Shown: one piece after another, positions 1 through 44,087 of the stretch
Layout of the letters: every line of letters begins with the position of its first letter
Position numbering within the stretch: the stretch's first letter is position 1
DNA from: Bacteroidaceae bacterium
GTDB lineage: Bacteria > Bacteroidota > Bacteroidia > Bacteroidales > Bacteroidaceae
Assembly: GCA_017940565.1 (NCBI GenBank)
Contig: JAGAYH010000003.1
Span: forward strand, 1 to 44,087
Direction of reading: 5' to 3'
Length of the DNA: 44,087 nt
Made by a program: the position numbers and the translations under genes
The notes under the pieces: model-generated
The model's database searches: none
The model's input: only the letters and a program-made list of their open reading frames with translations
Told to the model about the DNA's origin: nothing

Positions 1-255
1 CAGATTGCCGTGCCCGAAGGCGGCCGTGTGGACGGAGCCAGGATAGTCGATGCCAACGGCACAGCAGCGAAAGAAGTGACAATAGTTGTGGGGGGCTACA
101 CCCGCGCCGACGTGAACCGTGACGGCACGGTGGACTCAGCGGACATCGTGGCCGTGATTAAGGAAATGCCGAACGGTGACAAGAAAGCGGACGTGAACGG
201 TGACGGTGCCATCGACTCGGCCGACATCGTGGCGGTGATTAAAGCTATGAAATAG
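1..255 (+). CDS. C-terminal end of a secreted dockerin-type protein (partial)
   Basis: The reading frame is open to the first base of the window, so only the last 84 residues are seen. They hold two dockerin-like calcium loops, DVNRDGTVDSAD and DVNGDGAIDSAD, each followed by the helix IVAVIK, and the protein stops right after the second one. This is the tandem EF-hand-like arrangement of a type I dockerin, here as the extreme C-terminus. In Bacteroidales such tails are found on large secreted or surface proteins, often glycan-active or adhesive; the rest of this protein is outside the window, so its activity is unknown. Cohesin partners are generally not recognised in this phylum, so the module may act in folding, anchoring or calcium-dependent stability. 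The stop codon lies inside a perfect 11-bp hairpin. Confidence 0.85.
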   Translation, partial: QIAVPEGGRVDGARIVDANGTAAKEVTIVVGGYTRADVNRDGTVDSADIVAVIKEMPNGDKKADVNGDGAIDSADIVAVIKAMK

Positions 256-272
256 CCTCGTGGCTATTTCAT
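247..272 (+). terminator. Hairpin at the stop codon of the dockerin gene
   Basis: Perfect 11-bp inverted repeat (ATGAAATAGCC / GGCTATTTCAT) with a TCGT tetraloop. It overlaps the last two codons and the stop. There is no long T-run after it, so it may be a transcript-end stabiliser as much as an intrinsic terminator. Confidence 0.55.
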
Positions 273-299
273 GGCAACTTTTGCTTCGCTACTTTCGGA

Positions 300-404
300 C
301 TTACATCCTATTTTAGACTTTAAAGGCGGCGTCTCAAACTTTTGAGGCGCCGTTTCTAATTTTTGAAACGCCGTTTGTGATTTTCGAGGTGCCGCTTCTG
401 TTTT
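300..404 (-). repeat. 21-nt direct repeat array, intergenic
   Basis: Four clear units at 321-341, 342-362, 363-383 and 384-404, plus a degenerate one at 300-320, all exactly 21 nt long. The core shared on the plus strand is about GCGCCGTTT followed by a T-rich half. Because 21 is a multiple of three, the minus strand reads as heptads starting KF, KL, KS, KT and sharing E/Q-T-A/P. The minus-strand reading frame at 264-458 is mostly this repeat and is probably not a conventional gene. The array fills the spacer between the dockerin gene and galM. Confidence 0.75.
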
Positions 405-449
405 GGAAAACATTTTGTGAATATAGATATGATGAGAAACATGGCGAAA

Positions 450-481
450 TTGGCTCATATCAGAAAAAAGTTGTAATTTTG
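450..481 (+). promoter_or_regulatory. Bacteroidetes-type promoter of galM
   Basis: TTGG at 450-453, 20 nt spacer, then TAATTTTG at 474-481, matching the -33/-7 pattern (TTTG, TAnnTTTG). It leaves a leader of about 40 nt before the ATG at 527. Confidence 0.6.
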
Positions 482-526
482 TGTGCGCTATAAAAGCTAA
501 AGTTATTATTCAAAAACATAGGAACC

Positions 527-1684
527 ATGAAGAAAATGTTAGTGATGGCCGGTGTGATGCTGGCTATGTTGACGGCCTGCAACGGGCCAAAAGAAACTGC
601 TGATTTGACGCTTTCCGGGCTCAATCCGCAAGACTTTGAGGTGTCGATAGACAGCGTTGATTGCCATTTGTTCACGTTGAAGAACGGGAACGGAATGGAA
701 GTGTGCATTACCAATTTTGGCGGACGCATCGTGAGCATCATGGTGCCGGACAAAGAGGGCGAGATGAAGGATGTTGTCCTGGGGTTCGACAGCATAGGCC
801 AGTACCAGCGCATTCCGAGCGATTTTGGCGCAGCTATCGGACGATATGCCAATCGTATTAACCAAGGTAAAATTACGGTTGCCGGCAAGGAAATTCAACT
901 GCCAACGAACAATTACGGCCATACGCTCCACGGTGGTCCCAATGGATGGCAGTATAAAATGTATGAGGCAAACCAAGTGGATTCCACCACGCTTGAGCTG
1001 ACACTCGTTTCGCCCGATGGTGATGAAAATTTCCCGGGAACGGTAGAGGCTAAGGTGGTTTATACGCTTACTGAAGACAATGCCATAGATATCCAGTATG
1101 AAGCCACCACTGATGCCGAAACTGTGGTAAACTTGACAAACCATGCTTATTTCAATCTGAACGGTGACCCGACAATTCCTGTGACTAACGATACTCTTTA
1201 TATCAATGCCGATAAATTCACGCCCGTTGACAGCACGTTCATGACCAGCGGTGCCATTGCTTCTGTCTTTGAAACCCCATTGGATTTCACTAAACCGACA
1301 ACCATTGGTGAACGTATTGATGAAACGAGCAATGAGCAGATAAAGAATGCAAACGGCTATGATCACAACTGGATTTTGAACACGAATGGTGATGTTGAAC
1401 AGATTGCCGCATGCGTCGTTTCGCCTGTAACGGGCATTGTGCTTGAAGTTTACACCGACCAACCCGGTTTGCAGGTTTACACGGGTAATTTCCTTGACGG
1501 TACCGTGGTCGGAAAGGGCGGCGTAGCCTATCCGCAACGCGGCGCCATCTGTTTGGAAAGCCAAGTGTACCCTGACAGCCCCAACAAGTGGGTAAAAGGC
1601 GTGAAGGGATGGCCTAATCCTTACCTGAAGCCCGGTGAAACTTACAAGCACCACACGGTATTCAAATTTTCGGTGCAGAAATAG
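527..1684 (+). CDS. galM: Aldose 1-epimerase (mutarotase), lipoprotein form
   Basis: Interconverts alpha and beta anomers of aldoses such as galactose or glucose. The 385-residue protein starts with a lipoprotein signal: basic MKK, hydrophobic run, and lipobox LTAC with the acylated cysteine at residue 18, so it should act in the periplasm or at the outer membrane rather than in the cytosol. Family landmarks are GRYANR (105-110), GHTLHGG (131-137), NLTNHAYFN with the catalytic histidine at 206, and the general base glutamate at 344 in CLESQ. Length is usual for the extracytoplasmic Bacteroidetes form. It has its own promoter and no sugar-utilisation genes beside it, so its carbohydrate partner cannot be read from context. 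Downstream lies a conspicuous 16-bp inverted repeat before mnmA. Confidence 0.93.
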   Translation: MKKMLVMAGVMLAMLTACNGPKETADLTLSGLNPQDFEVSIDSVDCHLFTLKNGNGMEVCITNFGGRIVSIMVPDKEGEMKDVVLGFDSIGQYQRIPSDFGAAIGRYANRINQGKITVAGKEIQLPTNNYGHTLHGGPNGWQYKMYEANQVDSTTLELTLVSPDGDENFPGTVEAKVVYTLTEDNAIDIQYEATTDAETVVNLTNHAYFNLNGDPTIPVTNDTLYINADKFTPVDSTFMTSGAIASVFETPLDFTKPTTIGERIDETSNEQIKNANGYDHNWILNTNGDVEQIAACVVSPVTGIVLEVYTDQPGLQVYTGNFLDGTVVGKGGVAYPQRGAICLESQVYPDSPNKWVKGVKGWPNPYLKPGETYKHHTVFKFSVQK

Positions 1685-1704
1685 TATTATAAAATAGGTA
1701 TGCG

Positions 1705-1766
1705 CTTTGGCATTTGCCATCTCTATGGAATGTTCTTCATCCCTGGGGTAATGGCAAATGCCAAAG
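1705..1766. repeat. Perfect 16-bp inverted repeat made of two TGGCA dyads
   Basis: CTTTGGCATTTGCCAT at 1705-1720 is exactly reverse-complementary to 1751-1766, with 30 nt between. Each arm is itself a dyad, TGGCA-NN-TGCCA (1708-1719 and 1752-1763), with centres 44 bp apart. It sits 21 nt after the galM stop and 16 nt before the chosen mnmA start. It could be a long-loop hairpin ending galM transcripts, or two operator sites bound by one repressor. No T-run follows. Confidence 0.8.
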
Positions 1767-1782
1767 TAATTGTAATGTGACG

Positions 1783-2886
1783 ATGGATGAAATTGCACTT
1801 TTAGCTTCCGGAGGCGTTGACAGTGCTGTAGCCACACATCTGCTGTGTGAGCGCGGAGAGAAACCTACTCTTTTTTACATTATCATCGGTGCACATGAGG
1901 ATGATGAGTTCTCGTGTACGATGGAGGAAGATTTGGAGATGGTTAATCTTCTTGCGCGCCAGTATGGGCTGAAAGTGGAGACGGTTGACTTACACAAAGA
2001 CTATTGGGATAGGGTAGTGGCCTACTTGATTGACCGTGTGAAGCGTGGTCTCACACCTAATCCTGACGTGATGTGTAACAGTTTGATAAAATTTGGCTGT
2101 TTCTATGATCGTGTGGGACGTCATTTTGCCCGTACTGTCACTGGACACTATGCTACCACTGTTGTGAAAGACGGTGTGAAGTATCTTGCCACAGCTGCCG
2201 ATCCTGTGAAGGACCAAACCGATTTCCTGTGCCAGATTACTCCGGAACAGTTGTCGCGCCTCGAATTTCCAGTCGGCGCTATGCCTAAAAGCGAAGTGCG
2301 TTCCATAGCCGAGCAATACAATCTGGCTCCTGCCCATCGTCGGGACAGTCAAGGCATCTGTTTTCTTGGAAACACCACCTATGATGCTCTTTTGAAACAC
2401 TATTTAGGTGAACGTGAAGGAGATATTGTTGAATGGGAAACACGTCAGAAACTGGGTAAACACCCCGGATATTGGTTTTACACGATTGGACAGCGCAAAG
2501 GCTTACGATTAAGTGGCGGTCCGTGGTTTGTGGTAGAGAAAGACACGCGCAAAAACCGTGTATACGTCTCGCGGGCTGAAGATTCGGCCGCACGCCAATG
2601 TACAGAGTTCAGATTAGCCGACTTTCATCCCATTTCAGAGGGCTCATTGGCTGAATTAAATACGGCCCAGAGCGTGCTGTTTAAGATTAGACATTCACCG
2701 GAGTTTGAGAGTGGCACGATTGAAATCAGAGATAATCAGTTCTATCTCCGTTCTGACCGCCAATTAACCGGAGTTGCTTCGGGCCAGTTCGCAGTTATTT
2801 ATGTGCCATATACTGATGGACGAAGCCTCTGTTTGGGTAGTGGCGAAATACGTACCGAGCGTTTGCGCCGTCCTCAGGCAATGTAG
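1783..2886 (+). CDS. mnmA: tRNA-specific 2-thiouridylase MnmA
   Basis: Transfers sulfur to C2 of the wobble uridine in tRNA Lys, Glu and Gln using ATP. With the start at 1783 the protein has 367 residues, normal for the family. An in-frame ATG at 1714 would add 23 residues encoded across the inverted repeat and is rejected because family members begin just before the PP-loop. Motifs: ATP pyrophosphatase loop SGGVDS at 9-14, nucleophilic cysteine 98 in NPDVMCN, second catalytic cysteine 193 in SQGICFLG, then the C-terminal beta-barrel with YTIGQRKGL. Bacteroidetes often carry more than one MnmA-like paralog, so this may be one of two. It is probably transcribed alone; a hairpin followed by a T-run lies 40 nt past the stop. 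Confidence 0.93.
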   Translation: MDEIALLASGGVDSAVATHLLCERGEKPTLFYIIIGAHEDDEFSCTMEEDLEMVNLLARQYGLKVETVDLHKDYWDRVVAYLIDRVKRGLTPNPDVMCNSLIKFGCFYDRVGRHFARTVTGHYATTVVKDGVKYLATAADPVKDQTDFLCQITPEQLSRLEFPVGAMPKSEVRSIAEQYNLAPAHRRDSQGICFLGNTTYDALLKHYLGEREGDIVEWETRQKLGKHPGYWFYTIGQRKGLRLSGGPWFVVEKDTRKNRVYVSRAEDSAARQCTEFRLADFHPISEGSLAELNTAQSVLFKIRHSPEFESGTIEIRDNQFYLRSDRQLTGVASGQFAVIYVPYTDGRSLCLGSGEIRTERLRRPQAM

Positions 2887-2925
2887 TTTTTTGCTTTGAT
2901 TTTGTAAACAGCAGTTTCGAAATTA

Positions 2926-2967
2926 CGCATATTATGTACTTTAAAAGGTCGTAATATGCGATTTTTG
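2926..2967 (+). terminator. Terminator after mnmA
   Basis: CGCATATTA (2926-2934) pairs with TAATATGCG (2952-2960) around a 17-nt loop that can pair further, followed by ATTTTTG. Confidence 0.6.
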
Positions 2968-3032
2968 TATCTAAATTGTGCTTTTTATGCAAAAAATAGA
3001 GCGATTAGATGTGATTTATGCGGTTTTCTGCG

Positions 3033-3041
3033 TACTTTTGC
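3033..3041 (+). promoter_or_regulatory. -7 element of the arginine operon promoter
   Basis: TACTTTTGC matches TAnnTTTGC, 31 nt before the argR start. The overlapping 12-bp palindrome CTTTTGCAAAAG (3035-3046) could be an operator, but this may be chance. No good -33 TTTG is seen. Confidence 0.55.
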
Positions 3042-3071
3042 AAAAGAATAGTAATACTAAAATAGGATATT

Positions 3072-3551
3072 ATGGCACAGAAAAAGGGCCGCCTGAAGGT
3101 TTTAAGGCAATTGCTCGAAAAGAAAGCGTATGACAATCAGGAGGACTTGTTGATAGACTTGGAGAAGGAGGGTTTTAAGACAACTCAGTCAACCCTGTCC
3201 CGTGATATGCGGTCTATGCAGGTTTACAGAGTGTACAATGCTGCGGGCAGAGCCATTTACGTTTTGCCTACCGTGGGTGTGGCTAACCGCGTGTCGCAAA
3301 GAAGAAACCGCGAGCGGCTTGCGCAGAGTTTCGGGTTTCTTTCTGTTGAGTTTTCCGGCAATATTGCTGTGTTGAAAACGTTGAACGGCTATGCTAATAC
3401 CTTGGCTGTAGAGGTAGATGCCCATAATCATCCTGACATTCTCGGCTCTTTGGCCGGCGATGACACGTTGTTGCTGGTGCTTCGCGAAAGTGCTTCGCGC
3501 GATGTGGTTCATGGGATATTGAAAGATTTGATACCGAATTATGAAAGCTAA
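3072..3551 (+). CDS. argR: Arginine repressor ArgR
   Basis: Arginine-sensing hexameric transcription regulator, first gene of an arginine biosynthesis cluster. In 159 residues it has the N-terminal winged helix with recognition segment QSTLSRDM (39-46) and the C-terminal arginine-binding/oligomerisation domain with the GDDT signature at 129-132, which carries the paired aspartates that bind arginine in the family. It is followed after 21 nt by the acyltransferase gene and then argG, PspC, argC and argD on the same strand, so it presumably represses its own operon. The binding site is not identifiable with confidence; a palindrome at 3035-3046 over the -7 element is a candidate. Confidence 0.93.
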   Translation: MAQKKGRLKVLRQLLEKKAYDNQEDLLIDLEKEGFKTTQSTLSRDMRSMQVYRVYNAAGRAIYVLPTVGVANRVSQRRNRERLAQSFGFLSVEFSGNIAVLKTLNGYANTLAVEVDAHNHPDILGSLAGDDTLLLVLRESASRDVVHGILKDLIPNYES

Positions 3552-3572
3552 TTATAATAAAATATTAGTTGC

Positions 3573-4214
3573 ATGACAGAATATAATGATGGAATACGCG
3601 TGTTCGTAGCCGATGCTTCGTGTGAGAAATACGTCGACACCATTCTTGAAACAATAACTAACGCGGCCAAGGTGCGGGGTTCCGGCATTGCCAAACGCAC
3701 TCATGAGTATCTTGCCAAGAAGATGCGGGAGCGCAAAGCCATTCTGGCTCTGAAAGACGAGGAGTTTGCCGGTTTTTGTTACATAGAGAGCTGGGAGGAC
3801 AAGCACTATGTGGCCAATTCCGGTCTGATAGTCGTTGAAAAATTCCGCGGTCATCACCTTGCAACACGCATTAAGGAAGTGGCTTTTACCTTAAGCCGTC
3901 TGCGTTGGCCGAAAGCGAAGCTTTTTGGACTGACAAGCAGTGGCCCGGTGATGAAGATCAACACCAAGTTGGGCTATGTGCCTGTGCCTTTCTCCGAGTT
4001 GACCCAAGACGATGACTATTGGAAAGGTTGCGGTACGCCCGAAAATCCCTGCTGCATCAATTGTGATGTGTTGGCACGCACTGGTCGCAAGTATTGTGTT
4101 TGCACCGGTATGCTCTATGACCCTGCTGACCACGAGGGTGAACCACTCCCCGTGGAGCTTCCGCAAGATGTGATAGAAATGGCTCATAAGGCGGCTGAAA
4201 TGGATTTGAGATAA
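3573..4214 (+). CDS. GNAT acyltransferase, probable first step of arginine synthesis
   Basis: A 213-residue GNAT-fold protein between argR and argG. The acyl-CoA loop region is near residues 87-100 (V-V-E-K-F-R-G-H-H-L-A), followed by the beta4/alpha4 segment ending in the typical TKLGYVPV (131-138). Its position suggests it makes N-acetyl- or N-succinyl-glutamate; Bacteroidetes are known to use succinylated arginine intermediates, and from memory the B. thetaiotaomicron counterpart in the same position has been proposed as N-succinylglutamate synthase. Substrate choice cannot be read from the sequence. Odd feature: a C-terminal block with six cysteines (153, 160, 161, 164, 175, 177), which resembles a metal-binding knuckle and is not part of a standard GNAT domain. 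No argA, argJ or argB is seen nearby. Confidence 0.75.
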   Translation: MTEYNDGIRVFVADASCEKYVDTILETITNAAKVRGSGIAKRTHEYLAKKMRERKAILALKDEEFAGFCYIESWEDKHYVANSGLIVVEKFRGHHLATRIKEVAFTLSRLRWPKAKLFGLTSSGPVMKINTKLGYVPVPFSELTQDDDYWKGCGTPENPCCINCDVLARTGRKYCVCTGMLYDPADHEGEPLPVELPQDVIEMAHKAAEMDLR

Positions 4215-4264
4215 GTGGTTTTTGATTTGATATAAAAGTTCGTACAACAAACATAGTGATTCCT

Positions 4265-5467
4265 ATGACAAAGAAAAAAGTAGTGGTTGCCTATAGCGGC
4301 GGTTTGGACACCAGTTATACCGTGATGTATCTGGCAAAAGAGAAAGGCTATGAGGTCTATGCGGCTTGCGCTAATACGGGTGGTTTTTCTCCAGAACAGT
4401 TGAAAAAGAATGAAGAAAACGCATACAAGTTGGGAGCAAAGGCCTACGTGACGCTTGACGTGACGCAAGAGTATTATGAAAAGAGTTTGAAGTACATGAT
4501 ATTCGGTAACGTCATGCGCAACAACTGTTATCCTATCTCCGTATCTTCAGAACGTATTTTCCAGGCCATAGCCATAGCCCGCTATGCCAATGAAATCGGG
4601 GCCGATGCCATAGCCCACGGCTCTACAGGTGCCGGTAACGACCAGATCAGATTCGACATGACCTTCCTCGTAATGGCTCCCGGTGTGGAAATCATCACCC
4701 TGACACGCGACAAGGCCCTCAGTCGTAAGGAAGAAGTCGATTATCTCAATGCCAATGGCTTTAATGCCGATTTCGCAAAGTTGAAATACTCATACAATGT
4801 AGGCATCTGGGGCACGAGTATCTGCGGCGGCGAATTGCTTGACTCCACCCAAGGACTTCCTGAAGAGGCCTACCTGAAGCACGTGACGCGGCAAGACGAA
4901 TCGCTGCTCAAGATTACTTTCGAGAAAGGCGAGATAGTGGCTGTCAACGACGAGAAATATACCGACAAGGTGGCCGCTATCCAGAAGATAGAAGAACTTG
5001 GTGCCGCCTATGGCATAGGTCGTGACTGCAACGTAGGCGATACCATCATCGGCATCAAGGGTCGCGTGGGCTTTGAGGCAGCTGCGCCGAAGCTCATCAT
5101 TGAAGCCCACCGCTTACTCGAAAAAAGCACGCTCAGCAAGTGGCAACAGTACTGGAAAGACCAAGTAGCGCAGTGGTATGGCATGTTTCTGCACGAGAGT
5201 CAGTATCTTGAGCCCGTCATGCCCGATATTGAGGCAATGCTAACCAGTAGTCAGCGCCACGTCAACGGAACTGCGATCCTGAAACTCCGTCCCCTGGGTT
5301 TTGAAACCGTAGGCGTGGACAGCGATGACGATCTTTTGAAATCCAAACTCGGAGAATATGGCGAAATGCAGCACGGTTGGACGTCGGAAGAGGCCAAAGG
5401 CTTCATCAAAGTCCTCAGTACGCCGTTGCGAGTATATTATGGCATTCACAAAGACGAAAAAAGATAA
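4265..5467 (+). CDS. argG: Argininosuccinate synthase
   Basis: Condenses citrulline and aspartate with ATP to argininosuccinate. The ATG at 4265 gives 400 residues; the in-frame GTG nine bases upstream (4256) is less likely because MTKKKVVVAYSGG is the natural N-terminus. The PP-loop SGGLDTS is at 11-17. The central block with HGSTGAGNDQIRF (the citrulline/aspartate-binding region) is intact, and length is normal. It is 50 nt after the acyltransferase and only 5 nt before the small PspC gene, so it is part of the arginine operon. Sequence style is that of the Bacteroidetes branch. Confidence 0.95.
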   Translation: MTKKKVVVAYSGGLDTSYTVMYLAKEKGYEVYAACANTGGFSPEQLKKNEENAYKLGAKAYVTLDVTQEYYEKSLKYMIFGNVMRNNCYPISVSSERIFQAIAIARYANEIGADAIAHGSTGAGNDQIRFDMTFLVMAPGVEIITLTRDKALSRKEEVDYLNANGFNADFAKLKYSYNVGIWGTSICGGELLDSTQGLPEEAYLKHVTRQDESLLKITFEKGEIVAVNDEKYTDKVAAIQKIEELGAAYGIGRDCNVGDTIIGIKGRVGFEAAAPKLIIEAHRLLEKSTLSKWQQYWKDQVAQWYGMFLHESQYLEPVMPDIEAMLTSSQRHVNGTAILKLRPLGFETVGVDSDDDLLKSKLGEYGEMQHGWTSEEAKGFIKVLSTPLRVYYGIHKDEKR

Positions 5468-5472
5468 AACTG

Positions 5473-5658
5473 ATGGACAAGAAATTCTATTTATCATCGA
5501 CCGACTGCCGCATAGGCGGCGTATGCGGCGGACTGGCTGAATACTTCGGCATCGATTCGCTGATTGTGCGCATTGCGTTCTTGGCATTGGTGTTCGGATT
5601 CGGCACTGGCTTCTTTGCATATCTGTTGTTGTGGATTCTGGCACCGAGACGCGCCTAA
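5473..5658 (+). CDS. Small PspC-domain membrane protein inside the arg operon
   Basis: A 61-residue protein that is essentially one PspC domain: RIGGVCGGLAEYFGID (about 13-28), then a hydrophobic segment of about 25 residues ending in LLLWILAP and RR. PspC domains are known from envelope-stress systems, where the helix inserts in the inner membrane. The ATG at 5473 is 5 nt after the argG stop, and argC begins 11 nt after its own stop, so it is co-transcribed and probably translationally coupled. A longer frame starting at 5377 would overlap argG by 90 nt and is rejected. No function in arginine synthesis is known to me. Confidence 0.85.
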   Translation: MDKKFYLSSTDCRIGGVCGGLAEYFGIDSLIVRIAFLALVFGFGTGFFAYLLLWILAPRRA

Positions 5659-5669
5659 ACAGAAGCGAT

Positions 5670-6641
5670 ATGATAAGAGTTGGAATTGTAGGTGGCGCCG
5701 GCTATGCCGCAGGTGAGCTGATTCGTGTCCTTTTGTGTCACCCCGAAGCCGATATACGCTTTGTCAATAGCACGAGTAATGCCGGCAATCTGCTCTGTGA
5801 CGTACACGAAGGCATATATGGGGAGACCGACATGCGGTTTACCGACGAGTTGCCCTTTGATGATGTTGACGTTCTCTTCTTTTGCTTCGGCCATGGCAAG
5901 AGTACGCAATTTCTGGCGGAACATGCCATTCCGGACCACGTACGTATCATCGACTTTGCCCAAGATTTTCGCTTGTCAGCTCCAGGTAACGATTTTGTTT
6001 ATGGCTTGCCCGAACTTTCGAGTCCCGCCATCCGTGTCGCACATCGCGTGGCCAATCCCGGATGTTTCGCCACGTGCATCCAATTGGGGCTTTTACCTTT
6101 GGCTGCAGCAGGCATGCTTCGTGACAATATCATGGTAAACGCCATTACAGGCAGCACGGGTGCCGGTGTGAAGCCATCTGCGACGACCCATTTCAGTTGG
6201 CGAACGGGCAATATCAGCACTTATAAAGCCTTTCGCCATCAACATGTGCCCGAAATCCTACAGTCGCTCCGCCGTCTGCAACCTGATTTCGACGGAGCCC
6301 TTGATTTCTTGCCTTATCGCGGAGACTTCCCCCGCGGCATCTATGCTACGGCGGTCATTCGCGATGTTGCCCTGTCACAAACCGAGGTTGACGACCTCTA
6401 TTCCCGTTTCTATGCTGCGGCACCCTTTACTTTCTACACCACATCTCAGCTTGACATGAAGCAAGTGGTGAACACAAACAAATGTATCGTGCATGCAGAG
6501 CAAATAGACAGCAAGTTGCTTGTCACCAGTTGCATTGACAATCTGCTTAAAGGCGCTGCCGGCCAGGCTGTGCAGAACATGAACCTTATGTTTGGCCTTG
6601 ATGAAACAACGGGTCTGCGACTGAAGTCGGTGGCATTTTAA
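5670..6641 (+). CDS. argC: N-acyl-gamma-glutamyl-phosphate reductase
   Basis: NADPH-dependent reduction of N-acetyl- (or N-succinyl-) glutamyl phosphate to the semialdehyde. With the start at 5670 it has 323 residues, with the Rossmann motif GIVGGAGYAAGEL at 5-17 and the catalytic cysteine 132 in NPGCFAT. The start at 5631 would overlap the PspC gene and is rejected. It is of the short (type 1) ArgC class. It lies 15 nt before argD in the same operon. Given the phylum, the physiological acyl group may be succinyl, an inference that the sequence alone cannot settle. Confidence 0.94.
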   Translation: MIRVGIVGGAGYAAGELIRVLLCHPEADIRFVNSTSNAGNLLCDVHEGIYGETDMRFTDELPFDDVDVLFFCFGHGKSTQFLAEHAIPDHVRIIDFAQDFRLSAPGNDFVYGLPELSSPAIRVAHRVANPGCFATCIQLGLLPLAAAGMLRDNIMVNAITGSTGAGVKPSATTHFSWRTGNISTYKAFRHQHVPEILQSLRRLQPDFDGALDFLPYRGDFPRGIYATAVIRDVALSQTEVDDLYSRFYAAAPFTFYTTSQLDMKQVVNTNKCIVHAEQIDSKLLVTSCIDNLLKGAAGQAVQNMNLMFGLDETTGLRLKSVAF

Positions 6642-6656
6642 TTTAGAACAGACGAA

Positions 6657-7790
6657 ATGAAACTTTTTGATGTATATCCCTTATTTAATGTGACGATAGT
6701 CAGAGGTCTCGGTTGCACTGTTTGGGATGACCGTGGCCAAGACTATCTTGACCTTTACGGAGGCCATGCTGTGATAAGCGTAGGCCATTCTCATCCGCGT
6801 TATGTTCAGTCCCTGTCTGATCAAGTGGGACGTTTGGGATTTTATTCCAACTCTGTCCACAATCCTCTGCAAGAACGTTTGACCCAACGCCTGGGTGAGG
6901 TGAGCGGCTACGGAGATTATCAGTTTTTTCTCATTAACAGTGGTGCCGAGGCCAATGAAAATGCCTTAAAGCTCGCTTCTTTCCACACGGGTCGCAAACG
7001 TATTCTTGCGGCAGACAAAGCTTTCCACGGCCGCACCTCACTTGCGGTCGAGGCTACCGATAATCCGAAAATCCAGGCGCCGGTCAATGCTGCCGGTCAT
7101 GTTACTTTCCTGCCGCTTAACGACCTTGCCGCATGGGAACATGAGCTTGCAAAAGGCGATGTGGCCGCTTGTATTTTGGAATGCATACAAGGCGTGGGCG
7201 GTATCAGAATGGCGACGGCCGAATTTGCACAAGGGCTGGAACAGGCTTGTCATAAGCACGGCGCTGTCCTGATTTGCGACGAAATACAATGCGGTTATGG
7301 CCGCAGTGGCCGCTTCTTCGCTCATCAGCACCTTGACATACGTCCCGACATCATCACGGTTGCCAAAGGTATAGGCAATGGTTTTCCGATGGGAGGGGTA
7401 CTTATCGCGCCACAGTTCAGACCTGTTTACGGTCAGCTGGGCACTACCTTCGGCGGAAATCATTTGGCGTGTGCCGCAGCTTTGGCTGTGCTCGACATTA
7501 TGGAGGACGAACAACTTGTGAGAAACGCTGCCGATGTAGGGGCATACCTCATGGAGCGCCTCCAGTCGCTTGCCGGGCATGACAAACGCATTACAGAGGT
7601 GCGCGGACGCGGCCTGATGATTGGCATCGAGTTTTCGGAACCCGTCAAGCCCCTTCGTGAGCGTCTCATATATGAGCAACATTGCTTCACCGGCGCTTCG
7701 GGCAGCAATATGTTGCGCCTGTTGCCGCCGCTGTGCCTCACACGAGCCCAAGCGGACGACTTCATCGGCCGCCTGTCGCAGTTGCTCTGA
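6657..7790 (+). CDS. argD: Acetyl-/succinylornithine aminotransferase
   Basis: PLP enzyme of class III that converts N-acyl-glutamate semialdehyde to N-acyl-ornithine using glutamate. The 377-residue protein shows the substrate-site NSGAEANE (94-101), the cofactor aspartate 208 in CDEIQ, and the Schiff-base lysine 237 in TVAKGIGNG. It is last in the arginine operon and is followed 34 nt later by a strong intrinsic terminator. argB, the ornithine transcarbamylase and argH are not in the window. Confidence 0.94.
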   Translation: MKLFDVYPLFNVTIVRGLGCTVWDDRGQDYLDLYGGHAVISVGHSHPRYVQSLSDQVGRLGFYSNSVHNPLQERLTQRLGEVSGYGDYQFFLINSGAEANENALKLASFHTGRKRILAADKAFHGRTSLAVEATDNPKIQAPVNAAGHVTFLPLNDLAAWEHELAKGDVAACILECIQGVGGIRMATAEFAQGLEQACHKHGAVLICDEIQCGYGRSGRFFAHQHLDIRPDIITVAKGIGNGFPMGGVLIAPQFRPVYGQLGTTFGGNHLACAAALAVLDIMEDEQLVRNAADVGAYLMERLQSLAGHDKRITEVRGRGLMIGIEFSEPVKPLRERLIYEQHCFTGASGSNMLRLLPPLCLTRAQADDFIGRLSQLL

Positions 7791-7824
7791 ACATCCAACA
7801 TGTTATATAACCTTATGCCCAGAG

Positions 7825-7856
7825 GGGCGGCATCCAGTTGCGATGCCGCCCTTTTC
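7825..7856 (+). terminator. Terminator of the arginine operon
   Basis: 10-bp GC-rich stem (GGGCGGCATC / GATGCCGCCC), 7-nt loop, then TTTTCTT. A classical intrinsic terminator. Confidence 0.9.
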
Positions 7857-7867
7857 TTCTCTATTTC

Positions 7868-7951
7868 CTCAGTCGCGAAACGTCACATGGGCTGAACCAA
7901 GTGGGACATGGGTGCTGCGGTGTCGGACATAGACCGTTCTATATCGGACAT
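7868..7951 (-). repeat. 21-nt repeat array (ATGTCCSA family), intergenic
   Basis: Four units of exactly 21 nt in minus orientation: 7951-7931, 7930-7910, 7909-7889 and a weaker 7888-7868. Each begins ATGT; three begin ATGTCCS followed by A[CT]. On the plus strand ACAT recurs at 7885, 7906, 7927 and 7948. Read on the minus strand the units give MSDIERS, MSDTAAP and MSHLVQP. A 15-nt stretch (ACCAAGTGGGACATG, 7896-7910) recurs exactly inside addA at 10708-10722. Confidence 0.75.
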
Positions 7952-7986
7952 CGTGCGGGCCATACAATAATTGCTGCGAATAATGC

Positions 7987-8017
7987 TTGGCAGTTAGCAA
8001 AAAGATGCGTATATTTG
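7987..8017 (+). promoter_or_regulatory. Promoter of the addAB-like operon
   Basis: TTGG at 7987-7990, 19 nt, TATATTTG at 8010-8017, giving a leader of about 35 nt to the ATG at 8058. Confidence 0.6.
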
Positions 8018-8057
8018 TATTGAGAAACATGATGTGCCACAGATAAGGTTAAAGACG

Positions 8058-11000
8058 ATGGAAACGAAAAGGCATATTGCGCTTACGGTGTACAATGCAT
8101 CGGCCGGCAGCGGCAAGACATTTACGCTGGCAGCCCGCTACGTGGCCCTCTTGCTTGGCGGTGCGAGCCACAGGAGCATTCTGGCCGTGACGTTCACCAA
8201 CAAGGCTACGGCGGAAATGAAGCAGCGCATTCTCAACTTCCTCTTCGGTTTGGCCACTCGCCCTGATGAGGACGACATGGTCGCTTTGAAGAAGACGATG
8301 CGCGACTTCGGCCTCGCGGGACTGGATGAGCGTGAGATTACACGGCGCGCCGGATTGCAGTTGAACGCGGTATTGCAGGATTACGACCACTTCACGGTGA
8401 CAACCATTGACAGCTTCCTGCAGATGTTGCTTGGCGAAGTGGCCAGGTCGGCCCATCTGCAGACATCATACGCCGTAGAACTCAACGACCAGGACGTAGT
8501 GGACATGGCCATTGACTACATGGTTTCCAGTCAGGAGATGCTCGACGACGTGACGAGGAAACGGCTGAAGATGTTGATTGAAGACGCTATCAGTGAAGAG
8601 CAATCGTGGGACATACGCAATCGTCTGAAATCTTTGGCGCGTGAATTGCGGCGCGAAGCCTATCTCCGGGGAAAGGACACGCTGGATGCGTACTTGCAAA
8701 CCGACCCTTTCTTCTCAAAATATAAAGGATTGTTGAAGGCATCTCCCCAGGCCAAAACGATAGAAAGGATGAGCATGCTGCTAAATGAATGGAAAGCCAC
8801 CTTTGGCGACACCTGGGGATGTACAAACGCGAATCATTTGCGCTCAGCCTTGAAACGGCTCGAGAATAGTCTGAAAGGAAAAGCCGGAGATGAAGAGTTG
8901 TTTGTTTTTCTTAAGCCGCAGTTACAAAAATCTCTGGAAAGCGGCCGCCTGGAAGCCTCATACGAGGGCCCGTCAACGGCCAACGAGTTCGCACGTCGTC
9001 TGGAGGAAATGCAAGCGTTGAGCTACGAATGCCGCAAGAACGGTTTGAACTATCGCAAGTCAACGGAACAGTTGGGCGAATTAGGTCTGCTTGGCAGCAT
9101 CTCCCATAAGGTGGACGAAATAAACCGCGAAGCTAACCGCATATTGCTTTCCATGACGCCCATCCTCCTGCGTCGTGTGCTCGAACACGGAGAAGACACG
9201 ATATTTGTACTGGAAAAAGCTGGCGTACGTTTCAGTCACGTGATGATAGATGAGTTTCAAGACACGTCACATCTGCAATGGGAGAATTTTCTTCCGTTAA
9301 TAAACGAACTATTAAGCCGTAACGGCACCGCACTTTTGGTTGGCGACGTGAAACAAAGCATCTACCGCTGGCGAGGCGGCGACTGGGATATACTGCGCGG
9401 CATTAAAGACGGGGCCATGTCGGTCTTTTTCCGCGATGGAAGGGCTGTGGTGAAGCCTTTGTCAATGAATTACCGCAGCGCAAGGGAGATAGTGGCATTC
9501 AACTTGGACTTTTTCCGTAAAGCAGCCAAAGTTCTTGGCGATGATATCGAACCTATTTTCGACGAAAACTACCGTCCGGAACGTTTAAACGAATTCTGTA
9601 GGAAAGAAAACGGCGGATATGTGAACCTGAAGCTGTATCAGTGTAAGACGAAAAGCGAGGTGAGCGACGCTTTATTGGGCGATATGTTCCGCGAAGTGGT
9701 ACGTATGAAATTGCAAGGCGTAGCTGAGAGTGACATGATGGTATTAGTGAGAGGGAATGCTGAAGCATTGGCCGTCTCAGATTACTTGGAAGAACACAGG
9801 GATGAGGGTTTCGACGACATTACTCTGGTTAGTTCCGATGCATTTCAGCTGAAAAAGTCACTTTCGGTGCAGATGCTGGTGAGCGGATTGCGTTGTGTGC
9901 TCCGTCCGGACGACAAACTCTCGCTTATGTTCCTTGCCTATCATTATCAACGCGACGTAAGAGGAACCAAAGTGGGTTGGGAACAACTTATGGGCGGGCC
10001 AAAGGCCTTTTTGCCCGATGATTTCCTGGCGTTAGTGCGTGATGGCGCCCGTCTGCCTTTATATGAACTTGTGGAATCCCTGATTCGCGTGCTCCTATAT
10101 CGCGACGGTAGCCGTGCAATGCATGATGACGGCTACGTATTTTCGTTTATGGATTGCCTGATGTCCTATCTGAATGACAACGTGTCGGACATTGCAACGT
10201 TTATAAGCTATTGGGACGAGACATTGTCGGAGAAAACCATTCCCACACCGGCCGTAAGTAAGGGCATACGCGTGATGACGATACACAAAGCCAAAGGTCT
10301 TGAGGCCGACACCGTGTTTTTGCCTTTCTGTGATTGGGATATCGAAAAGGACCGCCGAGGCGGTTTTGGCAAGGCTGACTTTATGTGGTGTCAACCGCGG
10401 GTCAAGCCCTATGATGCTGGATTTTCCATTCCCGTAGTTCCAAGCAAGAGCGTGGCCGAAACAATTTACAAGGAAGAATATGAGTCGGAACATTTCCGAC
10501 GTCGGATAGACAACCTGAATCTGTTGTATGTGGCGTTCACCAGGGCAAAGAATAATCTGCTGGTCTTTGCCAGGTGTAAGGAGAAGTGTGACAGCGTGGC
10601 GACGGTGGGCGACTTGATTGTGCGAACGCTGGACCTGGCGGAACAGGTCACGGCGAATGGACCGGACAATGCGGGATTTACGGCTCTCGAAATCGGACAT
10701 GTCACGCACCAAGTGGGACATGCGTTGTCCGAAAGCCGACTTAGTTTGAAGCGTAAGCCACTTGAGGTATCCCTGGTGGCACATGAGGGGCGCATGAAAT
10801 TCAGACAGTCGAACCCTTCTCAAATGTTCATCCGTCCGGAAGAGGATGAAAAGTCATTGTCTCGGACTGAGTATGTGAAAATGGGCAACCTGTGCCACCA
10901 GATATTCTCCATAATCAACCGTATGGAGGATGTAGAAAGCGCGTTACAGGCATTTTGGCGTGACGGTATTATAGGTAGCAAGGAGCAGATGGATGAATTG

Positions 11001-11312
11001 CGCGCTTTGTTCGGCCGTTGTTGGAAACAGCCCTTGGCTCGTGAATGGTTTGACGGCTCTTGGACGCTGTTCCGCGAATGTGACATATTAAAGAGGGAAC
11101 AAGATGGCACGCTGGAGGTACGTCGCCCAGACCGTGTCATGAAACGTGGAGACGAGACTGTAGTTGTGGATTTCAAATTCGGACGTGCCAACAGAGCCTA
11201 TTCAGATCAGGTGAAACAATACATGCTTTTGTTGCGTGACATGGGATATTCAAAAGTGCGAGGTTACCTGTGGTACGTCGCCAATGAGACAATCGAAGAA
11301 ATAACTTTGTAA
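8058..11312 (+). CDS. addA: UvrD/RecB-type helicase-nuclease (AddA-like)
   Basis: ATP-dependent DNA helicase/exonuclease subunit for double-strand-break end processing. In 1084 residues: Walker A ASAGSGKT at 14-21, Walker B DEFQD at 398-402, motif V/VI region MTIHKAKG from 740 and LLYVAFTRAKNN near 820, then a C-terminal RecB-type nuclease with the DFK active-site motif at 1038-1040 and QVKQY after it. The ATG at 8058 is preferred over the GTG at 8034. The next gene starts 14 nt later and encodes the AddB-like partner. The linker between helicase and nuclease (about residues 868-895) is built from four 21-nt repeats shared with the upstream spacer, so part of the linker seems repeat-derived. 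Confidence 0.9.
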   Translation: METKRHIALTVYNASAGSGKTFTLAARYVALLLGGASHRSILAVTFTNKATAEMKQRILNFLFGLATRPDEDDMVALKKTMRDFGLAGLDEREITRRAGLQLNAVLQDYDHFTVTTIDSFLQMLLGEVARSAHLQTSYAVELNDQDVVDMAIDYMVSSQEMLDDVTRKRLKMLIEDAISEEQSWDIRNRLKSLARELRREAYLRGKDTLDAYLQTDPFFSKYKGLLKASPQAKTIERMSMLLNEWKATFGDTWGCTNANHLRSALKRLENSLKGKAGDEELFVFLKPQLQKSLESGRLEASYEGPSTANEFARRLEEMQALSYECRKNGLNYRKSTEQLGELGLLGSISHKVDEINREANRILLSMTPILLRRVLEHGEDTIFVLEKAGVRFSHVMIDEFQDTSHLQWENFLPLINELLSRNGTALLVGDVKQSIYRWRGGDWDILRGIKDGAMSVFFRDGRAVVKPLSMNYRSAREIVAFNLDFFRKAAKVLGDDIEPIFDENYRPERLNEFCRKENGGYVNLKLYQCKTKSEVSDALLGDMFREVVRMKLQGVAESDMMVLVRGNAEALAVSDYLEEHRDEGFDDITLVSSDAFQLKKSLSVQMLVSGLRCVLRPDDKLSLMFLAYHYQRDVRGTKVGWEQLMGGPKAFLPDDFLALVRDGARLPLYELVESLIRVLLYRDGSRAMHDDGYVFSFMDCLMSYLNDNVSDIATFISYWDETLSEKTIPTPAVSKGIRVMTIHKAKGLEADTVFLPFCDWDIEKDRRGGFGKADFMWCQPRVKPYDAGFSIPVVPSKSVAETIYKEEYESEHFRRRIDNLNLLYVAFTRAKNNLLVFARCKEKCDSVATVGDLIVRTLDLAEQVTANGPDNAGFTALEIGHVTHQVGHALSESRLSLKRKPLEVSLVAHEGRMKFRQSNPSQMFIRPEEDEKSLSRTEYVKMGNLCHQIFSIINRMEDVESALQAFWRDGIIGSKEQMDELRALFGRCWKQPLAREWFDGSWTLFRECDILKREQDGTLEVRRPDRVMKRGDETVVVDFKFGRANRAYSDQVKQYMLLLRDMGYSKVRGYLWYVANETIEEITL
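10659..10742 (-). repeat. 21-nt repeat units inside the addA coding sequence
   Basis: Units in minus orientation at 10742-10722, 10721-10701, 10700-10680 and 10679-10659. The middle two begin ATGTCCCACTT and ATGTCCGATTT; the outer two begin AAGTCGG and AAATCCC. On the minus strand they read KSAFGQR, MSHLVRD, MSDFESR, KSRIVRS, the same heptad pattern as the array at 7868-7951. Length is a multiple of 3, so the addA frame stays open; in AddA the two central units encode part of the inter-domain linker, around IGHVTHQVGHAL. Confidence 0.65.
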
Positions 11313-11326
11313 AAAGAGACTCGGAA

Positions 11327-14011
11327 ATGCAATTTCTTCAATACGTAGCCGATGATTTGCGCAAGCGCTTCAAACATGACTTGAGCCGGGTCGCAGTGGT
11401 TTTTCCCAACAAACGTGCCAGCCTGTTTTTCAACGAATGTCTGTTGAAGGAAAACGAGACAGCGCCCATCTGGGCTCCGAGATACGTGACCATAAGTGAA
11501 CTGTTCGACCGGCTGTCAACAAAGCAAGCGGCCGACGAAATCAAGTCAGTTTGCCTGCTCTACGATATATATAAGGAAGAAGTGCGTGCTCAGTCGTCGC
11601 AGACGGAACATGATGCCGACATTACTCTGGACTTCTTCTACGGATGGGGCACCCAGCTGCTGGCAGATTTCTCTAATATAGACCGAAGTTTGGTTGACGC
11701 CGAAGAATTGTTTGGCCTGTGGTCGGCGGCAAAGCAACTTGAGCGCATGGATGATGAAGAACGCGAACGCTTGCGCCCGTTTGTGGAGACGTTTAAGGCA
11801 CAAGGGAGGCTGAAAGAGGATTTTGAATCTCTTTGGCAGCGGCTTTACCCGATGTATCTGCGTTTGAACGAGCGTTTGGCCCAAGATGGCGAGGCCTATG
11901 AGGGAGCCCGTCAGCGCGAAGTGGCAGAAGGACTGTATTCCGGCCAACTTGCTTTGCCCGACGAGGTAGATACGTTCGTCTTCGTCGGTTTCAGCATCCT
12001 CCTTCCCGTAGAACGTCGCTTGCTTGACTTTATTAAATCGCAGGACAAGGCACTTTTCTATTGGGACTACGACCATATGTACGTGGGTGACAAATCTCCC
12101 TTGGCTTTTGGCCCGTCTATGGCCAATGCTCTCAAACATTTTGGCTCGGAACTGCCAGAAAGTTTGTTCGACAACCTTTCCCGCCACGAGCCTCTCGATT
12201 TTGTGGCGGCGTCATCCGATAATGCGCAGGCGCGATATGTATCTGAGTGGCTCGAAACCAATCTCACGCGACAGGAGGAACGACGTACGGCTGTGGTGCT
12301 TTGTGATGAGAAACTGTTGCAGCCAGTTGTACACAGCTTGCCCGATTGTGTCAGCGAGGTAAACATTACTAAGGGCTTCCCCATGGGACATACGCCGGCC
12401 TATGCCTATGTTGTCCGGCAATTCAACGAACCCTCTGCCGCCCGGGTGGGAGATGCCGCGTTCCTTGAGCGGCTCCAGGATAACCTACAAAGGGAAGCGC
12501 AGGCGCGTATGCAGAGAGAGGACGATGAATCGTGGACTGGGCAGCTTACAGCTGAGAGTTTTTTTCAATGTTATACCGTCATCGGACGTTTCCGCCGCTT
12601 TGTTGACGAAGGCATACTCAATGTGGGCCGGACCACATTGCAGAGTCTCGTCCGTCAGGTCCTTTCCCGTAAATCCATTCCCTTTCATGGCGAGCCCGCA
12701 AGTGGCCTGCAGGTGATGGGAGTGCTCGAGACGCGCAATCTTGACTTCGACAGTGTTCTTCTTTTGTCGGTAGGTGAGGGCATCGTACCCAAACGTACGG
12801 CCGACCAATCCTTTATTCCCTACGACCTTCGCAAACACTACCGCATCATGACGGCAGATGAGCAGACCGAAGTCTATGCTTACAATTTCTTCCGTTTGAT
12901 ACAGAGGGCGCGCAAGGTGACCATGGTTTACAATGAGTCCACTGACGATAACGTCCATCGTGGTGAAATGTCGCGTTTCATGCTGCAGATTCTGCTGCAA
13001 ACGCAGATTCCCGTCCATTATTATTCACTTGGCCAGCGCTCGTCCACAGATCGTCTGATGCAGACCGAAGGTGTTTCCCCCGAAGCCGCACGACGGTTGA
13101 TGGAAAACCGCCTATTGCGGCTCTCCCCTTCGTCGTTGGGACAATATATAGGCTGTCCGCTCCGATATTTCTTTGCCAACGTGGCCCGCATACCGGAGAT
13201 TGTGAAGCCCACAGTCGTATTACCCGCAAATAACTTCGGCAGCATCATTCACCGTGTCGCAGAACGGGTGTACTCTGATTTGAGAGGCGACCGTCCGGAA
13301 GTGATATTGGAGAGCAGCAGGTTGCTCGAACTGGCCGGTGACGACGCAGCATTAGACCTCTATCTCCAGGAGGCTTTCCGTCATGTCAGCGATGAGGAAC
13401 AGGCCAGGGGCGGTGAGGGCTTCCGTCTTGAAGATCACCGGGTGGAGGCCGCCGTGGCGCGGACGTATGTCAAACATATTTTGAAATATGACGCATATAG
13501 TGCTTCACAAGTCCGACTTAGTTTTTTGCAAGCCGAACAGAGCCTGACCGTACCTTTGGATGAGCATACCCAGCTGAAAGGTATCATTGACCGTCTGGAC
13601 CGCGTGACGGCGTGTGGCCGCGAACGGCTGCGCGTGGTGGACTATAAGACGGGCGGCTACAAAGACGAGAAGATGAAAGCCGATAATATCGACCAGTTGT
13701 TTAAGGACAATAACAAGGATTACGTACGTCAAACGCTGTTCTACCAACTGCTGTGCTCCCTGGGAGGACTTGAGATACCCGTTGCCGCACTCTATTTCAC
13801 ACAGAAACTTGGCCGTGAATTCGAACCCTATGTCAAGTTTCCCGATGACGGACTCACCGACACGCAGCGTGTGGCTGATTTCCGTAAGCGCCTGGCTGAT
13901 TTTGTCCATCACATGCGTACATCACCCTTTAACCCGACTGCAAATAACCAGAATTGCCGGTACTGTCCCTACACTCTGCTCTGCGGACGGACAGGTCAAA
14001 GACGGGGCTGA
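11327..14011 (+). CDS. addB: PD-(D/E)XK nuclease / inactivated helicase (AddB-like)
   Basis: Partner of the upstream AddA-like protein in recombinational repair. The 894-residue protein begins with FPNKRASLFF (26-35), the pattern of an AddB-type N-terminus without a clear Walker A. It ends in a nuclease domain with VVDYKTGG (active-site Asp 772 and Lys 774). Four cysteines, 610 (in IGCPLRYFF) and 877, 880, 886 (in CRYCPYTLLC), match the iron-sulfur staple that closes the AddB nuclease domain. The gene follows addA by 14 nt in the same operon. The symbol is by function and architecture; Bacteroidetes versions are divergent from Bacillus AddB. Confidence 0.87.
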   Translation: MQFLQYVADDLRKRFKHDLSRVAVVFPNKRASLFFNECLLKENETAPIWAPRYVTISELFDRLSTKQAADEIKSVCLLYDIYKEEVRAQSSQTEHDADITLDFFYGWGTQLLADFSNIDRSLVDAEELFGLWSAAKQLERMDDEERERLRPFVETFKAQGRLKEDFESLWQRLYPMYLRLNERLAQDGEAYEGARQREVAEGLYSGQLALPDEVDTFVFVGFSILLPVERRLLDFIKSQDKALFYWDYDHMYVGDKSPLAFGPSMANALKHFGSELPESLFDNLSRHEPLDFVAASSDNAQARYVSEWLETNLTRQEERRTAVVLCDEKLLQPVVHSLPDCVSEVNITKGFPMGHTPAYAYVVRQFNEPSAARVGDAAFLERLQDNLQREAQARMQREDDESWTGQLTAESFFQCYTVIGRFRRFVDEGILNVGRTTLQSLVRQVLSRKSIPFHGEPASGLQVMGVLETRNLDFDSVLLLSVGEGIVPKRTADQSFIPYDLRKHYRIMTADEQTEVYAYNFFRLIQRARKVTMVYNESTDDNVHRGEMSRFMLQILLQTQIPVHYYSLGQRSSTDRLMQTEGVSPEAARRLMENRLLRLSPSSLGQYIGCPLRYFFANVARIPEIVKPTVVLPANNFGSIIHRVAERVYSDLRGDRPEVILESSRLLELAGDDAALDLYLQEAFRHVSDEEQARGGEGFRLEDHRVEAAVARTYVKHILKYDAYSASQVRLSFLQAEQSLTVPLDEHTQLKGIIDRLDRVTACGRERLRVVDYKTGGYKDEKMKADNIDQLFKDNNKDYVRQTLFYQLLCSLGGLEIPVAALYFTQKLGREFEPYVKFPDDGLTDTQRVADFRKRLADFVHHMRTSPFNPTANNQNCRYCPYTLLCGRTGQRRG

Positions 14012-14033
14012 CGTCTGAAAGTTTGCTTTCGCT

Positions 14034-14065
14034 TTTGCCGGTCGCATTTTTATTCGTACCTTTGC
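14034..14065 (+). promoter_or_regulatory. Promoter upstream of the coiled-coil membrane protein
   Basis: TTTG at 14034-14037, 19 nt, TACCTTTGC at 14057-14065. One of the best matches to the Bacteroidetes consensus in the window; leader about 20 nt. Confidence 0.7.
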
Positions 14066-14090
14066 GCGGAAACAACAGAGTGGTTTTGTT

Positions 14091-14969
14091 ATGAACAAGA
14101 AAGTATTTGCCATTGGTGCAGCCGTACTCGGTGCCCTCCTTATTGCAGGATTGGTGTATCTTGGTCTGAATCTGCGCCAGGAACGTCAGGAAAAAGCCGA
14201 GCTGGAAGCGCTCGCAGCCATGGACAAACGCGAGATGGAGAATGAATATAAGGAGTTTGCCCTGCAATATGACGAACTCAAGCGCTCCATCCGCAACGAT
14301 AGCCTCTTGCAACGCCTCACTGAGGAGGAGCAGAAGGTAAGTGATTTGCGCGAAGAACTGAGACGGACAAAATCAAACGATGCCCGCGAGATACAACGTC
14401 TGAAAAAAGAGCTCGCAACCGTGAGAGCCGTCCTACGGAGTTACGTATTGCAAGTGGACAGTCTGAACCGGCTCAACGAAAGTCTGCATCGCGAGAACGA
14501 AGCCGTGAGACAGCAATACCAGGCAGCCACAGAACAAGTGTCGGCTCTGAACTCGGAAAAGCAGAATCTGACAGAGAAGGTGGCTATAGCCGCCCAACTG
14601 GATGCTACGGCCGTATCTATTCTGCCGCAGAACAAACGTGGCAAGGATGCAAAGCGCGTTAAGGACATCACACGTTTCACTGTTGCGTTTACGATATCAA
14701 AGAATATCACGGCGCAAACGGGTGAGCGCCACGTTTATGTCAGACTGCTCAAACCCAACGGCGAGGTTCTTTCGCAGCAAGGCAGTGCCGCCTTCGAGAA
14801 TACCTCAGTTGGCATCTCGGCCCAGCGAGTTATTGAATACACTGGCGAAGAACAGCGCGTCACAGTCTATGTTCCCGTCAACGAATACATAGGTGCCGGC
14901 ACGTTCCGCGTACAAATCATAGCCGACAAGCACCTTATCGGCTCCGGTTCCATAACTATTGACAAGTAG
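14091..14969 (+). CDS. Membrane-anchored coiled-coil protein of unknown function
   Basis: I do not recognise a named family. The 292-residue protein has a short basic N-terminus, one transmembrane helix (about 6-27), and a long charged coiled coil (about 28-170, rich in E, R, K, L and Q) with typical spacing of leucines. A compact beta-rich C-terminal domain follows (about 190-292), containing RHVYVRLLKPNGEVL and a final G-S-G-S-I-T strand. The topology implies that the coiled coil and the C-terminal domain lie outside the inner membrane. It has its own promoter and is followed after 7 nt by a thioesterase, with which it is probably co-transcribed. A role in envelope organisation is possible but not shown by the sequence. 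Confidence 0.85.
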   Translation: MNKKVFAIGAAVLGALLIAGLVYLGLNLRQERQEKAELEALAAMDKREMENEYKEFALQYDELKRSIRNDSLLQRLTEEEQKVSDLREELRRTKSNDAREIQRLKKELATVRAVLRSYVLQVDSLNRLNESLHRENEAVRQQYQAATEQVSALNSEKQNLTEKVAIAAQLDATAVSILPQNKRGKDAKRVKDITRFTVAFTISKNITAQTGERHVYVRLLKPNGEVLSQQGSAAFENTSVGISAQRVIEYTGEEQRVTVYVPVNEYIGAGTFRVQIIADKHLIGSGSITIDK

Positions 14970-14976
14970 GCCGCAG

Positions 14977-15360
14977 ATGGACCTCCGTAAGTTCTTTGGT
15001 GACGACCGCTATGCGCAGCTTAGTGCGGTGGAACTGGTAGAAGCCGACGACGGTCACGCACTGGCTACGATGCTGGTGGGAGATGACCACCTGAATGCTT
15101 CGGGTTTTTGCCAGGGTGGAGCCATATACACGCTGGCAGACTTTGCCGCTGCGGCCGCTATGGCCAGTTGCGGACAGCTGGGGGTGACTCTGACAGCAAC
15201 CGTTTCCTATCTGCGCCCCGTTGAGCGGGGTGTGGTAACGGCGATTGCCCATGTGGTGCACAACCATCGCCGTGTGCCGCAGGTGAAGGTGGAGGTATAT
15301 GATGCTAAGAAACGCCTGATGGCCGTGATGGAGGTTACGGGTTATCGCAAAGGGGAGTGA
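14977..15360 (+). CDS. PaaI-family hotdog thioesterase
   Basis: 127 residues from the ATG at 14977; a TTG nine codons-worth region upstream (14959) overlaps the previous gene and is rejected. A single hotdog fold with the family signature around residues 34-52: L-N-A-S-G-F-C-Q-G-G-A-I-Y-T-L-A-D-F-A. The usual HGG is QGG here, a variant seen in this family. Such enzymes hydrolyse acyl- or aryl-CoA thioesters; PaaI proper acts on phenylacetyl-CoA derivatives. That is suggestive because the convergent operon on the other strand encodes two phenylacetate-CoA ligases, but co-function is only inference. A long bidirectional hairpin separates the two transcription units. Confidence 0.85.
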   Translation: MDLRKFFGDDRYAQLSAVELVEADDGHALATMLVGDDHLNASGFCQGGAIYTLADFAAAAAMASCGQLGVTLTATVSYLRPVERGVVTAIAHVVHNHRRVPQVKVEVYDAKKRLMAVMEVTGYRKGE

Positions 15361-15385
15361 AAACTGTCTGAAAGGGATATTAATG

Positions 15386-15423
15386 CATCGGGGCCGCATT
15401 TCAAGAGGAATGCGGCCCCGATG
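15386..15423. terminator. Bidirectional terminator between convergent operons
   Basis: Perfect 15-bp stem (CATCGGGGCCGCATT / AATGCGGCCCCGATG) with an 8-nt loop, located between the thioesterase (plus) and the ACT protein (minus). No T-run on either side, but stem strength and position support the call. Confidence 0.75.
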
Positions 15424-15435
15424 GCGTGCGGTACA

Positions 15436-15864
15436 TCAGACGAGAGATGGCAGATCTTTCTCAGAAAGTGTGCTAAGCTGGTTTTTGCTTATAGCTTCTG
15501 CGGCCCAAGCGGGATTGTCTGTGCGGAAGATAAGAATGCCTTTGCCATCGACAATGAATGAGTAGAGGTAGGCGATGCTGACTCCCTGGTTGACAAACGA
15601 AGCAATGGCATCGGCGCCACGGCCTGCTTCATTGTCAATTTCAACAGCGAATACTTCAGTCATGTTTACGGCTAATCCTTCTTTTTTCAAGGCCTCGAAG
15701 GCTTTTTGTGGCTCGGTGCAGATGATACGCAGGATTCCGTATTCTACAGTGTCGGCCAGATTGGTGGCGATGATTTGTATGCCAGCGCGTTTAAACAGGT
15801 CAAGCACTTGCAGAAGCGTTCCCTGTCTGTTTTCAATGAAGATGGAGAGTTGATTGATGGTCAT
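15436..15864 (-). CDS. Tandem ACT-domain amino-acid sensor protein
   Basis: 142 residues with two ACT-like units: the first begins QLSIFIENRQGTL (5-17), with the ligand-loop pattern N-R-x-G-T-L; the second starts around VFAVEID (71-77). No catalytic domain is fused. Free-standing ACT proteins bind amino acids and regulate partners. It is the last gene of the aryl-acid operon, 58 nt after the second CoA ligase, so the plausible ligand is an aromatic or branched-chain amino acid. TATATTTG on the minus strand at 15908-15901 fits a -7 element and may give it an additional internal promoter, although no -33 box is clear. Confidence 0.88.
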   Translation of the reverse strand: MTINQLSIFIENRQGTLLQVLDLFKRAGIQIIATNLADTVEYGILRIICTEPQKAFEALKKEGLAVNMTEVFAVEIDNEAGRGADAIASFVNQGVSIAYLYSFIVDGKGILIFRTDNPAWAAEAISKNQLSTLSEKDLPSLV

Positions 15865-15922
15865 GGCTCTTGGTTTTATTTGTTTTACGGATGATTATGT
15901 CAAATATAATATGTTTTATGTC

Positions 15923-17236
15923 TTAGAATTTTTTTCTCAGGTCTTTTACACGTACGGCTTTGCCCTCTTGCCGCGGCAGGGAGCCCGGTGGAACGAGACG
16001 CACACGCGGGGTGACGAGTATTTCGTCGCGCAGGCGTTGCTGTATCTCCTTGGTCAGTTTTTCCAAGTGGCCGTAGTCATCGGTAAAGAGCTCTTGCAGT
16101 TCCACTTCAACAAGCATGGTGTCGTTTTCCGCCGCGCTTTCGAGCGTGATGAGGTAGTCGGTTCGCAGTTGGGGGAACTGGAGCAGGATTTGCTCAATCT
16201 GGATGGGGAATATGTTGACTCCCTTCAGAATTATCATGTCGTCGCTGCGGCCTTTCATGCGGTCAAGGCGTTTGTGCTCGCGTCCGCAGGGACATTTGCC
16301 CGGCAAGATGCGCGTGAGGTCGCGTGTGCGGTACCGCAGCAGGGGCATGGCTTCACGGCGAAGCGTGGTGAGCACCAGTTCGCCAATCTCGCCTTCGGGC
16401 ACAGGCTCCAAAGTCTCGGGATCGACAATTTCAACAATGTAGTAGTCCTCCCAAATGTGCATTCCATTCTGCTCTTTACATTCGAAAGCCACTCCGGGAC
16501 CGCACATTTCGGACATGCCGAAGGAGTTGTAGGCTTTCACGCCGAGCATCTCCTCGATGCGCTGGCGTTGCTCCTCGCTGTGGGGTTCTGCACCAATGGC
16601 GAGCACGCGCAACTTTGTGTCTCTGCGCGGGTCAATGCCTTCGGCTTTCATTACCTCGTAGAGTCGTGCGGCGTAGCTGGGTATGGCGTGAAGTGCAGTG
16701 GTTCCAAAATCTGTTATGAACTTTATCTGGCGTTTTGTGTTGCCTGCCGCAGCCGGTACAGTGAGCATGCCCAGACGTTCGGCGGCGTATTGGAAGCCCA
16801 GGCCGCCTGTGAACATGCCATAGCCTGATGAGTTTTGGAACACATCGCCCGGACGGAGGCCTACCATCCACAAGCATCGCGCCAGAGCCTCTGCCCATGC
16901 GTCGAGATCGGCTTGTGTGTGGAGTATGACGGTGGGATTGCCGGTGGTGCCGCTTGATGAGTGGAGACGGACGCATTTTTCGAGAGGCACGGCTGACATG
17001 CCGAAGGGATAGGTCGCGCGCAGATCTTGCTTAGTGGTAAAAGGTATGCGTCGCAGGTCGTCTAACGTGCGGATGTCTTCGGGATGGAGCCCGCATTGTT
17101 TGAACCGTTCGCGGTAGAATGGGTTAGACATGCAGTGATGTACCGTTTTCTGCAAACGATCCAGCTGAAGCGCTTCAATCTCTGGGCGAGAGAGCGTTTC
17201 AAACTCGGGATGGAAGTAGGGTGAATTGATGTCCAT
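15923..17236 (-). CDS. paaK: Phenylacetate-CoA ligase (second copy)
   Basis: AMP-forming aryl-acid:CoA ligase; 437 residues. AMP-binding P-loop SSSGTTGNPT at 93-102; adenylate-site region SFGMSEMCGPG; hinge with YRTRDLTRI and the CPCGR cysteine knot; C-terminal lysine near QEGKAVRV that drives adenylation. Starts 4 nt after the stop of a paralog encoded just upstream (17241-18551), which is similar along its full length but clearly diverged, for example SGYGMFTGG against YGYGLFTGG. The pair probably differ in aryl substrate (phenylacetate, 4-hydroxyphenylacetate, indoleacetate). Context is indolepyruvate oxidoreductase and an aminotransferase in the same operon. Confidence 0.9.
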   Translation of the reverse strand: MDINSPYFHPEFETLSRPEIEALQLDRLQKTVHHCMSNPFYRERFKQCGLHPEDIRTLDDLRRIPFTTKQDLRATYPFGMSAVPLEKCVRLHSSSGTTGNPTVILHTQADLDAWAEALARCLWMVGLRPGDVFQNSSGYGMFTGGLGFQYAAERLGMLTVPAAAGNTKRQIKFITDFGTTALHAIPSYAARLYEVMKAEGIDPRRDTKLRVLAIGAEPHSEEQRQRIEEMLGVKAYNSFGMSEMCGPGVAFECKEQNGMHIWEDYYIVEIVDPETLEPVPEGEIGELVLTTLRREAMPLLRYRTRDLTRILPGKCPCGREHKRLDRMKGRSDDMIILKGVNIFPIQIEQILLQFPQLRTDYLITLESAAENDTMLVEVELQELFTDDYGHLEKLTKEIQQRLRDEILVTPRVRLVPPGSLPRQEGKAVRVKDLRKKF

Positions 17237-17240
17237 TTTT

Positions 17241-18551
17241 TTATTTCAGTTGTCGTTTGTCTAATACGAATTTACTCTTTCCCTGGCTGCGTTCTATGGT
17301 GCCCGGAGCTTTGAGCTGTACTTTTGCACTTATGGATAACACGCTCTTAAGTTTGTTTGCGAGCCGTTTTTCAAGGGTTCCGAGTGCGCCGAGTGTGTCA
17401 AACTGTTCGGTGAAATATTCCTGCCGCACTTCGACCTGCACCTGCAGCGTGTCAAGATTGTTGACGCGGTCGATGACCAGCAGATAGCGTGGGGCAAATT
17501 CGGGCATGCTCAGCACTACACTCTCTACCTGTGACGGGAATACGTTGATGCCGCGGATGATAAGCATATCGTCGCTGCGACCGAGGATGCGGCCCATTCT
17601 GACACTGGTGCGGCCGCAAGGACATGGGTCGTTCATGAGCGAACACAGGTCTTTGGTGCGGTAACGCAGGAGTGGCATGCCTTCTTTTGTGAGTGTGGTG
17701 AAAACAAGTTCGCCCACTTCGCCGTAAGGCAGGGGTTGGAGTGTCTCGGGGTCGATTATTTCCGGGAAGAAGTGGTCTTCGCAGATATGAGAGCCGTGTT
17801 GTTCCTGGCACTCATAGCTTACACACGGTCCCATGATCTCGCTGAGGCCATACAGGTTGAATCCTTTCAGCCCCAAGCGGCTTTCTATCTCGGTGCGCAT
17901 GCTTTCTGTCCAGGGCTCAGCTCCGAATGCGCCGACACGAAGTCGGATATCGTTTTTACTAATTCCCATATGGTCCATCGTTTCTGCGAGATAGAGTGCG
18001 TAAGATGGGGTACAGGCAATGCCAGTTATGCCCAGGTCACGAATGAGCCGCACGTGTTTCTCCGTATTGCCGGTTGAGGTGGGCACTACAGCGGCTCCGA
18101 GGTTTTCCACACCGTAGTGTGCGCCAAGTCCTCCCGTAAATAGTCCGTAGCCATAGGCAACTGAGAAAATGTCGTCGCGACTTACGCCGTAGGCTGTCAG
18201 ACACCGTGTCATGCATTCGCTCCATACTTCGATGTCTTTGCGGGTATAGCCGACGATAGTGGGGTTACCCGTGGTGCCGCTCGAGGCATGCACGCGGATA
18301 ACTTCGCTTTTGGGCGCAGCTTGCAGGCCGAAGGGATAATTGTCGCGCAGGTCCTGTTTCGTAGTAAAGGGTAGCTTGTGTATATCTTCGATGGAACGGA
18401 TGTCATCTGGCGTCACGTCCATCTCTTGTAGTTTGTTACGGTAGAAAGGTACGTTGTGGTAAACGTATTTCACGATTTTGTGGAGACGTCGTCCTTGCAA
18501 GGCACGCATCTCGTCGGTACTCATGCACTCTTTGTTCTGGTTCCAAATCAT
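17241..18551 (-). CDS. paaK: Phenylacetate-CoA ligase (first copy)
   Basis: 436-residue AMP-forming ligase activating an aryl acid to its CoA thioester. P-loop SSGTTGNPT at 90-98, LPFTTKQDLRDNYPFG (60-75) as in the paralog, GLSEIMGPCVSYEC adenylate-site segment, CPCGRTSVRMGRI, and a C-terminal lysine in RSQGKSKFVLD. It is 29 nt downstream of the aminotransferase gene and 4 nt upstream of the second copy. In the usual aerobic phenylacetate pathway paaK sits with paaABCDE; none of those is here, so oxidation of phenylacetyl-CoA by epoxidation is not the role. Its neighbours instead point to exchange between aryl-CoA and arylpyruvate. Confidence 0.9.
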   Translation of the reverse strand: MIWNQNKECMSTDEMRALQGRRLHKIVKYVYHNVPFYRNKLQEMDVTPDDIRSIEDIHKLPFTTKQDLRDNYPFGLQAAPKSEVIRVHASSGTTGNPTIVGYTRKDIEVWSECMTRCLTAYGVSRDDIFSVAYGYGLFTGGLGAHYGVENLGAAVVPTSTGNTEKHVRLIRDLGITGIACTPSYALYLAETMDHMGISKNDIRLRVGAFGAEPWTESMRTEIESRLGLKGFNLYGLSEIMGPCVSYECQEQHGSHICEDHFFPEIIDPETLQPLPYGEVGELVFTTLTKEGMPLLRYRTKDLCSLMNDPCPCGRTSVRMGRILGRSDDMLIIRGINVFPSQVESVVLSMPEFAPRYLLVIDRVNNLDTLQVQVEVRQEYFTEQFDTLGALGTLEKRLANKLKSVLSISAKVQLKAPGTIERSQGKSKFVLDKRQLK

Positions 18552-18580
18552 AATCTGAATTAGGCTTTAGTTCTATTCTC

Positions 18581-19888
18581 TTAATGATGCTGATTAAATA
18601 GTTTCATGCGTGTGTCAAGGAGATCATACTGGTTCTCTTTTACGAACGAGGTGCAAATACGCAGGCCTTGCTGCGCGCTACCTGTGGAGTCGAGCGCCAT
18701 GGTGCTCACTCCGTAGTAGAGCAACTCCTTTGCCAGTTCTTTTCCGCTTAATCCGGGATAGGCTATGGTGAAGTAGAAACCGTCGGCAACGGGTTTGTCG
18801 AGGTCTTTGTCATATACGATGTAGAATCCATGGCGGGTAAAAATCTCCTTCAGCCGTTTTGCGCGGCGGCCGTATTCACTTACGTCTTTCCGGAAATCAT
18901 ATATGCCGTCGCTTGCGGCTTTCAGCATGGCGGCAAGGGCATATTGGGCACTATGGCTCGTTCCTGAACTGAGTGCATACAGGACTCGGTGGATGAATAC
19001 CGGACCAAACTGGCCGTTACCATAGCGATGGGTCAGAGCAGGGTATTCCTTGTGATAAAGTTTGTCGGAGATGCAGCTTACGCCAATGCGTTCGCCTGCG
19101 TAGCTGAAGGCTTTGCTGCCGCTTATGAGCAGCACGTAGTTGTCCGTGTACCTTGCCACCGTGGCCTGGTAGGGTTCTTGGAAAGGTATGCTGAGGTTTT
19201 GGCGGAAATCCATGGCGAAGTAGGCCAGGTCCTCAAGCACGATGGTGCCGTACTTGGTTGCCAGTGTGCCTATGGTTCGCAATTCTTCTTCGTTGAGGCA
19301 CACCCACGATGGGTTGTTGGGGTTGCTGTAGATGATGGCGGCGATGTGTCCTTCTTTCAGGTAGCTTTCGATTTTCGGCCCCAGCTTGTCGCCACGGAAG
19401 TCGTATACGTCGAAACTCTCATACTTTGTTCCCATGACCTTGCACTGCTGTTTTTGCACGGGAAAGCCCGGGTCGATGAACAAGATGGTATCTTTCTTCT
19501 CGTCGGCTTGCGATGATGTGAGGAACGAGGCGTATGTGCCCTGCATGGAGCCGCATACGGGCACGCATCCTTCGGGTGCGAGGTCGATGCCTATATATGC
19601 TTTGATAAATCGTGAGGCTTCCTGTTTGAGTTGTGGCAGTCCGTTAATGTCAGGATAGAGACGGGCAATGCCGTTCTCCAACGCTTTTATTTGTGCATCC
19701 ACTCCGTATTGTGACGGAGGCAATCCGGGAACGCCCATTTCCATCTTGATGAATTCCTGGCCGCTGATGCGTTCCGACTGCTGGGCCACGGCCACGATTT
19801 CGCGGATGGTGGCGTTGCTGAAGTCGGTGATGCCCAAGGCCTGTATGGCGTTGTCAACAATGTTGGCCGGTATAGGTGTTTCTTTCAT
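18581..19888 (-). CDS. Fold-type I PLP aminotransferase, probably aromatic
   Basis: 435-residue class I/II aminotransferase. PLP contacts: N191-N192-P in YSNPNNP, D220 and Y223 in LEDLAYF, Schiff-base K259 in SGSKAFSYAGERIG, and a C-terminal arginine in GLRICTSF for the substrate carboxylate. Its start overlaps the iorB stop by 4 nt (ATGA), so the two are translationally coupled, which argues that the amino acid made or used corresponds to the 2-oxoacid of the oxidoreductase (indolepyruvate, phenylpyruvate or 4-hydroxyphenylpyruvate). The omega-amidase gene at the head of the operon suggests glutamine could be an amino donor. Substrate is inferred from context, not from residues. Confidence 0.87.
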   Translation of the reverse strand: MKETPIPANIVDNAIQALGITDFSNATIREIVAVAQQSERISGQEFIKMEMGVPGLPPSQYGVDAQIKALENGIARLYPDINGLPQLKQEASRFIKAYIGIDLAPEGCVPVCGSMQGTYASFLTSSQADEKKDTILFIDPGFPVQKQQCKVMGTKYESFDVYDFRGDKLGPKIESYLKEGHIAAIIYSNPNNPSWVCLNEEELRTIGTLATKYGTIVLEDLAYFAMDFRQNLSIPFQEPYQATVARYTDNYVLLISGSKAFSYAGERIGVSCISDKLYHKEYPALTHRYGNGQFGPVFIHRVLYALSSGTSHSAQYALAAMLKAASDGIYDFRKDVSEYGRRAKRLKEIFTRHGFYIVYDKDLDKPVADGFYFTIAYPGLSGKELAKELLYYGVSTMALDSTGSAQQGLRICTSFVKENQYDLLDTRMKLFNQHH

Positions 19889-20463
19889 CGTTTTGTCGTG
19901 TTGTAACCCAGGTCAAAGGCTTTCAAGTTGTCGGATATGATTTTTTCTCCCTTTGACTTAAAAAAATTTATGATTGAGTTGCGCAAATCTTCAGGGCTTA
20001 TGATTTCAATGTAAGGCGCTGCCATGCCGAGCAAAATCATGTTTGCGCTTTTGGGTGTCTGGGCTTCTTTGGCCATGGTCTCAATGTTGAGCCGGGCTAC
20101 TTGAGGTTGTGAGGCCAATTCCTGTTGCAGCGCCTCCGTGTCAGGATAGTTTGGGATGTTGATGAGAGGTTGAGAACTCGTAACCAGCCATCCTGTGGGC
20201 TTCAGCCAACTTACGTAGCGCAATGCCTCCATTGGTTCCATGGATATGATGACATCGGTTTCGCCTTGTGGGATGAGGTCGCTGTAAATGGGGTCGTGGC
20301 TCAGACGGAGATGGCTCTGCACGTCGCCACCCCGTTGGCTCATGCCGTGTACTTCGGCTTGTTTCAGGTAAAGTCCGGCGTTGGTGGCCGCGTCGCCTAT
20401 GACGGTTGCGATGGAGAGGATGCCTTGTCCTCCCACACCGGATAATATAATGTCTTTTTTCAT
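19885..20463 (-). CDS. iorB: Indolepyruvate oxidoreductase subunit beta
   Basis: 192-residue gamma-type domain of the 2-oxoacid:ferredoxin oxidoreductase family. The N-terminal signature ILSGVGGQGILSIATVIG (5-22) and HGMSQRGGDVQSHLRL are diagnostic. It pairs with IorA to interconvert arylpyruvate plus CoA with aryl-acetyl-CoA plus CO2 and reduced ferredoxin. Overlaps iorA by 4 nt upstream and the aminotransferase by 4 nt downstream. Length is normal. Confidence 0.93.
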   Translation of the reverse strand: MKKDIILSGVGGQGILSIATVIGDAATNAGLYLKQAEVHGMSQRGGDVQSHLRLSHDPIYSDLIPQGETDVIISMEPMEALRYVSWLKPTGWLVTSSQPLINIPNYPDTEALQQELASQPQVARLNIETMAKEAQTPKSANMILLGMAAPYIEIISPEDLRNSIINFFKSKGEKIISDNLKAFDLGYNTTKR

Positions 20464-22061
20464 TGTTGCTGCTGTTTTTGTTTGCGTAGTTTACGGTTTA
20501 GTGTCTGTATGCACTCGCGGCGCGGGATAATGACCGACACGCCTTTGTAGTTGATTTCCTCACGAATGATGCGGGTGATTTCTTCCATGTTCTTGGGCAG
20601 GGGTACAACCACTCTGACATGTTCCGGCTCCACTCCAAGCCCCAGGCAGATGGCTTCAAACTTGTTCGTTCCGGCACTGTCTTGCCCGCCAGTCATAGCT
20701 GTAGTGAGGTTATCTGAAATGACGACGGTAATGTTTGCCTTGTCGTTCACGGCATCCAGCAGTCCCGTCATGCCACTGTGGGTAAACGTTGAGTCACCTA
20801 TGACAGCGATGGCCGGCCAAAGGCCTGCATCGGCGGCACCTTTGGCCATGGTGATGCTGGCTCCCATATCGACGCAACTGGCCAGGCTGTTGTAGGGAGG
20901 AAGTGCGCCCAGGGTGTAACAACCTATGTCACCGAAGATGCGTGAACCTTCATACTCTGCGGCCACTTTGTTAAGCGCCGTGTAAACATCCCTGTGGCCG
21001 CAACCGGGACAGAGTGCGGGGGGCCGGCCTACGACATTTTTGGCCCCGGGTGCTGTCTGGCGTTTCTTGCCTAAGGCTTGTGCCACGTTATCCGGCGTCA
21101 GTTCGCCCGTACGTGGCAGTTCGCCCGTGAGACGTCCCTTTACGGGATAGTCGCATCCGAGCAGGGCCTTCACATCTTGTTCCACAACGGGCTGACCGTC
21201 CTCTACGACGAGGACAGCTCGGCTTTGGGCGGCCAATTGTTTGATTTTTTCTTCCGGAAGAGGGTATTGCGATATCTTAAGTACACCCGCCAGACCCTCA
21301 GCTTGGGCTTCTTTGACATAGTTGTAGGCTATGCCGCAGGCAATGATGCCTATGCCTTTCTCCGTGTCGGCTTTTTCAAGGCGGTTGTAGGCTGAAGTTT
21401 CGCTCAGCTGCAAGAGGGCGGGTTGTTTCTCAAGCAGGCTGACGTATTGCTTGCGTGCAATGGCCGGCAGGAGCACCCAGTGTTTGCCTTCGTCCGGTGC
21501 CAGCGGATTGGTGCCGGACGTGGTGCCTACGGCAACCGATGCGCGGCTGTGGGCAAGGCGTGTGACGATGCGCAGAAGCACCGGCAGGCGGAGCGACTCT
21601 GACATGCGGTAGGCTTCGCTCATCATGTCGTAGGCTTCCTGCTGGTTGCTCGGCTCGAGAACCGGTATTAAAGCAAATTTGCCGTAAAAGCGTGAATCTT
21701 GCTCGTTTTGAGACGAGTGCATGCTTGGGTCGTCGGCGGCCAGAACTACGATGCCTCCTTTTACGCCGGTGAGGGCGGAATTGACAAAGGCATCGGCGCA
21801 GACATTCATGCCTACGTGTTTCATGCAGACCAATGCGCGTTTGCCGGCATACGACATGCCCAGTGCGGCCTCCATGGCTGTTTTTTCGTTCGTGCACCAA
21901 CGGCTGTGTATGCCGCGTTCTTTGGCCAGCGGGTGGCTTTGTATGAATTCGGTTATCTCAGTTGAGGGGGTACCAGGATAGGCATACACGCCGCTCAGTC
22001 CGGCGTGGATGGCACCAAGTGCGATGGCTTCATCGCCTAATAGGAGTTTGTGTACTGTCAT
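20460..22061 (-). CDS. iorA: Indolepyruvate oxidoreductase subunit alpha, without ferredoxin domain
   Basis: 533-residue fused alpha/beta subunit that binds thiamine diphosphate. N-terminal pyrimidine-type domain with GVYAYPGTPSTEI (24-36); C-terminal TPP domain with CPGCGHRDVY (351-360), GDSTFTHSG (422-430) and the metal ligand region NLTTAMTGGQ (451-460). The typical archaeal IorA continues with two [4Fe-4S] ferredoxin motifs; here the protein ends soon after IIPRRECIQTL in a basic glutamine-rich tail, with no CxxCxxC motif, so an external ferredoxin must serve it. CPGC at 351-354 may hold the proximal cluster. The gene is 36 nt downstream of the omega-amidase gene. Confidence 0.92.
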   Translation of the reverse strand: MTVHKLLLGDEAIALGAIHAGLSGVYAYPGTPSTEITEFIQSHPLAKERGIHSRWCTNEKTAMEAALGMSYAGKRALVCMKHVGMNVCADAFVNSALTGVKGGIVVLAADDPSMHSSQNEQDSRFYGKFALIPVLEPSNQQEAYDMMSEAYRMSESLRLPVLLRIVTRLAHSRASVAVGTTSGTNPLAPDEGKHWVLLPAIARKQYVSLLEKQPALLQLSETSAYNRLEKADTEKGIGIIACGIAYNYVKEAQAEGLAGVLKISQYPLPEEKIKQLAAQSRAVLVVEDGQPVVEQDVKALLGCDYPVKGRLTGELPRTGELTPDNVAQALGKKRQTAPGAKNVVGRPPALCPGCGHRDVYTALNKVAAEYEGSRIFGDIGCYTLGALPPYNSLASCVDMGASITMAKGAADAGLWPAIAVIGDSTFTHSGMTGLLDAVNDKANITVVISDNLTTAMTGGQDSAGTNKFEAICLGLGVEPEHVRVVVPLPKNMEEITRIIREEINYKGVSVIIPRRECIQTLNRKLRKQKQQQQ

Positions 22062-22097
22062 CTGCTGTACGTATTTCTTTATGTTTGTTTTTAGGGT

Positions 22098-22868
22098 TTA
22101 TTGCACAGTTTTTATTGTGAATGGGTCGGCATCGGCCAGTACCGGAAACTTCTTGCGGAAGGCCATGAGGGCTTCAAGGTCAATCGTGGCCGTTGCCGTG
22201 TCAGCGATGTTGCGCTGGCACTGGGCCAAGAAGTGTCCGTATGGGTCTATGATGGCGCTGCCGCCGCAATAGGTGCAGTTGGGGTCACGGCCCACGCGGT
22301 TGACGCCGACTATGTAGCACTGGTTTTCGATGGCGCGTGCACTTAGCAGTGTCTCCCACACACGTATGCGGCTCTCCGGCCAATTTGCCACGTAGAGAAT
22401 GGCATCATAGTCGCCCCGGTTGCGGCTGAAGACGGGGAATCGCAAATCGTAGCACACCTGAAGCAGGAATCGGATGCCGCCATAGGTGACAACGACGCGC
22501 CGGGTGCCGGCTGTGAAATGTTTGTCCTCACCTCCGTAGGCGAACAAGTGGCGTTTGTCGTACCATACCGGTTCCTGGTCGGGACATACGAAGTAGAAGC
22601 GGTTGTAATAGTGGCCTTGGCTCTGAACTACGACGCTTCCGGCCAGGGCAGCCCCGGTCTCGTGGCTGATTTGCCGCATCCAGTGCAGTGTTTCGCCCTG
22701 TTCGTCTTCAGCAAAACCCGCCGGCTCGGTGGCAAATCCCGTGCTGAACATTTCGGGAAGCACGTAAAGCCCGCTGCCGGGGTTCATGCGGATGGCCGTC
22801 TCGGCGTTTTGCCGGTTGAGCAACGGCTTGTTCCACACGATATTTTGTTGTAGAACGGTTACATTCAT
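22098..22868 (-). CDS. Nitrilase-superfamily omega-amidase (YafV/Nit2-like)
   Basis: 256-residue C-N hydrolase with the catalytic triad E39 (LPEMFSTGF), K105 (YDKRHLF) and C139 (QVCYDLRFP). The MFSTGF context after the glutamate and the overall length match the YafV/Nit2-type omega-amidases, which hydrolyse 2-oxoglutaramate (the keto acid of glutamine) to 2-oxoglutarate and ammonia. That activity removes the product of glutamine-linked transamination and makes it irreversible. It heads the operon with iorA, iorB and the aminotransferase, so a glutamine transaminase/omega-amidase cycle for aromatic amino acids is a reasonable inference. A weak -7-like TAATTTTA lies upstream on the minus strand near 22895. 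Confidence 0.87.
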   Translation of the reverse strand: MNVTVLQQNIVWNKPLLNRQNAETAIRMNPGSGLYVLPEMFSTGFATEPAGFAEDEQGETLHWMRQISHETGAALAGSVVVQSQGHYYNRFYFVCPDQEPVWYDKRHLFAYGGEDKHFTAGTRRVVVTYGGIRFLLQVCYDLRFPVFSRNRGDYDAILYVANWPESRIRVWETLLSARAIENQCYIVGVNRVGRDPNCTYCGGSAIIDPYGHFLAQCQRNIADTATATIDLEALMAFRKKFPVLADADPFTIKTVQ

Positions 22869-22965
22869 CTTCGATGGTCTTATTGAGGTGTAAAATTACC
22901 ATTTTTACATGAAACATGGGTCGGAATTTGGAAAAATGTCGCTCATCGGGTGTAAAAAACAGCAG

Positions 22966-23028
22966 ATTTCAGATTTTGGCGTTTTTATGTCGGATATATT
23001 TTCCCGTAAACCCGATTTGTTTCCCCAT
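22966..23028 (+). repeat. 21-nt repeat units (ATGTCCSA family), intergenic
   Basis: Three consecutive 21-nt units in plus orientation: 22966-22986, 22987-23007 and 23008-23028. They share [TC]C-N-GAT followed by a T-rich stretch; the middle unit begins ATGTCGGAT. Read in phase they give ISDFGVF, MSDIFSR, KPDLFPH, the same heptad pattern as the other arrays. They lie in the 244-nt spacer between mrp and the omega-amidase gene. Confidence 0.55.
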
Positions 23029-23054
23029 TAATGGCCCTTTGGCTTGGCCGTGAG

Positions 23055-23090
23055 AAAGAAAAACCGCAGCCCGACGGTTGTGGGCTGCGG
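23055..23090 (-). terminator. Terminator of the ilvE-trmB-mrp operon
   Basis: On the minus strand a 9-bp stem (CCGCAGCCC / GGGCTGCGG) with a 9-nt loop is followed by TTTTTCTTTC. It begins 23 nt after the mrp stop. Confidence 0.88.
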
Positions 23091-23112
23091 CGTGTTTGAT
23101 ATATTTCCGCGG

Positions 23113-24183
23113 TCAGGCTTTCTGACGGAGACGTTCCACTTCTTTGACTGTGGCATCTGCCAGTTGCCTGAAGGCAAGTGCCGTCATGGTGTCGTCGGCT
23201 GCGGCTGCGGGCTCGCCGGCATCGCTGCTCTCGCAAATGGATTGCACAATGGGAATCTGACCAAGCAGAGGCATGTGCATATCTTCGGCCAAGCGTTTCA
23301 CACCTTCTTTGCCGAACAGGTAGTATTTGTTCTGGGGCAATTCAGCCGGGGTGAACCAGGCCATGTTCTCGACCAAGCCGAGGATTGGCACGTTGATTTT
23401 TTCGTTCTGATACATGTCGATGCCCTTACGTGCGTCGGCGAGGGCCACTTTCTGGGGAGTGCTGACGATGATGGCGCCTGTGATGCTGAGTTCCTGAAGC
23501 AAGGTGAGATGGATGTCGCTTGTGCCTGGCGGCGTGTCGAGTATAAAATAGTCCAACTCGCCCCAGTTGGCTTCGGAAATTAGTTGTTTCAGTGCGTTTG
23601 AGGCCATTGGGCCGCGCCAGACGGTGGCTTGTTCGGGCCGTACGAAGAATCCGATGCTGAGAATCTTGACACCGTATTTTTCAGCCGGCACTATCATTTG
23701 CTTGTCGCCGACCATCTCGCCGTAAGGTTGGAAATCCTCGAGATGAAACAGGGTGGGGACGGACGGACCGAAGATATCGGCGTCGAGAAGGCCCACACGG
23801 TAGCCGGCACGTGCCAGACTGACGGCGAGATTAGCGGCTATGGTCGATTTACCTACGCCTCCCTTGCCGCTGGATACGGCTATGATGTGGCGGACTTGGG
23901 GCAGGAGTTTCTCAGGTGCCTTGGGCTGGTGCTCAGGTGCCAGAGCCGTGATTTCAGCTTCCACCTCCTGTCCGCAATGGGCCTTGATGGCGGCCTCGGC
24001 TGCCTTCATGACCGATTTCATGAAGGGGTCGGGATTTTTGGGAAAGATGATGGAAAATGACACACGCATGCCGTCGATGCGCATGTCGTCGTCAATCATG
24101 CCGGCTTCAACGATATTTTTGCCCGTGCCGGGGTAACGCACGCTTTGGAGGGCTTCAAGAATAAGTTTGGGGTATAAAGTCAT
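23113..24183 (-). CDS. mrp: Mrp/ApbC-type P-loop iron-sulfur carrier
   Basis: 356 residues from the ATG at 24183; the longer frame to 24312 would overlap trmB and is rejected. N-terminal MIP18/DUF59-like domain (about 1-80), then a ParA/MinD-type ATPase with the deviant Walker A SSGKGGVGKST at 104-114 and DTPPGTSD. Family members carry and deliver Fe-S clusters. Odd: the CxxC pair usually found after VENM is absent; here VENMAWFTPAELPQNKYY continues without cysteines. This form seems typical of Bacteroidetes (from memory), so cluster binding may use other ligands. Gap to trmB is 10 nt. Confidence 0.92.
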   Translation of the reverse strand: MTLYPKLILEALQSVRYPGTGKNIVEAGMIDDDMRIDGMRVSFSIIFPKNPDPFMKSVMKAAEAAIKAHCGQEVEAEITALAPEHQPKAPEKLLPQVRHIIAVSSGKGGVGKSTIAANLAVSLARAGYRVGLLDADIFGPSVPTLFHLEDFQPYGEMVGDKQMIVPAEKYGVKILSIGFFVRPEQATVWRGPMASNALKQLISEANWGELDYFILDTPPGTSDIHLTLLQELSITGAIIVSTPQKVALADARKGIDMYQNEKINVPILGLVENMAWFTPAELPQNKYYLFGKEGVKRLAEDMHMPLLGQIPIVQSICESSDAGEPAAAADDTMTALAFRQLADATVKEVERLRQKA

Positions 24184-24193
24184 GTCAATGATG

Positions 24194-24973
24194 TTATTTG
24201 GCTTTCGTAAGACTGCTTCGCTTGCTGCGGGCATAGCTTCGGTAATCGTCAAGTTCGATTTCCACGTCGGGTTCACGGAGCTGGCCGCTTTGAGGCAGGT
24301 GAAAGGATACAAATTTTATGGGTAAGCCGCGGCTAAGCCATTGTTGCTCGTAATAAGTCTTGATTTGCAGTACATCAATGAGGGCCTGCGGCAATTGTTG
24401 CCGGGCTTCGTCGCTGTAGAGGTCGCGTGTGGCGCAGACTACGGGCAACTGGTTTTCGCGCAGCATGTATTCGGTGTAGGTGAATAGGAAGTTGCTGTCG
24501 GTTTTCACGTGGATGAGGCCGTCGTTAATGAGGAATTGGCGGTAGCGTGTCAGGAAATAGGTGGAGGTAAGCCGCTTTGTGGGCTTCTTCATCTGTGGGT
24601 CGCTGAAAGTTAACCAAATTTCGGCCACTTCGTCTTTGGCAAAGAAACGGCTGATGAACTCTATGCGCGTACGGACAAAGGCCACGTTTGTCATACCTTC
24701 GTTGAGTGATTCGGTGGCTCCGGTCCACATGCGTGCGCCTTTGATGTCGACGCCGATAAAGTTTTTCTGGGGAAATCTGCGTGCCAGACCGACAGTGTAT
24801 TCTCCGCGTCCGCAGCCGAGTTCAAGCACGATGGGATGGTCGTTCTTGAAGAATTGCCGGTTCCACGAGCCTTTCAGGGCAAACGGAGCATCGAGTGGCT
24901 CGCCTTCTGCCGGCTGGAAGACGTGGGGATAGCGGGCCATGTCGGCGAATTTCTCCAATTTGTTTTTGGCCAT
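24194..24973 (-). CDS. trmB: tRNA (guanine-N7-)-methyltransferase
   Basis: Forms m7G46 in tRNA variable loops with S-adenosylmethionine. With the start [12 protein letters not shown] at 24973 the protein has 259 residues. The SAM motif [15 protein letters not shown] and the acidic pair in [13 protein letters not shown] are clear, followed by [14 protein letters not shown], the Bacteroidetes variant of the usual PDPW-KKRH segment. The frame is open upstream to 25123 but that part overlaps the DUF975 gene and includes repeat-derived sequence, so it is not used. It belongs to the ilvE-DUF975-trmB-mrp transcription unit. Confidence 0.92.
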
Positions 24974-25034
24974 GTCGGACTTGGAATTTTTTATGTGGGA
25001 GATATCATTCCGCTTGTGGCGCGCTGGCTGGAGC
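24972..25034 (+). repeat. 21-nt repeat units at the DUF975/trmB junction
   Basis: ATGTCGGACTTGG at 24972, ATGTGGGA at 24993 and TTGTGGCG at 25014 are spaced exactly 21 nt. In plus-strand phase they read [21 protein letters not shown]. They cover the stop codon of the DUF975 gene (25005-25007) and reach the trmB start codon. A degenerate member of the family; the first unit is the best match. Confidence 0.45.
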
Positions 25035-25640
25035 GGGAGCGATTTCCTTGCCGGTGATGTCGTGATAGAACGCGGCAACGGAGGTCCGGATGTAGGGCTG
25101 AAGGATAAGGAATCCGAAACCAAAGGTTAAGATGCACAGACCGGCCCATCCGAGGTAACTGAGATAGAGCATGAGGAGTTTCATCTTGTAGCCTTTCATC
25201 AGCCGGCGGCTTTCGCGCAAGGCGGCGTGGTACTTCATCTGTGGGTTGTCCTGTAATAAAAAGGATACAAATGAGAATTCGAGTGAGCGTATCAGTCCCG
25301 GAATGATGAAAAGCAGGAATGCCAGGAACGTGTAGAGGCCTTGTAGAAAGCCGGTGCCGAATATGCGGCGGAAGTCGGCATAGCCGATGAACAGTTGTTT
25401 GATTCCCGGCTTTTTACCTTGGAAAAGCAACTGGAAATAGGTGGTGTAGCCCCAGTGTATCGGAATGCACAGCAGGCTCCATACGATGTAGAAGTAGGCC
25501 TGATGGTTGATGAGGCGGCTAAACCATATTATAAAAGGACAAATGAAGAAATAGATGAGCGAAACAATGGCTGCGTCGGCCCAATGTGTCTCAAGGGCCT
25601 GGCGGGCTTGCTTGCGGATTTCAGCATTTGTCCTTTTCAT
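25005..25640 (-). CDS. DUF975-family membrane protein
   Basis: 211 residues. Begins with a soluble helix [16 protein letters not shown] typical of DUF975, then several hydrophobic segments (about 22-46, 52-75, 95-120 and 155-185) and a short alanine/proline-rich tail. Between the segments lies [20 protein letters not shown], followed by SRRLMKGYK, the conserved DUF975 block. Function unknown; no enzymatic motif. It starts 14 nt after ilvE and is followed by trmB after 31 nt, the spacer being occupied by 21-nt repeats. Confidence 0.85.
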
Positions 25641-25654
25641 CGGTCGGTCTCTGT

Positions 25655-26674
25655 TTAGTCGATTATGGTAATCCAGTTGTGCACGTCGGGCTCAATGCCA
25701 TACTGGATGTTGCGCAGCTTGTGGTAGAGCTTCTCGCTGATGGGGCCCGGCTTGCCGTCTTTGCTGAAGACGTAGCTCTTCCCGTTTTCGAGGTCGTCGA
25801 TCTTACGTATGGGCGAAATGACGGCTGCCGTGCCGCAGGCGCCGGCTTCTTCGAAGGTTGACAGTTCTTCTTCGGGAATGGGCCGCACTTCGACTTTCAT
25901 TCCCAAGTCCAGGGCGAGCTGTTGCAAACTCTTGTTGGTAATGGACGGGAGTATGGACGTGGATTTAGGTGTAACGTAGGTGTTGTCCTTGATTCCGAAG
26001 AAATTGGCTGCGCCGCATTCGTCAATATATTTCTTTTCCTTGGCGTCAAGGTAGAATTCGCAGGAGTAGCCTTTGTCATGGGCTATCTGGTTTGCCTTGA
26101 GGCTGGCGGCATAGTTGCCTCCCACTTTGTAGAGTCCGGTTCCGAGCGGTGCGGAGCGGTCGTATTCGCGTATGATGACGTAGTCGGTGCATGCGAAGCC
26201 GCCCTTGAAATAGGGGCCGACGGGTGTTACGAAGATGAGGAACAGGTATTCGTCGGCGGGATGTACGCCCACCTGCGCCGTAGTTCCGATGAGAAGAGGA
26301 CGTATGTAGAGTGCCGCGCCGCTTTCGTAGGGCGGAATGAAGCGCTCGTTGAGCTTGATGACCTGCTTGGTCATTTCCGTGAAGAGCTCTGTGGGCACTT
26401 CGGGCATGACGATACCGCGTGACGTGCTCTGGAGGCGGGCTGCGTTCTCGTCAATGCGGAACAGGCGGATTTTACCGTCGGGACAGCGGAAGGCTTTTTG
26501 GCCCTCGAAGGCTTCTTGTCCGTAGTGGAGACACGTGGCGGCGATACTTAAATTGATATGGTCGTCGGAACAAACTTCAATTTGGCCCCATTGGCCATTA
26601 CGATACCAACAACGGACGTTGTAGTCGGTGCGGATGTAACTGAAAGGCAGATTTGCCCAATCAAAATTTGACAT
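25655..26674 (-). CDS. ilvE: Branched-chain amino acid aminotransferase
   Basis: Final transamination of valine, leucine and isoleucine synthesis. Start at 26674 (MSNFDWANLPF) gives 339 residues, the usual size for class-IV aminotransferases of this type; the upstream in-frame ATG at 26716 adds 14 residues unlike the family. Motifs: HYGQEAFEG (50-58), Schiff-base lysine 183 in YKVGGNY, DECGAANFF and the PLP-phosphate threonine in GTAAVISP. It is first in a four-gene transcription unit with DUF975, trmB and mrp. A clear -7 element lies about 65 nt upstream. Confidence 0.94.
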   Translation of the reverse strand: MSNFDWANLPFSYIRTDYNVRCWYRNGQWGQIEVCSDDHINLSIAATCLHYGQEAFEGQKAFRCPDGKIRLFRIDENAARLQSTSRGIVMPEVPTELFTEMTKQVIKLNERFIPPYESGAALYIRPLLIGTTAQVGVHPADEYLFLIFVTPVGPYFKGGFACTDYVIIREYDRSAPLGTGLYKVGGNYAASLKANQIAHDKGYSCEFYLDAKEKKYIDECGAANFFGIKDNTYVTPKSTSILPSITNKSLQQLALDLGMKVEVRPIPEEELSTFEEAGACGTAAVISPIRKIDDLENGKSYVFSKDGKPGPISEKLYHKLRNIQYGIEPDVHNWITIID

Positions 26675-26738
26675 AGATGCTAATATATTAGAATTACATT
26701 TTTTTATGTCCGGCAACGTGTGCCGCAGATTATCGTTG

Positions 26739-26746
26739 CAAAAATA
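26739..26746 (-). promoter_or_regulatory. -7 element of the ilvE promoter
   Basis: Minus strand reads TATTTTTG followed by C, matching TAnnTTTGC, 65 nt upstream of the ilvE ATG. A CTTG about 23 nt further upstream is only a weak -33 candidate. Confidence 0.55.
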
Positions 26747-26929
26747 CGTATTTTTTGGAAAAAACGGAACAAGGGCCGGCCAAAATGTGCTATAATATTA
26801 AGAATGTAACGAAAAAAGAGGCCGGAGAAGCCGTGTCGCCCTAATCTGTCACCCCGACTGATGAAAATGGATTTTCAGGGCTCACTTTGCCCTCGATGAC
26901 AAAAATTGAAATTTTTTATGGCGAAATTT

Positions 26930-26971
26930 TTTGAGAATGGTCGCAATTCTCAAATATTATTCCTATTTTTG
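26930..26971 (+). promoter_or_regulatory. exbB promoter with adjacent operator-like dyad
   Basis: TTTGAGAAT (26930-26938) and ATTCTCAAA (26946-26954) form a perfect 9-bp dyad with a 7-nt spacer, ending 9 nt before the -7 element TATTTTTG (26964-26971). The dyad takes the place of the -33 box, so it may bind a regulator of the TonB operon. The leader to exbB is about 105 nt. Confidence 0.55.
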
Positions 26972-27083
26972 CATGGCGTTTTGTGGAAAACGGAAAAAGT
27001 AACTCTTCGTGAAACCAGGACATCGACGCATGAAATAACTAAATAATCAATAATTAATAATTTAAAATTCAATCAAATTAAAA

Positions 27084-27923
27084 ATGGAAACAAATCAGAA
27101 AACAGTGAATGCAAGTAAGAAAGCTCCTGCCTCCAAGAAGGCTTATGAGTTTAAAGGAATCAGAATGGCATGGCTCGTATTGGTCATCAGCTATGTAGTT
27201 GCTATGGTCATCTTCCACGGCGTGTTTGGTGCCGGTTCCCACTTTACGGGTGGTGACAACAACAATAACCCGATCGACCTTATGGGTTCCATCTATAAGG
27301 GCGGATTTATCGTGCCTATCATCTGGACCTTGTTCCTCACGGTAGCCGTATTGACCATCGAACGTCTGATTGCCCTGATGACAGCCTCCGGCAAGGGCAG
27401 CCTCGTAAAGTTTGTAGAAGCCACCCGCAAGGCTCTTGACAACAAGGACCTCGACGGCGTGAAGAAACTCTGCGACAAACAAGGCGGCGTCGTTGCCAAT
27501 GTAGTAGGTGCAACCCTTCAAAAGTATAAAGAAGTCGAATCTGACAGCAGCCTGACCAAAGAGCAGCAAGTGCTCGGCATACAAAAGGCCCTCGACGAAG
27601 CCACCGCTCTCGAAATGCCTTCGTTGCAGCAGAACCTTCCTGTGATTGCCACCATCGTAACCCTCGGTGTGTTGACCGGTCTTCTGGGAACGGTGATCGG
27701 TATGATCAAGTCGTTCTCGGCTCTGTCTGCCGGTGGCGGCGCTGACTCTGCAGAACTTTCCCGTGGTATCTCTGAAGCCCTTGTAAACACGGCTTCCGGT
27801 ATCGCAACCTCTGCTCTCGCAGTTGTTGCCTACAACTATTTTACCGCACGTATCGACAAATTGACTTACAGCCTCGACGAAGTAGGCTTCACACTTGTAC
27901 AGAACTTCTCTGCAACTCACTAA
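27084..27923 (+). CDS. exbB: ExbB-type proton channel subunit
   Basis: 279-residue MotA/TolQ/ExbB protein of the inner membrane that, with ExbD, uses the proton gradient to energise TonB. Membrane segments are near residues 28-50, 72-95 and 175-200, with the conserved block LPVIATIVTLGVLTGLLGTV followed by GMIKSF, and a last hydrophobic stretch near 232-252. A small alanine-rich cytosolic N-terminus precedes the first helix. First gene of exbB-exbD-exbD-tonB; 23 nt separate it from the next gene. Confidence 0.93.
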   Translation: METNQKTVNASKKAPASKKAYEFKGIRMAWLVLVISYVVAMVIFHGVFGAGSHFTGGDNNNNPIDLMGSIYKGGFIVPIIWTLFLTVAVLTIERLIALMTASGKGSLVKFVEATRKALDNKDLDGVKKLCDKQGGVVANVVGATLQKYKEVESDSSLTKEQQVLGIQKALDEATALEMPSLQQNLPVIATIVTLGVLTGLLGTVIGMIKSFSALSAGGGADSAELSRGISEALVNTASGIATSALAVVAYNYFTARIDKLTYSLDEVGFTLVQNFSATH

Positions 27924-27946
27924 TTCATGTAGAAAGGTAGAAAAAC

Positions 27947-28567
27947 ATGGGACGTTTTAAAATTAAAAAGACGGATACATTCATAGACATGACGCCTATG
28001 AGTGACGTTATGGTCCTGTTGCTTACCTTCTTCATGCTTACCTCAACATTTATCAAACCCGAACCCGTAAAAGTGAACACCCCTGGTTCCGTATCGGAAA
28101 TCGCAATTCCTGACAAGAACATTCTGACTGTTCTTATAGAAAAAGGAGGACGCATTTTCATGAGCATGGACCGCAAGGTGGACATGATGGGAACGATGGA
28201 CCTGATGAATGAAAAGTACAGTTTGGGACTCAACTCGAGTCAAGTGAGCAAATTCAGTGAACTCTCAGCGTTCAGTCTGCCCATTGGCACGCTGGCAGCC
28301 CTTCTTCAGAAAGAGGAAAAGGCAGAAATAGAGAAACTGATGAGTGAAGCAGACAAAGGTATACCTTGCGACAGTACCGACAATCAGTTTAAGGAATGGG
28401 TAAACGCTGCCTTTGAGGCCAACCCCGACTTCCGTATCGCCATCAAGGCTGATGCCAATGTTCCTTACAAAGATATCAAGCAGGTAATGACGTCGCTGCA
28501 GGATATTCATAAGAACAGGTACAACCTGATTACGAATCTGAAGAAAGTAACCCCGATAGACGAATAG
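27947..28567 (+). CDS. exbD: ExbD-type biopolymer transport protein, first copy
   Basis: 206 residues. N-terminal cytosolic stretch, then DTFIDMTPMSDVMVLLLTFF (11-30) with the conserved membrane aspartate that carries protons, a single helix, and a periplasmic domain longer than in proteobacterial ExbD (about 140 residues total there). The insertion lies around the middle and the C-terminus ends in the typical DxxxY-KD-I motif region (ANVPYKDIKQVMTSLQDI). A second ExbD follows after 9 nt; two unequal ExbDs are common in Bacteroidetes TonB operons. Confidence 0.92.
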   Translation: MGRFKIKKTDTFIDMTPMSDVMVLLLTFFMLTSTFIKPEPVKVNTPGSVSEIAIPDKNILTVLIEKGGRIFMSMDRKVDMMGTMDLMNEKYSLGLNSSQVSKFSELSAFSLPIGTLAALLQKEEKAEIEKLMSEADKGIPCDSTDNQFKEWVNAAFEANPDFRIAIKADANVPYKDIKQVMTSLQDIHKNRYNLITNLKKVTPIDE

Positions 28568-28576
28568 GAGGAGAAG

Positions 28577-29212
28577 ATGAAAACGAAACAGAAAAAGATA
28601 AATGTCCGCGTAGACTTCACGCCTATGGTGGATATGATGATGTTGCTTATCACCTTCTTCATGCTGTGTACTTCTTTGAGCAAGCCCAAGACGATGGAAA
28701 TCAACATGCCGACGAACAAGGACGACATTAAGGAAGAACAGCAGAACAAGGTCAAGGCCTCCGAAGCTATCACTTTGATTTTCGACAAGGACAACAAGAT
28801 CTATTACTACAATGGTATTCCCGAAATGGGCTCTCTCAAAGAGACCAAGTACGATGAGAAGGGCGGTCTGCGTGAAATGCTCTTGCAACGTAACCTGAAT
28901 GCCATCCAGAAGGTAAAGAAGCTGCGCCAAGAGTTTGCCAAACAGCAAGTAGCCGGCAATGCACTGGCTGAAGAAAAGGCTAAGGCAGACCTGAACCGCA
29001 AGATTGAAGAAATCAGAGGCGAAAAGGGCGTTCCCAACGTAATTATTAAAGGTACAGACGAAGGTACATACACGAACTTGATTGACTGTCTCGACGAAAT
29101 GCAGATTTGCGACATCGGCAAGTACGTTATTGTGCCCATCGACGACTTTGATAAGGAAATGATAGAGTATTATAAGAAAAACGGCAGCAAGTCTTCGGAC
29201 AGCGCCCAATAA
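28577..29212 (+). CDS. exbD: ExbD-type biopolymer transport protein, second copy
   Basis: 211 residues. VDFTPMVDMMMLLITFFML (10-28) carries the conserved proton-path aspartate. The periplasmic part is enlarged and rich in charged helix (residues about 105-150, many K, E, Q), unlike the first copy. The end, NLIDCLDEMQICDIGKYVI, is the usual C-terminal beta/alpha unit. tonB begins 12 nt downstream. Confidence 0.92.
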   Translation: MKTKQKKINVRVDFTPMVDMMMLLITFFMLCTSLSKPKTMEINMPTNKDDIKEEQQNKVKASEAITLIFDKDNKIYYYNGIPEMGSLKETKYDEKGGLREMLLQRNLNAIQKVKKLRQEFAKQQVAGNALAEEKAKADLNRKIEEIRGEKGVPNVIIKGTDEGTYTNLIDCLDEMQICDIGKYVIVPIDDFDKEMIEYYKKNGSKSSDSAQ

Positions 29213-29224
29213 ATGTATAGAAAT

Positions 29225-30049
29225 ATGGCAAAGATAGATTTATACGCAAAAGATTGGTGCGACTTAGTATTTGAAGGCAGAAATAAAGCATACGGTGCCT
29301 ACCAGCTGCGTGCAAAGGCTGGCGACCGTACGACCAAGGCCATCATCGCCGTGATGATATTTGTGGCCGCAGCCGTATTTCTTCCTATGTTGATTAAGAG
29401 TGTGATTCCGAAGAAAGCCGACACGTCCGTGACGACGGTGACCAACCTGTCGAAGCTGGAAGAGGCCAAGGTGAAGGACAAGCACATCATTAAGAAAGTA
29501 GAACCTCAGAAGGTAGAGCCTCAGCGCATCAAGAGCTCCATTAAGTTTACCGCTCCTAAGATTACGCGCGACGAGGATGTTGCCGAAGAGGATGAGATGA
29601 AGACCCAGAAGGAACTTGGTGCCAGCAAGCTCACCATTTCTATCGCCGACGTTAAGGGTAACGACGACGTACATGGTAAGGACATTGCCGACATTAAGGA
29701 AGTGATTACCTCCAAGGCCGATGAGGATACCAAGGTGTTCGACTTCGTTGAGCAGCCGCCCGTATTCTCGCAAGGTGGTGACGCAGGTCTTCTGAGGTGG
29801 ATTAACGATCATCTGCGCTATCCGTCGGTTGCTCTGGAGAATGGTACGGAAGGTACCGTAATGCTCCGATTCGTTGTGACCAGCAACGGTACCGTAGGCG
29901 ACGTTCAGGTGCTCAAATCGGTTGACACCTACCTTGACCGCGAGGCCGTGCGCGTTATCCGCGAACTGCCGAAGTTCTCGCCGGGTCGTCAGCAGGGTAA
30001 GCCTGTGAACGTTTGGTTCCAAATCCCCGTACGCTTCCATATTGAATAG
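29225..30049 (+). CDS. tonB: TonB energy-transducing protein
   Basis: 274 residues from the ATG at 29225, which gives the standard Bacteroidetes N-terminus MAKIDLYAKDWCDLVFEG; the ATG at 29213 directly after the exbD stop is the alternative. One membrane helix (38-57), then a periplasmic linker rich in KVEPQ repeats and charged residues instead of the proline-rich linker of E. coli. The C-terminal TonB domain starts near GGDAGLLRWINDHLRYP and has the GTVMLRFVVTSNGTV strand and the ending VWFQIPVRFHIE. It drives outer-membrane TonB-dependent transporters of the SusC type, none of which is in the window. Confidence 0.94.
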   Translation: MAKIDLYAKDWCDLVFEGRNKAYGAYQLRAKAGDRTTKAIIAVMIFVAAAVFLPMLIKSVIPKKADTSVTTVTNLSKLEEAKVKDKHIIKKVEPQKVEPQRIKSSIKFTAPKITRDEDVAEEDEMKTQKELGASKLTISIADVKGNDDVHGKDIADIKEVITSKADEDTKVFDFVEQPPVFSQGGDAGLLRWINDHLRYPSVALENGTEGTVMLRFVVTSNGTVGDVQVLKSVDTYLDREAVRVIRELPKFSPGRQQGKPVNVWFQIPVRFHIE

Positions 30050-30071
30050 CAGTCTCAATATCCCCGAACGG

Positions 30072-30112
30072 ATGAGAGCCGGTGGCGCCATGCTGCCGGC
30101 TCTCATGTTTTT
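30072..30112 (+). terminator. Terminator after tonB
   Basis: 11-bp stem ATGAGAGCCGG / CCGGCTCTCAT with a 13-nt loop followed by GTTTTTA, 22 nt after the tonB stop. Confidence 0.88.
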
Positions 30113-30234
30113 ACATGGTGCCCGTGTCAGGGTAAAAGCGCTTTTTCCGGCCGTCTGAGACCAACGTGAGGTGTAGAAATGAAATTTTTAGCAAAGATTA
30201 AACCGCGGGATGGCTCATTTATCTAAATTAAAAG

Positions 30235-30243
30235 TAACTTTGC
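30235..30243 (+). promoter_or_regulatory. -7 element upstream of the PstS-like gene
   Basis: TAACTTTGC, a full match to TAnnTTTGC, 20 nt before the ATG at 30263. The -33 region has no clean TTTG. Confidence 0.55.
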
Positions 30244-30262
30244 AGCCTATAAATTCAAAACT

Positions 30263-31225
30263 ATGTGTGACATGAGAAAACCAGTGTCAAAACTATCGGT
30301 ATTCTTCTCCCTTGCCGCGGTTCTCATCCTTACGGCCTGCGGTCAGAAAAAGACTGTGGAAGACAAAGCCTTCTATGACGTGAGCATCGCCGTTGACGAA
30401 ACGTTCCGCCCCATCATGGAAGAAGAAATGAAGGTGTTCAATGCCAAGCATCCGGAGGCCATCATGAAGCCTGTGTACGCTCCCGAAACCGACGCGCTGA
30501 ACATGCTTCTCCAGGACTCCATCCGTATGGTGCTGGCCACGCGCCCGCTTTCGGACAAAGAGAAGGAAGCCATCCGCTCAACCTATCAGCTGCAAGTTAG
30601 ACAGCAGCCGGTGGCCTACGATGCCGTTGCCATCATTACCAACCGCGCCAACCGCGACTCGTTGATTTCCATTCATGAGCTGGAGCGCGTCATGACGGGA
30701 CAAATCACGCGTTGGGAACAGATTCAGAACGCCACGACGCGCGGCGACATTGAGGTGGTCTTCGACAACTCCAACTCCAGTTGCGTGCGCTACGTGATAG
30801 ACTCCGTTTGCGCCGGTGCCCAGCTGAAAGGAAACATCAAAGAGGCCGTCACGAACCAGAAAGTCATCGAGTACGTGGCGCAAACGCCCGGTGCGATGGG
30901 TATCATTGGCGTTGACTGGCTCCGCAATGCCGAGGACTCCACCAATCTTACCTTTAATAAAAATATACGCGTGATGAGCGTGGGCTACTCGTCGGTTACA
31001 ACCGTTGACAACTGCTTCCAGCCTGTGCAATACTACATAGCCACAGGCCAGTATCCGCTTACGCGCTGCCTGTATCTCATCACGACCGACCCGCGGCCCA
31101 AGGCCTTCGGCGTATATTTCTATTTCTTTATGCGCGACCAGGACGCACAGCTTGTAATCACCAAATCGTCGCAGCTGCTGCCATACATGCCCGTGCAAGT
31201 AAAAACTGTAGAAATGACAGAATGA
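30263..31225 (+). CDS. PstS-like substrate-binding lipoprotein
   Basis: 320 residues with a lipoprotein signal; the lipobox LTAC places the modified cysteine at residue 26 (23 if the ATG at 30272 is used). The mature part is a periplasmic binding protein of the phosphate/PstS type, with the typical early strand VSIAVDETFRPIMEEEM, MLLQDSIRMVLATRPLS and the late GAMGIIGVDWL. No pstC, pstA or pstB is near, so it is not part of a complete phosphate ABC transporter here. It sits between the TonB operon and a TPR gene. A role in envelope phosphate sensing or TonB-linked uptake is speculative. Confidence 0.85.
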   Translation: MCDMRKPVSKLSVFFSLAAVLILTACGQKKTVEDKAFYDVSIAVDETFRPIMEEEMKVFNAKHPEAIMKPVYAPETDALNMLLQDSIRMVLATRPLSDKEKEAIRSTYQLQVRQQPVAYDAVAIITNRANRDSLISIHELERVMTGQITRWEQIQNATTRGDIEVVFDNSNSSCVRYVIDSVCAGAQLKGNIKEAVTNQKVIEYVAQTPGAMGIIGVDWLRNAEDSTNLTFNKNIRVMSVGYSSVTTVDNCFQPVQYYIATGQYPLTRCLYLITTDPRPKAFGVYFYFFMRDQDAQLVITKSSQLLPYMPVQVKTVEMTE

Positions 31226-31234
31226 GCAAAAATG

Positions 31235-31266
31235 TTGCTCCATTCAATTTTTATTACTATCTTTGC
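31235..31266 (+). promoter_or_regulatory. Promoter of the TPR protein gene
   Basis: TTG at 31235-31237, 20 nt, TATCTTTGC at 31258-31266; leader about 15 nt. Confidence 0.7.
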
Positions 31267-31284
31267 AACTAAAATTTTACGGAA

Positions 31285-32751
31285 ATGAAGAAAAACAAAG
31301 TTTTATCACTCGCAGTCGCAGCTGTAATGGCCTGTGGCGCAAATATGGCCTACGGACAGGCCTATGAGAAATTGACTCTGACACCTGAGGCAGAGCAAGC
31401 CGCTAAAATGATGATCGAGAATTTCAAAAACAATCCCGATGACCTGCTCGGCTCCATCAAAAAGGCCACCAAGCAGTTCAAAATCCGGAAAAAGGAAGAC
31501 CTGATCGCCATTGGCGCCTATTGTTACAAACAAAAAGAATATTCTCCCGCCATATCTCTGGCACAGCAGGTTTATGAGGACTACTACGACTACCTGCCGT
31601 CGCTCCACCTCGAAGGTGACTGCTACATGGACCTTCAGCGCTACGGCGAAGCCGCACAGAAGTTTGAAGAAGCCCGCTCGGCCAATGAGAAGGACAAATA
31701 TGCCTACTTCCGCATTGTGGACGTGTACAAGTATATCAACCCTGACCACGCCCTGAACCTTATGGAGCAGGTCAAGGAGAGGTATCCCAACGACCCGGCC
31801 ATAGGTAAGACGATGGCATCCATATATTATTTCCAGAACGACACGGCTAATGCCAACGCAGCCTATAGTGAGTATTTCAAAAACGTGAATTTCGTGGACG
31901 ATGCCGATGCTGCCACCGAATATGCCATTGTTCGCTTCCTGAACAAGGATTTCAAGGGCTCGCTCGATGTAGTCAACGCCATTATTGACAAACGTCCCGA
32001 CGAGATTGCCCTCAGTCGTATGAAGTTCTACGATCTTCTGGAGCTCGGACAATATGCTGAGGCCCACGCAGCCGCAGAAAAGTTCTTCGGCAAGTTCATT
32101 GACACGCTCTACAATTACAATGACTACAAGTATATGGGCGCCCTTCAGCTGCAGCGCGGCGACAAGGCCAAAGCCGGCGAAGCTCTTGAAAAATCTCTCA
32201 AGATGATGCCTGAGGACAAGGGCCTTCTGTTCAAGGAACTCAGCGACAATCTCAAGAGCGTGGGTAAATATGACGCCGCTGCCGAAGCCTATCAGAAGTA
32301 TATTGACAATGAAAAGCCGGGCAGCATTCCTGAAATGATCAAGAAGGGACGTATCTACTATACGGCTCTTAATGACACGGCCGTTACCGACCTTGAGACC
32401 AAGAAGCACTATATTGCCGCCGGCGACGAGATATTCAAGGTAGTCTCCGACAGCGTTAAGGAGAGCTACCAAGGTCCTTACTGGCGCGCCCGCCTGCATA
32501 TGACGCTCGACCCCGAAAATGCGGTTGAGGAAGCTATGGAACAATACACCGAAGCTTTCAACCGTCTTGAGGGAAAGAGTGCTGACTACGATGGCATCCG
32601 CATTGAGTGCCTGCGTTATATGATGTTCTACTACCTGAAGAAGGACGACTACGACAACTGTGCCGTCTATGTGAACAAGGTGTTGGCTCTCGATGCCGAC
32701 GACTCGCTTGCCAAGCAGATCAAGGCCGCCCTGTCGCAGCTTAAGAAGTAG
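31285..32751 (+). CDS. Exported tetratricopeptide-repeat protein
   Basis: 488 residues with a Sec signal peptide (MKKNK, hydrophobic core, cleavage near AYGQA, about residue 25). The mature protein is made of TPR-like helix pairs, for example YDYLPSLHLEGDCYMDLQRY (95-114) and KYDAAAEAYQKYI (about 330-342). No enzymatic domain is evident. TPR arrays are scaffolds for protein contacts, here in the periplasm. The gene follows the PstS-like lipoprotein by 59 nt but has its own strong promoter and ends at a hairpin terminator. The tonB - PstS-like - TPR order may reflect a conserved envelope module. Confidence 0.88.
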   Translation: MKKNKVLSLAVAAVMACGANMAYGQAYEKLTLTPEAEQAAKMMIENFKNNPDDLLGSIKKATKQFKIRKKEDLIAIGAYCYKQKEYSPAISLAQQVYEDYYDYLPSLHLEGDCYMDLQRYGEAAQKFEEARSANEKDKYAYFRIVDVYKYINPDHALNLMEQVKERYPNDPAIGKTMASIYYFQNDTANANAAYSEYFKNVNFVDDADAATEYAIVRFLNKDFKGSLDVVNAIIDKRPDEIALSRMKFYDLLELGQYAEAHAAAEKFFGKFIDTLYNYNDYKYMGALQLQRGDKAKAGEALEKSLKMMPEDKGLLFKELSDNLKSVGKYDAAAEAYQKYIDNEKPGSIPEMIKKGRIYYTALNDTAVTDLETKKHYIAAGDEIFKVVSDSVKESYQGPYWRARLHMTLDPENAVEEAMEQYTEAFNRLEGKSADYDGIRIECLRYMMFYYLKKDDYDNCAVYVNKVLALDADDSLAKQIKAALSQLKK

Positions 32752-32770
32752 CAGGAAAGGGTAATGACAT

Positions 32771-32809
32771 AAAAAAGTGCAATCTCTCGCGAGGTTGCAC
32801 TTTTTTGTT
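32771..32809. terminator. Bidirectional terminator between TPR gene and xseB
   Basis: 12-bp stem AAAAAAGTGCAA / TTGCACTTTTTT with a 12-nt loop; A-run and T-run on the two sides serve both convergent transcripts. Confidence 0.92.
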
Positions 32810-32823
32810 GTTGAATAGTGGCG

Positions 32824-33018
32824 TCACAGGTCGTCTTCCAGAATTTCCTTGACGCTCTGGTCCACCTTGTAGAGCCGCTCTTTGCAGAAAGCAATCAGTT
32901 CCTTGGCCTCTTTCAGCAGGTCTGTCAGCATGTCAATGTCCTGTTCGTTGCGCTCTACCTGTTCTACGATTTCTTCCAGACGCTTTGTCGCCTGGGCATA
33001 GGTCATTTTGTTTTCCAT
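32824..33018 (-). CDS. xseB: Exodeoxyribonuclease VII small subunit
   Basis: 64-residue helical protein with the XseB signature: TYAQATKRLEEIVEQVE near the start and a charged helix pair to the acidic end EILEDDL. With XseA it degrades single-stranded DNA. Its ATG overlaps the xseA stop by one base (TAATG), a classical coupled start. Confidence 0.93.
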   Translation of the reverse strand: MENKMTYAQATKRLEEIVEQVERNEQDIDMLTDLLKEAKELIAFCKERLYKVDQSVKEILEDDL

Positions 33019-34346
33019 TATTCTGATATTGTTTCGTCCAAACCGTTTACAGTACTTTCTATGTTCCCTTCGTGCAGACGTGTGACGATGATGTCGCCTG
33101 GTTTCACGTCGGCGGCACGCTTCAACGCCTTCCCGTCTTTCAGCGTGATGCTGTAGCCCAGCTTCAGAATGCGTTGGGGATTGTTCATGTCAATGGCCTG
33201 CTCCACGATGTACAGACGCTGCCTGGCGTCGGCCAGACATTTCCGGACACTTTCTTTGAGACGTCGTTCGTTGTAGTCTGTGCTAAGACGTTCCTTCTCG
33301 GTGCGATGCCGCACTGACCTCACGATGTTGCCGAACAAGTTGTTCACCAGCAGCTCGTGCCTTTGTCTGAAACCTTTCGAGAATTGTTGTAAAAACGTCA
33401 CCGAGGTGTGCAGCCGCCGTTTTTCCTGCTCCACCTGTTCTGTTGCCGCGTCTTTCATACGGCTGAAGAGGGCCTGAATCTTCTGGGCGTTCATATCCAT
33501 GCGTGCAATAAGGAAATCGGCCACGGCAGTAGGCGTTTTCAAGCTCACGCAGGCCACTTCGTCGAGCACAGTCGTGTCGCGCTCGTGGCCAATACCGGTA
33601 ATGATTGGAACAGGAAACTGTGCGCAGTGGTTTGCCAGATTGTAGGTTTCGAAACCGTTGAGATCGCTCACGGCACCTCCGCCTCTGATGATGACAACGG
33701 CGTCCCATGCCTCGTCGTCGTTGGCAATGGCCTCGAGAGCCTGTATGATGGTCGGCTCAGTGAGTTCACCCTGCATGGTGGCTGCGAACAATTTGTGGCG
33801 GAACCGGTAATTCATGGCGTTACCGTCGAGCTGGTGGCAGAAATCGCCGTAGCCTGCGGCCGTAGGTGACGACACGACGGCAATATTCTGAATGAGCATG
33901 GGCAGGGGAATGGTCTTGTTCAGTTCAAGCACGCCCTCGCTGCGCAGGCGTTCGATGATTTCCTGCCGTTTCCGAGCCATGTCGCCCATAGTATAGGTAG
34001 GGTCTATGTCAGTCACGACGAGCGAGTAGCCATATAGTTCGCTGAATGTGGGACGCACTTCCATGAGCACCTGCAGTCCGGCACAGAAGGCCTGTCCCGT
34101 GGTTTCCTCGAAATCCAGTTTGAGCAGTTGGAATGTACCGGCCATGATCACGCCGTGGGCTTTGGCTACGGCCGCATTGCTGCGCTCGCTTTTTTGTATC
34201 AGTTCAATGAAACAGTGCCCCTTGGCCGATGTGCGCACTTCGCTGAGCTCTGCTGTCACGCGGTAGGTGCCAGTCAGCTCCGACTCAATGGCTTCACGGA
34301 CCAGCGCATTGAGTTCCAGTAGTGTCATTGCTCCGTTTTCTGACAT
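33018..34346 (-). CDS. xseA: Exodeoxyribonuclease VII large subunit
   Basis: Catalytic subunit for bidirectional single-strand DNA degradation; 442 residues from the ATG at 34346 (436 from 34328). N-terminal OB fold (TYRVTAELSEVRTSAKGHCF), nuclease core with VVIIRGGGAVSDLNGF, then ITGIGHERDTTVLDEVA, followed by a long coiled-coil segment that binds XseB subunits. The frame is open further upstream to 34508 but that part crosses tRNA-Phe and is not coding. Confidence 0.94.
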   Translation of the reverse strand: MSENGAMTLLELNALVREAIESELTGTYRVTAELSEVRTSAKGHCFIELIQKSERSNAAVAKAHGVIMAGTFQLLKLDFEETTGQAFCAGLQVLMEVRPTFSELYGYSLVVTDIDPTYTMGDMARKRQEIIERLRSEGVLELNKTIPLPMLIQNIAVVSSPTAAGYGDFCHQLDGNAMNYRFRHKLFAATMQGELTEPTIIQALEAIANDDEAWDAVVIIRGGGAVSDLNGFETYNLANHCAQFPVPIITGIGHERDTTVLDEVACVSLKTPTAVADFLIARMDMNAQKIQALFSRMKDAATEQVEQEKRRLHTSVTFLQQFSKGFRQRHELLVNNLFGNIVRSVRHRTEKERLSTDYNERRLKESVRKCLADARQRLYIVEQAIDMNNPQRILKLGYSITLKDGKALKRAADVKPGDIIVTRLHEGNIESTVNGLDETISE

Positions 34347-34428
34347 GGATGGTCTGTTTTCCGATTGTAAAGTTAAGCATTTCCTGCCACATTTTTGGCT
34401 TTTGGCGTGAAATCCTGTGTGTGGCCAT

Positions 34429-34462
34429 AAAAAAGCCCGTCCCATGGAGTTTGGAACGGGGC
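34429..34462 (-). terminator. Terminator of tRNA-Phe
   Basis: On the minus strand GCCCCGTTCC pairs imperfectly with GGGACGGGC, followed by six T residues. Located 17 nt past the tRNA 3' end and before xseA. Confidence 0.8.
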
Positions 34463-34478
34463 ATTTTGTTTTTCGGAG

Positions 34479-34551
34479 TGGTGCCACCAGGATTTGAACC
34501 GGGGACACACGGATTTTCAGTCCGATGCTCTACCAACTGAGCTATGGCACC
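34479..34551 (-). tRNA. tRNA-Phe (anticodon GAA)
   Basis: 73 nt cloverleaf. Acceptor stem GGTGCCA / TGGCACC, D-arm with AGTTGGTA, anticodon loop CTGAAAA, T-loop TTCAAAT, discriminator A. The CCA end is not encoded (ACT follows). Confidence 0.97.
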
Positions 34552-34571
34552 ATTTTTCCTGAATTCGGCTG

Positions 34572-34602
34572 CAAAGTTAGTTTTTCTTTTTTGATTCCGC
34601 AA
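34572..34602 (-). promoter_or_regulatory. Promoter of tRNA-Phe
   Basis: Minus strand: TTG (34602-34600), 20 nt, TAACTTTG followed by C (34579-34571). Transcription would start about 15 nt before the mature 5' end. Confidence 0.75.
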
Positions 34603-34629
34603 GTTTTTTATTGAAAAAACGCCATAAAC

Positions 34630-34661
34630 TTGTTCCTTTCTGAGAAAAGCCGTAACTTTGC
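34630..34661 (+). promoter_or_regulatory. Promoter of tRNA-Pro
   Basis: TTG at 34630-34632, 20 nt, TAACTTTGC at 34653-34661, just before the tRNA. It is divergent from, and nearly identical in its -7 box to, the tRNA-Phe promoter. Confidence 0.78.
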
Positions 34662-34670
34662 AGGCGTATT

Positions 34671-34743
34671 CGGAAAGTAGCGCAGTTGGTAGCGCACTAC
34701 GTTCGGGACGTAGGGGTCGGGCGTTCGAGTCGCCTCTTTCCGA
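34671..34743 (+). tRNA. tRNA-Pro (anticodon CGG)
   Basis: Acceptor stem CGGAAAG / CTTTCCG, anticodon stem CTACG/CGTAG around loop TTCGGGA (anticodon CGG), T-loop TTCGAGT, discriminator A, no encoded CCA. Reads CCG proline codons. Confidence 0.95.
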
Positions 34744-34812
34744 CGTTCTTAATAGACGATAGGATTATCCCTGTCGTCTTTTTTTCTCTGTAAATCAATT
34801 AAAGAAAGAAAT

Positions 34813-37017
34813 ATGAACCGTTTGAAGTGGCCGTTGGCTATTGTGATTGCCTGGACATCCGTCTGGTGTCTCAGTGCGCGCGACTACGTGGTGCAGACGC
34901 CCCGCACGTCGCTGGTTTTGAATGTTGAAGAGGGTAAGAAACCGCTTTGGGTTTACTATGGCAGCCGTGTGGAAGCTTCGCAGACGGAGCAGTTGCGCTC
35001 TGCAGGCCTTGCGCTGGAGAGGGAGTCGTATCCCGCGTTCGGGCTCATTGAGTCGATGGACAAATTGGGCGAGAAAGCTATGGCCGTGACCCATGTCGAC
35101 GGCAACATGAGCCTTGACCTGGCCGTTACGGGCGTTATCCAAGAGGCCGACTCCGAGGGCGAGCTGACGGTGATTGAGATGAAAGACCGCTTGTATCCCT
35201 TCATGGTGAAGCAATGCTTCAAAGCCTACCGCGGCACGGACATCATCTCCACTTGGGTGGAGGCGGTGAACACTGGAAAGAAGCCCGTTGTGCTGAGAAA
35301 GTTTGCTTCGGCCATGATGCCCGTGGTGCGCGGCGACAACTGGCTCACCCATTTCCACGGGTTCTGGGGCGCCGAAGCCACCATGGACGAAGAACGCCTC
35401 ACGCAGGGCACGAAGGCCATCAGGAGCAACGATGCGCTGGTAAACACCGAGAGCGACAACCCTTCGGTCATGCTGACCCTCGACGGAAAGCCTTCGGAAA
35501 ACGCCGGGCGCGTCATAGGGGCCACTTTGGCCTGGACGGGAGCTTACGACATCAAGGTGGACGTGCACAAGACGTTTCTGAACCTTATCGCGGGCATCAA
35601 GGAAGAGCACTCCTCGTGGACGCTCGAGGGCGGGCAGAAGTTTGTGACGCCCGAGTTGTGCCTGACCTATTCCTGCGAGGGCAAGGGGGGCGTAAGCCGC
35701 GCTTTCCACCGCTGGGCGCGCCGTTATAAAATCACTGGAGGCGACCGCCTGCACGACATTTTGCTCAACAGTTGGGAGGGGGTTTATTTTAAGGTAAACC
35801 AGAAGGAGATGGACGACATGATGGCGGCCTTTGCCGACCTGGGAGGCGAACTTTTCGTGATGGACGACGGATGGTTCGGCAACAAGTATCCGCGCAACGC
35901 CGGCAACAGCAGTCTTGGCGACTGGGAGGTGTGCCGTGAAAAGTTGCCTGAAGGCATCGGCGGGCTCGTACGTTCGGCCAAGAGCCACGGCATAAAGTTC
36001 GGCATCTGGATTGAGCCTGAGATGGCCAACACCAAGAGCGAGCTGTTTGAAAAACACCCCGACTGGGTGCTCTGTGTGAAGGACCGTCCGCTTTCCAAGG
36101 GGCGCGGAGGCACGCAGATAGTGCTCGACCTGTGCAATCCGAAGGTTCAGGACTTCGTCTTCTCCGTCGTGGACCGCCTGATGACGGAGAACCCTGAAAT
36201 AGCCTACATGAAATGGGACTGCAACGCCTATCTGATGGACTACGGCTCGCAGTATCTGCCGGCCAACCGCCAGTCGCACATCGCCATAGAGTATCAGCGT
36301 GGCTTGGAGAACGTGCTCCGCCGCATCCGTGCCAAATATCCCGACCTGGTGATGCAGGCCTGTGCCGGCGGCGGGGGACGTGTGACCTACGGCATGCTGC
36401 CCTGGTTCAACGAATTCTGGCCCAGCGACGACACCGACGCCCTGCAGCGCATCTACCTGCAATGGGGCATCTCGCATTTCTATCCTGCCGTGGCCATGGC
36501 TTCGCATGTGAGTGCCAACAAGAACCACCAGACGGGCCGCACGGTACCCCTGAAATACCGGTTCGACGTTGCCATGGGCGGTCGTCTGGGTATGGAGATT
36601 CAGCCCAAGGATATGAGCGACGCCGACAAAGCCTTTGCCCGCCGTGCCATAGCTGCCTACAAGCAGATACGCCCCGTGGTGCAGCAGGGCGATCTCTACC
36701 GCCTCGTGTCGCCCTATGACCGCGAGGGTGTGGCTTCGCTGATGTATGTCAGCGAGGCAAAGGACGAGGCTGTGTTATATGTATATAAGACGGAGCACTT
36801 CATCAATATGACGGTGCCTGGCGTGCGCTTGCGCGGGCTTGATGCGGAGCGCCTTTACCGCCTGACCGACCTCACTCCGGCCGATGTGAAAAAGCCTTGT
36901 CCGCTTGACGGAAAGACCGTGTCCGGCCGCCTGCTCATGGAAGAGGGACTCCCCATGGCCGGTGTGCTCAAGAGCGAGTACGCCAGTCTGGCTTTGCGGC
37001 TCGAGGCTGTGGACTGA
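34813..37017 (+). CDS. Secreted alpha-galactosidase, GH36
   Basis: Releases terminal alpha-1,6-galactose from raffinose-type oligosaccharides or galactomannan. 734 residues with a Sec signal peptide (about 1-21, ending near CLSA). N-terminal beta-sandwich, then the (beta/alpha)8 barrel: MDDGWFG near 353, nucleophile D469 in YMKWDCNAY, acid/base D539 in WPSDDTDA, and a short C-terminal beta domain. Size and motifs are those of GH36 enzymes of gut Bacteroidetes, which are exported to the periplasm. It stands alone, with no SusCD pair, so it may serve several loci. Sequence GC appears higher than in the arginine region. Confidence 0.93.
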   Translation: MNRLKWPLAIVIAWTSVWCLSARDYVVQTPRTSLVLNVEEGKKPLWVYYGSRVEASQTEQLRSAGLALERESYPAFGLIESMDKLGEKAMAVTHVDGNMSLDLAVTGVIQEADSEGELTVIEMKDRLYPFMVKQCFKAYRGTDIISTWVEAVNTGKKPVVLRKFASAMMPVVRGDNWLTHFHGFWGAEATMDEERLTQGTKAIRSNDALVNTESDNPSVMLTLDGKPSENAGRVIGATLAWTGAYDIKVDVHKTFLNLIAGIKEEHSSWTLEGGQKFVTPELCLTYSCEGKGGVSRAFHRWARRYKITGGDRLHDILLNSWEGVYFKVNQKEMDDMMAAFADLGGELFVMDDGWFGNKYPRNAGNSSLGDWEVCREKLPEGIGGLVRSAKSHGIKFGIWIEPEMANTKSELFEKHPDWVLCVKDRPLSKGRGGTQIVLDLCNPKVQDFVFSVVDRLMTENPEIAYMKWDCNAYLMDYGSQYLPANRQSHIAIEYQRGLENVLRRIRAKYPDLVMQACAGGGGRVTYGMLPWFNEFWPSDDTDALQRIYLQWGISHFYPAVAMASHVSANKNHQTGRTVPLKYRFDVAMGGRLGMEIQPKDMSDADKAFARRAIAAYKQIRPVVQQGDLYRLVSPYDREGVASLMYVSEAKDEAVLYVYKTEHFINMTVPGVRLRGLDAERLYRLTDLTPADVKKPCPLDGKTVSGRLLMEEGLPMAGVLKSEYASLALRLEAVD

Positions 37018-37046
37018 TTTGCCGCAAGTTGGGGCTGTTTCCCCGG

Positions 37047-37082
37047 AAATGGGGCTTATCATCCGGTAAGCCCCATTTTTGT
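37047..37082 (+). terminator. Terminator after alpha-galactosidase
   Basis: 12-bp stem AAATGGGGCTTA / TAAGCCCCATTT with an 8-nt loop and T-run. Confidence 0.92.
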
Positions 37083-37188
37083 GTGGTTTATGTCGCTTTT
37101 TGCGCTTTCCGGTAGCGTTTGAGTCATTTTTTTTCTGTTTACTTGCACAAAATTGTTTTATTCTGTGCACTTATTCGAAATTGTTGCT

Positions 37189-37197
37189 TATCTTTGC
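37189..37197 (+). promoter_or_regulatory. -7 element of the acyl-CoA ligase promoter
   Basis: TATCTTTGC matches the consensus, 31 nt before the ATG. A 6-bp dyad TGCACA / TGTGCA (37144-37149, 37164-37169) lies just upstream over the -33 position and could be an operator, with low confidence. Confidence 0.55.
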
Positions 37198-37228
37198 ACC
37201 TGTAACAACTCAATGCATGTTTTGACAG

Positions 37229-38875
37229 ATGGATAAGAGCTTCCTGAAACTGTTGGCCACGTCGGTCAAGGAGAATTGGAACTTGCCCGCCTTCTCCAAT
37301 TACATGGGCGAAACGTACACCTACGGGCAGTTTGCCGAGCGCATGGTGCGGATTCGCATGATGTTGGATGTGGCAGAGGTGAAACCAGGTGATAAAGTGG
37401 CGCTGATAGGCCGCAATTCGGCCGGTTGGGCCATGGACTTTTTCGGCATTTTGGCTGCCGGAAGGGTGGCAGTGCCCATCTTGCACGATTTCAAGCCGTC
37501 GAGCGTTCACCATATCATCAAGCACAGCGGTTCGAAGGCCCTGATTGTGGCCAACAGCGTGTGGGAAAACCTTGACGTGGCGCAGCTGGAAAACCTGAAC
37601 ATCATCTTGCGCGTGGACGACCTGACGGTGCTCTACGCCAAGCGGCAGAAGCTGATGGTTGCCGACCTTTGCAATGTCGTCTTTGCCCGCAGATATCCCG
37701 CCGCGCTCCGTTTTGAGGACGTGAAGATTCACCGTGACCAGCCCGAGGAACTGGCTATGCTGAGCTATACGAGCGGCACGAGCGGTTTCTCCAAAGGTGT
37801 CATGATTCCGTACCGCGCCCTGTGGGGCAATGTGCGCTTCGGCATCGACCATCTCTCGGTGCTCAAGCCCGGCACCCACGTCATTTCCATCCTTCCCATG
37901 GCTCACATGTACGGCCTTGCCTTTGAGGTGTGCACCGAGGTATGTTGCGGCGTCCACATCCATTTCCTGACGCGCACGCCCAGTCCCCGTGTCATTGCCG
38001 ATACGTTTGTGAAGTACTCGCCGAGCCTGATAGTGGCCGTGCCTTTGGTATTGGAGAAAATAGTCAAGAAAAACGTCTTCCCCGTGTTGCAGACCACGCG
38101 TTTCAAGGTGCTCAGCCACATTCCCATAGTGAAGCAGCGCCTCTACAGGCTCATCTGCGGCAAGCTGGTGAAGTCGCTGGGCGGCCGTTTCTACGAGGCC
38201 ATTGTGGGCGGAGCCGCCTTCAGCAGCGATGTGGAGCACTTCCTGCACGAGATACACTTCCCTTACACGGTGGGCTACGGCATGACGGAGTGTGCCCCGC
38301 TGATAACTTACGCCGACTACAAGACGTTCCGCGAGGGGTCGGTGGGCCGCGCCATTCCGCGCATGGAGGTGCGCATCGACTCGGACGACCCGCAGCATAC
38401 GGTGGGCGAGATACAGGTGAGAGGCGTCAACGTGATGCTGGGCTACTACAACAATCCCTCGGCTACGAAGGAAGCCTTCACCCGTGACGGCTGGCTGCGC
38501 ACGGGCGACCTGGGTACGCTCGACGCTGACGGCAATCTCTTCATCCGCGGGCGCAGCAAGAATATGCTGCTCGGACCAAGCGGGCAGAATATCTATCCTG
38601 AGGAGATTGAAGACGCACTTAACCAGAAGGATTACGTGGGTGAGTCGATTATAGTTTCACGCGACGAGAAACTGGTGGCGCTCATCCATCCCGACCTGGA
38701 GCGTATGGACCGCGACGGGCTGGTGATGAACGACATTCCCGAGATTATGGCGCATAATCTGGAGGAGCTCAACGGCGAAATCCCGGCCTACAGCCGCGTG
38801 GCCTCGTTCCAGCTCTATCCGGACGAGTTTGAGAAGACGCCCAAGCGCAGCATCAAGCGCTATTTGTACCAATAA
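37229..38875 (+). CDS. Long-chain fatty-acid-CoA ligase (AMP-forming)
   Basis: 548-residue member of the ANL family. P-loop YTSGTSGFSKG at 180-190, adenine-binding YGMTE at 350-354, GWLRTGDLG (421-429) and a C-terminal domain ending in KTPKRSIKRYLYQ with the catalytic lysine. It probably activates fatty acids for incorporation into lipids; substrate length is not predictable here. Single gene, convergent with the porin gene (2 nt between stop codons), so no terminator separates the two transcripts. Confidence 0.9.
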   Translation: MDKSFLKLLATSVKENWNLPAFSNYMGETYTYGQFAERMVRIRMMLDVAEVKPGDKVALIGRNSAGWAMDFFGILAAGRVAVPILHDFKPSSVHHIIKHSGSKALIVANSVWENLDVAQLENLNIILRVDDLTVLYAKRQKLMVADLCNVVFARRYPAALRFEDVKIHRDQPEELAMLSYTSGTSGFSKGVMIPYRALWGNVRFGIDHLSVLKPGTHVISILPMAHMYGLAFEVCTEVCCGVHIHFLTRTPSPRVIADTFVKYSPSLIVAVPLVLEKIVKKNVFPVLQTTRFKVLSHIPIVKQRLYRLICGKLVKSLGGRFYEAIVGGAAFSSDVEHFLHEIHFPYTVGYGMTECAPLITYADYKTFREGSVGRAIPRMEVRIDSDDPQHTVGEIQVRGVNVMLGYYNNPSATKEAFTRDGWLRTGDLGTLDADGNLFIRGRSKNMLLGPSGQNIYPEEIEDALNQKDYVGESIIVSRDEKLVALIHPDLERMDRDGLVMNDIPEIMAHNLEELNGEIPAYSRVASFQLYPDEFEKTPKRSIKRYLYQ

Positions 38876-38877
38876 GT

Positions 38878-41049
38878 TCAGTTGAAGAAGTTCCACGACA
38901 ATCCGAACTTGAGTATGAACGGATTGTAAGGGTAGTGGGGGGCAAGGAAAACGTTGCCTCCCTCTTTGGTGTAGTTCACGTGGTGGGCCATGACGTAGAA
39001 CCGCGTGTGTTTGAGGTGGAAGTTGGCGTAAACGTTGATGACGGGATGGCCGCCCACCTTGATGCGGTTGTCGGGAGCCTGTATGGCAAACATTCCAAGC
39101 TCGGGACTGTAGGCCGGGGTTTCGTATTTGGTGAAGTAGCGCATGTCTGCGCCGAATTCTACGCGGAGCACTTTGGCAATACGGAAGAGCAGGTAGAGAT
39201 TGGTGTAGGCATTGAACGTGGGGAGCGGGTAAACGTGTTTGTCAGACGTGGTCTGGTAGGTCAGTTGGTTCTCCCAGTTGAGGATGCCAAGGCGGAAGTC
39301 CTGTCCCAGCCTGAGGCTGAGCAGCTGTATGTCGTCGCCGGCCTGTCGCGCCTCGGTGCCCATGGTGTAGGTCTCCGTCTCGGCGTCGGCCATCCGGGCT
39401 GCCGTGGAGGCGAAGTAGGTGTAGTGGCTGATGTTCTGGGCTTCGAGGGTGAGGCGTGTACGTGTCAGCTCGTTGCTTACCGTGCCGCCGACGCGTGTGG
39501 ATGCCTGCATCTTGAAGTCGTTGTCCCACCAGATGTGGTGCGAGTGGAAGTGGCGGTAGAAGTAGGTGGGCTCGCGGTTGACGATGTGGGCGAAGGCCCG
39601 CAGTTTCATTTCTTTTCCGAGCAGGTTGAAGCGCAGCGAGGCGTTGCCGTCCAGTTCAAATTCTCCGAACGACGAGTCTGAGCCGGAGACTTGTGCGAGC
39701 AGGTTGAAGTTAACCTTTTTGCCCTGCTCGCGGAAGAGGGCTCCGCCGAGGGTAAAGGTGTGTTCGTTGGCTGTTTCGCTCATGATGCGTCCTTTGGGTT
39801 GGCTGAAGCGGTCGTAATCGTGCTGTGCAAAGAGGCGTATGCCGGCCACGGCCCAGCGGTTGAAGCCTTCGTTGAGCTGTATGGCGAGGACGTTGGTCAC
39901 GTTGGTGTGGCTGAATTTCAGCGAGGTGGAGTCGCTTTCCATGAAGTTGTCGGTGTAGAATCCGCTGAGGTCTTCGTTGGCGATGAACTTGCGCCTGTTG
40001 TTTTCCACCTTCAGTGTGTGTATGAACGATGTCACGGGTATGAAGGTGCCCGTGCTGTCTGTGCGGAATCGCAGGGTATCTGTGCGTATGGCGAGCGGGG
40101 TGTCGGGGGCGGCGTCTGGTGCTTGGGGCAGGGTGTCGCAGACGATGGCGGTGCTGTCGGGGGCATAGCGCCGGAAGCCGAGGCTGTAGCTGTGGGTGAG
40201 CTGGGCACCGTCGGCGTGGATCTTGTTCCAGACCTTGTCGAGGTTGGTCGGTATGTCCTTGGTGTCGAAGCGTGAGGGGAAGTTCTCGGGGTTGCGCACG
40301 TAGTCGTCGCTGGTGATGCCTCCGTTTTCGGCTGTCTTGAGGTAGTTGGTGTAGATGGTGAAGTGGGCGCGGTATTTTTCCTTGTCCACCGAGCCCCACA
40401 GCGTGCCGCCGAAGTCGGATGTCGACTGGTGGTCGAAGTATCCGCGTCCGTAGAGGTAATCGAGCTTGAAGCCCAGTCCGATGTCCTTCGATGCGTTTAC
40501 GGCAAAGAGGGCCTTGAAGCGGTCTTCGCCGTCGTCACGGTTGCCGCATTCGTGGTAGGTGACGTTGGTGAAGGGCGATTTGGTGTTTGTGAACTGTACT
40601 TGGCTGAAGGGGGTGATGAAGTAGTCGTGCGGGTCGGTGAATATGAACTGGCTGAAGTCGATGGAGCGCAGGGTGAAGAGCCGCGACTGGCGCGGGGAGC
40701 CCATGTTGCCCAACGTGTTGTATTCGCCATAGAGCCCGTCGCTGAAGTTGGTGTTCTGAAACGCGTGCGGAAGGGTGTCGATGTCGGTGGAGTCGACGAT
40801 GCCGAAGCGGTCGTCGAGCGTCCATGCCTTGATGCCGGTGGGTATTTTTTTGCTTTTGGTCTTGCGGTCCGATATTCTTGAGCCGCCGCGCCCGTTGCTG
40901 CCCGTGGTGTCGTTCTGGAGGGTTGGTCCGGCGGTTTGCTCGAGTATGCCTCCCCGCGAGTTTTCGTTTTGTCTCACGCGGCGCTGTGCTGCCGTGTGGA
41001 CGGGCCACAGCAGGGCGATGAGGAGGAGTATGGGCAGTATTTTCTTCAT
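38878..41049 (-). CDS. Putative outer-membrane porin (Porin_10 type)
   Basis: 723 residues from the ATG at 41049 (four residues longer from 41061). Signal peptide MKKILPILLLIALLWPVHTAAQ, then a low-complexity charged stretch, then a domain that opens with IKAWTLDDRFGIVDSTDIDT and continues with alternating aromatic strands, ending in the terminal phenylalanine pattern KFGLSWNFFN typical of beta-barrel proteins. This matches the Bacteroidetes putative porin family. Substrate unknown. It is transcribed alone on the minus strand and meets the acyl-CoA ligase gene end to end. Confidence 0.88.
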   Translation of the reverse strand: MKKILPILLLIALLWPVHTAAQRRVRQNENSRGGILEQTAGPTLQNDTTGSNGRGGSRISDRKTKSKKIPTGIKAWTLDDRFGIVDSTDIDTLPHAFQNTNFSDGLYGEYNTLGNMGSPRQSRLFTLRSIDFSQFIFTDPHDYFITPFSQVQFTNTKSPFTNVTYHECGNRDDGEDRFKALFAVNASKDIGLGFKLDYLYGRGYFDHQSTSDFGGTLWGSVDKEKYRAHFTIYTNYLKTAENGGITSDDYVRNPENFPSRFDTKDIPTNLDKVWNKIHADGAQLTHSYSLGFRRYAPDSTAIVCDTLPQAPDAAPDTPLAIRTDTLRFRTDSTGTFIPVTSFIHTLKVENNRRKFIANEDLSGFYTDNFMESDSTSLKFSHTNVTNVLAIQLNEGFNRWAVAGIRLFAQHDYDRFSQPKGRIMSETANEHTFTLGGALFREQGKKVNFNLLAQVSGSDSSFGEFELDGNASLRFNLLGKEMKLRAFAHIVNREPTYFYRHFHSHHIWWDNDFKMQASTRVGGTVSNELTRTRLTLEAQNISHYTYFASTAARMADAETETYTMGTEARQAGDDIQLLSLRLGQDFRLGILNWENQLTYQTTSDKHVYPLPTFNAYTNLYLLFRIAKVLRVEFGADMRYFTKYETPAYSPELGMFAIQAPDNRIKVGGHPVINVYANFHLKHTRFYVMAHHVNYTKEGGNVFLAPHYPYNPFILKFGLSWNFFN

Positions 41050-41116
41050 TTCAATCTGCAAAGGTAATGATTTCTGTGCAGACTTGGGGCTTTTTGCTGC
41101 CGTTTTGAGGGGTGTG

Positions 41117-41662
41117 CTACTGTATTTTGCGTATGATGTCCATGCCGCGCAGCAGTGCGGCCTCGTTTTCGGGGATTTGGCTGTGGTGGCGTTGGGGCAG
41201 GGTCTTGTAGAGTGCCTTGCGCACGTTGTCCACGCTGACGATGGGGTGCACTTTGATGAGCCCGCCGAGTATGAACATGTTGAACGTCTTGATGTTCTTC
41301 GCTTCGGTGGCGGCGTCCATGGCGTTGATTTCGTAGATGTCGATGTCGCTGCGTCCGGGGCGCTCCATGATGCCGTAGGGGTCGTAGATGAGGGCGCCTC
41401 CGGGGCGTATCTGGCTTACGAAGCGCTCCAGCGAGGGCTGGTTGAGCAGTATGGCGGTGGTGTAGCTGCTCAGTATGGGCGATGCGATGGGGCTGTCGCT
41501 GACGATGACGGTGGTGTTGGCCGTGCCGCCGCGTTGTTCGGGGCCGTAGGCCGGCAGCCAGCTCACTTCTTTGCCTTCCTCGAGGCCGGCGTAAGCGAGC
41601 AGTTTGCCCATGGAGAGGACGCCCTGGCCGCCGAAGCCTGATATGATGAGTTCTTCTTTCAT
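41117..41662 (-). CDS. 2-oxoacid:ferredoxin oxidoreductase, gamma subunit
   Basis: 181 residues with the gamma-subunit signature ELIISGFGGQGVLSMGKLLA (3-22) and PAYGPEQRGGTANTTV. Part of a four-subunit Vor/Kor-type enzyme (branched-chain 2-oxoacid or 2-oxoglutarate). Last gene of the operon, 7 nt after the beta subunit. It belongs to the same broad family as iorB but is clearly a different system. Confidence 0.92.
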   Translation of the reverse strand: MKEELIISGFGGQGVLSMGKLLAYAGLEEGKEVSWLPAYGPEQRGGTANTTVIVSDSPIASPILSSYTTAILLNQPSLERFVSQIRPGGALIYDPYGIMERPGRSDIDIYEINAMDAATEAKNIKTFNMFILGGLIKVHPIVSVDNVRKALYKTLPQRHHSQIPENEAALLRGMDIIRKIQ

Positions 41663-41669
41663 GATAGGT

Positions 41670-42431
41670 TTACTGGTCTTTGAGGTCGCCGAGGCGATAG
41701 AGTTTGAAAATGTTTTCTTCCATCCACCGGTTGGCTTCCACGGGTGTCTTTTTCCATCCGGCGCTGCATGTGGAGAGCACTTCGACGAGGTTGGAGCCCT
41801 TTCCGCTCATGGCGTTTTCGAAGGCGTGGCGCAGGGCGCGCTTGGTCTTGTTGATGGCGGCCACGCTGTGCACGCTCTGCCGCGAGACGTAGGCGGTGCC
41901 GGGCAGTGTGGCGGCCATGTCGGTGATGTTGAGGGGATAGCCGTGGAGCTCCGCCTGGCGTCCGTAGGGGCAGGTCGAGGTCTTCATGCCCAAGGGCGTG
42001 GTCGGGGCCATCTGTCCGCCGGTCATGCCGTAGATGGCGTTGTTTATGAAGATGACTGTTATCTTCTCGCCGCGGTTCAGGGCGTGTATGGTCTCGCAGG
42101 CGCCGATGCAGGCCAGGTCGCCGTCGCCCTGGTAGGTGAATACGAGGCGGTCGGGCCAGAGGCGTTTGCATGCCGTGGCCACAGCCGGGGCGCGCCCGTG
42201 GGCGGCTTCGAGCCAGTCGACGTCGAGGTAGCGGTAGGCGAACACGGCACAGCCCACGGGGCAGATGCCTATGGTTTTCTCCTGCAGATGCATCTCGTCG
42301 ATGATTTCGGCGATGAGCTTGTGCACCACGCCGTGCGAGCAGCCGGGGCAGTAGTGCATGCCGGTGTCGTTCATCAGGCGCGGTTTGCTGTAGACGAGGT
42401 TCTGGGGTTGCAGTATGTCTTCTCTTGTCAT
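41670..42431 (-). CDS. 2-oxoacid:ferredoxin oxidoreductase, beta (TPP) subunit
   Basis: 253 residues. CPGCSHG (28-34), TPP/Mg motif QGDGDLACIG (101-110) and NNAIYGMTGGQMAPTTPLG are intact. This is the KorB/VorB-type beta chain that binds thiamine diphosphate and an iron-sulfur cluster. Substrate is ambiguous between 2-oxoisovalerate and 2-oxoglutarate. A small membrane-protein gene separates it from the alpha subunit gene, with only 4 nt between them. Confidence 0.92.
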   Translation of the reverse strand: MTREDILQPQNLVYSKPRLMNDTGMHYCPGCSHGVVHKLIAEIIDEMHLQEKTIGICPVGCAVFAYRYLDVDWLEAAHGRAPAVATACKRLWPDRLVFTYQGDGDLACIGACETIHALNRGEKITVIFINNAIYGMTGGQMAPTTPLGMKTSTCPYGRQAELHGYPLNITDMAATLPGTAYVSRQSVHSVAAINKTKRALRHAFENAMSGKGSNLVEVLSTCSAGWKKTPVEANRWMEENIFKLYRLGDLKDQ

Positions 42432-42435
42432 GGTT

Positions 42436-42669
42436 TCAGGGCTTTTTGGCGGAGAGCATGCGTATGCACACTTCTGCCATTTTCACTATTATGGCTGCGA
42501 AGCAGCAGATGTACGACGGCCAGTGGTTGTGCGGGAAGGCGAAGTAGAGCACCATCGTGGCCAGTGCGGTGATGATGAAGGCGAGGTTGAGCCAGTTGCG
42601 CAGCGTGAACCATTTGTCCTTCAGCGGTGCCGGCTTACCCTGGCGGCGGGGCAGTGTGTCGTTGGTCAT
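42436..42669 (-). CDS. Small two-helix membrane protein in the oxidoreductase operon
   Basis: I do not recognise a family. 77 residues: hydrophilic basic N-terminus (1-22), first hydrophobic helix about 26-45 (LNLAFIITALATMVLYFAF), a short HNHWPS turn, and a second helix about 51-70 containing two cysteines, then a basic tail. Both ends would face the cytosol. Start is 14 nt after the alpha-subunit stop and its stop is 4 nt before the beta-subunit start, so it is embedded in the operon. It might dock the soluble enzyme or its ferredoxin to the membrane; that is inference. Confidence 0.8.
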   Translation of the reverse strand: MTNDTLPRRQGKPAPLKDKWFTLRNWLNLAFIITALATMVLYFAFPHNHWPSYICCFAAIIVKMAEVCIRMLSAKKP

Positions 42670-42683
42670 GGCGTACTCCTTAA

Positions 42684-43784
42684 TTATATTAGGTTGATTT
42701 CCTTCAGGTGCAGTTTCACCTGGTCTTCTATTTCCTGCGGGCTGGGCACCATGCCTCCCATGCGGCCGTAGAAGTGGACGGGCGTGCGTCCCTCGACGGC
42801 GGCCCTGACGTCTCGCACCATTTGCCCGGCGTTCATTTCGGCCACCATGATGGCTCTGGCGCGGCCTGCCAGGGCGGCGATTTCCTTTTCGGGGAAGGGC
42901 CAGAGGGTGATGGGGCGCAGCAGGCCGGCCTTCACGCCCTGGCGGCGCAGGTTGCCCACGGCTTCCTTGCAGATGCGGGCCACGCTGCCGAAGGCGGTGA
43001 GCACGATGTCGGCGTCGTCGCAGAGGTAGGTCTCGCAGCGCACCTCGCTCTGGCGTATCCGGAGATATTTTTCCTGCAGCCGCAGGTTGCGCTCTTCCAT
43101 GATGGCCGGGTCAAGTTCGAGCGAAGTCATGATGTTGGGCTTTCGCCGGCCGACACCGTGGCCGTTGACGGCCCAGGGACACTCCCGGGCTATTTCTTCC
43201 TCGGTGCGCCGCGGGCGTTGCGGGGGCAGGACGACCTTTTCCATCATCTGGCCGATGACGCCGTCGGAGAGTATCATGGCCGGGTTGCGCCAGCGGAAGG
43301 CCAGCTGGAAGGCCAGGTCGACGAAGTCGGCCATCTCCTGCACCGAGGCCGGTGCGAGCACGATGGTCTGGTAGTCGCCGTTGCCTCCGCCCACGGTGGC
43401 CTGCAGATAGTCGCTCTGGCTGGGCTGTATGGTGCCCAGGCCTGGGCCTCCGCGCTGCACGTTGACGATCAGGGCGGGTATTTCGCACACGGCCATGTAC
43501 GACATGCCCTCCTGCATCAGGGCCACGCCGGGGCTCGACGAGGTTGTCATGACGCGTTTGCCGCTGCCGCCGCCTCCGTAGAGCATGTTGATGGCGGCCA
43601 CTTCGCTTTCGGCCTGCAGCACGACCATGCCGGTGGTCTCCCAAGGCTTCAGCAGGCTCAGCGTTTCGAGTATCTCCGACTGGGGTGTGATGGGGTAGCC
43701 GAAGAATCCGTCGCAGCCGCAGCGTATGGCGGCGTGGGCGATGGCTTCGTTGCCTTTCAGCAGCACATATTCGTTGTCTTTCAT
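42684..43784 (-). CDS. 2-oxoacid:ferredoxin oxidoreductase, alpha subunit
   Basis: 366 residues from the ATG at 43784 (the frame to 43853 overlaps the ferredoxin gene). Opens with VLLKGNEAIAHAAIRCGCDG (8-27) and FFGYPITPQSEI, then QAESEVAAINMLYGG and TTSSSPGVALMQEG, as in VorB/KorA alpha subunits. The C-terminal transketolase-like domain is complete. Its ATG overlaps the ferredoxin stop by 4 nt. Confidence 0.92.
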   Translation of the reverse strand: MKDNEYVLLKGNEAIAHAAIRCGCDGFFGYPITPQSEILETLSLLKPWETTGMVVLQAESEVAAINMLYGGGGSGKRVMTTSSSPGVALMQEGMSYMAVCEIPALIVNVQRGGPGLGTIQPSQSDYLQATVGGGNGDYQTIVLAPASVQEMADFVDLAFQLAFRWRNPAMILSDGVIGQMMEKVVLPPQRPRRTEEEIARECPWAVNGHGVGRRKPNIMTSLELDPAIMEERNLRLQEKYLRIRQSEVRCETYLCDDADIVLTAFGSVARICKEAVGNLRRQGVKAGLLRPITLWPFPEKEIAALAGRARAIMVAEMNAGQMVRDVRAAVEGRTPVHFYGRMGGMVPSPQEIEDQVKLHLKEINLI

Positions 43785-44017
43785 GGGTTGTCGGTTTTGG
43801 TTCGGTATATGGTGATGCATCCGTCGGGGCATACCACGCCGCAGGCGGTGCATCCCGTGCAGCGCTCCTCGTCTTGTTGTACCACGTAGGGGTAGCCCTT
43901 GCGGTTCACCTTACGTTCGGCCACCTTAAGCAGGCCCAGGGGGCAAGCCGCGATGCACAGGGCGCAGCCCTTGCAGCGGTCGGTGTCGATAAGGATGGCT
44001 CCTCTCATTTTGCTCAT
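43781..44017 (-). CDS. 2[4Fe-4S] ferredoxin subunit
   Basis: 78 residues with two CxxCxxCxxxC motifs: C15, C18, C21, C25 and C53, C56, C59, C63. This is the delta (ferredoxin-like) subunit that collects electrons from the TPP chain. MRG at 44008 is an alternative start. Overlaps the alpha gene by 4 nt and begins 2 nt after the stop of the upstream, truncated gene. It could also be the external ferredoxin needed by IorA, which lacks its own, but that is speculation. Confidence 0.93.
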   Translation of the reverse strand: MSKMRGAILIDTDRCKGCALCIAACPLGLLKVAERKVNRKGYPYVVQQDEERCTGCTACGVVCPDGCITIYRTKTDNP

Positions 44018-44019
44018 GA

Positions 44020-44087
44020 TTATTGACCGTATATATCTTTATTGTAAAATTCCAGTATCTCGCTGGAGATGACCCGCGAGATACTGG
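44020..44087 (-). CDS. 3' end of an upstream gene in the oxidoreductase operon (partial)
   Basis: A frame open to the window edge gives SISRVISSEILEFYNKDIYGQ split over the last 22 residues and stops at 44020-44022, 2 nt before the ferredoxin start. The tight spacing supports a co-transcribed gene. In Bacteroidetes a TPR protein is often at this place (from memory), but too little is visible to name it. A perfect 12-bp inverted repeat lies inside it. Confidence 0.55.
   Translation of the reverse strand, partial: SISRVISSEILEFYNKDIYGQ

Follow-up and report, generated by a model that had tools for sequence, protein, structure and literature searches.

A seven-gene operon of a Bacteroidaceae bacterium as a candidate route for arylacetate assimilation

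A described system close to the locus analysed here is the indolepyruvate oxidoreductase (IOR) of Bacteroides with its AMP-forming ligase (excerpts of PMC13285125; Zhu 2023, as cited there), the same enzyme pair in the same bacterial group. In enzyme assays, the Bacteroides ligase adjoining IOR acted as an arylacetate-CoA ligase, and the authors suggest a biosynthetic role for it (PMC13285125, 2026); the methods name only three aryl acids as the substrates offered to it. Thus, the biosynthetic direction is not new, having already been suggested there for Bacteroides. According to excerpts of other reports, cultures of Bacteroides fragilis excrete phenylacetate (PMC11304471), and the IOR of B. 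thetaiotaomicron reportedly acts in the conversion of phenylalanine to phenylacetate (cited in PMC13285125). As for indoleacetate, quantifiable amounts came from 0 of 66 Bacteroidota strains in one screen (PMC13290082), although the same paper cites older work in which some Bacteroides produced small amounts. As early as 1965, rumen bacteria were reported to form phenylalanine from phenylacetate (Allison, cited in the excerpt of PMC7356843), and the same excerpt describes how branched-chain acids are carboxylated directly in the rumen. Within the partly accessible literature, our search found PMC13285125 as the only paper treating Bacteroides IOR with its ligase, and found no paper joining a phenylacetate-CoA ligase with an ACT domain. 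Here we analysed a 44,087-nucleotide stretch of DNA from a Bacteroidaceae bacterium (the window), which carries this enzyme pair within a seven-gene minus-strand operon at 22868–15436.

Organization of the operon and its enzymes

The amidase, iorA, iorB, aminotransferase, ligase 1, ligase 2 and ACT genes follow one another on one strand, and each is present at its place in both coordinates and sequence (Table 1). This confirms the gene order given in the first-pass annotation, together with its tight core junctions, which consist of two ATGA overlaps and one gap of the same length. Its gene assignments and the chemistry it proposed are judged sound.

Table 1. Features of the operon and its immediate surroundings in the window.
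Feature	Position	Strand	Evidence or remark
PaaI-like hotdog thioesterase, convergent neighbour outside the operon	14959..15360	+	TIGR00369, 71 bits (cut-off 36.6)
Tandem ACT protein (ACT_8), candidate sensor of amino acids at the ligase step	15436..15864	-	PF19571, 198 bits
Ligase 2–ACT junction			gap of 58 nt
PaaK-like AMP-forming arylacetate-CoA ligase 2	15923..17236	-	TIGR02155, 496.1 bits; 4r1l
Ligase 1–ligase 2 junction			gap of 4 nt
PaaK-like AMP-forming arylacetate-CoA ligase 1	17241..18551	-	TIGR02155, 571.3 bits; 2y4o
Aminotransferase–ligase 1 junction			gap of 29 nt
PLP aminotransferase, class I/II	18581..19888	-	PF00155 (Aminotran_1_2); 3g0t
iorB–aminotransferase junction	19888-19885	-	ATGA overlap, 4 nt
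iorB, small subunit	19885..20463	-	NF005324 (IOR beta), 286.5 bits (cut-off 222)
iorA–iorB junction	20463-20460	-	ATGA overlap, 4 nt
iorA, large subunit of arylpyruvate (indolepyruvate) oxidoreductase, short form, presumably without the C-terminal ferredoxin domain	20460..22061	-	TIGR03336
Amidase–iorA junction			gap of 36 nt
YafV-type CN-hydrolase, probable omega-amidase	22098..22868	-	PF00795 (CN_hydrolase); NF007757
Terminator-like hairpin separating the operon from the ApbC-like gene upstream	23064-23090	.	terminator scan

The catalytic residues checked in the operon enzymes are invariant in the aligned relatives, namely the Glu-Lys-Cys triad of the amidase (E39, K105 and C139) in 42 sequences including that of the window, Lys259 of the aminotransferase in 71, and the P-loop Ser/Thr of ligases 1 and 2 in 72 and 41, respectively; amidases shorter than 200 aa, aminotransferases and ligases shorter than 380 aa and matches below 150 bits were left out of these counts. 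Both ligases contain AMP-binding (PF00501) and AMP-binding_C_2 (PF14535) domains and score under the TIGR02155 (PaaK) cut-off of 646.3 bits, and their nearest solved chains are phenylacetate-CoA ligases (439.5 bits for ligase 1 and 680 bits for ligase 2). The aminotransferase matches its nearest solved chain with 496 bits and passed no curated functional model, the best NCBIfam match being 70.5 bits against a cut-off of 415. The amidase passes NF007757 narrowly (256.9 versus 249 bits) and has 2e11 as its nearest solved chain, while 2f06 is a solved relative of the ACT_8 protein.

In a profile search, IorA showed a TPP_enzyme_C domain and scored 528 bits against TIGR03336 (IOR_alpha), under the cut-off of 650.9. 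Since only positions 2–542 of the 595 in this profile are matched, the C-terminal part, which we take to be the ferredoxin domain, is missing, and the same comparison gave the short form in three other loci (L215, L034 and L103). Cys351, Cys354, Cys381 and Cys517 are invariant in 141 of 141 IorA sequences. The CxxC pair and the third cysteine align with those of the Vor beta subunit (profile alignment, probability 94) and the fourth falls outside that alignment; these cysteines probably bind a proximal iron-sulfur cluster.

Around the operon, the convergent thioesterase reaches 69.6 bits against the PaaI model TIGR02286, under its cut-off of 118.9. The hairpin upstream of the operon is suggestive only, because such sites occur at chance frequency (10 found in the region versus 10.7 expected), and the promoter and terminator scans of the region stayed at chance level as a whole. 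A palindrome of 21 bp, located 20 bp upstream of the amidase gene (22889), was considered as an operator and rejected, as neither it nor a looser version was found upstream of any of the 140 operons of relatives. The Rfam scan at gathering thresholds found two tRNAs only. A VorB-type oxidoreductase operon is located at 41117–43853.

Distribution of the gene cluster

The gene cluster recurs across Bacteroidales. In the same-strand neighbourhood of the best 80 named loci among the listed matches to the window iorA, ligase 1 occurs in 63, the aminotransferase in 61, the ACT gene in 56, ligase 2 in 40 and the amidase in 33–35, many of these loci being cut by contig ends; among the 44 named loci flanked on each side by 7 kb or more, six have no same-strand ligase. 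Such clustering exceeds chance. The identical seven-gene order is found in Phocaeicola oris (L034), and versions of the operon are present in culturable relatives, including Segatella baroniae B14, Parabacteroides distasonis and Phocaeicola species (L088, L103, L034, L080). Moreover, the ACT gene lies within 250 bp of a same-strand ligase gene in 66 of 68 copies (loci L033–L172, copies below 60 bits excluded), and the ACT_8 pair protein is likely an end-product sensor that shuts off the ligase.

Outside Bacteroidales, all nine examined loci of Chlorobiaceae carry iorA, iorB, ligase 1, the ACT gene and an aminotransferase on one strand, the aminotransferase being non-homologous to that of the window, and the FMO protein was found in 18 of 18 Chlorobiaceae genomes. 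Green sulfur bacteria are obligate photoautotrophs and are unlikely to ferment amino acids. The linkage of ligase, oxidoreductase and aminotransferase thus exists in separate lineages, Bacteroidales and Chlorobiaceae, which belong to one phylum in our genome set. This conservation of the gene set, together with its occurrence in photosynthetic green sulfur bacteria, lends weight to the already published idea of a biosynthetic role and makes it testable.

The ligase is a marker of phenylalanine prototrophy: 58 of 62 ligase-bearing genomes contain prephenate dehydratase versus 68 of 233 others, and the numbers are 29 of 31 versus 26 of 89 when counted by family, this collapse being the only handling of kinship. 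In these genome counts, a hit required an E of 1e-60 or better for iorA and of 1e-80 or better for the ligase. The control genomes were positive for prephenate dehydratase and chorismate synthase in 14 of 14 cases each, for prephenate dehydrogenase in 13 of 14 and for the ADP-forming synthetase family in 11 of 14. In the genome of the window itself, pheA and tyrA form an operon of their own, apart from this one. Since the ligase goes with prephenate-dehydratase-positive genomes, the route looks like a supplementary salvage and not a replacement of the cell's own synthesis. A role of the operon as substitute for an absent pheA was considered and dropped, as iorAB mostly stands alone in genomes negative for the dehydratase and the ligase tracks the positive ones. 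The iorA gene by itself is commoner in genomes lacking prephenate dehydratase (147 of 169) than in those having it (94 of 126). Among 37 loci fetched from the negative genomes, 34 have iorAB only (one is a contig of 3,645 bases), two have the aminotransferase (G021 and G139), and only G123 has the ligase with the ACT gene. The latter genome, which is 98% complete, has neither prephenate dehydratase nor prephenate dehydrogenase, yet carries iorAB, ligase and ACT genes, and is the sole near-complete exception found with iorA. In 52 clustered loci of stand-alone iorAB, a set including a few ligase-bearing loci (e.g. L131, L145 and L166), no conserved metabolic neighbour was found except YjbQ in 17.

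Direction of the route and the acids that enter it

We consider it probable that the operon serves an anaerobic bacterium for the assimilation (salvage) of arylacetates, a reading that is the best supported, short of proof. In this route, a PaaK-like ligase would use ATP and CoA to activate phenylacetate, 4-hydroxyphenylacetate or indoleacetate, and IorAB, with TPP and presumably a single iron-sulfur cluster receiving electrons straight from reduced ferredoxin or flavodoxin, would carboxylate the aryl-CoA to the arylpyruvate, which the aminotransferase would convert into the amino acid. Glutamine transaminases pair with omega-amidases; if glutamine were the amino donor here, the YafV-type amidase would clear 2-oxoglutaramate, pulling the route forward and making the step irreversible. 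The ACT-pair protein may sense the end product and stop the ligase when the amino acid is plentiful. The route would supplement the cell's own pheA-tyrA pathway and may reverse with amino acids in excess.

The first-pass annotation had favoured the assimilatory direction because of the AMP-forming ligases and the omega-amidase, and had left room for the oxidative one. The green sulfur cluster, the fixed ligase-ACT pair and the pheA gene in a sister cluster of two genomes favour assimilation, while, given the B. fragilis and B. thetaiotaomicron reports, the core steps may run both ways. For assimilation we count the AMP-forming ligases, the prephenate dehydratase association, the lower frequency of the ADP-forming acyl-CoA synthetase with the ligase and, from the literature, the assayed Bacteroides ligase, the indoleacetate screen and the phenylalanine synthesis of rumen bacteria; against it we count those reports, the PaaI-like gene, the Vor loci with the ADP-forming synthetase, and the genome's own pheA and tyrA.

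It is rather unlikely, although the strongest of the alternatives, that the operon is mainly oxidative, with the amino acid converted via the arylpyruvate to the aryl-CoA and reduced ferredoxin, a thioesterase or ADP-forming synthetase freeing the acid, and the AMP-forming ligases only recapturing what leaks. Besides the phenylacetate reports and the predominance of iorAB alone in the dehydratase-negative loci, this is supported by the PaaI-like thioesterase, a plausible oxidative exit, which is convergent here and whose homologues share the strand of the operon in 12 of the best 80 named loci. The ADP-forming acyl-CoA synthetase is a kind of enzyme associated with the fermentation of amino acids. 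The same aminotransferase and ligase pair occurs with a VorABC-type enzyme in eight sister loci, seven of which also have this synthetase, and 36 of 62 ligase-bearing genomes possess it, including two from the window's own family (G059 and G165). However, it is rarer there than in the other genomes (206 of 233), and was not found in the window's own genome (63% complete) or its near relative G258. Also opposed to a mainly oxidative operon are its two AMP-forming ligases, the ACT gene at the ligase, the green sulfur clusters, and the occurrence of pheA inside the ligase/aminotransferase/Vor sister cluster in two of three sampled genomes of family f72.

An improbable variant of the assimilatory reading, and not its opposite, is that the amidase makes the aryl acid from an aryl-acetamide, thereby feeding the ligase, and has no role in 2-oxoglutaramate removal. 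The CN-hydrolase superfamily is broad, and five of 35 amidase-bearing named loci show no aminotransferase (some are cut by contig ends); however, the amidase passes the YafV-type model, and the aminotransferase is present in the other 30. Least probable of all is that branched-chain or other acids are the main substrates of either ligase or of both, so that the operon rebuilds other amino acids, as the sub-threshold PaaK scores, the VorABC sister loci and the rumen carboxylation of branched-chain acids (excerpt of PMC7356843) would allow, since the closest solved relatives are named phenylacetate-CoA ligases, the partner here is IorAB, and the Bacteroides homologue is active as an arylacetate-CoA ligase, though with only aryl acids on offer (PMC13285125).

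If the assimilatory reading holds, gut Bacteroidales would be consumers, and not solely producers, of phenylacetate, p-hydroxyphenylacetate and indoleacetate, with consequences for the question of which organisms control the levels of these host-active arylacetates. The operon is a concrete candidate gene set for the phenylalanine synthesis from phenylacetate by rumen bacteria, and the ligase-ACT pair is a testable control point. More tentatively, and with considerable doubt, we suggest that ACT_8 is a dedicated feedback subunit of the ligase, so that Bacteroidota and green sulfur bacteria would have a feedback-controlled, ferredoxin-driven pathway from arylacetates to amino acids; it might be a portable module in which IorAB or VorABC and two non-homologous aminotransferase families are swapped while ligase and ACT stay fixed, with IorA taking electrons directly at the proximal cluster.

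Comparison with known systems

In a word search of the main text of PMC13285125, as far as accessible, the terms amidase, ACT domain, Chlorobi, green sulfur and feedback did not occur, and aminotransferase occurred only for clostridia. The reductive IOR route of methanogens likewise leads from the aryl acid via aryl-CoA and arylpyruvate to the amino acid. Set against this route by pathway, and not by gene content, the window has a pair of AMP-forming PaaK-like ligases together with an ACT-pair protein, its aminotransferase is clustered with them, a YafV-type amidase is present, and its IorA does not extend into the C-terminal ferredoxin region of the family profile. The oxidative Stickland branch of tyrosine (HpdDEFG, HpdJ and HpdK; PMC13285125) is alike in using a 2-oxoacid:ferredoxin oxidoreductase on arylpyruvates, but has ATP-making phosphotransacylation and kinase steps, whereas the ligases of the window are AMP-forming. 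Finally, the operon resembles the pairing of glutamine transaminase with omega-amidase in that an aminotransferase and a YafV-type amidase share one operon, and differs from it in that the aminotransferase has no match above a curated functional cut-off.

Organization of the operon and its predicted parts

All seven genes that the first-pass annotation had placed in one same-strand operon were found, co-directional on the minus strand of the window from 22868 to 15436. ATGA overlaps join iorA to iorB and iorB to the aminotransferase gene, and the remaining junctions have gaps of 36, 29, 4 and 58 nt. The inverted repeat in front of the operon was not found upstream of the 140 relatives' operons searched.

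Features of the operon and its flanks in the window
Feature	Position	Strand	Evidence or remark
CN-hydrolase, YafV type (amidase)	22098..22868, first operon gene	-	passes NF007757 (score 256.9, cut-off 249)
iorA	20460..22061	-	
iorB	19885..20463	-	
Class I/II aminotransferase	18581..19888, after iorB	-	close to solved 3g0t, a putative aminotransferase
PaaK-like ligase 1	17241..18551, after aminotransferase	-	nearest solved chain 2y4o, phenylacetate-CoA ligase
PaaK-like ligase 2	15923..17236	-	nearest solved chain 4r1l, likewise named phenylacetate-coenzyme A ligase
Tandem ACT protein	15436..15864, last operon gene	-	PF19571; solved relative 2f06
PaaI-like thioesterase gene	14959-15360	+	convergent with the operon
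Perfect inverted repeat TGTAAAA-N7-TTTTACA	22889-22909		20 bp upstream of amidase start; sole copy in window
Terminator-like hairpin	23064-23090		between upstream ApbC-like gene and operon; from a scan, such sites occurring at chance frequency
Second 2-oxoacid:ferredoxin oxidoreductase operon, VorB-type	41117-43853, near window end	-	NF005507, 520 bits over 399

Residues Glu39, Lys105 and Cys139 of the amidase are kept across 42 aligned sequences, and a putative step pairing glutamine as donor with an omega-amidase is a plausible part of the pathway. The aminotransferase matched no curated functional model in the profile search, and both ligases fall under the curated PaaK cut-off.

In the window IorA, the TIGR03336 match ends at position 542 of 595 and scores 528 against a cut-off of 650.9; the missing C-terminal part is presumably the ferredoxin domain. 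The homologues from Phocaeicola oris, Parabacteroides distasonis and one green sulfur bacterium are likewise short and below this cut-off. Cysteines 351, 354, 381 and 517 are present without exception across the 141 sequences compared. In a profile comparison the CxxC and the third cysteine align with cysteines of the window's Vor beta subunit, while the fourth falls outside the aligned part. We therefore read IorA as a protein with one proximal cluster and no ferredoxin domain, the cysteines being its putative ligands, so that an external carrier would act on it directly. In 17 of 52 mostly stand-alone loci (L160:10706-11179 and 16 others), iorA is directly preceded on its own strand by a YjbQ gene of the secondary thiamine-phosphate synthase family (TIGR00149, tested on L160), a placement that may be connected with the requirement of IorAB for TPP.

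Conservation and probable direction of the proposed pathway

The best 80 loci among the matches listed, ranked by similarity to the window iorA, are close relatives by design, because they were fetched by that similarity. Their operon-strand neighbours of iorA are ligase 1 (63 loci), the aminotransferase (61), ACT (56), ligase 2 (40), the amidase (33) and a PaaI homologue (12). The gene order is variable; Phocaeicola oris has the identical seven-gene order. Among the 44 loci that extend 7 kb or more to either side of iorA, 6 lack a ligase on the operon strand. Mapped on an iorA tree (141 sequences), linkage to a ligase requires 13 changes, versus at least 36 in 300 shuffles.

An aryl-acid-to-amino-acid pathway is likely, and the assimilatory direction proposed in the first-pass annotation is favoured but open. 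Three genomic arguments favour it: ACT-ligase pairing, pheA (prephenate dehydratase) inside the clusters of one genome family, f72, and the clusters of green sulfur bacteria. Of the 68 ACT copies scored in loci L033-L172, 66 have a ligase no more than 250 bp away, and ACT also adjoins ligases at loci without iorAB; since a sensor of amino acids placed at the entry step fits a synthetic route, this speaks for assimilation. In two of three sampled f72 genomes pheA is inside a ligase-aminotransferase-Vor cluster, with a flavodoxin gene there in one. At L174:9821-10345 a flavodoxin gene (PF00258) is located between pheA and the aminotransferase of a ligase/Vor cluster.

As to the green sulfur bacteria, iorA occurs in 20 of 109 genomes of a phylum-wide sample, the window's own counted. 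Eighteen form one family, taken as Chlorobiaceae because all 18 have the FMO antenna protein; the remaining genome, G303, has iorAB only. Chlorobiaceae are obligate photoautotrophs, and all 18 genomes have prephenate dehydratase. All nine loci fetched carry iorA, iorB, ligase 1 (58–61% identical), ACT and an aminotransferase on the same strand, the last two about 4 kb further on in one of them (L218). No similarity between this aminotransferase and that of the window could be detected in the nine loci. A Bacteroidales iorAB-ligase-ACT-PaaI cluster (L179:12085-13284) has an aminotransferase of the green-sulfur-bacteria type (57% identical) replacing the window's type.

A further comparison covered 20 stretches, most of them chosen for a ligase that lies close to pheA or to an ADP-forming synthetase, or apart from iorAB. 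In eight of them this aminotransferase and ligase of the window's type recur with a VorABC-type enzyme, which argues that the module is portable; an ADP-forming synthetase is a further partner in seven of these eight, and this last partner speaks for oxidation.

Distribution among Bacteroidales and comparison with known systems

Among 295 evenly drawn Bacteroidales genomes (iorA at E 1e-60 or better, ligase at E 1e-80 or better), iorA was found in 241, the ligase in 62, a prephenate dehydrogenase scoring over the cut-off in 135 and a member of the ADP-forming synthetase family in 242; control genomes returned prephenate dehydratase in 14/14, the dehydrogenase in 13/14 and the synthetase family in 11/14. 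Prephenate dehydratase (126 genomes) is present in 58 of 62 ligase-bearing genomes versus 68 of 233 others (Fisher 3e-21), or 29/31 versus 26/89 by family (2e-10), relatedness being corrected to family level only. By gene content, the ligase goes with prototrophy. The ADP-forming synthetase is depleted, yet not excluded, in ligase-bearing genomes (36/62 versus 206/233). Of the 169 genomes that lack prephenate dehydratase, 147 retain iorA, while chorismate synthase is present in 279 of the 295; 133 genomes carry iorA and are missing the dehydratase and the dehydrogenase alike, and iorAB stands alone in 34 of 37 loci fetched from dehydratase-negative genomes. Hence iorAB probably has two lives: one with a linked ligase, in prototrophs such as the window's organism, and one by itself, perhaps oxidative, in organisms presumed to be auxotrophic. 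On a different contig, the window's own genome (63% complete as assembled) carries a single run of genes for prephenate dehydratase, an aminotransferase, DAHP synthase-chorismate mutase and prephenate dehydrogenase, so the operon would supplement aromatic synthesis.

In Bacteroides, IOR has been reported to be colocalised with an AMP-forming ligase that was assayed as an arylacetate-CoA ligase, and the authors suggested a biosynthetic role (PMC13285125); the idea of a biosynthetic direction is already in print there. A role of the B. thetaiotaomicron IOR in converting Phe to phenylacetate is credited to Zhu 2023 in the same article, and B. fragilis encodes iorAB and makes phenylacetate (PMC11304471). 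Quantifiable indoleacetate came from 0 of 66 Bacteroidota strains, low production by some Bacteroides having been reported earlier (PMC13290082). Phenylacetate can be turned into Phe in the rumen (Allison 1965 and Amin 1997, cited in PMC7356843). Neither a word search through the PMC13285125 main text nor the literature listings turned up the ACT-ligase pair, the amidase, the partner swap, the association with prototrophs or the occurrence in green sulfur bacteria. These five, which the literature comparison covers, and likewise the short IorA are added to the known systems by this analysis.
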